A stretch of DNA of 36,129 bases, from the IMG/VR virus record IMGVR_UViG_3300032163_000060, positions 1-36,129 of that record; one strand, given 5' to 3'. Every line of letters begins with the position of its first letter. Position 1 is the first letter of the stretch. Source of the stretch: a virus. Below the pieces are notes generated by a model. That model was not told where the DNA came from. It made no database searches and was given only the letters and a program-made list of their open reading frames with translations. Of this stretch, positions 1 through 36,129 are shown piece by piece. The position numbers were made by a program, and so were the translations under genes.

Positions 1-126
1 ATTCTACCATGCTCAGGCTCCCACGCCGAGTTCCGTCACAGGGTCAGCAGCGGGATCAGTGCTTGGTGTCTGCGTCATGTGTACAGACGTGCCGTTGGTG
101 CGATACGTCCTGCCGGTCGTTGCGAC
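1..126. repeat. Terminal overlap, left copy (matches 36003-36128)
   Basis: These 126 bases are repeated identically at 36003-36128; base 127 is G here and A at 36129. The overlap lies inside a fibre gene and the -10 box of its neighbour, not in an intergenic end, so it looks like the k-mer overlap of a circularly closing assembly. A true short terminal redundancy is less likely. The non-redundant length would then be about 36,002 bp. Confidence 0.85.
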
Positions 127-1185
127 GAAGCGGCTCACGAGCTTCAAGATCATCGAAGTCATGGAATGCACAGGTGCTGCACCTTCAGTATTCGACACGT
201 CACGGCTCAGAAGCGCATCCGCATTCTGCACGGCAGTCGGCAGAGCGGCCACAGCCGTCTGCACTTCGTCCACGTCGGTTTGGATGTCCGAAACGATAGA
301 CTCCACATTGTCCACATCACCTTGGATGTCTGTGATCGCCGTCTGCGCCGTGGCGAGTGCGCTTGCGAGCGCGGGGGTCGTCGGGATCGCGGCGACTGCG
401 GCTCCTGTTGCAAGGCCGCTTTGGATTTCCGTCACTGCATCCGTCTTGATCGCATCCGCGTCGATGGCATCGGTAGCAATGACGGCGGCAGTGATCGCGT
501 CATTGGCTATGGCAGCCAATTGCGGAGTCGTCGCAGACACGAAGGCTTTGCCGAAGGAAGAGGACACCTGATAGCTGGCGACAAGGGCATTCCAAATATC
601 CGAAGCCATGATCCCCGCCACCACAGCGGCGAGCTTCGGAGTCGTTGCATCCGCCCATGCCTTGCCGAATGTCGAGGATGTTTGGTAAGAGGCCACGAGC
701 GCATTCCACACGTCGGCGGCAATGATCCCCGACGTGACTGCGGCCAGTTTCGGCACGGTGGCATCCGCCCACGCTTTCCCGAAGGTGCTGTTCGTCTGAT
801 ACGTCGCCACGGCTGCGCCCCACACTGCGGCGGCTGTTGCTGTGGCAGTGGGATCGAACGTCGGAATCTCTGCGCTCGCATGGTTGTTCGTCGTGATGAT
901 GATGACCTGATCCTCCCATTCCTTCGTGCCTGTTTGGTCTACGATTTTCAGGATGATCTGCTTGCCCTGCATCTCGCTTGCCGTGAGAGCGCATTTGTAG
1001 ATGCCTCCTGCGACGTGCGCGAAGAGAGCGGAATTGCTTGTGATGTTCGTGAAGCTCCCCCCGTCCTGCGACACCTTCACATCGCCGGATGCAATCGTCA
1101 CGGGCGTGGACTCGAAGCTCGTTGCTCCGAAGTCGATGAGAGGGAAATATACCGTCGTGCCGACTCCATAGGGTCGCAATTCCAT
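13..1185 (-). CDS. Tail fibre / baseplate appendage protein with three 38-residue repeats
   Basis: A 390-residue protein. Residues 1-100 resemble a beta-rich N-terminal domain common in metagenomic siphovirus fibres (PYGVGTTVYFPLIDFG at the start, ALTASEMQ near 67, KEWEDQ near 89). Three repeats follow with a period of 38 residues, near 119, 157 and 195, each containing W..A.ATYQ, FGKA and PKLAA. Residues 230-320 have the heptad character of a coiled coil, suggesting a trimeric stalk. TACCAT lies 6 nt before the ATG and no SD is visible. The stop is close to the contig join, and the next gene in the series is the fibre protein at 35481-35996. Probably a receptor-binding or fibre-anchoring protein; the exact position in the virion is not known. 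Confidence 0.75.
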   Translation of the reverse strand: MELRPYGVGTTVYFPLIDFGATSFESTPVTIASGDVKVSQDGGSFTNITSNSALFAHVAGGIYKCALTASEMQGKQIILKIVDQTGTKEWEDQVIIITTNNHASAEIPTFDPTATATAAAVWGAAVATYQTNSTFGKAWADATVPKLAAVTSGIIAADVWNALVASYQTSSTFGKAWADATTPKLAAVVAGIMASDIWNALVASYQVSSSFGKAFVSATTPQLAAIANDAITAAVIATDAIDADAIKTDAVTEIQSGLATGAAVAAIPTTPALASALATAQTAITDIQGDVDNVESIVSDIQTDVDEVQTAVAALPTAVQNADALLSRDVSNTEGAAPVHSMTSMILKLVSRFVATTGRTYRTNGTSVHMTQTPSTDPAADPVTELGVGA

Positions 1186-1206
1186 GAGGCTATGGTAGCA
1201 GGAAAA

Positions 1207-1896
1207 TCAGGGACGCATAATGCCACGCCCCGCGCCACGAATCGGTGTGCGCTCGATGCCTTCTAATGACACGGGGACTGTGTAGGTGAGGGTGAGCTTT
1301 GGGTGAACAGTCGCATCGGAATGTCCTACACCATTGTGGACGGCATAGGCCGCATTATCCCCACTCCATGATGGAGCCACATTGTCGAAATCCCCGCTCA
1401 CACGGGTTGCGAGGTAGATGCTTCCCGAGAGCTTTGCCTGAATGTTTGCGATGCAGGTTGCATTCAATGTGAAGACGTTTGCTCCATCCGACAAAGCCCA
1501 TGCGGAGAGCGCAATGCGATTGCTCGCCTGTTCCACTCCTGCGAAATTCGCAAGATTGAAATTCGCAAGATTGTTTGCAAAGGCAGTCGCAAGATCAATG
1601 ACGACATACTGTGAACCGAAGACATTGCGTGAGGTTCCGTACAGCGTGAGTGTCGCCGCTGTGACTGTCACTCCGGCAGGGACAGCCGTCAGGTCGAATT
1701 CACTAATACCACGGGCGTGTGCATCGAAGTGCGCAGTCCCGTCATTCGAGTCAAGATACTCCGCATACTGCGTATCACTATCGTAGGTCTTGTTCGTCGC
1801 ATCCCCTCCTCGCACTGTCGCAAAAGACTGGTTCCCGTTCCCGAACCAGTAGCCACCTGCTCCCGTGTGAACGGCGGTGAGTGCAATGCTGCTCAT
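1207..1896 (-). CDS. Tail-associated protein with DNRLRE/CBM-like beta-sandwich
   Basis: A 229-residue, secreted-looking all-beta protein. The segment around residues 65-90 (ISEFDLTAVPAGVTVTAATL) has the form of the DNRLRE/disaggregatase-related carbohydrate-binding fold, in which 'F.L..iP.g.tv..A.L.lY' recurs in surface and fibre proteins. It would act at the tail tip in binding host or matrix polysaccharide. TAGAAT lies 6 nt before the ATG, and the same 11-nt upstream string GTAGAATTGTG precedes the fibre gene at 35996. It sits between two other putative fibre genes. The fold is inferred from sequence style only. Confidence 0.65.
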   Translation of the reverse strand: MSSIALTAVHTGAGGYWFGNGNQSFATVRGGDATNKTYDSDTQYAEYLDSNDGTAHFDAHARGISEFDLTAVPAGVTVTAATLTLYGTSRNVFGSQYVVIDLATAFANNLANFNLANFAGVEQASNRIALSAWALSDGANVFTLNATCIANIQAKLSGSIYLATRVSGDFDNVAPSWSGDNAAYAVHNGVGHSDATVHPKLTLTYTVPVSLEGIERTPIRGAGRGIMRP

Positions 1897-1897
1897 G

Positions 1898-2686
1898 TCA
1901 CAATTCTACGATAGTTGCCTCGTAAGCGGAAGAAGCGATCTGCTCCACCCCCGCGCTGAACGTATCATCCCCGCTCCACTTCTTGAAGTTGTCGCGCCAC
2001 ACATCGAAAAATCCCTCATAGTCGAGCTGCTTCCTCCATGCCTCGATCTGCGCGTTCGTGAGCTGCTGCACGGAGACAAAGAGGCCACGGATCGCCCCGC
2101 TCAAGTATGTCGAGGATTCTTTGCCGATGGTGAAGTCTACGGAGCCGACGGTGTAGGCCGTGCCAGTCGTGCCCTCCGTCCTGACGGACACATTGTCGAT
2201 CAGGACTTCGATGCCGACAGAATTCTTGCCACGGAACACGATCATAGCCGGTTGCCCGTTCTTCATGTAGCTCGTGATGCTTGCCACCGTTACCGTGCGC
2301 ACCGTCCCATCGAGCTTCACCGAGCACACAAGTGATCCCGAAGCAAAAGCCATGCGAGGGTATGTGGTCGCACCGAAGAGGCCGGATACGATCACTCCAT
2401 TCTGTGAAAGATCATCAGCGGAGACGATTGCGGCCACGGTGAATTGCGTGATGGTGTCCGCATTCACACCCAAATTTCCGGTGAGGAATTGCGCACCATC
2501 GAATCGGTAACCGTAGGGCATGAGCTGTGCCAGCCCATCGTCATTCGGCTCATTCACCCCACCGTCACGATTTGGCCAATGGTCGTCCACACTGTCGCGT
2601 CCATCAAGATATTCGAGAAACGGGATCAGGTACAAATTCCGTTTCCGGTGAATCGTGAACGGTGTATCGTATCCATTATTCCCCAT
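1898..2686 (-). CDS. LamG/concanavalin A-like lectin-domain tail protein
   Basis: A 262-residue protein. From residue 60 to 215 it has the alternating beta pattern of a LamG-type jelly roll: FDGAQFLTG, TQFTVAAIVS, MIVFRGKNSVG, VDFTIGKES and YLSGAIRGLFV. This is followed by QLTNAQIEAWRKQLDYEGFF, a helix that often ends phage LamG domains. It is likely a glycan-binding tail fibre component. TAGGAT lies 8 nt before the ATG inside a perfect 6-bp hairpin (2686-2700). The HNH-AP2 gene immediately upstream separates it from the collar-domain gene, which suggests that a homing gene was inserted into an original fibre cluster. Confidence 0.65.
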   Translation of the reverse strand: MGNNGYDTPFTIHRKRNLYLIPFLEYLDGRDSVDDHWPNRDGGVNEPNDDGLAQLMPYGYRFDGAQFLTGNLGVNADTITQFTVAAIVSADDLSQNGVIVSGLFGATTYPRMAFASGSLVCSVKLDGTVRTVTVASITSYMKNGQPAMIVFRGKNSVGIEVLIDNVSVRTEGTTGTAYTVGSVDFTIGKESSTYLSGAIRGLFVSVQQLTNAQIEAWRKQLDYEGFFDVWRDNFKKWSGDDTFSAGVEQIASSAYEATIVEL

Positions 2687-2692
2687 AGGATT

Positions 2693-3178
2693 TTATCCTA
2701 CGGCATTGAGCAATGCGAAGCTACCGAAGAGCTTTTTTGCTGCCTTGTTGTAAGCCATCGCAGCCTCTTTCTCCGTCCCGAATCTTCCGAGGTGATGTAA
2801 TTTGTAATTTTTTCGGATGAGTGCTCTCCATTGGTGGGGACGTTTTTTGTCGCAAGTCACACCCTTGAATTTACTGGAACCGCCACGCGCACAGACATTC
2901 ATACAGTTTTGTGCAATCGTACATTTCCGTAAATTTCTGCGTCGATTATTCAGACCATCGTGGTCTTTGTGATCTCCAAATTGCCCATTTTTCAATCCAA
3001 GAATCTCACGGTGCATCATGTGAGAGATGAGGACACCATTCCGTCGTACATGCCTCACTGCATACCCTGTTCGCTTCCCCTTGCCCCTTTGGTAATGCCA
3101 CTTCCATTGTGATAGCCACTGGAAATCAGAATTGCTCACGAGTGTGAATTTGCCTTGAGTGAGAGGTATTTGCTTCAT
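2693..3178 (-). CDS. HNH homing endonuclease with C-terminal AP2 domain (copy 1)
   Basis: A 161-residue protein starting MKQIPLTQGK. It has an N-terminal beta region (FQWLSQWKWHY) and an HNH core with SHMMHREIL, then GDHKDHDGLNNRRRNLR (residues 66-82), matching the DH..g..l.NrR.NLR signature. A C-terminal AP2-like DNA-binding domain follows (FKGVTCDKK...WRALIRKNYKLHHLGRF...EAAMAYN). A six-codon longer start is possible, but TATAAT lies exactly 6 nt before this ATG and the extended form TGCTATAAT is present. The gene therefore appears to have its own leaderless promoter within the tail-fibre cluster. It is a paralogue of 33356-33808. Such free-standing genes usually spread by cutting unoccupied alleles. 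Confidence 0.9.
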   Translation of the reverse strand: MKQIPLTQGKFTLVSNSDFQWLSQWKWHYQRGKGKRTGYAVRHVRRNGVLISHMMHREILGLKNGQFGDHKDHDGLNNRRRNLRKCTIAQNCMNVCARGGSSKFKGVTCDKKRPHQWRALIRKNYKLHHLGRFGTEKEAAMAYNKAAKKLFGSFALLNAVG

Positions 3179-3184
3179 GCTAAA

Positions 3185-3190
3185 ATTATA
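3185..3190 (-). promoter_or_regulatory. -10 box TATAAT of HNH-AP2 copy 1
   Basis: TATAAT preceded by TGC (extended -10) ends 6 nt before the ATG at 3178, so transcription should begin at or next to the start codon. No clear -35 is needed for an extended -10 promoter. It gives this gene expression independent of the tail operon. Confidence 0.6.
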
Positions 3191-3202
3191 GCACAATAGC
3201 CT

Positions 3203-3886
3203 TCACCACGTCACGCCAGACGCGATGATCTTGCAGAGGAATATCGAGGGCTGCATGTTGTTGTGCGCCCCGTCTCCACCCACTGTGCTCGTGTCCACGT
3301 TATTCGCTTCCGTCGGCACACGACCATCTGCGGCGAAGAGTGTGCCGCTGCCGGATGCATTCAGTTTTTCACCGACCAAGTGTTTGTGCGCAGGAGCCTC
3401 CGCAAGCAAGAGGGTGTGCGTCTCTTCACCGACTGCGCCACCGACCTTGTTCCCTGCCGTGTTATTCACCACGATGCGCCCTGCGTCCGTGCCCCCGAGG
3501 TTGTCTTTCCCGATAGAGGCTCGTCCACGCAGGTCAGGGAGGGCAATCGCCTTATGAGCGGCAAAATCTGCCGCAGCATTTGCCCCGTAGGTGCTTCCGT
3601 CTCCGGCAGAGGTGAATATGTCCAAAGTCGCGTCGGCGTTGCCTACAGCCCAAAGAATCGCAAACAGCGTAGACATATCTGCATTTGCCCGTGCAGTAGC
3701 ATTACTGGAAGCGTCCCCGATCGTTTTCCCGCTGCAAAGCAAGCACCCCGTGGGCACGTCCGCTTCACGCCCGAAAAAGTCGTAAATTATTCCTGCTGCA
3801 AAAGCGCGGTTCACTGCCTTGGCGATGGACACCACATCGGATGCGGCCAATTCATCGCCAGCGACATAGGACTCACTAACAGGCAT
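3203..3886 (-). CDS. Phage tail collar-domain protein
   Basis: A 227-residue protein. IIYDFFGREADVPTGCLLCSGKTI (residues 33-56) followed by ALPDLRGRASIGKDNLGG (near 116-133) is the hallmark of the tail collar domain: a 'P.GwL.cdG' turn followed by 'lPDLRGR...G'. The C-terminal NNMQPSIFLCKII is the usual strand of this family. These proteins form the distal or collar part of fibres. The start overlaps the stop of the upstream gene at 3886 (TGATG), so translation is coupled. Confidence 0.85.
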   Translation of the reverse strand: MPVSESYVAGDELAASDVVSIAKAVNRAFAAGIIYDFFGREADVPTGCLLCSGKTIGDASSNATARANADMSTLFAILWAVGNADATLDIFTSAGDGSTYGANAAADFAAHKAIALPDLRGRASIGKDNLGGTDAGRIVVNNTAGNKVGGAVGEETHTLLLAEAPAHKHLVGEKLNASGSGTLFAADGRVPTEANNVDTSTVGGDGAHNNMQPSIFLCKIIASGVTW

Positions 3887-4356
3887 CAGACATTGGAGAA
3901 GGTGATGCGCCAGTCCACGAAGACGGAATCCAGCGCAGTAACGACAAGATCAATGGCAGTCCGAGAGAAGAGTATCCCGCTGTCCGCGACTCCGGTTGCG
4001 TCAATGAAGAGTCCGACTTCTTTCAGCGTGGACGTGGGGACGACTCCTGCGTCGAATGTGACCGAGACAGAGGAGATGGTCGCGGAGTTCGCCCTGCTTG
4101 TGACTTGGTGACGAGCTGTCTCTGTTTGGAGGCTGGTGTCATTCGAGGCAGGAGCGTCCGTGCCAGTGCCAACCCCGACATAGTTAATCAGGCATCCGCT
4201 TGAAGGTGATGCGCTCGCAATCCTATTCGCAAGAAGGGAGAGGCCGGCATCGACGACGAGGTTCCCCACCCGCTGCTCACTCTTCACCCTGCCGAACTGA
4301 TCGCGCACCTGCACGAGGACTTCCCCTGTGATGCGCACCCTGCTTCGGACTTTCAT
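3886..4356 (-). CDS. Tail fibre / baseplate-associated structural protein
   Basis: A 156-residue protein. NLVVDAGLSLLANRI, then YVGVGTGTDAPASNDTSL, and near the end STLKEVGLFIDATG and FSRTAI follow a pattern common in phage fibre N-terminal domains: 'd.G...la..l', 'iavGtG..a....dt.L', 'EvGLF'. These probably attach to the tail. It lies between the hub protein and the collar protein. TAGGCT lies 6 nt before the ATG. The structural role is well supported; the exact position is not. Confidence 0.65.
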   Translation of the reverse strand: MKVRSRVRITGEVLVQVRDQFGRVKSEQRVGNLVVDAGLSLLANRIASASPSSGCLINYVGVGTGTDAPASNDTSLQTETARHQVTSRANSATISSVSVTFDAGVVPTSTLKEVGLFIDATGVADSGILFSRTAIDLVVTALDSVFVDWRITFSNV

Positions 4357-4368
4357 GCCCGAAGCCTA

Positions 4369-5832
4369 CTACACCATTACGCTCCCGTCCAAAATGAATA
4401 CACGCTTGGGATCGCTGTGATCCGAAGGGAAGTAGGGGGCGAGCACATACTCCTCGCCAAAATTGATGTCGGCGGCCACATCCTCTTCCACCCCGATTGT
4501 GTCTTCCTGCCTATTCAGGTCAATACTCACGGTCAGCATTTCAGAGAGCGTCACGGTGTCTTCAAGTTCCGTGGAAGTCTCCAACGTCTCACCGTCGATC
4601 AATTCCACCTTCTTCGCCGCATAGAGTTCACGCATGAATTCCTCGAAGCCGAAGAGCACCGTCGCAAACTTCACTGTGTGTTTCCACAGCCCCGTGTCGA
4701 GATAGGTGCTGTCGATGCTTTGGATGGATGCAGAGCCAGCAAACTCCGGCACATTGAGCACGAGCACTTCACCCGGCTCGAAAATATCGTCCTGTGTATT
4801 GAATGAACCTGAGACGAGCGCATTGCTGTATGCGTCGAGGTGTTGCTGCGCCGTTTGGTAGGCGATCTCACGAGACACGATGTCCTTGTCATGGATCACT
4901 TTCTCGAATTCCCCGTTTGTACCGGGGAAAAGCAGAGCCATAACTGTGACCGATGCGGCATTCCTGCGACGCACACGAATCGGAACATCGTAGGTGAATG
5001 CCACATGGAACTCGTCCCCATCCGAGAGTGTGGCAAGCGTCCCATTCTCGATGTACTTCTCATTGAAGTTCACCTGAAAATCCTGCACAGGCGTTCCCTG
5101 TCCGAACTTGATGCCCACGGTTTTCTCCACTCCGTTCACGAAGACATGGATTTCGTGCGGCTTCTCAGGGAGGAGGAACTGTGTCTTTTCTCCGTCAGCG
5201 ATCTCGAAGTAATCCACCTGTTCCGAGCGGTATGTCCCTCCGCGCACGATCACGACATTCGCAAGGCTGCTCACGTCAGGAGAAATGTGCAGATTACTGT
5301 AAAAGTGTTCGGACGGTACAACCTGTTTCGGTGCTTCGGTCGCGTCGTTCGCAACGAAGTGGATGTCCTTGTACTGGTCGATGTGCCATCGGTATCCGAG
5401 CGCATCCGCAATCCTTCGGATACCTTCGCTTGGCAAAACATAGTTGTACACGACTTTGCTGATATTGAAGCCATCTTCGACGTTCTCTACGGTAAAATCT
5501 GCGGCATAGGAAGCAACGATATCGCGCACAATGTCACCTGCAAGCTCATCCTCGAATGCCTCCTCCACTTTCAAGCGGTCGAAGAGTTTTTGGTAGCCAT
5601 GCGAAGAGGCGGTGTAGAGTGTCGCGTTGTCCTCCTTCCCGATGTCAGGAGTCTCCAAAATCCCCGCGAAGAGCCGTGTTTCGTAATCATTTTCGACGAT
5701 GATTTCGTCCCACTCATGCACGGGATCGCGCGTCTGAAAACGACAAGAGGTATCACGCTCGTTGTTGCTCCGAGTGATGGAGAGCGTGTTTGTCTCCGAG
5801 TCGATTTCTTCGATGTCATAAACTCCGATCAT
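4369..5832 (-). CDS. Baseplate hub / tail-associated protein (Siphovirus ReqiPepy6-like or gp27-like)
   Basis: A 487-residue protein following the tape measure gene, where siphoviruses place the distal-tail and hub proteins. Its first 200 residues have the form of a hub domain: strands with RSNNERDTSCRFQTRDP, FAGILETPDIG, YQKLFDRLKVEE, and GIRRIADALGYRWHIDQYKDIHFV. The last strongly resembles 'l..ia...gy.w.id....l.f.' of tail proteins related to gp27/late-control D. A mid-region repeat-like beta domain and an acidic C-terminus follow. The ATG chosen is six codons inside the longest frame, because TATGAT lies exactly 6 nt before it. Confidence 0.7.
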   Translation of the reverse strand: MIGVYDIEEIDSETNTLSITRSNNERDTSCRFQTRDPVHEWDEIIVENDYETRLFAGILETPDIGKEDNATLYTASSHGYQKLFDRLKVEEAFEDELAGDIVRDIVASYAADFTVENVEDGFNISKVVYNYVLPSEGIRRIADALGYRWHIDQYKDIHFVANDATEAPKQVVPSEHFYSNLHISPDVSSLANVVIVRGGTYRSEQVDYFEIADGEKTQFLLPEKPHEIHVFVNGVEKTVGIKFGQGTPVQDFQVNFNEKYIENGTLATLSDGDEFHVAFTYDVPIRVRRRNAASVTVMALLFPGTNGEFEKVIHDKDIVSREIAYQTAQQHLDAYSNALVSGSFNTQDDIFEPGEVLVLNVPEFAGSASIQSIDSTYLDTGLWKHTVKFATVLFGFEEFMRELYAAKKVELIDGETLETSTELEDTVTLSEMLTVSIDLNRQEDTIGVEEDVAADINFGEEYVLAPYFPSDHSDPKRVFILDGSVMV

Positions 5833-5839
5833 GCCGCAA

Positions 5840-7312
5840 TCATACACCAAGGTGCGGCCTCACCCGTCGCATCGCCATATCGAGCATCTGCACTGCTGCG
5901 TCTACGCTCCCAATGATCGCTCCATCGACATGGATGTGGATGCCTCCACCCATCCCTCCCATTTTAGAGAGAGGAATGACAGCCTCTGGCTCCCCTGCCT
6001 CCCCGATCATGGCGAAGGTAGGAGAGGTCACAATGCCACCCTCCGCGAGGCGCGGCACTTTCGGCGCAGATATTCTTCCGAGTCCAACCTTCGTGACAAC
6101 GGCGTTATAGGTGTCAAGAACGCTGGATACCAAGCCAAGCAGGTAATTGATGCCGTCCCTAAACATATTCTTTATGCCATCAAGAACGCTTGTCGTGACC
6201 TGCCGAATCGTGTCCATCATTCCGTTCCATGCGCCCGAGAGAAACGTCACTCCATTTTGGAACATGGCTCTTGCCGACTCGAAGAACTCTGATATGTAGA
6301 GTCCGATCAGTGTGAAGAAGTCCTTGAATTGCTGCTGGTTCTTGTAGATAAGAACACCGAGCGCAACGAAGAGGCCGATCAGAATTCCAATGGGAGAGAA
6401 GAGCAAGACAATCCCCGCGCTAAGTAACCCAAGGAACGCCGTGATCGCGGGAATCATGGTAATGAGAATGAGGAGGGGCGCGAGCAACGCGGCCACAACA
6501 ACCGTGAAGAGCGCGATTTTTGCGATGATGTCCACAGTCGCAGGGGAGAGCGTATCGAACCAGTGAAAGATTTTTTCAAGGAGTTCAATGAATTTCTCGA
6601 TCACCGGGATCAGCGCATTGCCCAGCCGTTCCTTGAAGTTGTCATACGTCTTTGCCAATTCCTGCGCCTTCCCCTTCTCCGTCTCCATGAAGGCGGCGGC
6701 CTGTCCTCCGACTTTCTCATGCAGGATGCCAAGAGCTTCCAGCGGGGTCGCCGTGTCCTTGATGTCGATGTCATAGGCTTTCAGCAGTTTTGCATTTCCC
6801 GAGAGTGCCTGTCCCACGAGATTTGTGGCTGTGTGCAGATCAATGGTCTTCGCACGAGCGAGGTCTTGAGAAATGGAAAGAAGATTTTGTGCGGCAGTCA
6901 CGTCCTTCGTCCTCTGGTAGAACTGCGCGAGCGCGACGGCTGCATCCTCATCATCGAATCCGAGTTGCACGGCTGCTGCTGCTGTTTTCAGAAGTGCGGC
7001 CTTGGCTGCCTCCCCCTGCACACCCGTGTTTTTCATCGTCTGATTGAAAATTGCCATCTTCGCTTCCGCGTCCCCCGCAGAATCGAGCCAGCTCTTGATC
7101 ATCAGCGTCCCGACTGCCGCTACAGCACCAAGCGCAAGAGAGGCCTGCCGGAGCTGCGGAGTCATGGCCTTGATACTTGAATTCATGCCGTCGATGCTCC
7201 CCTTGATTTTGTCTCCCATGCTTGCACCGGCAGCCTTTGCCTGTTCGATGCCAGCCTTGAATTCGGTCAGGTCGGCCTTGATCTTTGCGATGACGGAACC
7301 TGCATCGAACAT
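5840..7312 (-). CDS. Tail tape measure protein
   Basis: A 490-residue protein. The N-terminal 110 residues are helical and Ala/Lys-rich (IKADLTEFKAGIEQAKAAGA), typical of a tape measure. A phage-tail tape motif region follows (LGFDDEDAAVALAQFYQRTKD, LVGQALSGNAKLLKAYDID). Hydrophobic segments lie near residues 265-330 (ALFTVVVAALLAPLLILIT, LFSPIGILIGLFVALGVLI), and the C-terminus has RLAEGGIVTSPTFAMIGEAG with PEAVIPLSK, a very common tape-measure ending. It is short for the family, which implies a fairly short tail. It directly follows the frameshifted chaperone genes. TAGACT lies 6 nt before the ATG. Confidence 0.95.
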   Translation of the reverse strand: MFDAGSVIAKIKADLTEFKAGIEQAKAAGASMGDKIKGSIDGMNSSIKAMTPQLRQASLALGAVAAVGTLMIKSWLDSAGDAEAKMAIFNQTMKNTGVQGEAAKAALLKTAAAAVQLGFDDEDAAVALAQFYQRTKDVTAAQNLLSISQDLARAKTIDLHTATNLVGQALSGNAKLLKAYDIDIKDTATPLEALGILHEKVGGQAAAFMETEKGKAQELAKTYDNFKERLGNALIPVIEKFIELLEKIFHWFDTLSPATVDIIAKIALFTVVVAALLAPLLILITMIPAITAFLGLLSAGIVLLFSPIGILIGLFVALGVLIYKNQQQFKDFFTLIGLYISEFFESARAMFQNGVTFLSGAWNGMMDTIRQVTTSVLDGIKNMFRDGINYLLGLVSSVLDTYNAVVTKVGLGRISAPKVPRLAEGGIVTSPTFAMIGEAGEPEAVIPLSKMGGMGGGIHIHVDGAIIGSVDAAVQMLDMAMRRVRPHLGV

Positions 7313-7321
7313 GAGGGCAGT

Positions 7322-7642
7322 CTACCGCCTCAGCATCCGTCGCGCCATTTTCATGTCCCTTGCGATACTTTCATGGGTCACGTCGTCTACAGCCATGTGG
7401 AGGCCGTGCTTGGCTTTCAGCACAGAAATAAGCTGTTCCCCACCATCTTTGCTCATGGGGACGCGAGCGGCCATGATCTGCCGCATCAGGTCGGCATCGC
7501 TTTCCTCGTCCTTCCTTCGTTCTATCTCTGCTTCCAAGTGCTCCACTTCCCTCGGGTACAGATCGAAAATTTGGCTCTTCTGCCATCCGTATTCATGCGC
7601 GAGGAGGTCGATGTGCCAATGCAGCCAGTTCTTTATTTTTTT
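7322..7642 (-). CDS. Tail assembly chaperone, -1 frameshift extension (T part of GT)
   Basis: This frame lies one base back from the upstream chaperone gene and is probably read only after a -1 shift at the A7 run. The fusion would be about 228 residues: the 124-residue upstream protein minus its stop, plus 104 residues beginning IKNWLHWHIDLLAHEYGW. The extension is helical and charged. No convincing independent start lies near its beginning. In lambda-like phages, G and GT coat the tape measure protein during tail assembly. The position immediately before the tape measure supports this. Confidence 0.8.
   Translation of the reverse strand, partial: KKIKNWLHWHIDLLAHEYGWQKSQIFDLYPREVEHLEAEIERRKDEESDADLMRQIMAARVPMSKDGGEQLISVLKAKHGLHMAVDDVTHESIARDMKMARRMLRR
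7633..7642 (-). promoter_or_regulatory. Programmed -1 ribosomal frameshift site
   Basis: On the minus strand the end of the upstream gene reads GCA AAA AAA TAA. The heptamer A AAA AAA is a canonical X XXY YYZ slippery site. Slipping one base back gives ATA AAG AAC, which enters the downstream frame and avoids the stop. The context, a chaperone pair just before the tape measure gene, is where this mechanism is conserved across siphoviruses. Confidence 0.85.
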
Positions 7643-8007
7643 GCCGGATTGACGCTTTCCACCAGTGGCCGAATCTCCTCCCACACTCCTAAAAAATCAT
7701 TCACTTCGAACATGGCCTTCATACAGCGCACGGCAGTCTTCATATCCATTTTCTCATCCAATTCCTCCATCGGGATGCGCACAGCAATGGCAAGGATCGC
7801 CAGCACTTCGGGGAGAGATTTCGCAACGATGCCCGGTATCGCAAGCATGATTTGGTCGTTCGTGGAAGTGCTGAGCGGCGCGAGCAGGGAGGGGATGTTC
7901 TGCAATTTGTCGAAGACCTGCGCGTACTCCGAGAGCTTGAGCTTGTGAACTGTGAAGCCATCGACTTCGATGGAGGCGGGGAATGAATCTGCGACGGATG
8001 TTTCCAT
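7633..8007 (-). CDS. Tail assembly chaperone (G-like)
   Basis: A 124-residue protein starting METSVADSF. It has a small beta start (FTVHKLKLSEYAQVFDKLQN) and a helical remainder including LAILAIAVRIPMEELDEKM and FEVNDFLGVWEEI, typical of short tail chaperones. It ends with PAKK on the slippery run. The longer frame upstream of this ATG crosses the neighbouring gene's end and is rejected: TTCCCC lies 9 nt before the chosen ATG. A possible -10 (TACACT) lies about 30 nt upstream. Confidence 0.8.
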   Translation of the reverse strand: METSVADSFPASIEVDGFTVHKLKLSEYAQVFDKLQNIPSLLAPLSTSTNDQIMLAIPGIVAKSLPEVLAILAIAVRIPMEELDEKMDMKTAVRCMKAMFEVNDFLGVWEEIRPLVESVNPAKK

Positions 8008-8080
8008 GCGACAAGTGGGGAAGATAACGACAGTGTAGCAACAAAAAGACATAACACACAACGTAGAAGAATCCCCACGT

Positions 8081-8596
8081 TCAGGTGTGTCCGAACTCCG
8101 CGAGATAGTCACCGTCGCCCTTTCCCTCATCGAGAATTGCGAGCCATGTGACTTCGAAGGTCATCTCTGCATCCACCTTGTACGGCAATTTGCTCTGCCC
8201 GATCACCACGGCCTTAAAGATCGTGATGTCATTATCGTCACTCACCCCATCGAGTGTGGGGTGCAGCACGAGAGGATAACCGACTAGATCGACTCCTCCC
8301 TTTCCACCAACGGTGACGGCATCCACTTCGGGATCACCTGCACCCTCGACAAGCTGTGCCCCATTGATGATCTTGAGCAGCGTATCAATGGCGTACTCCG
8401 CAAAAGTGGCCTTCACTTCGATGCGCGTCCCCCTGTGGAAGCTACGGACAGAAGTCGAGCCGAATTCATCCACACCGATCTCCGTTGTATCGTTCTTGAT
8501 CGACACTTCACACCCGCCCTTCGTGAATCCCAAATCCTGCCCGTTGTAGGTAACGGTGCATTGTCCTAGCCGGATGTTAGCGACAGAGGCAGACAT
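8081..8596 (-). CDS. Tail tube protein, copy 2
   Basis: A 171-residue protein starting MSASVANIRLGQ. It matches its upstream neighbour through most of its length: NIRLGQCTVTYNGQDLGFTKGG against NLRLGQCDITYNNVPIGHTKGG, then VDEFGST, FHRGTRIEVK, TIFKAVVIGQSKLPY and EVTWLA. This is the form of siphovirus major tail tube proteins, which stack as hexameric rings around the tape measure. A CCCTCC-rich stretch lies upstream of the ATG. It may be a minor tube or tail-end version, or a specialised duplicate. Confidence 0.8.
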   Translation of the reverse strand: MSASVANIRLGQCTVTYNGQDLGFTKGGCEVSIKNDTTEIGVDEFGSTSVRSFHRGTRIEVKATFAEYAIDTLLKIINGAQLVEGAGDPEVDAVTVGGKGGVDLVGYPLVLHPTLDGVSDDNDITIFKAVVIGQSKLPYKVDAEMTFEVTWLAILDEGKGDGDYLAEFGHT

Positions 8597-8597
8597 T

Positions 8598-9104
8598 TTA
8601 TTCTTCGGAGGGAACGCCGAATTGAATGAGGAATCCGTTGCCGTCCTCATCCGCATCGTCGAGAGAGACGAGCGCGAGCCATGTCACGTCATAGACCGTT
8701 TCCTGATCGACCTGAAAAGGAATCTTAGTGTCGCCGATGATGATTGCCTTGAAGACAGTCACATCGGTCGAAGTATCACCAGCGTTCGAGGGATGCAAAA
8801 GAAGCTCCGCCCCATCGAGTTCTGTTCCGGCGATTTTCCCAATCTTGAGAATGGAGCCGCTCTTCGTGGCGGCATTGATAACCTGTTCCATCTGCGTGAA
8901 TTCATACTCAGAGAGAGTCGTCTTGATCTCGATGCGCGTTCCCTTGTGAAAAGCGCGGACAGGCGTGGAGCCGTATTTGTCCACAGTCACTTCCGTCACG
9001 TCATTCTTGATCGTGATTTCCACTCCACCCTTCGTGTGTCCGATAGGCACGTTGTTGTAGGTGATGTCGCACTGCCCCAGCCGAAGATTCGAGATGCTTC
9101 CCAT
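8598..9104 (-). CDS. Tail tube protein, copy 1
   Basis: A 168-residue protein starting MGSISNLRLGQ. It has the tube-protein pattern GHTKGGVEITIKND, TVDKYGSTPVRAFHKGTRIEIK, VTVFKAIIIGDTKIPF and VYDVTWLAL. The 54-codon upstream extension of the frame overlaps another gene and is not used. TATTCT lies 8 nt before the ATG. Together with the following paralogue it forms a tandem duplication between the tail terminator and the chaperones. Which copy builds the tube cannot be told from sequence. Confidence 0.85.
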   Translation of the reverse strand: MGSISNLRLGQCDITYNNVPIGHTKGGVEITIKNDVTEVTVDKYGSTPVRAFHKGTRIEIKTTLSEYEFTQMEQVINAATKSGSILKIGKIAGTELDGAELLLHPSNAGDTSTDVTVFKAIIIGDTKIPFQVDQETVYDVTWLALVSLDDADEDGNGFLIQFGVPSEE

Positions 9105-9148
9105 CGAGCAGTAGAATACAGCATCACGAGCATGGAGCAAGGGGTCTG

Positions 9149-9559
9149 CTACTGCCCATCCGTCCCGCGCACCATGAAAATCACATTGAACGTGAACAGC
9201 CAGCGTTTCGTGTCTCTGTCGAGGCCAACACACTGCGGAGAAGCCACCGCCTGAATGAACATGCAATCGTAGTCCCCAATGTCGATGTTTTGCTTGCGGT
9301 TCAAGAGGATGAATGCCGAATTGATTTTGTCGAATGCTTTTTGGTAGTGGCTTGCCTGTGCGTAGTACGCAACCTGAATGGCGGGGTAGTTCACGGGGTA
9401 ATCCTGCGTAGGCTTGAGTCCTGTGGTGTCCGAAATCAGGAAAAAATCGAGATTGTGCTCCGGCGCATTCCCGACGAACATATCAAGATGCCTGTGTCCG
9501 AGTCCCTGCGTAATTAGGTAGGCAGCCACGCTATCGGCCATTGAGAGCACCAGAGGCAT
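9149..9559 (-). CDS. Tail terminator / minor capsid 3-like protein
   Basis: A 136-residue protein starting MPLVLSMADSV. The core GLGHRHLDMFVGNAPEHNLDFFLISDTTGL, then YPAIQVAYYAQASHYQKAFDKINSAF, fits the minor capsid/tail-completion family (Minor_capsid_3, PF12691 style): a short protein that caps the tail tube at the neck. It lies between the HK97-gp10-like gene and the tail tube, the usual slot. TACTCT lies 6 nt before this ATG, supporting it over the second Met six codons later. It overlaps nothing and has no SD. Confidence 0.75.
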   Translation of the reverse strand: MPLVLSMADSVAAYLITQGLGHRHLDMFVGNAPEHNLDFFLISDTTGLKPTQDYPVNYPAIQVAYYAQASHYQKAFDKINSAFILLNRKQNIDIGDYDCMFIQAVASPQCVGLDRDTKRWLFTFNVIFMVRGTDGQ

Positions 9560-9575
9560 GTGCAAAGAGTACAGC

Positions 9576-9983
9576 CTACCCGCCGAGAGCGCGAGCGAAG
9601 CCCTCGTAGATGATCTGTCTGTACCTTTCGGCATTTTCTCTGGCCGGTTTCTCCAAGTATTTTTGCTGCCGTGGCTGTGATCCGGCAAATTTCTGTGAGA
9701 TGTGCAGGGTCATGTCCTCGTGCAATTTTGCAGCGTAGTCCTTGTTATAGCCAACAGTAGCCGAAATCTCCGTGCCGTCAGTCACGGGTTTTTCCGTGCT
9801 TGCGCTTCCCGCGAGTCCTCCATTGAAGCCACGATGGAACGGGACAATGGCGACGCTATCCCCGCGCAGAGCCTCCCCTGCAAGCCACACACTCGCCATC
9901 ACTGCTTTCATCACAGCCTGTTCCAGCTCGTCGAGTTTCCCCGCGAACTGAGAGAAGTCGAAGGAGACAGAAATTCCATCCAT
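9576..9983 (-). CDS. Head-tail joining protein (HK97 gp10 / minor capsid 2-like)
   Basis: A 135-residue protein. A helical start (FSQFAGKLDELEQAVMKAVM) is followed by a core with APYHRGF-like IVPFHRGFNGGLAGS, TVGYNKDYAAKLHEDM and KYLEKPARENAERYRQII. The Y...YAA..HE....H pattern followed by KYLE.P is typical of gp10-like neck proteins in siphoviruses. It sits between the head-tail connector and the tail terminator. TATACT lies 6 nt before the ATG. Confidence 0.8.
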   Translation of the reverse strand: MDGISVSFDFSQFAGKLDELEQAVMKAVMASVWLAGEALRGDSVAIVPFHRGFNGGLAGSASTEKPVTDGTEISATVGYNKDYAAKLHEDMTLHISQKFAGSQPRQQKYLEKPARENAERYRQIIYEGFARALGG

Positions 9984-9998
9984 GCCGACAGTATACGC

Positions 9999-10469
9999 TC
10001 AGGGGTGGTAGAGAGTGCCAAGATTGCTTGGCATCGGCATCCTGAGCACGTTCGTGATCCAAGGCAGGGAAATTGAACCGAGGCGGCAGATGTAGCCTTT
10101 CATCAGTTGCTTTACACGAGGAGAGATCGCTTCGGTCGTCGGCAATTTGTCCTCCTGAATGCCATGATCCACGTCGGGCATGTTCACGACGATGAATTCC
10201 ATCTGCGCGATTGTGGCGAACTGCACTGGTATCGGAATGGAGGTGTTGCCGTCCTTGTCGATGTCGATGTCACGAGGGAAGACGTGATCCTGCGTGATGT
10301 CGAAGCGTGTCCAGTATCCGGCGTATGCGTCGATGAATTGCTCCGCGACCACGATTCGCGAATTCATGGCATCATCATTCAGCAGTGCCTTGAGGTACGG
10401 ATTGATCGTGAATTTGCGCACATCGTCCGCTGTGACGTAGGCAGGAGTGAGTGTGATCGCGTCTGGCAT
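9999..10469 (-). CDS. Head-tail connector / adaptor protein
   Basis: A 156-residue protein. Its position and style (YVTADDVRKFTINPYLKALLNDD, then IVVAEQFIDAYAGYW, a Pro/Arg-rich FPRDIDI, and VPVQFATIAQMEFIV-like IPIPVQFATIAQMEFIV) resemble phage gp6-like/Ad1 connector proteins, which have helices followed by 'P..v..A......'. It would bind below the portal. TATCAT lies 6 nt before the ATG. Confidence 0.7.
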   Translation of the reverse strand: MPDAITLTPAYVTADDVRKFTINPYLKALLNDDAMNSRIVVAEQFIDAYAGYWTRFDITQDHVFPRDIDIDKDGNTSIPIPVQFATIAQMEFIVVNMPDVDHGIQEDKLPTTEAISPRVKQLMKGYICRLGSISLPWITNVLRMPMPSNLGTLYHP

Positions 10470-10538
10470 GGACGCATGATAGCCCCATCACAAAAAGCCG
10501 TCCATTGTCGGGCGGCTTCCTGCGGGTAGGTCACTGGG

Positions 10539-10973
10539 TCAGACTGTAGGAGCCGTCTCGAACAGCTCAATGTAGAGCACCTTTTCGTCGTCTGTGAGCG
10601 CATTGTACTTTTCCACGTTCCATTCCGCGTCATGCACGTTCGCCTCCATCGCGGGTGTGTGAGTCACAGGCGTGTGAGTCGCGGGGGTTGCAGGTGAGGC
10701 AGGAGCCTTTGCGCCTCCGAATCTGTCCTCGGGGGCAGTCTCGATTTTGTTCCCGCCCTTCGCTTTCTTAAATCGTGTGTCCTGATCCGCTTGCCATGCC
10801 TTTTCCTCTTCGGGTGTGACTTTGCTGTACTGCTGCTCTTCGGCTTGCTTGAGCAGGACAGTTTTCTTACCTGTCTGCGGGTCAGTGTGCATCGGTTTCG
10901 GATTAACGAGGTATTCGTACCGTTCGTCACTCACTTCGACGACTGCGCCGAGCGGGTTCTTGATGAGAGGCAT
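10539..10973 (-). CDS. Small head-associated protein, function unknown
   Basis: A 144-residue protein starting MPLIKNPLGAVVEV. The first 35 residues look like a small domain (VSDERYEYLVNPKPM). The middle is Lys/Glu-rich and probably helical, and a Pro/Thr-rich linker with repeated THTP leads to a C-terminal acidic helix (YNALTDDEKVLYIELFE). TTCCCC lies 8 nt before this ATG, which decides the start; the frame extends 48 codons further across a terminator. It lies just after the coat gene and may be a decoration or head-completion protein; this is inference from position only. Confidence 0.6.
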   Translation of the reverse strand: MPLIKNPLGAVVEVSDERYEYLVNPKPMHTDPQTGKKTVLLKQAEEQQYSKVTPEEEKAWQADQDTRFKKAKGGNKIETAPEDRFGGAKAPASPATPATHTPVTHTPAMEANVHDAEWNVEKYNALTDDEKVLYIELFETAPTV

Positions 10974-10990
10974 AAAAATATGGGGAAAGA

Positions 10991-11015
10991 AAAAGGAGTA
11001 CCACGATGGTACTCC
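10991..11015 (-). terminator. Rho-independent terminator after the coat gene
   Basis: On the minus strand, GGAGTACC, a 5-nt loop ATCGT and GGTACTCC form a perfect 8-bp hairpin followed by TTTTTCTTT. It ends or weakens transcription directly downstream of the major capsid gene, a common way to raise coat protein above downstream genes. The next gene's TTCCCC motif begins within the T-rich tail. Confidence 0.85.
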
Positions 11016-11047
11016 AGTCTCTTGGTTGCGCAACCGGTCGTGAGGGA

Positions 11048-11941
11048 TCAGCTCTCGACTTCGACGGCGATCTCCGGGCGGAGAACCGACGTACCGTAGA
11101 GAATGTCTACGGTGCATTGCACTCCGAGCCTGTCCTTGTTGTAGGTCAGGATCGTACGGAGAGCGAGTCCACTGTCGGGGTCTTGCGCGATTGCAGCGAC
11201 AACTCCCATGTTCACAGGGAAATCGGTCGGCAGAGGTCGGACGACCAGAGCGGCGAAATCCTTGTGGAAGGCCATGTTGTGCTGGTGGGTCGAGCTGGTG
11301 ACGGGCGGAATCTGCGACTCCATGACATCGAAGCCATAGAGACGGCCAACAATGCCGTCCTCACGCTGCGTCGTCTGTCCGGTCACTTGGAACTGTGTGA
11401 GCAGTGAAGTGTCGGCGGCGAGCAGGGCGGACACGTCCTTCGTTCCGAGGAACAAGGTGCGATCCTGCGTGGGTGCTTTTCCATCCGTGAGCGTCTTCCG
11501 TGCGAGCAGCACGAGGGCGCGTGTGATGTCCACTCCGTAAGTGCCAATCGGTGCGCTCAGGCCGGAGTAGAGGTCGGCGATGTCCGCTTCGACTTTCTCT
11601 GCGAGCGCGATCATGGCGGAACCCATGTACCCGGCGAGCAGGTCGTTGCGAGACAGAGCCTTTTCCAAATCTTCAATCACAAAGGTGGCTTCCTTGTGCT
11701 TGTTCAGGGTCACGGTGACGGAATCACTCGTGATGTCCTGCACGGTGACATTGCTGCCACCTGTCTTCGTGTTTGCCGCGAGAGCAGCGAACTTCGGGAT
11801 TTTAACAGAAGAGCCGTATTGGGCTACTTCGTTGTCGTAATCCCTGCGTACGCGCTTCGCAAGCACGATGTTTTTCCGTAGCTGTGCCAACGCTTCCATT
11901 GCCACAATTTGCGCGTTGTGTACGGAGAATGTGTTGCCCAT
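11048..11941 (-). CDS. Major capsid protein (P22 coat-like, HK97 fold)
   Basis: A 297-residue protein. The N-terminus (IVAMEALAQLRKNIVLAKRVRRDYDNEVAQYGSSVKIPKF) closely follows the P22 gene-5 coat pattern: 'al..L.nn.v.a..V.rdy..e....G.tV.ip'. Further matches are VTLNKHKEATFVIEDLEKALSR, DRTLFLGTKD and LYGFDVMESQIPP. It follows the scaffold gene and precedes a terminator, as expected of a strongly expressed coat gene. TTCCCCCC lies 9 nt before the ATG. It assembles the icosahedral shell around the scaffold. Confidence 0.9.
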   Translation of the reverse strand: MGNTFSVHNAQIVAMEALAQLRKNIVLAKRVRRDYDNEVAQYGSSVKIPKFAALAANTKTGGSNVTVQDITSDSVTVTLNKHKEATFVIEDLEKALSRNDLLAGYMGSAMIALAEKVEADIADLYSGLSAPIGTYGVDITRALVLLARKTLTDGKAPTQDRTLFLGTKDVSALLAADTSLLTQFQVTGQTTQREDGIVGRLYGFDVMESQIPPVTSSTHQHNMAFHKDFAALVVRPLPTDFPVNMGVVAAIAQDPDSGLALRTILTYNKDRLGVQCTVDILYGTSVLRPEIAVEVES

Positions 11942-11988
11942 TGGTGCGAAGGGGGGAAGTTAGGCGCGAAATTGCCCTAACCTGAGCA

Positions 11989-12582
11989 CTAATCCCGTAC
12001 TCGTCCCTCACGTTGTGCTTTCAAGATCGCGTCCCTATTTTTCTCGAAGAACTTGAGGTCGCTGATCTGCGCGAGGGTGTAGATCGTCTTGTCGTCCCCT
12101 GCCGGTGAGCCATCTGTGGGATTCGTCGGATGGTTCACGTCTCCTTTCTTCACTCCAGTGAGGAAGGCTCGATTTTTCACGATGTATTCGAGCTTCTTTT
12201 CCAGTGGAAGGTCTGGCACGAGTCCGCGTCGGTCTGCCGGTATGCCCTCGATCTCTGCGTCAATGACAGCTTGCAAGGACTTTTCCAGCGCGTCGGCGCG
12301 ATCCGCTTTGGGGCGGAGTTCGTCGATCACTTTTTGGTGATCTCCCCTTTTCAGGGCTTCTGCATCTTCACGGTCTTTGTCGGCTTTCACACGCTCTGCC
12401 AGTTTCGTTTCGGCATCCTTCGCTTTCTGGTTCAATTCCTTGAAGCGATCATGCTTGAAAACGTCGTCCCAAGTCTTCGGCACATCATCACCGTTTTGCG
12501 CTGGTGGGGCGGGTGGTGCAGGAGGAGCGGGAGGGGCTGGCGGCGCGGGAGGTGAAGGAGCAGGAGGAACTACGTCGGCCAT
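11989..12582 (-). CDS. Scaffolding protein
   Basis: A 197-residue, highly charged helical protein. The first 28 residues are a proline run of PPAPPAPP type. Residues 36-110 are Lys/Glu/Asp/Arg-rich (FKELNQKAKDAETKLAERV), a likely coiled coil. The C-terminal region ends with KFFEKNRDAILKAQREGRV, similar to the coat-binding end of small scaffolds. It lies directly upstream of the coat gene. TTCCCC lies 8 nt before the ATG. The proline-rich N-terminus is unusual for a scaffold. Confidence 0.85.
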   Translation of the reverse strand: MADVVPPAPSPPAPPAPPAPPAPPAPPAQNGDDVPKTWDDVFKHDRFKELNQKAKDAETKLAERVKADKDREDAEALKRGDHQKVIDELRPKADRADALEKSLQAVIDAEIEGIPADRRGLVPDLPLEKKLEYIVKNRAFLTGVKKGDVNHPTNPTDGSPAGDDKTIYTLAQISDLKFFEKNRDAILKAQREGRVRD

Positions 12583-12621
12583 AGAGAGGTGGGGAACGGA
12601 TACAACAGTGTTTTACATCCC

Positions 12622-12638
12622 TGCGGATGGTATCCGCA
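12622..12638 (-). other. Perfect 7-bp hairpin between minor capsid and scaffold genes
   Basis: TGCGGAT, loop ACC, ATCCGCA on the minus strand. No T-run follows, so it is not a standard terminator. It could protect or process the scaffold/coat mRNA or act in its expression. Only the symmetry is seen. Confidence 0.45.
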
Positions 12639-12674
12639 CGGAGCATAGTCACCAAAGGACATAGGCGCAAGGGG

Positions 12675-14177
12675 TCACGGTGTCTGTGTCGCTTTCAGAA
12701 GTGTCTCGCCCATGTTCTTGATAGGCGCATCCTCTCCCTCGAAGCTCACTTTGCGCCAGTCGATTGACGCGCCCGGAGTGATCTTCGAGCCGATGGATTC
12801 GACGAGCGAGAGATTTTCACGAGGGATGGGGTCTTTCAGCATCACAGAAAACGTCGTCTTCGGATCACTATGCAGTATCGCGCCTTCCGGCAGGTCTTCG
12901 ATGTTCAAGATCAAGTGGTGCATTCCCGTGCCGTTATAGGTGGAGGTGGAGCGGAGCGTGTCGAGGAACACTTTGCCGGAAGAGCCGTCAGGCGACACAT
13001 CGAAATCTTTGTGACCGGCACGACCATAATACGTTCCACCTAAAGCCTCGTTCGATGGTGTGACTGTGAGTTCACCCGTGTCGATGATGCTTTGCAATTC
13101 TTGATCGTCCACCCATCGGTGCATCTGGCCGAAGCGGGTGGGGAACTTGTCACCCTCTGCCATCGTCACCCACTGTGTTTTCGTCATGTCAGTCGGGTTT
13201 TGGAACCGCATGTCCTTGAACGCTTGCATTTCTTTTTTGTCAGCGAATGGAATTTCGTCACCTGCTTCCCCTCCTCCCATGTGATCCTCTTCGAGCGTTG
13301 CCGTGAAGTCGGCAGGAGAATCTTTTTGGATGCCAGAGACAATGTAGTACCCGTGGACACACCCGACGTGGAAAAGACCATCGGCCTCCGCGTCGTCGAG
13401 TGTGGGGTAGCCGGGTGTTTCGCCACCAAGCGAAATAATCTCACCCTCCCAATCAGCGCACACCTGATGGTCAGAATTCGAGTCCGTGATCTGCGCTAGG
13501 TCGAATCCGTACTCTGCCGCAGTGTTCTTCACAGCTCCACGACCACTGTTTGCGAGAATCTGTCGTGCGAGCATTTCAGAGTAGGTATCAAGCTGCCAAT
13601 TTTTCCCTCCACGATCCACGAGTGCCGTGATCCCCTGCTCTTCGATGTTCGCTTTCACCTGCTTGGCAATCTCCTCCGCGCTCGCGCCGGTGAGCTGGCC
13701 GACACCAATGAGATTTCGGATGTCCTGCTGGCCGGTGAGCTTCAAGATTTCTTCGGTTGTGGTTTTCTGCGCGACGGTGGCAACAGCTTGCGCGGATCGC
13801 TTAATGCCCGTCATGGTCTGCCCGAACTTGAGCGTGGCATCCTGCATCATCGCGCTCACAGCTTCCTGATGAATCTGGCCGAACTGCTCTGGCACGATCA
13901 GCTTGAGAGCACGGAGATTTTCTTTCGCCGACGCACCGAGCGCGAAGTAGGTATCGGGGACATGCTGCTTGATCCATTTCTGCGTTGTAGCATCGAGTCC
14001 CGCAATCACTTGATCCACCTGCGCCAGCATGGCTGTGGCTCTGTCACGGCTCCACGGAGTCGCGGCAAAATCATTCATCTGCCGGATGAGCTGGTTGTAT
14101 GCGCTCGTGTACACCTGCGCCAAGGGGTTCACCCTCCCATTCACGAACCGATTGAATGCGATGCCCATAAAACTCAT
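12675..14177 (-). CDS. Minor capsid / head morphogenesis protein fused to an unidentified C-terminal domain
   Basis: A 500-residue protein. Residues 1-290 fit the phage minor capsid family (Phage_min_cap2 / Mu gpF-like): a long helical part with AQVYTSAYNQLIRQMNDFA, LGVGQLTGASAEEIAKQV-like segments, then a metal-binding-type end HQVCADWEGEIISLGGETPGYPT with GLFHVGCVHGYY. Residues 310-500 are additional (FGQMHRWVDDQELQSIIDTG, GTYYGRAGHKDFDV, GTGMHHLILNIEDLPEGA). The 'R....L..Ii.tG.l' followed by a Gly-aromatic strand recalls ADP-ribosyltransferase-type folds, but I do not claim this. TAGGAT lies 6 nt before the ATG, with GGAGG in the spacer. Confidence 0.8.
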   Translation of the reverse strand: MSFMGIAFNRFVNGRVNPLAQVYTSAYNQLIRQMNDFAATPWSRDRATAMLAQVDQVIAGLDATTQKWIKQHVPDTYFALGASAKENLRALKLIVPEQFGQIHQEAVSAMMQDATLKFGQTMTGIKRSAQAVATVAQKTTTEEILKLTGQQDIRNLIGVGQLTGASAEEIAKQVKANIEEQGITALVDRGGKNWQLDTYSEMLARQILANSGRGAVKNTAAEYGFDLAQITDSNSDHQVCADWEGEIISLGGETPGYPTLDDAEADGLFHVGCVHGYYIVSGIQKDSPADFTATLEEDHMGGGEAGDEIPFADKKEMQAFKDMRFQNPTDMTKTQWVTMAEGDKFPTRFGQMHRWVDDQELQSIIDTGELTVTPSNEALGGTYYGRAGHKDFDVSPDGSSGKVFLDTLRSTSTYNGTGMHHLILNIEDLPEGAILHSDPKTTFSVMLKDPIPRENLSLVESIGSKITPGASIDWRKVSFEGEDAPIKNMGETLLKATQTP

Positions 14178-14186
14178 GCCTCCATC

Positions 14187-14393
14187 CTACCAGTGAGAGG
14201 TCTTCGGGCGCACGTTCCTTCCGATGTGCCACTGAAAACAGAACGGGCATGAGTACGGCCTGTGCTCTTTCGACATGCCTCCATGATGCTTGCGGATGCA
14301 GGAAAGAGACTGCATGGCAGCCCCATGACTGGCGAAGCTCCTTTTTTGCTCACACATCACCTGCCGACGATGGGAAGCCTGTGGGGAGCGCAT
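14187..14393 (-). CDS. Small zinc-finger microprotein
   Basis: A 68-residue protein. The core VMCEQKRSFASHGAAMQSL and YSCPFCFQWHIGRN follows a widespread phage/bacterial microprotein pattern: C-x-x-K-r-x-F, a helix, then Y-x-C-P-x-C-x-x-W-H. The ligands C, C-x2-C and H suggest one zinc. The ATG lies 1 nt after the stop of the upstream membrane gene, so translation is coupled. An inner Met directly before the first Cys is an alternative start. Function unknown; these proteins may bind nucleic acid. Confidence 0.7.
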   Translation of the reverse strand: MRSPQASHRRQVMCEQKRSFASHGAAMQSLSCIRKHHGGMSKEHRPYSCPFCFQWHIGRNVRPKTSHW

Positions 14394-14394
14394 A

Positions 14395-14628
14395 TCATCG
14401 TAGAGCGAGCCTCACGACGGAGACGGTGCAGAAGAGGAAAACACTGCTTGCCACAAGGAAGCAGAGGAACCAGAAAGCCATTTGGTCTACCTGATAACCG
14501 AGGGGAGTCACGTTGTAGCGCGTGATGATTTTCTCAATTTTGTCTGTCCTCTCCTGCTCTTTTTCCTTCACTGCATTCTCGCGCTCAATATCCCTCGCGC
14601 CGATGGAGCGGTGGGTTATTTCGCTCAT
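14395..14628 (-). CDS. Small single-pass membrane protein
   Basis: A 77-residue protein. Residues 1-45 are charged and helical (DIERENAVKEKEQERTDKIEKI). Residues 50-73 form one transmembrane segment (MAFWFLCFLVASSVFLFCTV), ending with Arg. The ATG overlaps the portal stop by 4 nt (ATGA). Membrane proteins between portal and minor capsid genes are unusual. It may act in lysis or superinfection exclusion; function unknown. Confidence 0.6.
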   Translation of the reverse strand: MSEITHRSIGARDIERENAVKEKEQERTDKIEKIITRYNVTPLGYQVDQMAFWFLCFLVASSVFLFCTVSVVRLALR

Positions 14629-15992
14629 ACAGGCTGGTTACCGTTACCCATGGAAAATGATGGAATCGTGGACATGGCGGCAGCAGTGCGCTTGGCAGAG
14701 TCTGCTTCGATGTCGGCTTTCTTCTGCGTGAGCAGTTCACCGTCAATCCCGTAGAGAGCACGGAGAGCATCATCCTCACTCTGCAAATTATTTGTGACGA
14801 GGAGTGTCTGCAATTGCGCCTCTTCGAGAATGTCCTTTGGCAGCCCGTCCCCGAAGATCACATTGAGGTCGGTGTGCGTGAGCTGTGCGCTACCCTGCCA
14901 TGCGAGCGCGTCGATCACGATGTCTTTCAGGCTATTCTCGTAGGGTCGTAGCTTCCGCTTCACCTTGCTAAGAGTGCGAAGTAATCGAAGGCGCAACGCA
15001 CCAACCTTTTCCGCGCCGCCACTCACATTCCAGTCGATCAGCACAGTCGAGACTTCTGCGACACGCGCAATCGCCTCGATGAGCTTTTCGATCTCCGTGA
15101 ATGCGTCCGCGATGAGTGGGTTCGTGTTCACGACGTACTGCGGCACGATCTCACCTTTTTCCATGCTCACTTCGAACATCTCGATGTCCGTGTTTATGAC
15201 TTTTCCGTGCTCGTTCAGCACACCCGGAGGCACAGCCATTTTCGCGTCCGCATGTTTCTTGAGCTGTGTGGCGATCTGGCTCTGCACCCTCGTCAGTTCC
15301 TCGAAGAGTGAGCGCACATCATCATAGTCACTCACACCATCCACCTCACGCCCCGTCTTCACATTGTTCACCTGATAAATCGGGATGTAGTCGAGTCCCG
15401 TTGCCTCGAAATCCGGCAGCGTCGGGTCGAGCATGGCAAGCGGCAGAGTACCCTTGTCCAAGCCCCCAGATGTGATTTCCCGCAGCTCGTAGGTGATGAG
15501 TCCAGGGGTATGCGTCTTGATGAAGCGTGTCGGCTTCCCGCCGATGGTCGGCTCCCAAGAAACAATGATGGCAGTCGGTTCGCCCTGCGCGTACATCGTT
15601 GCGTACTGCGGGTACACGTTCGCAGGGTTCAGCTCACAGACATGCGCAAGACCATCCTTGAGGTACATCTCGAAAAATGTCTTACCGGCGTAGCTCTGTG
15701 TGTTCGCGGACTCGTGGAGAACAGTGTCCAAATTGCTCAGGAACCAGAAATCGTCAATTGCTTTTTGTACCGTCGGATTGTCCGTTTTCACCTTCGCATT
15801 CTCCGTGAACATGAGGTCGGCGAAGATGCGCGAAAGCATCCCCGCGACGTTTTGGATCACTTCGAGCTGGTTCCGTTTCTCATTCCACGTCCGAAAATAG
15901 CGCAACACAACACCGTAGTTCCCTCGATAGAGCTGGTAATTGTCTTCTGTCATGCGCGACCGATTTTTCTCAATCTCTGTGGGGAACGGCAT
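14625..15992 (-). CDS. Portal protein (SPP1 gp6-like)
   Basis: A 455-residue protein of usual portal length. Pattern: N-terminal helices (NYQLYRGNYGVVLRYF), FADLMFTENAKV, NLDTVLHESANTQSYAGKTFFEMYL, LNPANVYPQYAT, DYIPIYQVNN, then the helical SDYDDVRSLFEELTRVQSQIATQLKKHADAKMAVPPGVL, which matches the portal crown/stem region. A C-terminal KADIEAD tail follows. The portal is the DNA channel of the capsid and the terminase dock. TATCAT lies 6 nt before the ATG. It is directly downstream of the large terminase. Confidence 0.9.
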   Translation of the reverse strand: MPFPTEIEKNRSRMTEDNYQLYRGNYGVVLRYFRTWNEKRNQLEVIQNVAGMLSRIFADLMFTENAKVKTDNPTVQKAIDDFWFLSNLDTVLHESANTQSYAGKTFFEMYLKDGLAHVCELNPANVYPQYATMYAQGEPTAIIVSWEPTIGGKPTRFIKTHTPGLITYELREITSGGLDKGTLPLAMLDPTLPDFEATGLDYIPIYQVNNVKTGREVDGVSDYDDVRSLFEELTRVQSQIATQLKKHADAKMAVPPGVLNEHGKVINTDIEMFEVSMEKGEIVPQYVVNTNPLIADAFTEIEKLIEAIARVAEVSTVLIDWNVSGGAEKVGALRLRLLRTLSKVKRKLRPYENSLKDIVIDALAWQGSAQLTHTDLNVIFGDGLPKDILEEAQLQTLLVTNNLQSEDDALRALYGIDGELLTQKKADIEADSAKRTAAAMSTIPSFSMGNGNQPV

Positions 15993-16030
15993 GGCGCGAT
16001 GATACGACTAGCCAGCGATTCGTGCCAGTG

Positions 16031-17506
16031 CTACGCAGGTTCATCCGTCACCACCTGTTCCGCGCCCATCACACGCTCGATACGCCACAATGAAAGTGCT
16101 AAACTGTCACAATAATCATCATGCGCATTGTGCTCGTCTGGATGCCTGTAATTGAGTTGCCCCGTCTCTCGCCTCTCTTTCAGGAGCTTGCGGAATTGAT
16201 CTTCGAATTTCGGGCGGAGGGGATGATCGAAGGGGTAGCTGAGTCGGTGGCGTTCATCTTTCGCCTGAAACGCATTGAGCATTTTCTTGCCGAGGATGTC
16301 CTTGGTCTGCGCGGAGAACACGATGCCATAGAGAGGCATCCGCAGCCTCTTCCTGAGCATCGACTTGAGAGGATCGCCAACACCGGTGGAATCGCAGAAG
16401 CCGAAGCGCAGTGTCACGCCATGCACTTCCCCTGCGCTTTGGAGATAGGTGGCGATGCTGTCCACCTGATCCGTGTACTCACCACGAAATACCTGCCAGT
16501 CACGGATGTTGCGCTCGTAGTCAGTGATCGTGAGGATCGTTTCATCATGCTCCTTGGCGAAGTCAATGCCAACATCAGCGATGGAGGAAAGGAAGCCGGA
16601 CTCGATCATGCGCCGGTGTCCGATGAGATGTTCCCACGAAATGAAGTTGCCGATCTCCACGATCCACTTAAGAAAGAGATTTTTTTGCACTTCGTCACTC
16701 TCGATCCCGTAGTCAGCGATGTACTTTTCCTGCGACTCGATCCACCTGAGGAACATCGGATTACCGGTGCGTTCATTCTCCTCCCGCATCGCTTCTTTCA
16801 TGTAGGCGAAGTCCTTTTTTATGACAGTCACATCAGGTGTGTTCGTCATGTCACACAAATCTTTGGCGCGGCATTGGCGATAGCCGCCATTCCCGATCCA
16901 CACGTCGATGCCGCCTGTCGTCGAGAGTGCGGGTTCGAGTTCATCACGAAATATCTGGTCGTCACCAAGGTGCATTTCGTCACGGATCAGAAGATGACAC
17001 GCACGGCCTTCCTTCGTCGTCTTCTTTTCCTCACGGCGAGCGAACCCCTTGAAGAGTCCGAAGATGTCGATTTTGCTTCCGTCGGGGAGAGCGATCACGT
17101 CGAGGCTCTTCTGCTCGAAGGAGAATTTTTCGGGATGCTTCACCTCACACTGATCGAAGAATCTTTTTGTGCGGTCGAACACTTCACTGCCGGTCGTCCG
17201 CTCTGGCGCAGTGATGATGCACCGGAATTTCTCACCGGCGAGATTTGGGAAGATGTAGGCAAGGAACCAGACGACGAAGCATACCACTTCGGTTTTCCCG
17301 ACCTGCCGACAGATCGAGAGCACGATGGTGTGCCGCTTGCGCAGGAAGATGCGGTACAGGAGTTGCTTGGCGATCCGCCTCTCTTCCCTCGTGAGCTTCA
17401 CGCCGAAGAATTTTTGCACGGCACTGTCGAAGGAATGGCAGAGCCGTAGCATCTGCTCCTTATTCGTCGGATCGAATTTCTCAATCGAAGTCGGAGTCTT
17501 CGGCAT
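16031..17506 (-). CDS. Terminase large subunit
   Basis: A 491-residue packaging motor. ATPase: CRQVGKTE (residues 66-73) is the variant Walker A of phage terminases and LLIRDEMH (172-179) is Walker B. C-terminal RNase H-like nuclease: GIDFAKEHDETI supplies the first Asp, then FCDSTGVGDPL, and HDDYCDSLALSLW near the end supplies the last acidic pair. The first 45 codons of the longest frame are rejected: they overlap the small subunit gene and read as Arg/Ser-rich nonsense. The start overlaps the small subunit gene by 26 nt. Confidence 0.95.
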   Translation of the reverse strand: MPKTPTSIEKFDPTNKEQMLRLCHSFDSAVQKFFGVKLTREERRIAKQLLYRIFLRKRHTIVLSICRQVGKTEVVCFVVWFLAYIFPNLAGEKFRCIITAPERTTGSEVFDRTKRFFDQCEVKHPEKFSFEQKSLDVIALPDGSKIDIFGLFKGFARREEKKTTKEGRACHLLIRDEMHLGDDQIFRDELEPALSTTGGIDVWIGNGGYRQCRAKDLCDMTNTPDVTVIKKDFAYMKEAMREENERTGNPMFLRWIESQEKYIADYGIESDEVQKNLFLKWIVEIGNFISWEHLIGHRRMIESGFLSSIADVGIDFAKEHDETILTITDYERNIRDWQVFRGEYTDQVDSIATYLQSAGEVHGVTLRFGFCDSTGVGDPLKSMLRKRLRMPLYGIVFSAQTKDILGKKMLNAFQAKDERHRLSYPFDHPLRPKFEDQFRKLLKERRETGQLNYRHPDEHNAHDDYCDSLALSLWRIERVMGAEQVVTDEPA

Positions 17507-17915
17507 CGCGCTTGGGGTTAATGATCGAATCCGCGATGTCCGCGAAGGCGTTGCGCTCCCCGTCCGCGCCGATGATCGTTTTCTCGTGGTAGCGTTCACT
17601 CTGCCGCGCCTTGAGCCAGCGCAGCGCGAGCTTCCCGTCACCTGCGTTCGCCGCCTTGATGACGGTCTTTTTCATCAGGATGAATGGGAAATACTGTGCG
17701 CGACGGATGCGCTTGGCAAAGGACTTGTCACGCTTGAGTGTATTGTAGAACGTGCGCTCGCCGATCCCCGCATACGCACACGCCTCTTCGTCCGTCGCGT
17801 CTGCGCGGAAAAATTCTTCGAGGCGGTCAATGATGTTCGGGTTCTTCACCACAACCTGTGCTCGTGGGCGACTCTGCTTTTTCTTCGGAGCCGGTGATGC
17901 GATCTCAGGAGGCAT
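17481..17915 (-). CDS. Terminase small subunit
   Basis: A 144-residue DNA-recognition subunit. A basic N-terminus (APKKKQSRPRAQVVV) precedes a helix-turn-helix near residues 38-65 (DEEACAYAGIGERTFYNTL, then KRDKSFAKRI), and a helical domain with MKKTVIKAANAGDGKLALRWLK is typical of small terminases. It lies just before the large subunit. The start at 17915 overlaps the upstream modification gene by 11 nt. A longer start 28 codons upstream would lie wholly inside that gene. Confidence 0.85.
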   Translation of the reverse strand: MPPEIASPAPKKKQSRPRAQVVVKNPNIIDRLEEFFRADATDEEACAYAGIGERTFYNTLKRDKSFAKRIRRAQYFPFILMKKTVIKAANAGDGKLALRWLKARQSERYHEKTIIGADGERNAFADIADSIINPKRDAEDSDFD

Positions 17916-18579
17916 GGGCGGTTTGGAGAATTGGAGCGCGAGCCTCGGAATTGAACCGGGAACTGTCCCCGGAAGGGGACTGTGATAACGTTTCACCACT
18001 CGCGCGTGGGGGTTTTTGCCTGAGCTTTTCCACCTGCTCCCGCATCACATCGTCGAGGGGCATCAGGTAGCGGTATCGGTAGCCGCCGTCCTGCCGTGGC
18101 AGCTTGATCCCCTTGATCGTGCCGAACCGACCCCCGATGGTGCGCATGTGCCGCCACCTTCCCTCGAAAAAGAAGTTGTCCGTACTGTGCACCTTGCCGG
18201 TGAACACCCAATTTCCTGCCTGATAAATCACGCCAAGATGCCCCTGCCGATCATCCGTGAAGCTCACGATGAGCCGCAGTCCGGGGTTCGTTTTCCTGAG
18301 CATCTTGGTAGCGATGCTCACGATCTTTGTAACCGGTGTTTGGTGCGCACGGAGCGCGATGCGCGTCAGCTCACAGCCCTGCATCTGTGTGAGGCCGTAT
18401 GGCTTCATCAGCGAGCGACAGGCTCCACGTCCGAACATGACTGCACCGATGAATTTGGAATCTTCCCACACACCGAAACGAATGGCCTTGCCCGATGGCA
18501 TACACTTCGAGTAGTGCCAGTTCATCACGGCATGTTTCGCCGCGTCGCCGTCGATGGGTGCGATTTTCAGTTCCATCAT
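17905..18579 (-). CDS. mom: Mom-like DNA modification protein (GNAT-related)
   Basis: A 224-residue protein. Residues 20-140 follow the Mom family: NWHYSKCMPSGKAIRFGVWED, FIGAVMFGRGACRS, GCELTRIALRAHQTPVTKIVS, GLRLIVSFTDDRQGHLGVIYQAGNWVFTG. In phage Mu, Mom adds an acetamido/methylcarbamoyl group to adenine, so protecting phage DNA from restriction enzymes. The GNAT-like fold is expected here. The start overlaps the ParB-like stop (ATGA, first of two ATGs). The last 40 residues (basic, Ser-rich) are an addition. Its place just upstream of terminase suggests modification before packaging. Confidence 0.75.
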   Translation of the reverse strand: MMELKIAPIDGDAAKHAVMNWHYSKCMPSGKAIRFGVWEDSKFIGAVMFGRGACRSLMKPYGLTQMQGCELTRIALRAHQTPVTKIVSIATKMLRKTNPGLRLIVSFTDDRQGHLGVIYQAGNWVFTGKVHSTDNFFFEGRWRHMRTIGGRFGTIKGIKLPRQDGGYRYRYLMPLDDVMREQVEKLRQKPPRASGETLSQSPSGDSSRFNSEARAPILQTAHAS

Positions 18580-19067
18580 GGGAGTTGGAAAGAGCACCCG
18601 CATTCGGGGCATGTTGCCATCTTCTTTTCCCCCTCGTCGAGTTTGTCCTGCTCCTCTTCGGAGGGCTGGAAATTCTTGAGCATGGATTCGATCTCCGCGC
18701 TGGAAAATCCTGTCAGGTCGCGCTCTGTCTCGGGGATGGACTCGATCAGGTCGGGAAGTAGTGCCATATCGAAGTGGCCGCGTATCTTGTTCATGGCTAT
18801 GTTAAGCCATTTTTCCTTCACCTTGTTCACATCGACATAGCGCACCGGCACGGTCGCCATTGTGAGCTGCACTGCGGCTCTGTGCCGCTTGTGCCCACTG
18901 ATGATCGTACCATCCTTGTTCACAACGAGGTTCTCCAAAATGCCCTCACGCTTGATCGAGGCGAGCAGTTTTGCGTAGTCTGCTTCGTCGATGGTCTGAG
19001 GGTTATAGGTCGAGGGGTTCAGCTTCCCTGTTTCGACTTCCATGATGTCGGAGAGCTTGATGTCCAT
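18576..19067 (-). CDS. ParB/Srx-fold protein with C-terminal zinc-ribbon end
   Basis: A 163-residue protein. Residues 10-75 fit the ParB N-terminal nuclease-like domain: KLNPSTYNPQTIDEADYAKLL, SIKREGILENLVVNKDG, TIISGHKRHRAAVQL. The GHKRHRAA motif is the GxxRxxA box. Near the C-terminus KKMATCPECGCSF is half of a zinc ribbon. It overlaps the Mom-like gene by 4 nt, so the two are translated together. Phage ParB-like proteins of this type are often next to DNA-modification genes; here it may be a nuclease, ATP/CTP-dependent clamp or sequence selector. TACCCC lies 8 nt before the ATG. Confidence 0.8.
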   Translation of the reverse strand: MDIKLSDIMEVETGKLNPSTYNPQTIDEADYAKLLASIKREGILENLVVNKDGTIISGHKRHRAAVQLTMATVPVRYVDVNKVKEKWLNIAMNKIRGHFDMALLPDLIESIPETERDLTGFSSAEIESMLKNFQPSEEEQDKLDEGEKKMATCPECGCSFQLP

Positions 19068-19121
19068 AATCTGCTGGGGTAGGCGAGTTTTACGTCTTCG
19101 AGACGACTCAGCAAAGGGACA

Positions 19122-19562
19122 CTACTGCACTACCGGTACATCGGCAAGGTCAGGAGAGTGATGCTTGCGATGCACACGATCAGGACGCAGTGCAGGATCA
19201 TACAGAGTTGTGAGGCTTTCATGGCAAAGATGGGGAAGGGATAAATACACGCTCTCCACGTTGCAGAGCCATTCATCGGCAGCACCCTCGCTCGAATACC
19301 GAGCAGCGAGAGCATGGTCGGGGAAGGTTTTGTAGCTCTTCGCCCAAATCCTCTTGAACATCGAAAAGCTCTCAGCCGTGGAGCTGAATTGCACATACTC
19401 ACCATGCAGAGTGATCCCGTGGCAGTTATTTGTTCGCAGCGCAACGGGGCTTCGGCAGCCTGACGACTCCGCCGACGCAACAGCGCGAGCGAGTCTGTCC
19501 ATGTCGAGCCTTTTCCCCTCACTGAGCATCATCGTCCACACCACTGCAACCGAGGCGAGCAT
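19122..19562 (-). CDS. Lysozyme-like (glucosaminidase/transglycosylase) endolysin candidate
   Basis: A 146-residue protein. Residues 1-15 are hydrophobic (LASVAVVWTMML), a signal or anchor. The core DRLARAVASAESSGCRSPVAL, RTNNCHGITLHG, FKRIWAKSYKTFPDHALAARY, DEWLCNVESVYL follows a lysozyme-superfamily group with the motif 'A...E.s.C......NNCHGI......F.rIW...Y...P'. E22 is the likely catalytic acid. It is the only cell-wall hydrolase I see, so it may be the endolysin or a virion-associated enzyme. It lies far from the holin candidates, between a small gene and the ParB gene. Confidence 0.6.
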   Translation of the reverse strand: MLASVAVVWTMMLSEGKRLDMDRLARAVASAESSGCRSPVALRTNNCHGITLHGEYVQFSSTAESFSMFKRIWAKSYKTFPDHALAARYSSEGAADEWLCNVESVYLSLPHLCHESLTTLYDPALRPDRVHRKHHSPDLADVPVVQ

Positions 19563-19568
19563 GAACCA

Positions 19569-19748
19569 TCAGTCTAGCATAGCTTCGACCAAGTAAACAT
19601 GCTGGCAACACTCTTCACCGTCTTCGTCAATGACAGGGATGTGCGCCATCATTGCCTTCCCCACTCTGAACCCGTGTTTTTCAGTGTTTGGCGGGGGGTA
19701 CAGGTCACGCAAGACGTTTTCCCCTATTGGATCAGCATGGGGGTACAT
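19569..19748 (-). CDS. Hypothetical 59-residue acidic protein
   Basis: Starts MYPHADPIGENVL and ends YLVEAMLD. Residues 28-56 (FRVGKAMMAHIPVIDEDG, EECCQHVYLVEAM) alternate hydrophobic and acidic residues, with one CC pair. It was too short to be listed automatically but is well supported: TAGGAT lies exactly 6 nt before the ATG, the start directly follows a terminator, and its stop ends 6 nt before the lysozyme-like gene starts. The pair forms a new transcription unit. Function unknown. Confidence 0.65.
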   Translation of the reverse strand: MYPHADPIGENVLRDLYPPPNTEKHGFRVGKAMMAHIPVIDEDGEECCQHVYLVEAMLD

Positions 19749-19765
19749 GCGCCCATCCTAGACTG

Positions 19766-19792
19766 AAAAAGCGCACCCCGACAGAGGTGCGC
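19766..19792 (-). terminator. Rho-independent terminator downstream of the 20.0-22.9 kb unit
   Basis: On the minus strand GCGCACC, an 8-nt loop, then GGTGCGC forms a 7-bp stem followed by TTTTTCAG. It separates the repeat-protein unit from the lysozyme/ParB/Mom/terminase unit. A new -10 (TAGGAT at 19755-19760) begins right after it. Confidence 0.85.
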
Positions 19793-19816
19793 TTCCTGTC
19801 CCGATGGGAAAGGCGA

Positions 19817-19957
19817 CTATGCAGCCGCGCCCTCTGTGCCTTCCGGTGTCGCCGGAGCTTCACTCACACCATCCGTGGCGGGAGCAGTATCGGCAGGAGG
19901 AGTGTCGGAGGGCGGTGCGGCAGCAGTGTCGTCGCCGCCATCAATGATCATGTCCAT
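19817..19957 (-). CDS. Small acidic Pro/Ala/Thr-rich protein
   Basis: 46 residues starting MDMIIDGGDDTAAAPP and continuing as low-complexity Pro/Ala/Thr/Asp sequence. No fold is visible. It lies between the repeat-protein gene and the terminator, with a C-rich stretch (CTCCACTCCCACT) just before the ATG. It may be a disordered virion-associated peptide. The longer frame begins with MFFFF inside the preceding spacer and is less likely. Confidence 0.5.
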   Translation of the reverse strand: MDMIIDGGDDTAAAPPSDTPPADTAPATDGVSEAPATPEGTEGAAA

Positions 19958-20048
19958 AGTGGGAGTGGAGTAGGAATTACTTGACGGAATGGTACATCGA
20001 AAAAAGAAGAACACAAGAAATCCGCTTGTCGCGGCAGCCTGAATGTCC

Positions 20049-22955
20049 TCACGCTTTATTTGCCACGACCAGCATGTTCACCTGCGCAATCGCGCTCACA
20101 TTGTTGCTCGCGCTCGTCATGCGTAGACGCATGTCGGTCTTTTGCTCAATCTGCATCGGAGGAGCGACACTGATCGGGAGTGTGTTGCCGGGGAACACGT
20201 CGGCCACGATCCATGCGCCGGATGGGAAGGTGCGTGTGAGCACCTGCACACTCGTGATTGCGGTGAGGGTGGCGAGGAGCTGCGCTGCGCGGGACACCAT
20301 GAAGCCGCTGAATCCGGCAGGGATGGTGAAGACACCTGTGTACGCCTTTCCTGCACCGGCAAGAATCGTCGCGCTCACAGTGCTGTCTCCATGCCCCTCC
20401 GCTGTGATAACCCCGTCGTTCGTCGTGCCATTAGCGGACGAGTCCACTTCCAGCGAATTGACACGCAGATATTCTTTCACAGTCGAAACGCTTGTCGTGC
20501 CGTCGAGGATTACTGTCTCCTCGATCTCATTGTAGTCTGCATCGAGTCCCGTGATCTTCACGGAGAAGGCATTTGCCCCCGAAGGATCATCACCACCTTC
20601 GAGTTCGCCGTTGTCAGGAGAAAGCCCAAGCCCTGTGTTGGTGACAGGAGTTGTGTTTGCCGCCGTCCCAGCGACTTTCGCGGTCAGCTCCACATCGGAG
20701 TTGTTTCGTAGCGCGGTCACAATCACAGCCTCGCTGTCATTGATCGCGTCACGCAGATTTCCGGCAGTGACTTCCGCATTGCCTTCGTCCACTTCGTAAT
20801 CCGTTCCGGGGGTAAAGTCCACATCCCCGATGGAAAGTATGTCGATGTCCACCCCGCCAAGCAGGGTGGAATCGGAGACAGTCGCGGCATCGGTGTTACT
20901 TGTGAGCAGGTCAATGCTATTTCCTGTCGTGTCGTCTGCGTCAGCAGTGATATTCACCGTCCCATTGCTCGCAACGGCGGACACGTCTTCCCCTGCATTC
21001 GTGATCGTAATGGCGAGATTCGCCCCCGTGACTTCCTCGCTAGTGAGAGCAAAGAAATCCTCGCCTTCCACAAGCTCAGTCGAGCCGATGGTGATGGTGA
21101 GCGGTACATTGCCACCTGTGAGAAACGTATCATCAGAATCAAGAGCCAAGCCATTCACCGTGAGCGCGAGGATGTCACTCGATGTCATTTCGATGGAGTC
21201 GCCAGAGTCGTCTTTCACGACTGATCGGATATTCACATCGGAGCCGACTGCACCGGCATCAATGTCAGTATCCGAAGCGAGCGCATTTGCGATTGCGGTT
21301 GCGGTGAGCGCGTTGCTTGTGACGGCAGTGAATTCCGCGCCCTCCGTGTAGGTGTTGCCGTTAATCACGAGCACGAGATTGTCATGCCCATCGGTAAGAG
21401 TTGCGCCAGAAAGCACGAGGCCGGAACTGTCCGTACTCATTGCGAGCAAGTTGCCACCGACTCCACCAACAGCCGCTTCGATGGTGATGACTGAGCCGAT
21501 GCGGGTCGCGTTCACGTTTGTCCCAGCATGGATCAGCACTTTCAATTGTTCCGATGTGTGGAATTGCCCTGCGCTCGGTGTGTCAGTGACGGCTGTGTAG
21601 GTATCTCCGTCCACAGTGATCGTGTCACCTGCCGTACCGTCAATGAAGTTCGTACCGGACACGGCCATGTCTCCATCATTCGCAGGATCGACGGAGAGTG
21701 TCCCTGCGTTCCCTGATGTGCCGTATGCGTCGTAGACTGCGTAAATAACTCCCGCATTCTGTGTCGCATGGATCGACGCAAGACCCTCCACAAGCGCAGT
21801 GAGTTCCGTGATGTTCGAAAATTCTCCGCCTCCGGGTGTACCAGTGACGCAGGTGAACGTGTTGCCGTTCACCGTGACGGTATCACCATCGTGCCCACCT
21901 TCGAGGTGGGAATCAGAGACAGACAGAGTGCCTTCGTTGTCCACTCCCACCGACATATCAATCGCATTCCCCGCTGCACCATCGGCTGCGGCAACGACCG
22001 TGATTACCAGCCCATCATCTGTGGCCGTGAGGTCGCTATCGCCGTCGATTGTGCTTGTGAGGTCACCAATGCTTGAGAAATCATCGCCACACAGAAGCTC
22101 TGCGCCATTGACTGTCACCGTGTCCCCGTCGTGCCCACCGGTGAGGTGAGTGCCTGAGAGTGTGAGGTCGCCGATATTCTCAGGGTCGATGGACATCACA
22201 ATTGCATTGCCAGCAAGGCCGTAGGCAGCGGCAACGACCGTGATGGTCGAGCCATCATCCGTCGCGTTCACATTCGAGAGTGCTTGGATCAGAGTTGTGA
22301 GGTCTGCAATGACCACAAATTCATTCGCCCCCGGAGTCGCGGCCACCTTGCGGAAGTTGTGGCCGTCCACCGAAACGGTGTCGCCATTCCCCGGAGTCCC
22401 GAAGGTGATCGTTCCCGTCGCTTTGGCTCTTGCAACAGGTGAACCGTAGGTGATCGTGCCAGAAGCCTTTGCCACCGGAGCCGGTGAGTTGTACACGATC
22501 TCCGCGTGAGCCTTGCGAGCGTAGGTGACAGAGCCGTAGGTCACTGTGCCCGTCGCCTTTTTCAGCTTCGTCTTCGTCCAGTCGAGCAGGTGCAGGAAGC
22601 CGGTGGAGTATCTGCCCTGCGCAATCGTCCAGTCCTCGACTTCAATGCTCCCGATTGCATGTTTCGCAAGCAGGAGTGATGGGTCGGTGACGGTCACTGT
22701 TTCCGTTGCCGCATTGGAAGTCCCATCATCATCCGCGCTGTCCGAAACAATATCGTGGAGCTGTGCTTCCGTTGGGAACGGGTAGTCGCCTCCCGCGTCG
22801 ATCATGTCCTCACTGCCAATGTCCACGTCGGGATTTTTCCCGATGACATGCACTGCTTTCAGTTGCGGCTCGCTCCCGTCTGCGGACTCGATCAAGTTTT
22901 CCTCGTCGATGCGATGGTCGCGGAGCAGATCACGGAAGACGGTCGGTGTCGGCAT
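20049..22955 (-). CDS. Giant repeat-containing virion protein (fibre or surface appendage)
   Basis: A 968-residue protein. Residues 130-190 hold short repeats (ATGTVTYGS, ASGTITYGS, ATGTITFGT). Seven beta repeats of 80-92 residues begin near 191, 277, 357, 443, 526, 618 and 703, each running GDTVTVNG, a middle helix with L..LI..L..V.AT, then V.AA..G.AGNAI.M and L.GGHDG. Residues 790-968 form a separate C-terminal domain (FSVKITGLDADYNEIEETV, VFTIPAGFSGFMVSRAAQL) of a type found in virion surface proteins. It is the largest gene but lies outside the tail block, upstream of terminase. TAGGAT lies 7 nt before the ATG. Confidence 0.75.
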   Translation of the reverse strand: MPTPTVFRDLLRDHRIDEENLIESADGSEPQLKAVHVIGKNPDVDIGSEDMIDAGGDYPFPTEAQLHDIVSDSADDDGTSNAATETVTVTDPSLLLAKHAIGSIEVEDWTIAQGRYSTGFLHLLDWTKTKLKKATGTVTYGSVTYARKAHAEIVYNSPAPVAKASGTITYGSPVARAKATGTITFGTPGNGDTVSVDGHNFRKVAATPGANEFVVIADLTTLIQALSNVNATDDGSTITVVAAAYGLAGNAIVMSIDPENIGDLTLSGTHLTGGHDGDTVTVNGAELLCGDDFSSIGDLTSTIDGDSDLTATDDGLVITVVAAADGAAGNAIDMSVGVDNEGTLSVSDSHLEGGHDGDTVTVNGNTFTCVTGTPGGGEFSNITELTALVEGLASIHATQNAGVIYAVYDAYGTSGNAGTLSVDPANDGDMAVSGTNFIDGTAGDTITVDGDTYTAVTDTPSAGQFHTSEQLKVLIHAGTNVNATRIGSVITIEAAVGGVGGNLLAMSTDSSGLVLSGATLTDGHDNLVLVINGNTYTEGAEFTAVTSNALTATAIANALASDTDIDAGAVGSDVNIRSVVKDDSGDSIEMTSSDILALTVNGLALDSDDTFLTGGNVPLTITIGSTELVEGEDFFALTSEEVTGANLAITITNAGEDVSAVASNGTVNITADADDTTGNSIDLLTSNTDAATVSDSTLLGGVDIDILSIGDVDFTPGTDYEVDEGNAEVTAGNLRDAINDSEAVIVTALRNNSDVELTAKVAGTAANTTPVTNTGLGLSPDNGELEGGDDPSGANAFSVKITGLDADYNEIEETVILDGTTSVSTVKEYLRVNSLEVDSSANGTTNDGVITAEGHGDSTVSATILAGAGKAYTGVFTIPAGFSGFMVSRAAQLLATLTAITSVQVLTRTFPSGAWIVADVFPGNTLPISVAPPMQIEQKTDMRLRMTSASNNVSAIAQVNMLVVANKA

Positions 22956-22973
22956 GGCGTGAATCCTACGCCG

Positions 22974-23138
22974 CTACCCACAGGTGATGCAAGGCCGCAA
23001 AGGATCAGGCCACAGGCTCTCGATCCACCATCGTTCGATGCAGGTGTCACAGAAGCCCTCGTAACATCCCTCACACACCCACACATCCCCGTCGAGGTCG
23101 AGTTCTTTGTAGCAACCACAGCAGGGTTCGATGGTCAC
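22974..23138 (-). CDS. RING/treble-clef-like zinc microprotein
   Basis: A 54-residue protein from a GTG that overlaps the upstream stop (GTGA). Cys pattern: C-x2-C (CCGCYK), 11-12 residues, C-x2-C (CEGC), C-x2-C (FCDTCIERWW) and a final C-x2-C (PCITCG). The spacing and the 'FC..Ci..W' segment resemble cross-brace RING or FYVE-type zinc domains that bind two zincs. Function unknown. The longer frame upstream is within the neighbouring gene and lacks cysteines. Confidence 0.65.
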   Translation of the reverse strand: MTIEPCCGCYKELDLDGDVWVCEGCYEGFCDTCIERWWIESLWPDPLRPCITCG

Positions 23139-23341
23139 AGGGGCGGGGCGAAGTAGGTGAAGTATTTGTCGAACGGGATACCGACGCTCGGTTGCTCGTC
23201 CCACCTGTCGCTTCGATCTTTCCTGCCCCACTTTTCGATTTTCAGAAAATCACGAGCACGAATGTCACTGAGATTGTAGCAGAAAAATCCGTCAGTGCAT
23301 CGGATCACAAGAATACCCCTCCGTTTTTCTGCGGCCATCAT
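23135..23341 (-). CDS. Hypothetical 68-residue protein
   Basis: Residues 1-35 form a beta hairpin-like start (RRGILVIRCTDGFFCYNLSD), with a charged middle (KIEKWGRKDRSDRWDEQ) and an aromatic end (YFTYFAPPL). No family recognised. It has a 4-nt overlap with the next gene and a 3-nt gap from the previous one, so it belongs to the early operon. Confidence 0.55.
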   Translation of the reverse strand: MMAAEKRRGILVIRCTDGFFCYNLSDIRARDFLKIEKWGRKDRSDRWDEQPSVGIPFDKYFTYFAPPL

Positions 23342-23344
23342 GTC

Positions 23345-23596
23345 CTACATCCCCCGCATCTTCTTGGAAAAATTCATGTAGTGAACAACACCCTTTCGGC
23401 GCATGAATTCTTTGCTCGACCTGTTCGGATGCCACTTGCACTCCAAGAGTTCGGAATGTCCGCGAAAATCGAAAGGCTTGTGTCCGGCGATCAGCGTGAG
23501 TGGTTCAAGAAGGCCGTACCGTGCGCACCAGAGTTCCATGATGAGCTGCTGATGCTCGATGTCCTCTGCCGTCTCAGGATACCGGAGAGGGGTCAC
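23345..23596 (-). CDS. Hypothetical small protein with nuclease-like D...E.K segment
   Basis: 83 residues: a helical start (AEDIEHQQLIMELWCARYG), then HKPFDFRGHSELLECKWHPNRS, ending with a basic helix. The D-x(4-5)-E-x2-E-x-K arrangement recalls the core of PD-(D/E)XK nucleases, but the protein is too short to be sure. It overlaps its neighbour by 4 nt in the early operon. Confidence 0.5.
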   Translation of the reverse strand: MTPLRYPETAEDIEHQQLIMELWCARYGLLEPLTLIAGHKPFDFRGHSELLECKWHPNRSSKEFMRRKGVVHYMNFSKKMRGM

Positions 23597-23790
23597 ATGC
23601 CAAGGTCACGAAGCAGGTACGCGCCGATGCCAAGAAGCACGACGAGTCCGAGGCAGAAGACATTTGCCTGTGCCGTCGGGTCGCCTGTCGTCCATGCGAC
23701 GTAGGGCAGCAGCACGAGCACTGCGCCAATGACGATCAGGAGCGGAGCGCAGAGCAGGAAGCCGATGGTGTGGCGGATGGGATGTTTCAT
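23593..23790 (-). CDS. Small two-pass membrane protein
   Basis: A 65-residue protein with transmembrane segments near 9-32 (IGFLLCAPLLIVIGAVLVLL) and 44-60 (VFCLGLVVLLGIGAYLL). ATGA overlaps on both sides show coupled translation. Function unknown; superinfection exclusion or lysis timing are possibilities. Confidence 0.6.
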   Translation of the reverse strand: MKHPIRHTIGFLLCAPLLIVIGAVLVLLPYVAWTTGDPTAQANVFCLGLVVLLGIGAYLLRDLGM

Positions 23791-24032
23791 GCGGCTCCGT
23801 CATCGGTGAGAAAATAATGCTCCTGCACGCCTTCGGATTGCACCTGTGACTCCGTGGTTGTTTCTTCGGTCACGTCCGTCTGCGGCGTATGTGTGTGGTT
23901 GTCTGCGGCGATGGTGTACTCCCGCGTGGTCTTCACTGTCGTCCTCACGGCTGGCTGGTGCTTCGTCTGCGTGTGCAGGAACTTCGCATTGTTCGGGACA
24001 GGATCGCCGGTGTGGAAGGATTGGATTTTCAT
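23787..24032 (-). CDS. Hypothetical hydrophilic protein
   Basis: 81 residues from MKIQSFHTGDPV. Thr/Glu/Gln-rich and probably disordered after residue 20 (TDVTEETTTESQVQSEG). The longer frame would cross two real small genes and is rejected: this ATG overlaps the stop of the upstream 41-residue gene (ATGA). No family recognised. Confidence 0.55.
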   Translation of the reverse strand: MKIQSFHTGDPVPNNAKFLHTQTKHQPAVRTTVKTTREYTIAADNHTHTPQTDVTEETTTESQVQSEGVQEHYFLTDDGAA

Positions 24033-24154
24033 GGAGCGCAGGAGACTATGAGAATCAGCCCGATGGCGAAGATCACAAGATTTTGGAAGCAAAGCGTAGG
24101 GTAGAGCGAGTACCCGATGAGAACGCCACCGAGGGAACTGAGCCAAAACTTCAT
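24029..24154 (-). CDS. Small two-pass or hairpin membrane protein
   Basis: 41 residues: MKFWLSSLGGVLIGYSLY, a short turn, and NLVIFAIGLILIVSCAP, which make one or two membrane spans. It overlaps its upstream and downstream genes by 4 nt each (ATGA), which is the main evidence that it is real. Function unknown. Confidence 0.6.
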   Translation of the reverse strand: MKFWLSSLGGVLIGYSLYPTLCFQNLVIFAIGLILIVSCAP

Positions 24155-24327
24155 CGGTGCGCGTGGGGAGGCTTCTTACGGTGCAAGTAGTACGCAGCCG
24201 CTTCGTCATGGGCTGCCGGTGCAAGCACCCACAGCTCGCCACAATCAGAGCAGCGTTCCAATGCTTGCCCGAAGTAATCGAAGTGCAGGGAACGGTCGCC
24301 AGAGTGAGTGCAGTGGTGCATTGGCAT
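24151..24327 (-). CDS. Small zinc-binding protein
   Basis: 58 residues. MPMHHCTHSGDRSL, FGQALERCSDCGELW and a His-rich tail. The ligands HHC..H and C-x2-C could bind one zinc. It starts 5 nt after the RusA stop and overlaps the next gene by 4 nt. A second Met two codons in is an alternative start. Function unknown. Confidence 0.6.
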   Translation of the reverse strand: MPMHHCTHSGDRSLHFDYFGQALERCSDCGELWVLAPAAHDEAAAYYLHRKKPPHAHR

Positions 24328-24332
24328 TGATG

Positions 24333-24734
24333 TTACTTGGGGGCTGTATCCGTGTAAAGCGATATTGTGATCTCTGTTCGGGGGTTCTTGGGGTCGTAGA
24401 GTTTACGGCTCCCGTCATGGCTTTCGATCAGCACATCGTCCTCGATCACCCCAGCCGACACGAGCGCATCTTGGGGTAGCTCGTAGAGATTGCTCAGGTC
24501 ACAACGGCGGCGCGTCTTCCGGTAGAACAGGAATTGCACAGCGACGGGACTGCAAATCCTCCCGACGACTGTTCTCTGGTTCCTGATTTCGATGTGCGCA
24601 ATCTCCTCCGCGCTGGCGAGCTTGCTGCTCTTCCCGAGCATTGGAACACCCGTGCGCCGGTTGCGCCAGATCGGGCGATGGTTTTTCTTCGTGACTGGAT
24701 CGCCGGTGATGGTGAATTTTTCAAGAATCGTCAT
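24333..24734 (-). CDS. rusA: RusA-like Holliday junction resolvase
   Basis: A 133-residue protein. EKFTITGDPVTKKNHRPIW (family start 'f.i.G.P..K.rpr'), then CDLSNLYELPQDALVSAGVIEDDVLIESHDGSRKLYD with the RusA acidic residues (D...N....D.L...gvi.DD). These coordinate the metal that cuts four-way junctions. ITISLYTD closes the fold. It would resolve recombination and packaging intermediates, together with the RecT protein of the other early operon. The ATG overlaps the upstream stop. Confidence 0.85.
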   Translation of the reverse strand: MTILEKFTITGDPVTKKNHRPIWRNRRTGVPMLGKSSKLASAEEIAHIEIRNQRTVVGRICSPVAVQFLFYRKTRRRCDLSNLYELPQDALVSAGVIEDDVLIESHDGSRKLYDPKNPRTEITISLYTDTAPK

Positions 24735-25000
24735 GGGTCGAAGCCGAGCTGTTTTTCCAGCTCGCGGAATTTCACGATGTCCTCGGCGCGTTCGGCGGCG
24801 AGTCTGGTTTTCTGTGTCGGCCAGTCGCGCTTTCTGAACGTCATGCCGAGTCCGGCGAGCCGCGCGGGATACGAATTGATTTTCCTCGTGAGTGCTTGGT
24901 ACTCCGCGTACAGAGCGTGATTGTCTTCATTCGGTTCCATGAGGCGCGACTGGGGTTTGCGCCGTGGGTCTGCGGAGGGGTCGAGTTGGGCTTGGAACAT
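24731..25000 (-). CDS. Hypothetical helical protein
   Basis: 89 residues from MFQAQLDPSADPRRK. A basic N-terminus is followed by helices (HALYAEYQALTRKINSYPARL, DIVKFRELEKQLGF). The start is fixed by TCCCC 8 nt upstream; the longer frame overlaps the zinc-ribbon gene. No family recognised. Confidence 0.55.
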   Translation of the reverse strand: MFQAQLDPSADPRRKPQSRLMEPNEDNHALYAEYQALTRKINSYPARLAGLGMTFRKRDWPTQKTRLAAERAEDIVKFRELEKQLGFDP

Positions 25001-25026
25001 GAAATCGTGGGGATTTGCTGCAAATA

Positions 25027-25245
25027 TCAGGCCAGAGAATCTTCGGGCGGCTGCTCGTTCGTGCCCTGTTGCTCCTGCCGTGGCCTGTACGTCCGATTTG
25101 CGATGGCGGCTTTCTTTGCGACACGACACGGCTTGCATCGCTTCGGGGGTGTGAGTTGCTTCTCAGCGTAGAAGTCCTGCTCTCCGGCACTGAATAAAAA
25201 CTGCTGCTCACAATCGCAGCACAAAATAAACAAATCATCTGACAT
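25027..25245 (-). CDS. Zinc-ribbon protein (probable zinc-binding domain, zf-trcl type)
   Basis: 72 residues. ILCCDCEQQFLFSAGEQDFY, then PPKRCKPCRVAKK, matches a known small domain with two C-x2-C knuckles around 'F.Fs..EQ.FY......P.rC..CR'. A Gln/Glu-rich tail follows. TTCCCC lies 8 nt before this ATG. It overlaps the HNH gene by 11 nt. Likely nucleic-acid binding; role in the phage not known. Confidence 0.75.
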   Translation of the reverse strand: MSDDLFILCCDCEQQFLFSAGEQDFYAEKQLTPPKRCKPCRVAKKAAIANRTYRPRQEQQGTNEQPPEDSLA

Positions 25246-25696
25246 AGGATTGGGGGGAAGATTTTTTAGAGAACCATTGGTTTCCATGTTTGTATTTTTT
25301 CAATTTCTGCAAACGTCCATCGGAAATCATATGGCATTTTCTGCAAAGCCACTCCCAATCTGTGAGGTCACGCTTATATTCTCCGCTGATGTTTGCTGCA
25401 TCATACGCGGGTGCTTCGCCACATTTTTCACACAATGACGGTTTCGGCTTGTGGCGATGAACCCAGCAGTGAATGGCGGCATACCCCACATGATCGCCTT
25501 TCCACATGGAATTGTTTTCTCCGCGTGTTCCAAAATTAGACCTTCCGGTTTTTAATTTAATGGCACAAGCGATACTGCAACACTTTGTCTTTTTTTCCCA
25601 CGTTACCATACTGACGGTTTTCGACTTCGCAAAAACAGTCTCACAAACAACACACTGCTTTTTGCAGGTGAGGTACTGGTCGTCTACGAACGGCAT
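25235..25696 (-). CDS. HNH endonuclease with N-terminal zinc finger
   Basis: A 153-residue protein. Residues 11-50 hold a zinc finger (CKKQCVVC, CCSIACAIK). An NUMOD-like GENNSMWKGDHVGY follows, then the HNH core CEKCGEAPAYDAANISGEYKRD with WEWLCRKCHMISD, matching 'C..Cg....d.aNisg.y.rd..dw..LC..CH...D'. It is a homing-type or repair nuclease common in phages. TTCCC lies 10 nt before the ATG. Mobile cassette 1 is inserted directly upstream and has separated it from the DUF4373 gene. Confidence 0.85.
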   Translation of the reverse strand: MPFVDDQYLTCKKQCVVCETVFAKSKTVSMVTWEKKTKCCSIACAIKLKTGRSNFGTRGENNSMWKGDHVGYAAIHCWVHRHKPKPSLCEKCGEAPAYDAANISGEYKRDLTDWEWLCRKCHMISDGRLQKLKKYKHGNQWFSKKSSPQSYVR

Positions 25697-25718
25697 GGGA
25701 CTGGTTGGGAAAAAATAA

Positions 25719-25747
25719 GGCGAGTATCTATTCAGACATAGTGGGAA
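25719..25747 (+). repeat. Cassette 1 inverted end, type A (3' end relative to cargo)
   Basis: Reads inward GGCGAGTATCTA, TTCAGA, CATAGTGGGAA. It matches the type A end of cassette 2 at 28 of 29 positions. The final codons and stop (ATG TCT GAA TAG on the minus strand) of the 113-residue cargo protein lie within it. Confidence 0.85.
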
Positions 25748-26069
25748 TTGTTCCTATCCTAATGGAATTGCAGAAGACCTCTGCCAGACAGTCGGCTAGT
25801 GTGCCTTTGTAGTTCTGGTAGTGCATCAGGCTTGCTACATTCCCAAGCAGCAAAGCCATCGTCCAATCTGTTCGCTTTAATATCTCGGCAATCAACTCTT
25901 CGGCAGAGGGAGCCATCAAAGCACCGAGGCCATAAAAATCATCCAGTTCGTAGTAATCAAACCTATGGTCAAACGCAAACACAGTCTTCTCGTCCCAGCC
26001 TGCTTCCTTCAATTTCTTTGCCCATTCAAGGCTTACAGTGATTGCCGATGGTGAGGGGTTATTGGTCAT
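25728..26069 (-). CDS. Cassette 1 cargo: 113-residue phage accessory protein
   Basis: Start SLEWAKKLKEAGWDEKTVFAF, acidic aromatic middle (YYELDDFYG), then APSAEELIAEILKRTDW and GTLADCLAEVFCNSIRI. This follows a common but uncharacterised phage pattern: 'sle.AkkLke.Gw....', 'APta.EL.e.LP', 'adalAe...'. It overlaps the first cargo gene by 4 nt, and its last three codons plus stop are in the inverted end. Function unknown. Confidence 0.7.
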   Translation of the reverse strand: MTNNPSPSAITVSLEWAKKLKEAGWDEKTVFAFDHRFDYYELDDFYGLGALMAPSAEELIAEILKRTDWTMALLLGNVASLMHYQNYKGTLADCLAEVFCNSIRIGTIPTMSE

Positions 26070-26254
26070 AGATATTTTTGCATGTGATTGAATACAATTC
26101 TTTCACGATCTGTTTCTGGCAATGGAACACTTAATTCCACTGTTCCAGCCGTCCTGTAATTCGCACAGTAATTTATTCCGTTCCAACAATCTGCTTTACC
26201 ACAAGCACTACAGACAATTATCTTTCTGGTCGTTGCTTTAGAAGATTTAGCCAT
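26066..26254 (-). CDS. Cassette 1 cargo: zinc-ribbon-like microprotein
   Basis: 62 residues. A basic start (MAKSSKATTRK) then IIVCSACGKADCWNGINYCANY, with four cysteines as C-x2-C-x3-C-x6-C, followed by TAGTVELSVPLPE. The ATG lies only 4 nt inside the conserved TATAGT of the type B end, so the element end probably provides its promoter. The longer frame would run out of the element into the upstream gene. Function unknown. Confidence 0.7.
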   Translation of the reverse strand: MAKSSKATTRKIIVCSACGKADCWNGINYCANYRTAGTVELSVPLPETDRERIVFNHMQKYL

Positions 26255-26255
26255 A

Positions 26256-26282
26256 GTTACTATAGGTGAGTAGATAGTTGCC
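26256..26282 (-). repeat. Cassette 1 inverted end, type B (5' end relative to cargo)
   Basis: Reads inward GGCAACTATCTACTCACC then TATAGTAAC. It matches the type B end of cassette 2 at 25 of 27 positions (differences at positions 4 and 6). It contains the -10-like TATAGT directly before the first cargo gene. Confidence 0.85.
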
Positions 26283-26291
26283 AAAAATAAA

Positions 26292-27188
26292 TCAGAATTC
26301 TTCTGCCACATAGTGCTTGCCGGATTCTTCTTCAGCAAACGCTTTTCGTTTTGCTATTTCGACATCATCCAGTTTTTTCTCCATTGCACCACGATCATTC
26401 ACGAAGCCAGCGATCTCACCATGCAACACACGAGCGTGAGCCTGTGACTTCTCAGACTTGATCCGCATGTACGAATTGAATAAAACACACTTCCTGTAAA
26501 ATTCCAAGCGGTTGTCATGTCGGAGATTTATGCGCTGATCCCATGTCTTCTTCGCGTAGTGCTCGTCGCTCACGGTTGTGCTATTCGTTAAGAATTCTTT
26601 ACCAAGCTGCTCGACTTGCGCATCATCCCATTTTTCAATTTCGTCACGTCGCTGCTGACTCGTTCGCTTTTCGATTTTTTTTTCAGGACTGCTATCTCTG
26701 TAAGAAGAATTACTACCACCAGCTACAGTACTATGGTCTGGTAGGTATGGTAGGTATGGTATGGTATGGTCTGGTGCTGTAGCTCCGCCGTGGCGTTGCT
26801 GTGGCGATGGTGCAGCATCGCTTGGATTCTTAGCTGTACCAAGTCGTTTTGCTGTGACTTGACCACCCTTCTTTCCTGCGTCAGAGTATCTTTTTCTCGA
26901 CTCCTCAGCGAAGGTAATCTCGCGGAGCACCCTATCACTTGTGAACCGATCCCCGTCCTTACGAAAGAGCCGAAGCTCAAGCATTGTGGTGAACATCTGT
27001 TCACCATTTGGAATGTCATTTGCCTCGAAAAAAAACGGCAACGCTGCAGCGTCGATATAGCCATGCCGCTCGAAACAGAAGGCAGCGAGTGCCCAAAACA
27101 TACCGATTGCCTCCCATCCATGCCGCTTACGCAGCACGACCAGTTTTTCGTCTCTGTGAGCCTGCAAATCGAAGCGAAGCCATGTCAT
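26292..27188 (-). CDS. DUF4373-like replication initiation/organiser protein
   Basis: A 298-residue protein. The first 95 residues, MTWLRFDLQAHRDEKLVVL, KRHGWEAIGMFWALAAFCFE, then YIDAAALPFF, match the N-terminal winged-helix-type domain (Lin1244/Lin1753-like) of phage replication proteins. A linker from about 120 to 180 is Pro/Ser/Gln-rich and includes PYLPYLP encoded by a DNA tandem repeat. The C-terminal half is helical and charged. Such proteins bind the origin and help load the host helicase. A lysine-rich AGKKGGQVTAKR is typical after the first domain. It neighbours the divergent intergenic region, a plausible origin. Confidence 0.7.
   Translation of the reverse strand: MTWLRFDLQAHRDEKLVVLRKRHGWEAIGMFWALAAFCFERHGYIDAAALPFFFEANDIPNGEQMFTTMLELRLFRKDGDRFTSDRVLREITFAEESRKRYSDAGKKGGQVTAKRLGTAKNPSDAAPSPQQRHGGATAPDHTIPYLPYLPDHSTVAGGSNSSYRDSSPEKKIEKRTSQQRRDEIEKWDDAQVEQLGKEFLTNSTTVSDEHYAKKTWDQRINLRHDNRLEFYRKCVLFNSYMRIKSEKSQAHARVLHGEIAGFVNDRGAMEKKLDDVEIAKRKAFAEEESGKHYVAEEF
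26732..26773. repeat. Short tandem repeat in the DUF4373 gene linker
   Basis: GGTAGGTAT and GGTAT-type units are repeated between two copies of TATGGTCTGG. They encode the linker PDHTIPYLPYLPDH. Slippage here could change linker length without loss of frame in 9-nt steps. Confidence 0.6.
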
Positions 27189-27541
27189 TTTTTTGGTGGG
27201 CAGAAATTATTGAAAAACTGATCTATATTGGCATCATGTAGCTTCCTGTTCTCATACGCACGAATGGCCATGTCACTTTGGATAGTATCGAAAAGGCAAG
27301 ATCCATTTTCTGAGAGAACATCATGGATAATCTCATTTACTTGCATGTGCAAATACTCGTGGCAATTCTCACAGAGCCAACAAAGCTCCCAACAGCAATC
27401 ACACTTCTCACGGCCATTCATTTCTTCGTAGATACGCTTTCGATCCTTCCACAGAGGGGATTCGTAGTATTCTTGAAGGTTCCTAAATCCAAGCTCACGG
27501 AGGCGGCTATTGACGATTTTCAGTTCGTAGGTTGGTAACAT
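27185..27541 (-). CDS. Small HNH-like / zinc-binding protein
   Basis: 118 residues from MLPTYELKIVNSRLRELG. LQEYYESPLWKDRKRIYEEM, then REKCDCCWELCWLCENCHEYLHMQ, has a C-x2-C ... C-x2-C-H-x3-L-H arrangement like the zinc part of HNH domains. The central catalytic His region is not typical, so activity is uncertain. It is the first gene of the minus-strand early operon. A TTGACA at about 27569-27574 and TCTAAT close to the ATG form a possible promoter with a very short leader. Confidence 0.65.
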   Translation of the reverse strand: MLPTYELKIVNSRLRELGFRNLQEYYESPLWKDRKRIYEEMNGREKCDCCWELCWLCENCHEYLHMQVNEIIHDVLSENGSCLFDTIQSDMAIRAYENRKLHDANIDQFFNNFCPPKK

Positions 27542-27547
27542 ATTATT

Positions 27548-27574
27548 AGAGAGTAAATGTAGAGATTGTGTCAA
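27548..27574 (-). promoter_or_regulatory. Candidate promoter of the minus-strand early operon
   Basis: TTGACA, about 18 nt, then TCTAAT, ending only a few bases before the ATG at 27541. If used, the transcript starts inside or at the start codon, so the true start may be leaderless or the hexamer may differ. Confidence 0.4.
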
Positions 27575-27587
27575 GAAATGTATAGAT

Positions 27588-27674
27588 TTAGTGAACTTCT
27601 GTGCAGTACAAGCCATATCCGCCACATCGACGGCAGTGCATCCCCTTGGTGCAGTCGGGGCAGCTCTGTGTCAC
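27588..27674 (-). CDS. Possible 28-residue zinc peptide
   Basis: From a GTG: TQSCPDCTKGMHCRRCGGYGLYC. Two C-x2-C knuckles in DnaJ-zinc-finger style (C..C.G...C..CGG.G) make chance unlikely, but the gene is very short and no RBS class is clear. The frame remains open upstream to an ATG at 27791, whose extra residues look non-coding. Low certainty. Confidence 0.4.
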   Translation of the reverse strand: MTQSCPDCTKGMHCRRCGGYGLYCTEVH

Positions 27675-27933
27675 TCGTACACCCCAAGGCTTCTTTGTTC
27701 CCCTCTCCTGCTTCGCACGAAGAAGTGACTCGCCCGTGTGTGCTCGGGAGAGAGGAACAGAAGAGCCGGAGGGTGCGGGTGGACGAGTCACTCAGGACAC
27801 TCTACCGAAGGTGGCCGCAGATGGTAGCAGTGTTACATGGAACGACTAGATTAAGCTGAGGAACAGTATATTTTGCTCTTTACAAGAAGTAACACAAGAG
27901 TACAGTAGTAACACTTCATTCCCCCTACCCGAT
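27675..27933. promoter_or_regulatory. Divergent intergenic control region with interleaved inverted repeats
   Basis: It holds no convincing gene. Two inverted repeats interleave: GTTCCCCTCTCC (27697-27708) with GGAGAGAGGAAC (27747-27758), one mismatch in 12, and AGTGACTCG (27724-27732) with CGAGTCACT (27784-27792), perfect. GTAACAC occurs at 27889-27895 and 27908-27914 and in reverse at 27830-27836, in the manner of an operator. It lies between the two early operons and near the replication gene, so it may hold the early promoters and possibly the origin. Confidence 0.5.
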
Positions 27934-28200
27934 ATGCCTAACAAGGCAATCACACCACCGGCAGACTGGTTTCAGAAAAGACAAGAAACGCTCCACGAAA
28001 ATCGTGAGGGCGGTGTTATCGTTCCCCCTCTCCCAACAAAGGAGGAGTGGGAAGCCTATGAAGCAGTCCGTGAAAGCGGGATCACAAACATGTTCTCCCT
28101 CGGCACAGTTTCGAAACACTCAGGACTCGACAAAGAGACGATCACGAGAATTATGAAGACGTACTCACAGTGCAAAGCACTCTACCGACCCACTTTGTGA
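27934..28200 (+). CDS. DUF5049-like small protein
   Basis: 88 residues. The C-terminal half, YEAVRESGITNMFSLGTVSKHSGLDKETITRIM, follows the DUF5049 pattern '..iR.sG.tNMfd...v', probably a small helical DNA- or protein-binding unit. It is the first gene of the plus-strand early operon. TTCCCCC lies 8 nt before the ATG. Its stop overlaps the ArdC start (GTGA). Confidence 0.7.
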   Translation: MPNKAITPPADWFQKRQETLHENREGGVIVPPLPTKEEWEAYEAVRESGITNMFSLGTVSKHSGLDKETITRIMKTYSQCKALYRPTL

Positions 28201-29096
28201 GCACCACCCGCACAGCATCGGCTAAGTCCATCTATCAGATCGTCACAGACGAAATCATCAAGAAACTCGATGCCGGAACAGTCCCGTGGAGGCAGCCGTG
28301 GGTCGGCGGTGAGATGCCGCAGAACTTCATCACGAAGCGTCCCTACGGAGGCATCAATGCGTTCCTCCTTTGGTGCAGCGAGTACCCGCATCCCTACTGG
28401 CTCACCTTCAATCAGTGTGTGAAGGCCGGAGGCTCGGTCAAGAAAGGGGAAAAGGGAACACTCGTCGTATTTTGGAAAAAGTTTCCGATGGTGAAAGTGA
28501 CGAATGAAAAAACGGGCGAGGAAGAGGACAAAGTGGGGTTCATGCTCAGATACTTCAAGGTGTTCAATGTGAGCCAATGCGACGGCCTCACGATCCCCGT
28601 CAAGGAAGCGCGGAAGACGATCAGCCCCATCGTGAAGTGCGACGCACTGATGATCGGCTACACGGACAGGCCGGAAGTCGCGGTCGGTGGACAGCGAGCC
28701 ACCTACAACACGAAGACGGACGTGGTGAACATCCCCGAACAAAAGAGCTTCCACAAAGACGAGCAGTTCTACGCCACGCTCTTCCATGAGTTCACGCACT
28801 CGACCGGAGCCGCTAAGAGGCTGAACAGAAAAGGCGTAGCCGGTGAGCACAAGATTTTCGGAAGCGAGGACTACAGCAAGGAGGAACTGATCGCGGAGTT
28901 CGGCAGCGCGTTCCTCTGTGCACATGCAGGGATCATGCCCACGACACTCGCAGACTCCGCCAGCTACATTGACCACTGGAAAAAAGAGCTACAGGCCGAC
29001 AGCCGCCTCCTCGTGAGCGCGGCCAGCCAAGCACAAAAAGCGGCAAACTATATTCTCCAAATTCCTTCCCTATCCTCTAATGGACAAGCAGCCTAA
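28197..29096 (+). CDS. ardC: ArdC-like antirestriction protein (ssDNA-binding plus metalloprotease)
   Basis: 299 residues from a GTG overlapping the upstream stop. Residues 5-130 form the ArdC N-terminal ssDNA-binding domain (IYQIVTDEIIKKLDAGTVPW, RQPW, then RPYGGINAFLLW and KKGEKGTLVVFWKK). Residues 165-295 form a zincin metalloprotease: TLFHEFTHSTG gives HExxH at about 197-201, and SKEELIAEFGSAFL supplies the third ligand Glu. Plasmid ArdC binds incoming ssDNA and blocks restriction. In this phage it probably acts early against host defence, together with Mom. The GTG nine codons upstream is a less likely start. Confidence 0.85.
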   Translation: MSTTRTASAKSIYQIVTDEIIKKLDAGTVPWRQPWVGGEMPQNFITKRPYGGINAFLLWCSEYPHPYWLTFNQCVKAGGSVKKGEKGTLVVFWKKFPMVKVTNEKTGEEEDKVGFMLRYFKVFNVSQCDGLTIPVKEARKTISPIVKCDALMIGYTDRPEVAVGGQRATYNTKTDVVNIPEQKSFHKDEQFYATLFHEFTHSTGAAKRLNRKGVAGEHKIFGSEDYSKEELIAEFGSAFLCAHAGIMPTTLADSASYIDHWKKELQADSRLLVSAASQAQKAANYILQIPSLSSNGQAA

Positions 29097-29391
29097 CGAA
29101 ATCACTGTCTGCAATCTCGAAGTCGTACTGATGCCACAAGGTGAATTGATCTGCATGGGCAAGACGGTCGGCTGGTTCAAGGACTTCCAAAAATATCTTT
29201 CCATCATGCCACGCAAAGAGCCTCTGCCTGAGCCGGACTTGTGCCACGCTTTAGGGGGCGAGGGGAAGGGAAACTGTGGAAGGATCGCTACACACAACTG
29301 CGACAACTGCGGCCTCCTCTGCTGTGATGAGTGCTCCCGTGCCATTGGTGTCGGTGGTGACGGGGAAAACGGTTGTACTTCCTGCTGCTAA
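29080..29391 (+). CDS. Cys-rich zinc-binding protein
   Basis: 103 residues. An N-terminal domain (NEITVCNLEVVLMPQGELICM) with beta character, and a C-terminal Cys cluster: LCHALGG, GNCGR, HNCDNCGLLCCDECSRAIG and CTSCC, of B-box/treble-clef style. It overlaps the ArdC gene by 17 nt in another frame. TTCCC lies 9 nt before the ATG, supporting this start. Function unknown. Confidence 0.65.
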   Translation: MDKQPNEITVCNLEVVLMPQGELICMGKTVGWFKDFQKYLSIMPRKEPLPEPDLCHALGGEGKGNCGRIATHNCDNCGLLCCDECSRAIGVGGDGENGCTSCC

Positions 29392-29393
29392 CC

Positions 29394-29570
29394 ATGAACG
29401 CCTACCAGATCACTGCGCTCGTCATTCTCTTCCTCCTCTCCTGCCTGTTCGCGCAAATCCTCTACAAGAAGGACGGGCAGCATGACTACGAAGCCACAGG
29501 GTATGGCCTCTTCATCCTCCTCTGGCTCGTGGCAATCATCATCGCCCTTGTCTTCTTTGTGAAAAAATAG
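29394..29570 (+). CDS. Small two-pass membrane protein
   Basis: 58 residues from MNAYQITALVILFLLSCLFA. First span at residues 5-22, a charged loop (YKKDGQHDYEATG), second span at 33-54 ending in KK. It starts 2 nt after the upstream stop. The frame could begin seven codons earlier, but that part overlaps the Cys-rich gene. Function unknown. Confidence 0.6.
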   Translation: MNAYQITALVILFLLSCLFAQILYKKDGQHDYEATGYGLFILLWLVAIIIALVFFVKK

Positions 29571-29571
29571 C

Positions 29572-29691
29572 ATGACATACTACTCCAAAGCACTGGCTAG
29601 AAGAAAGAGACGAATGGTCACAAAGTTACTTCCATACTGCGTTACTACTTGGTGTATAATCGGCTCGATCTTTTTATTTCTTTCTTTCTAA
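29572..29691 (+). CDS. Small basic single-pass membrane peptide
   Basis: 39 residues: MTYYSKALARRKRRMVTKLL is strongly basic, then YCVTTWCIIGSIFLFLSF forms a membrane span. It begins 1 nt after the previous stop and ends 3 nt before the RecT gene, filling the gap exactly; this is the main evidence. The TATAAT at 29655-29660 inside it could also be a promoter for recT. Confidence 0.5.
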   Translation: MTYYSKALARRKRRMVTKLLPYCVTTWCIIGSIFLFLSF

Positions 29692-29694
29692 CCC

Positions 29695-30771
29695 ATGACA
29701 GAGAAACAAGTCACCGTCGCGCAGAAAACCACAGCCGCGCTGATGAACTGGAACGATCCGGCGATGCAGGTGCAGATTCGCAAAGCCTACGGAGGCAGCC
29801 TGAACGATCAGGAGTGGGGACTGTTCCTCGGCCTCGGCATCGCAACCGGCCTCAATCCATTCCTCAGAGAGATTTGGGCACTCAAGTACGGCAACAACCC
29901 CGCCACCGTCTTCATCGGCAGGGACGGCTACCGAAGGAGTGCGCAGAATCATCCCGACTACGAATACCACTACGCGGCAGCCCTCTACAGCAAGGATTTG
30001 TTCAAGATCGTGAACGGGGAGGTGCAGCACGAGTTTAACATGGCGGATCGCGGGGCACTCACAGCTTCGTACTGTGTCGTGAAGAGGAAGAGTGCGGCGC
30101 GTCCCGCCATCACCACGATCAAGACGAGCGAGTACATGCAGCCACATGGCGTGTGGAAGACGAAGCCAGAGACGATGAGCAACAAGGTCGCGGAAGCGCA
30201 GGGGCTTCGTGGTTCCTTTCAGGAGCTATTCGCAGGGACGTATGAGGAGAGCGAGAATTGGGAGAAGCCAGCAGTACCCGCCACTCCATCCCCGAAGCCA
30301 GCGGACATGTACGGCGGCAACATCGTGGAAGCGCAGGTCGTGGACACTCCACCCCCAGAATCGGCCATAAACAAGGCCGCCAGAGAGACGATGGAGGAAT
30401 ACGGGGATATTCCCTCCGCGCCTCCTGCGCCACCCGTGAAAGCCCATCCAATGCCTCAGCCAGCACCCCGCGCACCGGAGGCACAGCGACAGCCACCCGA
30501 GGCAGCTATCCCCGCAGGGAAGATCAGGACGGATCAGACGAGGAAGCTCTTTGCGGTCTGGGGCGAGTATACGAAGATCACACGCGTCAGCCCGAAGGAC
30601 AGCCAACCGGCGCGAAAGAAAATGATGCAAGAATTGTTCGGAGTAGACAGCTCCGTGAAGCTCAATGAGGAGCAAGCGGACACACTGATCGCGCACATCG
30701 AAAAGCTCACGAAGGCAACGCCCGAAGGCGAGTACCAGACAGCCGAAGACCTTGGAATGCAGCAGATGTAA
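29695..30771 (+). CDS. recT: RecT/Bet-family single-strand annealing recombinase
   Basis: 358 residues. Residues 20-190 follow the RecT/Bet family: QEWGLFLGLGIATGLNPFLREIW, TVFIGRDGYRRSAQNHPDY, then KTKPETMSNKVAEAQGLRGSF. It anneals complementary ssDNA for recombination and repair, and it may help form concatemers. A Pro/Ala-rich linker (230-280) leads to a small C-terminal helical domain (RTDQTRKLFAVWGEYTKIT) often found in phage RecT proteins. A TATAAT with a short leader lies 35 nt before the ATG. No exonuclease partner was found. Confidence 0.8.
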   Translation: MTEKQVTVAQKTTAALMNWNDPAMQVQIRKAYGGSLNDQEWGLFLGLGIATGLNPFLREIWALKYGNNPATVFIGRDGYRRSAQNHPDYEYHYAAALYSKDLFKIVNGEVQHEFNMADRGALTASYCVVKRKSAARPAITTIKTSEYMQPHGVWKTKPETMSNKVAEAQGLRGSFQELFAGTYEESENWEKPAVPATPSPKPADMYGGNIVEAQVVDTPPPESAINKAARETMEEYGDIPSAPPAPPVKAHPMPQPAPRAPEAQRQPPEAAIPAGKIRTDQTRKLFAVWGEYTKITRVSPKDSQPARKKMMQELFGVDSSVKLNEEQADTLIAHIEKLTKATPEGEYQTAEDLGMQQM

Positions 30772-30793
30772 ACTTTTCTTCCCCCTCCTTTTT

Positions 30794-31015
30794 ATGCAAA
30801 TTCAGTGTCCCTCCTGCCGCTCCTACAAGGTAACAACGGATCGCATAGCACTCGCGGCACTCGGGCTGTTCTTCCTCCTTGGAGGATCACTCTTGGGCTT
30901 CCTCGTGATCCCTCTCCTTGGCATTCCCGTCGGCATCTTCATCCTCATTGTGGCGGCACTCAGTAAGCCAAAAAGTGTCTCCTGCCGAGCCTGTCATTGT
31001 AAATTCCGATTGTAA
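30794..31015 (+). CDS. Zinc-ribbon membrane protein
   Basis: 73 residues. An N-terminal knuckle CPSCRSYKV, two membrane spans (LAALGLFFLLGGSLLGFLVI and IPVGIFILIVAAL), and a C-terminal knuckle SCRACHCKF. The two C-x2-C pairs would meet on the same face. The arrangement is known in small bacterial membrane proteins of unknown role. TTCCCCC lies 8 nt before this ATG and excludes the longer frame. Confidence 0.65.
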   Translation: MQIQCPSCRSYKVTTDRIALAALGLFFLLGGSLLGFLVIPLLGIPVGIFILIVAALSKPKSVSCRACHCKFRL

Positions 31016-31085
31016 ACCGGCTGTAAACACTTTACAGACACAGAGACAAGCAAGTAACATCACTACCATCTTCCCCATCCACCAC
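31016..31085 (+). promoter_or_regulatory. Short intergenic stretch with TGTAAAC repeats
   Basis: TGTAAAC occurs at 31010-31016 and 31022-31028, and TTTACAG is the reverse of the same string at 31031-31037, forming a small dyad. This is possibly an operator within the operon; no gene is seen here. Confidence 0.35.
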
Positions 31086-31646
31086 ATGAGTATCACAAGA
31101 GAAGAGGCATTGCGTGACATCGCAAAATGGAAAAAGGCAATCGAAGAGGAGGACAGCCTCCGCTTCGATGTGATGCAGACAAAGGACTACAAGGCCGTGG
31201 AGGAAGATGCGGCGCAGTTACAGCACACCATCGGGGAGCTTGGGAACGAGCTGGCGGCCACGACACAGAGGAAGCTCGAAATGCTGCAAGAGGTTCCCGA
31301 CAGCAGGGAGCAGCTACAAGTTACGAAGCTGAATCTCATTGACCTGATGAATCTCGAAGGAGTCGAGGGCTACACCGAGGACTGGATCAGCGTGTCGGGA
31401 AAATTCAGCGAGAAGCGCACAGTGAATGCCCACAAATTGCTCGAAACTCTTGGTGGTGACATCACAGAGTTCTGCAAAATCGCCATCCCCTCACAAAAGG
31501 CTGTGAAAGATTACGCGCAGGAGGTGGGCAACAAAGCGATCCTCACCTGTATCCGGCTAGAGAGCAGAGAGCTCACTGACATAGAAATCACCCTCCTAAT
31601 CGAGCGACCAATAGGCCGTCCCCCTATTCAGTTCCCCGAAACATAA
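31086..31646 (+). CDS. Helical early protein (Siphovirus Gp157-like)
   Basis: 186 residues from MSITREEALRDIAKW. Two long coiled-coil helices (residues 10-75, Lys/Glu/Asp-rich) are followed by LNLIDLMNLEGVEGYTEDW, a turn that resembles the Gp157 'ki...l..Eg...f' region, then a compact C-terminal part. The start is set by TTCCCC 9 nt upstream. Gp157-type proteins lie in phage recombination blocks next to RecT/Bet, as here. Function unclear. Confidence 0.55.
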   Translation: MSITREEALRDIAKWKKAIEEEDSLRFDVMQTKDYKAVEEDAAQLQHTIGELGNELAATTQRKLEMLQEVPDSREQLQVTKLNLIDLMNLEGVEGYTEDWISVSGKFSEKRTVNAHKLLETLGGDITEFCKIAIPSQKAVKDYAQEVGNKAILTCIRLESRELTDIEITLLIERPIGRPPIQFPET

Positions 31647-31868
31647 ATGCCAACCCCGCATCCCCTCACAACGAAGGCAAAGAAATTACTGGAATGTGAG
31701 CGCGGCATTTTCTACTGCACATTTTGTGGCTTCGAAAACGGCGTGCCCGATGAGACGTATGACAACATTGAGGGTGAGGGATACAAGTGTGATTTTGGAT
31801 GCGGTGACAAAGCAAAATACTGGCAATCATCCTACATGGATTCTGGTTCTGGCCTTTTCTCCAAATAA
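31647..31868 (+). CDS. Small zinc-ribbon protein
   Basis: 73 residues. LLECERGIFYCTFCGFENG (C-x2-C) and YKCDFGCGDKAKYW (C-x3-C) form a single zinc ribbon with Tyr/Trp-rich surroundings. TTCCCC lies 9 nt before the ATG within the end of the upstream gene. Function unknown. Confidence 0.65.
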   Translation: MPTPHPLTTKAKKLLECERGIFYCTFCGFENGVPDETYDNIEGEGYKCDFGCGDKAKYWQSSYMDSGSGLFSK

Positions 31869-31869
31869 T

Positions 31870-32202
31870 ATGAACGAATGCCGCCCCATGCCCGTCGATC
31901 CTCTTTTCGACCCTGAGTCGAGGGCGCAGAATCCCGACATGTATGAGCCTGTCTGCGTGACTTGTGGCAGCAAACTCGTGAGGCATGAGGACTTCACCGA
32001 CCTACCTTCGCGCAAGGAGTATCACCTGAGTGGCATGTGCCAAAAATATCAGGACGTTGTGTTCACGGAAGGCGAGGATGAGCCTGTGATCTCCCCACCC
32101 CAGCCACCGGATGATGATTTCGAGGATCGTGAGCGTGAGAAGGAACGGCAGGAGCGCGGGTATGAGGATCACCTACTCAGTGAGGCGCAGAATTACAGAT
32201 AG
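31870..32202 (+). CDS. Cys-rich acidic protein
   Basis: 110 residues from MNECRPMPVDPLFD. CVTCGSKLVRHEDFTDLPSR then YHLSGMCQKYQDVVF follows a phage microprotein pattern in which 'SGlCq.CqD..F' is usual; here the second Cys of the last knuckle is Tyr, so the zinc site looks degenerate. The acidic C-terminal tail is disordered. The stop TAG at 32200-32202 is the first part of the cassette 2 target duplication. Confidence 0.65.
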   Translation: MNECRPMPVDPLFDPESRAQNPDMYEPVCVTCGSKLVRHEDFTDLPSRKEYHLSGMCQKYQDVVFTEGEDEPVISPPQPPDDDFEDREREKERQERGYEDHLLSEAQNYR

Positions 32203-32207
32203 CATTA

Positions 32208-32234
32208 GGCGAGTATCTACTCACCTATAGTAAC
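32208..32234 (+). repeat. Cassette 2 inverted end, type B (5' end relative to cargo)
   Basis: Reads inward GGCGAGTATCTACTCACC then TATAGTAAC. It contains TATAGT, and the TTCCCC motif of the first cargo gene follows 3 nt later. The direct repeat TAGCATTA lies just outside at 32200-32207. Confidence 0.85.
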
Positions 32235-32251
32235 CCCTTCCCCATTAATCT

Positions 32252-32608
32252 ATGACTAATGATAATCCGTATGAGGTTCGTAACCCATTCATCGAAGCTC
32301 TACAGAGAGAGGTTGCCAAAACGATAGGGAAACAGTTGCCAGAGGGATGGAGATTCGCCCTGTTCATGTTCAAGTACTCCGCAGCGGACAGTTTCTACAT
32401 TAGCAGCGGTGACCGTGAAGGGGTCATGCACTCAATCCGACAGTGGCTAGAGCGCATGGAGGGAAACGATGAGTATGGTAAGTTCTATGACGCCGTGGCG
32501 AGAGTTACAGGTGTCGTGGTACAGAAGTTCGGAGAGAATGATGATACGAAGATTATTTCTACTTATCTTTTACCCAAACCCTCCCATGATGGTCCAAGAC
32601 ACTCGTGA
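32252..32608 (+). CDS. Cassette 2 cargo: 118-residue phage accessory protein
   Basis: FIEALQREVAKTIGKQLPEG, then WRFALFMFKYSAADSFYISS, GDREGVMHSIRQWLERM. The pattern 'lP.gw.FaL..f......yis..dR..v...i..wl' is a small alpha/beta unit seen in many phage accessory genes, with no assigned function. TTCCCC lies 8 nt before the ATG inside the cassette. No similarity to cassette 1 cargo. Confidence 0.7.
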   Translation: MTNDNPYEVRNPFIEALQREVAKTIGKQLPEGWRFALFMFKYSAADSFYISSGDREGVMHSIRQWLERMEGNDEYGKFYDAVARVTGVVVQKFGENDDTKIISTYLLPKPSHDGPRHS

Positions 32609-32768
32609 TAGCTTCAATGCTCTTGCTCTTACTAATGAGAAACTAAAGAACATCCTCACAGACGAAGAGGAGGAACAGCGACAGCAGTACAAGAAAATGG
32701 GAGCAGATGAATGTTACAGATTGCCGCTGGGCAAGATGCCTCCTAAGCCCCCATTTTGGGAACGATGA
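32586..32768 (+). CDS. Cassette 2 cargo: small acidic/helical protein
   Basis: 59-60 residues from MMVQDTRDSFNALALTNEK. A charged helix (LTDEEEEQRQQYKKM) is followed by a Pro-rich end (KMPPKPPFWER). It overlaps the first cargo gene by 23 nt, and the first of two ATGs is preceded by CCCTCCC. It stops just before the type A end. Function unknown. Confidence 0.6.
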   Translation: MMVQDTRDSFNALALTNEKLKNILTDEEEEQRQQYKKMGADECYRLPLGKMPPKPPFWER

Positions 32769-32774
32769 TTTTAC

Positions 32775-32803
32775 TTCCCACTATATCTGAATAGATACTC
32801 GCC
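32775..32803 (-). repeat. Cassette 2 inverted end, type A (3' end relative to cargo)
   Basis: Reads inward (minus strand) GGCGAGTATCTA, TTCAGA, TATAGTGGGAA. The direct repeat TAGCATTA lies just outside at 32804-32811. Confidence 0.85.
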
Positions 32804-32810
32804 TAGCATT

Positions 32811-32924
32811 ATGAGAAAGAAGAAATGCAAAAATTGTGGCAAGCTCATCAATCAATCAAGGGACATTGATGACTATAGGTGGCTTTGCCGCCGCTGTCAT
32901 GTACACTTAGATCGCAAGCTCTAA
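32811..32924 (+). CDS. 37-residue zinc-ribbon peptide
   Basis: MRKKKCKNCGKLINQ, then WLCRRCHVHLDRKL: two C-x2-C knuckles and a basic character, a typical minimal zinc ribbon. The A of its ATG is the last base of the cassette 2 target duplication, so the cassette was inserted immediately before it and displaced any signal upstream. No motif of either start class is left. Confidence 0.65.
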   Translation: MRKKKCKNCGKLINQSRDIDDYRWLCRRCHVHLDRKL

Positions 32925-32944
32925 CTATTCCCCCTCTGCAATTT

Positions 32945-33232
32945 ATGTCCAAAGATTTGCTCAGTACAACACAGGCGGCGAAGATACTCACAGAGGAATT
33001 GCTACCCGCAGGAACGCCAGTGCGCAGCATCCGTTCGATCTCTCGAATCTGCAAGCAGGGCAAGATTGCCGGTGCGTATGTGGCGTATGGCGATTGGGTA
33101 ATTCCTCGCAAGAGCTTCATGGCGTTCCTGAAAGCGAGCAAGAAACCTGCCATCACTCCGAAGCCTGTGCAGAGCAAGAGCGTGAAGAGGCGTGTTGCCA
33201 TCCAAAAGAAAGCAGGGCACTCTAAGAAGTAG
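32945..33232 (+). CDS. Excisionase/MerR-like HTH protein
   Basis: 95 residues from MSKDLLSTTQAAKIL. LLSTTQAAKIL and VRSIRSISRICKQGKIAGAYV, then GDWVIPRKSFMAFL, fit the winged HTH_17/excisionase pattern 'lt..eAa..l.......r.i...i..Gki.a....g...I....l..fl'. A basic tail follows (KSVKRRVAIQKKAG). It is the last gene of the plus operon; possible roles are regulation of the late operon or genome topology. TTCCCCC lies 10 nt before the ATG. No integrase is present. Confidence 0.75.
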   Translation: MSKDLLSTTQAAKILTEELLPAGTPVRSIRSISRICKQGKIAGAYVAYGDWVIPRKSFMAFLKASKKPAITPKPVQSKSVKRRVAIQKKAGHSKK

Positions 33233-33355
33233 GCAAGAACACCCGTGACGCTTGGGGACTCTGTTCGCTCAAGCCCGTCGGTGCAGCTCCCAGAGGTGCA
33301 CAGCGATTGCTCACTGCCGTGTGGCGGCAAATGGAGAAATCCATTTGCTTCTGCA
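33233..33355. other. Convergent intergenic region
   Basis: No gene seen. Weak hairpins only: GCTTGGG with CTCAAGC around 33250-33275 and TGCCG with CGGCA near 33318-33332. Neither has a T-run, so a terminator for either strand is not clear. Confidence 0.4.
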
Positions 33356-33808
33356 TTACAAGACATTCAATCGTGCAAATTCACCAAAAATCTCTTTTGC
33401 TTTATTGTTGTATGCTCGCGCGGCATCCTTCATTTTTTCGAATGAGCCGATGTACATTGATTTCTGGTTTTTCTTTATGCTCGCAGTCCATCTTTTCCCC
33501 TCAAGGTACACACCTTTATATCGGCCATTCTTCACATGACAATTCATCTGGTTTTGTGAATTGCTGCTTTTCCGCAGATTACTTCGCCGATTGTTCAGGC
33601 AATTTCCATCACGATGCTCACCGTAGATTTCAGGATTTTTCAATTCGAGAATCTCACGGTGCATCCTCAGAATACGCTTTTTTGGCTTCCACACAGAGCG
33701 AGCGGCATACCCATCCTTCGTGTAGTACCACTTCCACTGTGAAAGCCATACAAAATCCGCATCATCGACGAGTGCGAACCTGCCCTGTGTAAGCCGTATT
33801 TTCTTCAT
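33356..33808 (-). CDS. HNH homing endonuclease with AP2 domain (copy 2)
   Basis: 150 residues. A clear paralogue of 2693-3178: MKKIRLTQGRFALVDDADF, WLSQWKWYY, RMHREIL, then GEHRDGNCLNNRRSNLR in place of the GDHKDHDG variant, and the AP2 end (RYKGVYLEGKRWTASIKKN, AARAYNNKAKEIFGEFARLN). The first His of the core is kept, but the D-H pair differs (EHRDG). TATACT lies 7 nt before the ATG. It is the last gene of the minus-strand late series. Confidence 0.9.
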   Translation of the reverse strand: MKKIRLTQGRFALVDDADFVWLSQWKWYYTKDGYAARSVWKPKKRILRMHREILELKNPEIYGEHRDGNCLNNRRSNLRKSSNSQNQMNCHVKNGRYKGVYLEGKRWTASIKKNQKSMYIGSFEKMKDAARAYNNKAKEIFGEFARLNVL

Positions 33809-34033
33809 AGCAAACAGTATACACCGGCTCAGGCTTCCCCATGCTACAATCGCAACGCTCTCCTACATAGCTCACGGCGCGTAGTGCTTAGTCGCATGGT
33901 CGCCGTGATACTGCTCTCCATGCTTGGCGTGACTCGCGCGTACTAGTCCCCGCACGAGCAAACGTTTAACAACGCACCCCGTACCTATCAAGCAAGGTGG
34001 AAAATTAAAGCGGGGGATGTGGGAGAGTAACCA
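33809..34033. other. Intergenic region with strong dyad, possible structured RNA or site
   Basis: A 225-nt stretch with no supportable gene. TCACGGCG (33872-33879) pairs perfectly with CGCCGTGA (33901-33908) around a 21-nt loop. Further weak pairing (GACT with AGTC, CGTG with CACG) lies at about 33930-33955. No tRNA T-loop signature is seen. It could be an untranslated RNA, a terminator-like structure or a DNA-binding site. Confidence 0.4.
33816..33821 (-). promoter_or_regulatory. -10 box TATACT of HNH-AP2 copy 2
   Basis: TATACT ends 7 nt before the ATG, preceded by GGTG. As with copy 1, this gene appears to have its own promoter with no leader. Confidence 0.5.
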
Positions 34034-34255
34034 TCACGCGGGACGATCAGGCAGTGGCGACGGGAAACGAATCGGGTAGACCGGCACAGCGTTGGTGGCA
34101 GTCGGCCTTTCGCTGCTGGCAATCAGCTCACGGATGTACTTTTCCCCTGCGCGGCAAAGCGTCTCCACCGTCCCATCCCGACGGATCACGCGCACCATCC
34201 CCGGACAATCCTTACATCCATCGAAAGAGGCATCGAAATTATCACAGTGTTCCAT
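34034..34255 (-). CDS. Small Cys-rich protein
   Basis: 73 residues. CDNFDASFDGCKDCPGMVRVI and ETLCRAGEKYIREL give four to five cysteines (C-x9-C-x2-C ... C), likely a zinc site, then a Pro-rich tail. TAAACT lies exactly 6 nt before the ATG. It stands alone after a 99-nt gap (34256-34354, no gene seen). Function unknown. Confidence 0.55.
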   Translation of the reverse strand: MEHCDNFDASFDGCKDCPGMVRVIRRDGTVETLCRAGEKYIRELIASSERPTATNAVPVYPIRFPSPLPDRPA

Positions 34256-34354
34256 GCGCGGAGTTTATACCTGCATGGCAAATCGGCTCTGTGACCGCCA
34301 CCACTGAGGGGTTACGCCAACGCGCATTAGTAACCGAGGAGCGTTAGGTGACGA

Positions 34355-34633
34355 TCACGGAACCGACGGCTTTTCCTCATTGTCGTCTCCCGTCCGCACG
34401 GTACGGTAAAGCATCGGCATTGCGAGAGCAAGCCATGAGCTGTAGACGGCATCGACTCCCGACATGAACGCGGACACCACCGTGCCGTAGTCGTTCGCAA
34501 AGAGAGAATGCGGATCGAGGCCGCCAAGGAATTTCAGGGCGAACAGGCCGAGAGCGAACAGTGCCGCGTCACGCACGGACTTTTTCACGTCACTCGAATC
34601 CGTTGCGATGATGTTTTGCCAGAGCTGCATCAT
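34355..34633 (-). CDS. Holin candidate (small membrane protein)
   Basis: 92 residues. DAALFALGLFALKFLGGL (22-39) and a second span near 52-72 (AFMSGVDAVYSSWLALAMPM) with a charged C-terminus (RTGDDNEEKPS) fit a class II holin. TTCCCC lies 9 nt before the first ATG. It lies in a cluster of membrane proteins after the fibre genes, where phages often place lysis genes, but no hydrolase is adjacent. Confidence 0.5.
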   Translation of the reverse strand: MMQLWQNIIATDSSDVKKSVRDAALFALGLFALKFLGGLDPHSLFANDYGTVVSAFMSGVDAVYSSWLALAMPMLYRTVRTGDDNEEKPSVP

Positions 34634-35082
34634 GGGAGGAGGGGGGAAATTTTCGTGAAAGGACGATAGGCGACGATAGGGTAGGTGAGCGGCTGTACAC
34701 CGGCTGGAAAGCGCAGAGGATCAATTTGGAGTTTCTTCTGAGGATGGACGCAGAAAAAGTGCGTGGGGTACTTCGGGGCGTACTTGTTCGTGACTGCGAT
34801 GCACCACCCCTGTGGAGGCACAGTCGTCTGTGGCAATGCAGCCCCGCCACAGGCTTTTGCGAGCACAGAGGACACAAGAAGCCCCGAGGAGCCGATGATG
34901 CCCCCCTGCACAGCCATCAGGCTGCGGGGATGCCACTGGTAGAGCATTCCGATGGAACACAGGAAACAACCGAAGCCGTAAATCGTCATCTTCGTATTCC
35001 CCAGTGTGAGGAAAGAGTAGGCCGGATCACGCTGAGAAAAATACTCCACGAGGACATCATACCACTTTCGTGTTCCCTGCAA
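34630..35082 (-). CDS. Membrane protein of unknown function
   Basis: 150 residues. An N-terminal amphipathic part (WYDVLVEYFSQRDPAY), two membrane segments near 28-50 (MTIYGFGCFLCSIGMLYQ) and 55-75 (LMAVQGGIIGSSGLLVSSVLA), then a Cys/Pro-rich non-membrane domain (TTVPPQGWCIAVTNKYAPKY). It overlaps the genes on both sides. Part of the lysis or host-takeover cluster by position only. Confidence 0.5.
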   Translation of the reverse strand: MQGTRKWYDVLVEYFSQRDPAYSFLTLGNTKMTIYGFGCFLCSIGMLYQWHPRSLMAVQGGIIGSSGLLVSSVLAKACGGAALPQTTVPPQGWCIAVTNKYAPKYPTHFFCVHPQKKLQIDPLRFPAGVQPLTYPIVAYRPFTKISPLLP

Positions 35083-35422
35083 CCATGTGCTGCTCTATCC
35101 GCTGCATGAAGCTCAGAATTCCCTCTAGGGCATCTTGCAATTTCGGGTCACGATTCTCAAGTACCCGTTCGAGAGTCTGTACGACTCCCTGCATGTGTGA
35201 GACTTCTTTCATCCTCTCATCATGTTTCCGCTCACATACTTCAGTGCGCTTTTTCCACTCATTCAGTGAATTGTCCATTTGCTCCACACGATCTTTGTAG
35301 GTGTCAATCACCTGCCTTGTGACAGATACACCGCCACTCTTCCAATAAAAAACCATCGACGCGGCAACAGAGACGAGAGCAGTGAGAAAGCCAGCGACAG
35401 CAACAAGGGATTGCCAATCCAT
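35057..35422 (-). CDS. Membrane-anchored coiled-coil protein (holin/hemolysin XhlA-like)
   Basis: 121 residues from MDWQSLVAVAGFLTAL. One N-terminal span (8-30) is followed by a long coiled coil (TYKDRVEQMDNSLNEWKKRTE and later VVQTLERVLENRD). The arrangement resembles accessory lysis proteins or phage receptors with an inner-membrane anchor. The start is uncertain, with two further Mets up to seven codons upstream. It overlaps the next gene by 26 nt. Confidence 0.5.
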   Translation of the reverse strand: MDWQSLVAVAGFLTALVSVAASMVFYWKSGGVSVTRQVIDTYKDRVEQMDNSLNEWKKRTEVCERKHDERMKEVSHMQGVVQTLERVLENRDPKLQDALEGILSFMQRIEQHMVAGNTKVV

Positions 35423-35480
35423 CAGGAGAAACATTACAAACATATTCTCTAAGACGCAACAGGTCAGAGAAAATGCCCCG

Positions 35481-35996
35481 CTATCTTGTGATTTTCAGGT
35501 GCGCAACCCACACCGAAACAGTCTGCGCCGCATCGCACCCTGCATGGAGGTACACATTCATGCGCGTCGCACCATCCGGCACTATCACACGCCTGCTGAG
35601 TTGCCGCCATTCCCCCTCATCGCCATCCGAAATCAGGAGTGTCGATGGGTCGCCGACCAGTGCACCCGTTTCATCGAAGAAACGAACGTCCACCCCTCCA
35701 TGCCGGTTGTCGGCAAGGTCGTCTGAAAAAAGCTCGCAGAAAACAGAGAGGCTTTCCCCCTCGTTTACACCCGTGAGCTTCTTCGCCTGTGCCGCGCTAA
35801 TCGTGAGACTGTCGATGGAGAGAGCAAAGGACATGTACGCCTCGGTATCATCGAAATCGACATTGAGAAGTTTTATGAAAGCAGTGTCGTGATCGTCCTC
35901 CATCTCGAAGCCGAATTGCGCCGTGCTCGATATGTTCCCCGAAGGGAAGGTGATGCCCTGAATGGCGAGTACATCGAAGAGTCCGGCATTGGTCAT
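35481..35996 (-). CDS. Fibre-associated beta-sandwich protein
   Basis: 171 residues. All-beta with GFEMEDDHDTAFIKLLNVDFD, SFALSIDSLTISAAQAKKL, ESLSVFCELFSDDL, and EWRQLSRRVIVPDGATRMNVYLHAG. The last resembles carbohydrate-binding 'w..v.....vP.ga....v.l' strands of appendage proteins. TAGAAT lies 6 nt before the ATG, with the 11-nt string GTAGAATTGTG shared with the gene at 1896. Closing the circle puts it directly after the 390-residue fibre gene. Confidence 0.6.
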   Translation of the reverse strand: MTNAGLFDVLAIQGITFPSGNISSTAQFGFEMEDDHDTAFIKLLNVDFDDTEAYMSFALSIDSLTISAAQAKKLTGVNEGESLSVFCELFSDDLADNRHGGVDVRFFDETGALVGDPSTLLISDGDEGEWRQLSRRVIVPDGATRMNVYLHAGCDAAQTVSVWVAHLKITR

Positions 35997-36002
35997 GCCA
36001 CA

Positions 36003-36128
36003 ATTCTACCATGCTCAGGCTCCCACGCCGAGTTCCGTCACAGGGTCAGCAGCGGGATCAGTGCTTGGTGTCTGCGTCATGTGTACAGACGTGCCGTTGG
36101 TGCGATACGTCCTGCCGGTCGTTGCGAC
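36003..36128. repeat. Terminal overlap, right copy (matches 1-126)
   Basis: Identical to bases 1-126, with base 36129 differing from 127. It contains the 3' end of the 390-residue fibre gene (stop at 36015-36017 on the minus strand) and the -10 box of the 35481-35996 gene. Confidence 0.85.
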
Positions 36129-36129
36129 A

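Follow-up and report, generated by a model that had tools for sequence, protein, structure and literature searches.

The category of mobile insertion cassettes (MICs) dates back to MIC231 of Bacillus cereus, and its members are described as being mobilised in trans (PMC3913671; PMC3129680). Elements of the IS1595 family usually generate 8-bp duplications and carry a single transposase gene with a DDE_Tnp_IS1595 domain (PMC8101967); ISApl4, a member of this family, prefers A/T-rich targets, mostly between genes (PMC12561309). Phage genomes contain a mosaic of accessory genes, and it is often unclear how these were acquired. Virulent phages reportedly very seldom encode a transposase (PMC8136500), and a cassette without one escapes searches based on that enzyme. 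Our literature search, which covered open-licence papers, yielded neither an account of phage-borne MICs nor one of IS1595 elements in Patescibacteria. Here, we describe two units in a phage genome that are best explained as trans-mobilised MICs belonging to a subgroup of IS1595 (a reading to which we give a probability of roughly 0.9). The kind of element is thus a known one; the phage carrier, the IS1595 family, the paired occurrence, and the minimal ends would be new.

Two flanked cassettes in a tailed-phage genome

The window (the whole stretch of DNA analysed, 36,129 bp) is a complete-looking tailed-phage genome with a 126-bp terminal repeat, encoding portal, head, terminase, and tape-measure proteins, as well as a RecT-like annealing protein (29695–30771). 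The host is probably a member of the Peregrinibacteria, judging from the kin of an IS1595 transposase described below. A search for close phage relatives returned two at 53–54% identity for RecT and a single partial, remote one for the terminase; INPHARED terminases were at most 24% identical to that of the window phage. None of these was close enough to reveal an empty site. A Mom-like DNA-modification gene adjoins a ParB-like gene (17905–19067), and the phage may thereby modify its own DNA. There are also two HNH endonuclease genes of one family (2693–3196 and 33356–33808), which have a 31-nt stretch in common at 94% and are both probably homing-type genes.

Cassette A (25719–26282, 564 bp) and cassette B (32208–32803, 596 bp) are each bounded by matching inverted ends and flanked by perfect 8-bp direct repeats. 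The features are as follows.

25711–25718, no strand: target-site duplication AAAAATAA, left of A; identical to 26283–26290
25719–25747, plus strand: A downstream-type terminal repeat, 29 bp; 28/29 identical to 32775–32803
25728–26069, minus strand: cargo gene A1, 113 aa (ORF); stop codon inside the terminal repeat
26066–26254, minus strand: cargo gene A2, 62 aa, cysteine-rich (translation); 4-base overlap with A1
26256–26282, minus strand: A upstream-type terminal repeat, 27 bp; 21/21 core identity with 32208–32234
26283–26290, no strand: target-site duplication AAAAATAA, right of A
32200–32207, no strand: target-site duplication TAGCATTA, left of B; contains the TAG stop of the upstream gene
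32208–32234, plus strand: B upstream-type terminal repeat, 27 bp
32252–32608, plus strand: cargo gene B1, 118 aa (ORF); TTCCCC leader 8 nt before the ATG
32586–32768, plus strand: cargo gene B2, 60 aa (translation); overlaps the end of B1
32775–32803, minus strand: B downstream-type terminal repeat, 29 bp
32804–32811, no strand: target-site duplication TAGCATTA, right of B; final base doubles as the A of the following ATG

The boundaries of both units proved to be exactly those given by the first-pass annotation, and the perfect direct repeats that it placed outside them (AAAAATAA and TAGCATTA) were likewise recovered. Its proposal of one shared kind of end held in that all four ends fit GGCNANTATCTAYTCANNYATAGT with 0 mismatches each, but there are really two end types: one of 27 bp upstream of the cargo and one of 29 bp downstream. 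This placing is the same in A and B, although the two cassettes point opposite ways in the genome. The upstream end, GGC(A/G)A(C/G)TATCTACTCACCTATAGTAAC, is 25/27 identical between A and B, with an internal core identical at 21/21 positions, and the downstream end, GGCGAGTATCTATTCAGA(C/T)ATAGTGGGAA, is 28/29 identical; the interiors are unrelated, such that A and B have only their ends in common. Elsewhere in the window, GGCNANTATCTAYTCANNYATAGT was absent at up to 3 mismatches, and it did not occur in 100 shuffles. A de novo pair finder that was blind to the end sequence returned cassettes A and B as the only pairs in the 36-kb window; its requirements were GG...CC tips, an inverted match at 14/24 positions or more, and an 8-bp duplication without mismatches. 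In block-shuffled windows, 0.1 pairs were obtained at 14/24; at 18/24, which both real pairs attain, there were none.

Short shared sequences around phage genes might also be promoters, terminators, or recombination sites bordering ordinary genes: the TATAGT that they contain is similar to a −10 box, they directly adjoin the starts and stops of genes, and the RecT-like annealing protein could exchange genes between short identical ends. Promoters, however, would not leave two units each flanked by an exact 8-bp duplication, the downstream ends sit after genes, and the same ends surround an IS1595 transposase in another contig (see below). We therefore regard this explanation as extremely improbable.

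Cargo genes and insertion sites

The genes are tightly packed in both cassettes. In A, the start of A2 lies directly inside the upstream end, A1 and A2 overlap, and the stop codon of A1 falls in the downstream end; in B, a 17-nt leader is followed by two overlapping genes that finish 6 nt ahead of the downstream end. As the first-pass annotation had it, the cargoes are unrelated two-gene sets lacking a transposase: each cassette holds two ORFs, with no match to a transposase, and no transposase or trace of transposase sequence was found in cassette A, cassette B, or the rest of the window. Comparison of A1, A2, and B1 with Pfam and PHROG families gave nothing above noise, and A1 and B1 had no relatives in viral contigs or INPHARED. 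Structure prediction was of too low confidence to support a fold search for either B1 (pLDDT 63) or A1 (pLDDT 48). One match to A1 in a host genome was set aside as too weak to use. G+C content is 44 and 47% in the cassettes vs. 54%, and the neighbourhood is likewise at 45–47%, for which reason low cassette G+C was dropped as evidence.

The leader ahead of B1 includes a TTCCCC hexamer that is found 8–11 nt 5' of the ATG at 13 gene starts of the window phage, at 8–9 nt in 11 of the 13 (27919+, 30779+, 31071+, 31632+, 32238+, 32928+, 34648−, 25259−, 19237−, 12596−, 11958−, 10987−, and 8022−); it constitutes a pyrimidine-rich, non-Shine–Dalgarno start leader.

Both insertions are intergenic, with the neighbouring genes intact on both sides. 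At site B, the eight duplicated bases extend from the TAG stop of the preceding gene to the first base of the following ATG, and in the reconstructed empty site (...GATAGCATTATGAGAAAG...) the stop TAG and the start ATG are 4 nt apart. Both cassettes point the same way as the flanking genes, and thus expression of the cargo by read-through from phage operons is plausible.

A full element with matching ends and its chromosomal relatives

The first-pass annotation had predicted the existence of a complete element that has these ends and encodes a DDE transposase, and such an element was found in the IMG/VR scan. The inner motif occurred at 20 loci and GGCGANTATCTAYTCA at 78, and true ends, with a partner, were present in one other contig, IMGVR_UViG_3300011437_000018 (L019). 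The remaining unpaired loci, which have no partner end, were taken as chance matches, as was L006/L018, which resembles the upstream end but lacks both the GG and a partner; a wider end pattern returned from IMG/VR only L019 plus six unpaired matches.

The L019 element (12091–13720, 1630 bp) has ends with 0 and 2 mismatches, and encodes a transposase and a DNA-methyltransferase-like protein. The first 16 nt of one end are identical to the downstream end of the cassettes, and the upstream end differs from theirs (TTGACA vs. CTCACC). The transposase belongs to IS1595 (PF12762, DDE_Tnp_IS1595, E = 6e-39; NCBIfam NF033547, E = 7.6e-62, above cut-off), one of the families that the first-pass annotation had named for their 8-bp duplications and GG tips. 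The target duplication of the L019 element itself is imperfect (6/8; TAAAAATT/TAAAATTA), but its chromosomal relatives have exact ones (see below). The L019 phage and the window phage have two small genes in common at 38% identity, one of which directly adjoins the L019 element. In an otherwise different 44-kb phage (IMGVR_UViG_3300012001_000001; L104), a 144-bp piece (3002–3145) has 97% DNA identity to the L019 transposase gene and is a relic of exchange between phages.

A search with the L019 transposase led to Ca. Peregrinibacteria Greene1014_49 (L105), and the survey of chromosomes covered 353 genomes of the class containing Ca. Peregrinibacteria. In these, the end takes the form GGCGAYTATCCCTTGAC...TAG(T/G); among the matches listed, the end motif was found at 44 places, vs. 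a handful of matches for the reversed control, and single-end matches in host genomes were left out of the cassette count. Exact 8-bp duplications flank L105 (2708 bp), L157 (2747 bp), L158 (3197 bp), and L159 (2063 bp), whose transposases are 54–57% identical to that of L019 and which carry further genes, such as those for STAND/AAA-type ATPases and an acetyltransferase. Five more elements (L176, L177, L180, L182, and L183) likewise have exact 8-bp duplications and GG-tipped inverted repeats. Within L158 (1998–5194), a 3.2-kb IS1595 element of 41% G+C in surroundings of 63% G+C, the cargo includes a STAND-type ATPase and a GNAT acetyltransferase, which could possibly serve in defence.

The DDE_Tnp_IS1595 domain was also detected in the transposases of L105 (1.8e-39) and of a further viral locus, L103 (2e-41), and in the tree the two viral enzymes, from L019 and L103, cluster with host-class elements in a supported clade of 12 (99/99). 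All IS1595 groups except IS1016 have an N-terminal zinc-ribbon domain; in the transposases examined here, four cysteines (C34, C37, C54, and C56) are invariant, with Pfam zinc-ribbon models scoring below cut-off.

Non-autonomous forms are present in the same chromosomes. MITE-like copies of 130–180 bp with the same end type were identified (L160, L250, L263, L264, and L266), some with 7/8 or 8/8 duplications, and several copies occur in the genomes G174, G176, and G335. A 1628-bp chromosomal unit with IS1595-type ends (L255, 2953–4580 of G187 C33) has neither a transposase nor an intact target duplication, and carries a type II restriction enzyme and a methyltransferase (PADLOC, 4e-10 and 6e-60); it adjoins a multicopper-oxidase-like gene. 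Given L255 and the MITE-like copies, non-autonomous units, including cargo-bearing ones, seem not to be peculiar to the window phage.

The existence of MITE-like and degenerate copies in the host class, together with the transposase relic in L104, would fit another origin for the cassettes, namely as autonomous insertion sequences that lost the transposase after insertion in the phage, with the ORFs being leftover or native. This is highly improbable, given that the window, both cassettes included, holds no trace of a transposase, that intact, overlapping genes take up each cassette right to its ends, and that both the ends and the duplications are undecayed.

Proposed mobilisation in trans and comparison with known systems

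Both units combine IS-like inverted repeats, passenger genes without a transposase, and a perfect 8-bp duplication, three of the features by which MICs are recognised. They are IS1595 derivatives rather than insertion sequences, because they have no transposase; they are not MITEs, because two intact ORFs fill each; and they are not integron cassettes, because 8-bp duplications are present. For MICs of this kind, we propose that the transposase gene of an IS1595-family element was replaced by two small co-oriented passenger genes, with the ends (approximately 27 and 29 bp) serving as terminal recognition sequences. These ends would be recognised by an L019-type transposase acting in trans, its gene residing on the host chromosome, in a prophage, or in a co-infecting phage; insertion of the cassette by this enzyme would generate the 8-bp target duplication. 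The L019 transposase is a candidate for mobilisation of A and B; where the window ends read TATCTA, the chromosomal elements more commonly have TATCCC, and thus we infer the exact cognate transposase from one element, L019. The swap of cargo for the transposase gene might have occurred by RecT-like annealing between the short shared ends.

A related alternative is that only the ends move by transposition, and that the phage RecT, through homologous annealing between resident ends, swaps one cargo for another in situ. The combination of 27- and 29-bp ends with wholly different cargo, and the RecT-like gene in the window, are consistent with such exchange; however, the target duplications differ at the two sites, so that each site would also need its own transposition, and direct evidence for exchange is lacking. 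We consider it unlikely.

The proposal in the first-pass annotation that these are non-autonomous cargo cassettes moved by an outside transposase gained from the discovery of L019; the part of that proposal concerning spread among phages did not, as no other viral contig yielded either cargo, and no second copy of either was found. That the cassettes may spread accessory genes among phages is suggested by two insertions in one genome. It is possible, though less likely than not, that phages of Peregrinibacteria share a pool of minimal cassettes, with two universal ends of approximately 27–29 bp around exchangeable accessory genes, moved by phage-borne IS1595 transposases. If true, such a pool would parallel integron cassettes, with transposition as its basis, and would supply phages with accessory genes. 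In the one genome described here, four accessory genes are attributable to the two cassettes, whose exact edges provide a search motif (GGCRASTATCTAYTCANNYATAGT, in inverted pairs) as well as a testable partner transposase. The survey also brings to light, in the genome-reduced Peregrinibacteria, a subgroup of IS1595 that comprises cargo-bearing elements, MITEs, and a restriction–modification cassette.

Compared with described systems, the cassettes most resemble MIC231 of B. cereus and the qnrD mic of Proteeae plasmids in having IS ends, a passenger gene in place of the transposase, and a target duplication (PMC3913671; PMC3129680); mobilisation in trans has been described for MIC231A1. Unlike these, the window units belong to the IS1595 family, are carried by a phage genome, have shared ends of only 27 and 29 bp, and comprise two MICs with different two-gene cargo in one 36-kb genome. 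With the IS1595 family and its passenger-gene forms (Siguier et al. 2009, cited in PMC3129680 and PMC8101967), they share 8-bp duplications, GG-tipped inverted repeats, an IS1595 transposase in autonomous relatives, and passenger genes, although IS1595 insertion sequences encode a transposase and the window units do not. As for ISApl4, the insertions lie between genes, in A/T-rich targets. The MITEs L160, L250, L263, and L266 are likewise non-autonomous and have the same end type, but are 130–180 bp long and without genes, whereas the window units carry intact genes. Finally, the likeness to integron gene cassettes drawn in the first-pass annotation is only an analogy. Both are mobile, small, and limited to one or two genes, but the resemblance is functional only: integron cassettes have attC sites, are inserted by an integrase through site-specific recombination at attI/attC, and lack the 8-bp duplications seen here, and the known category to which the window units correspond is the mobile insertion cassette.
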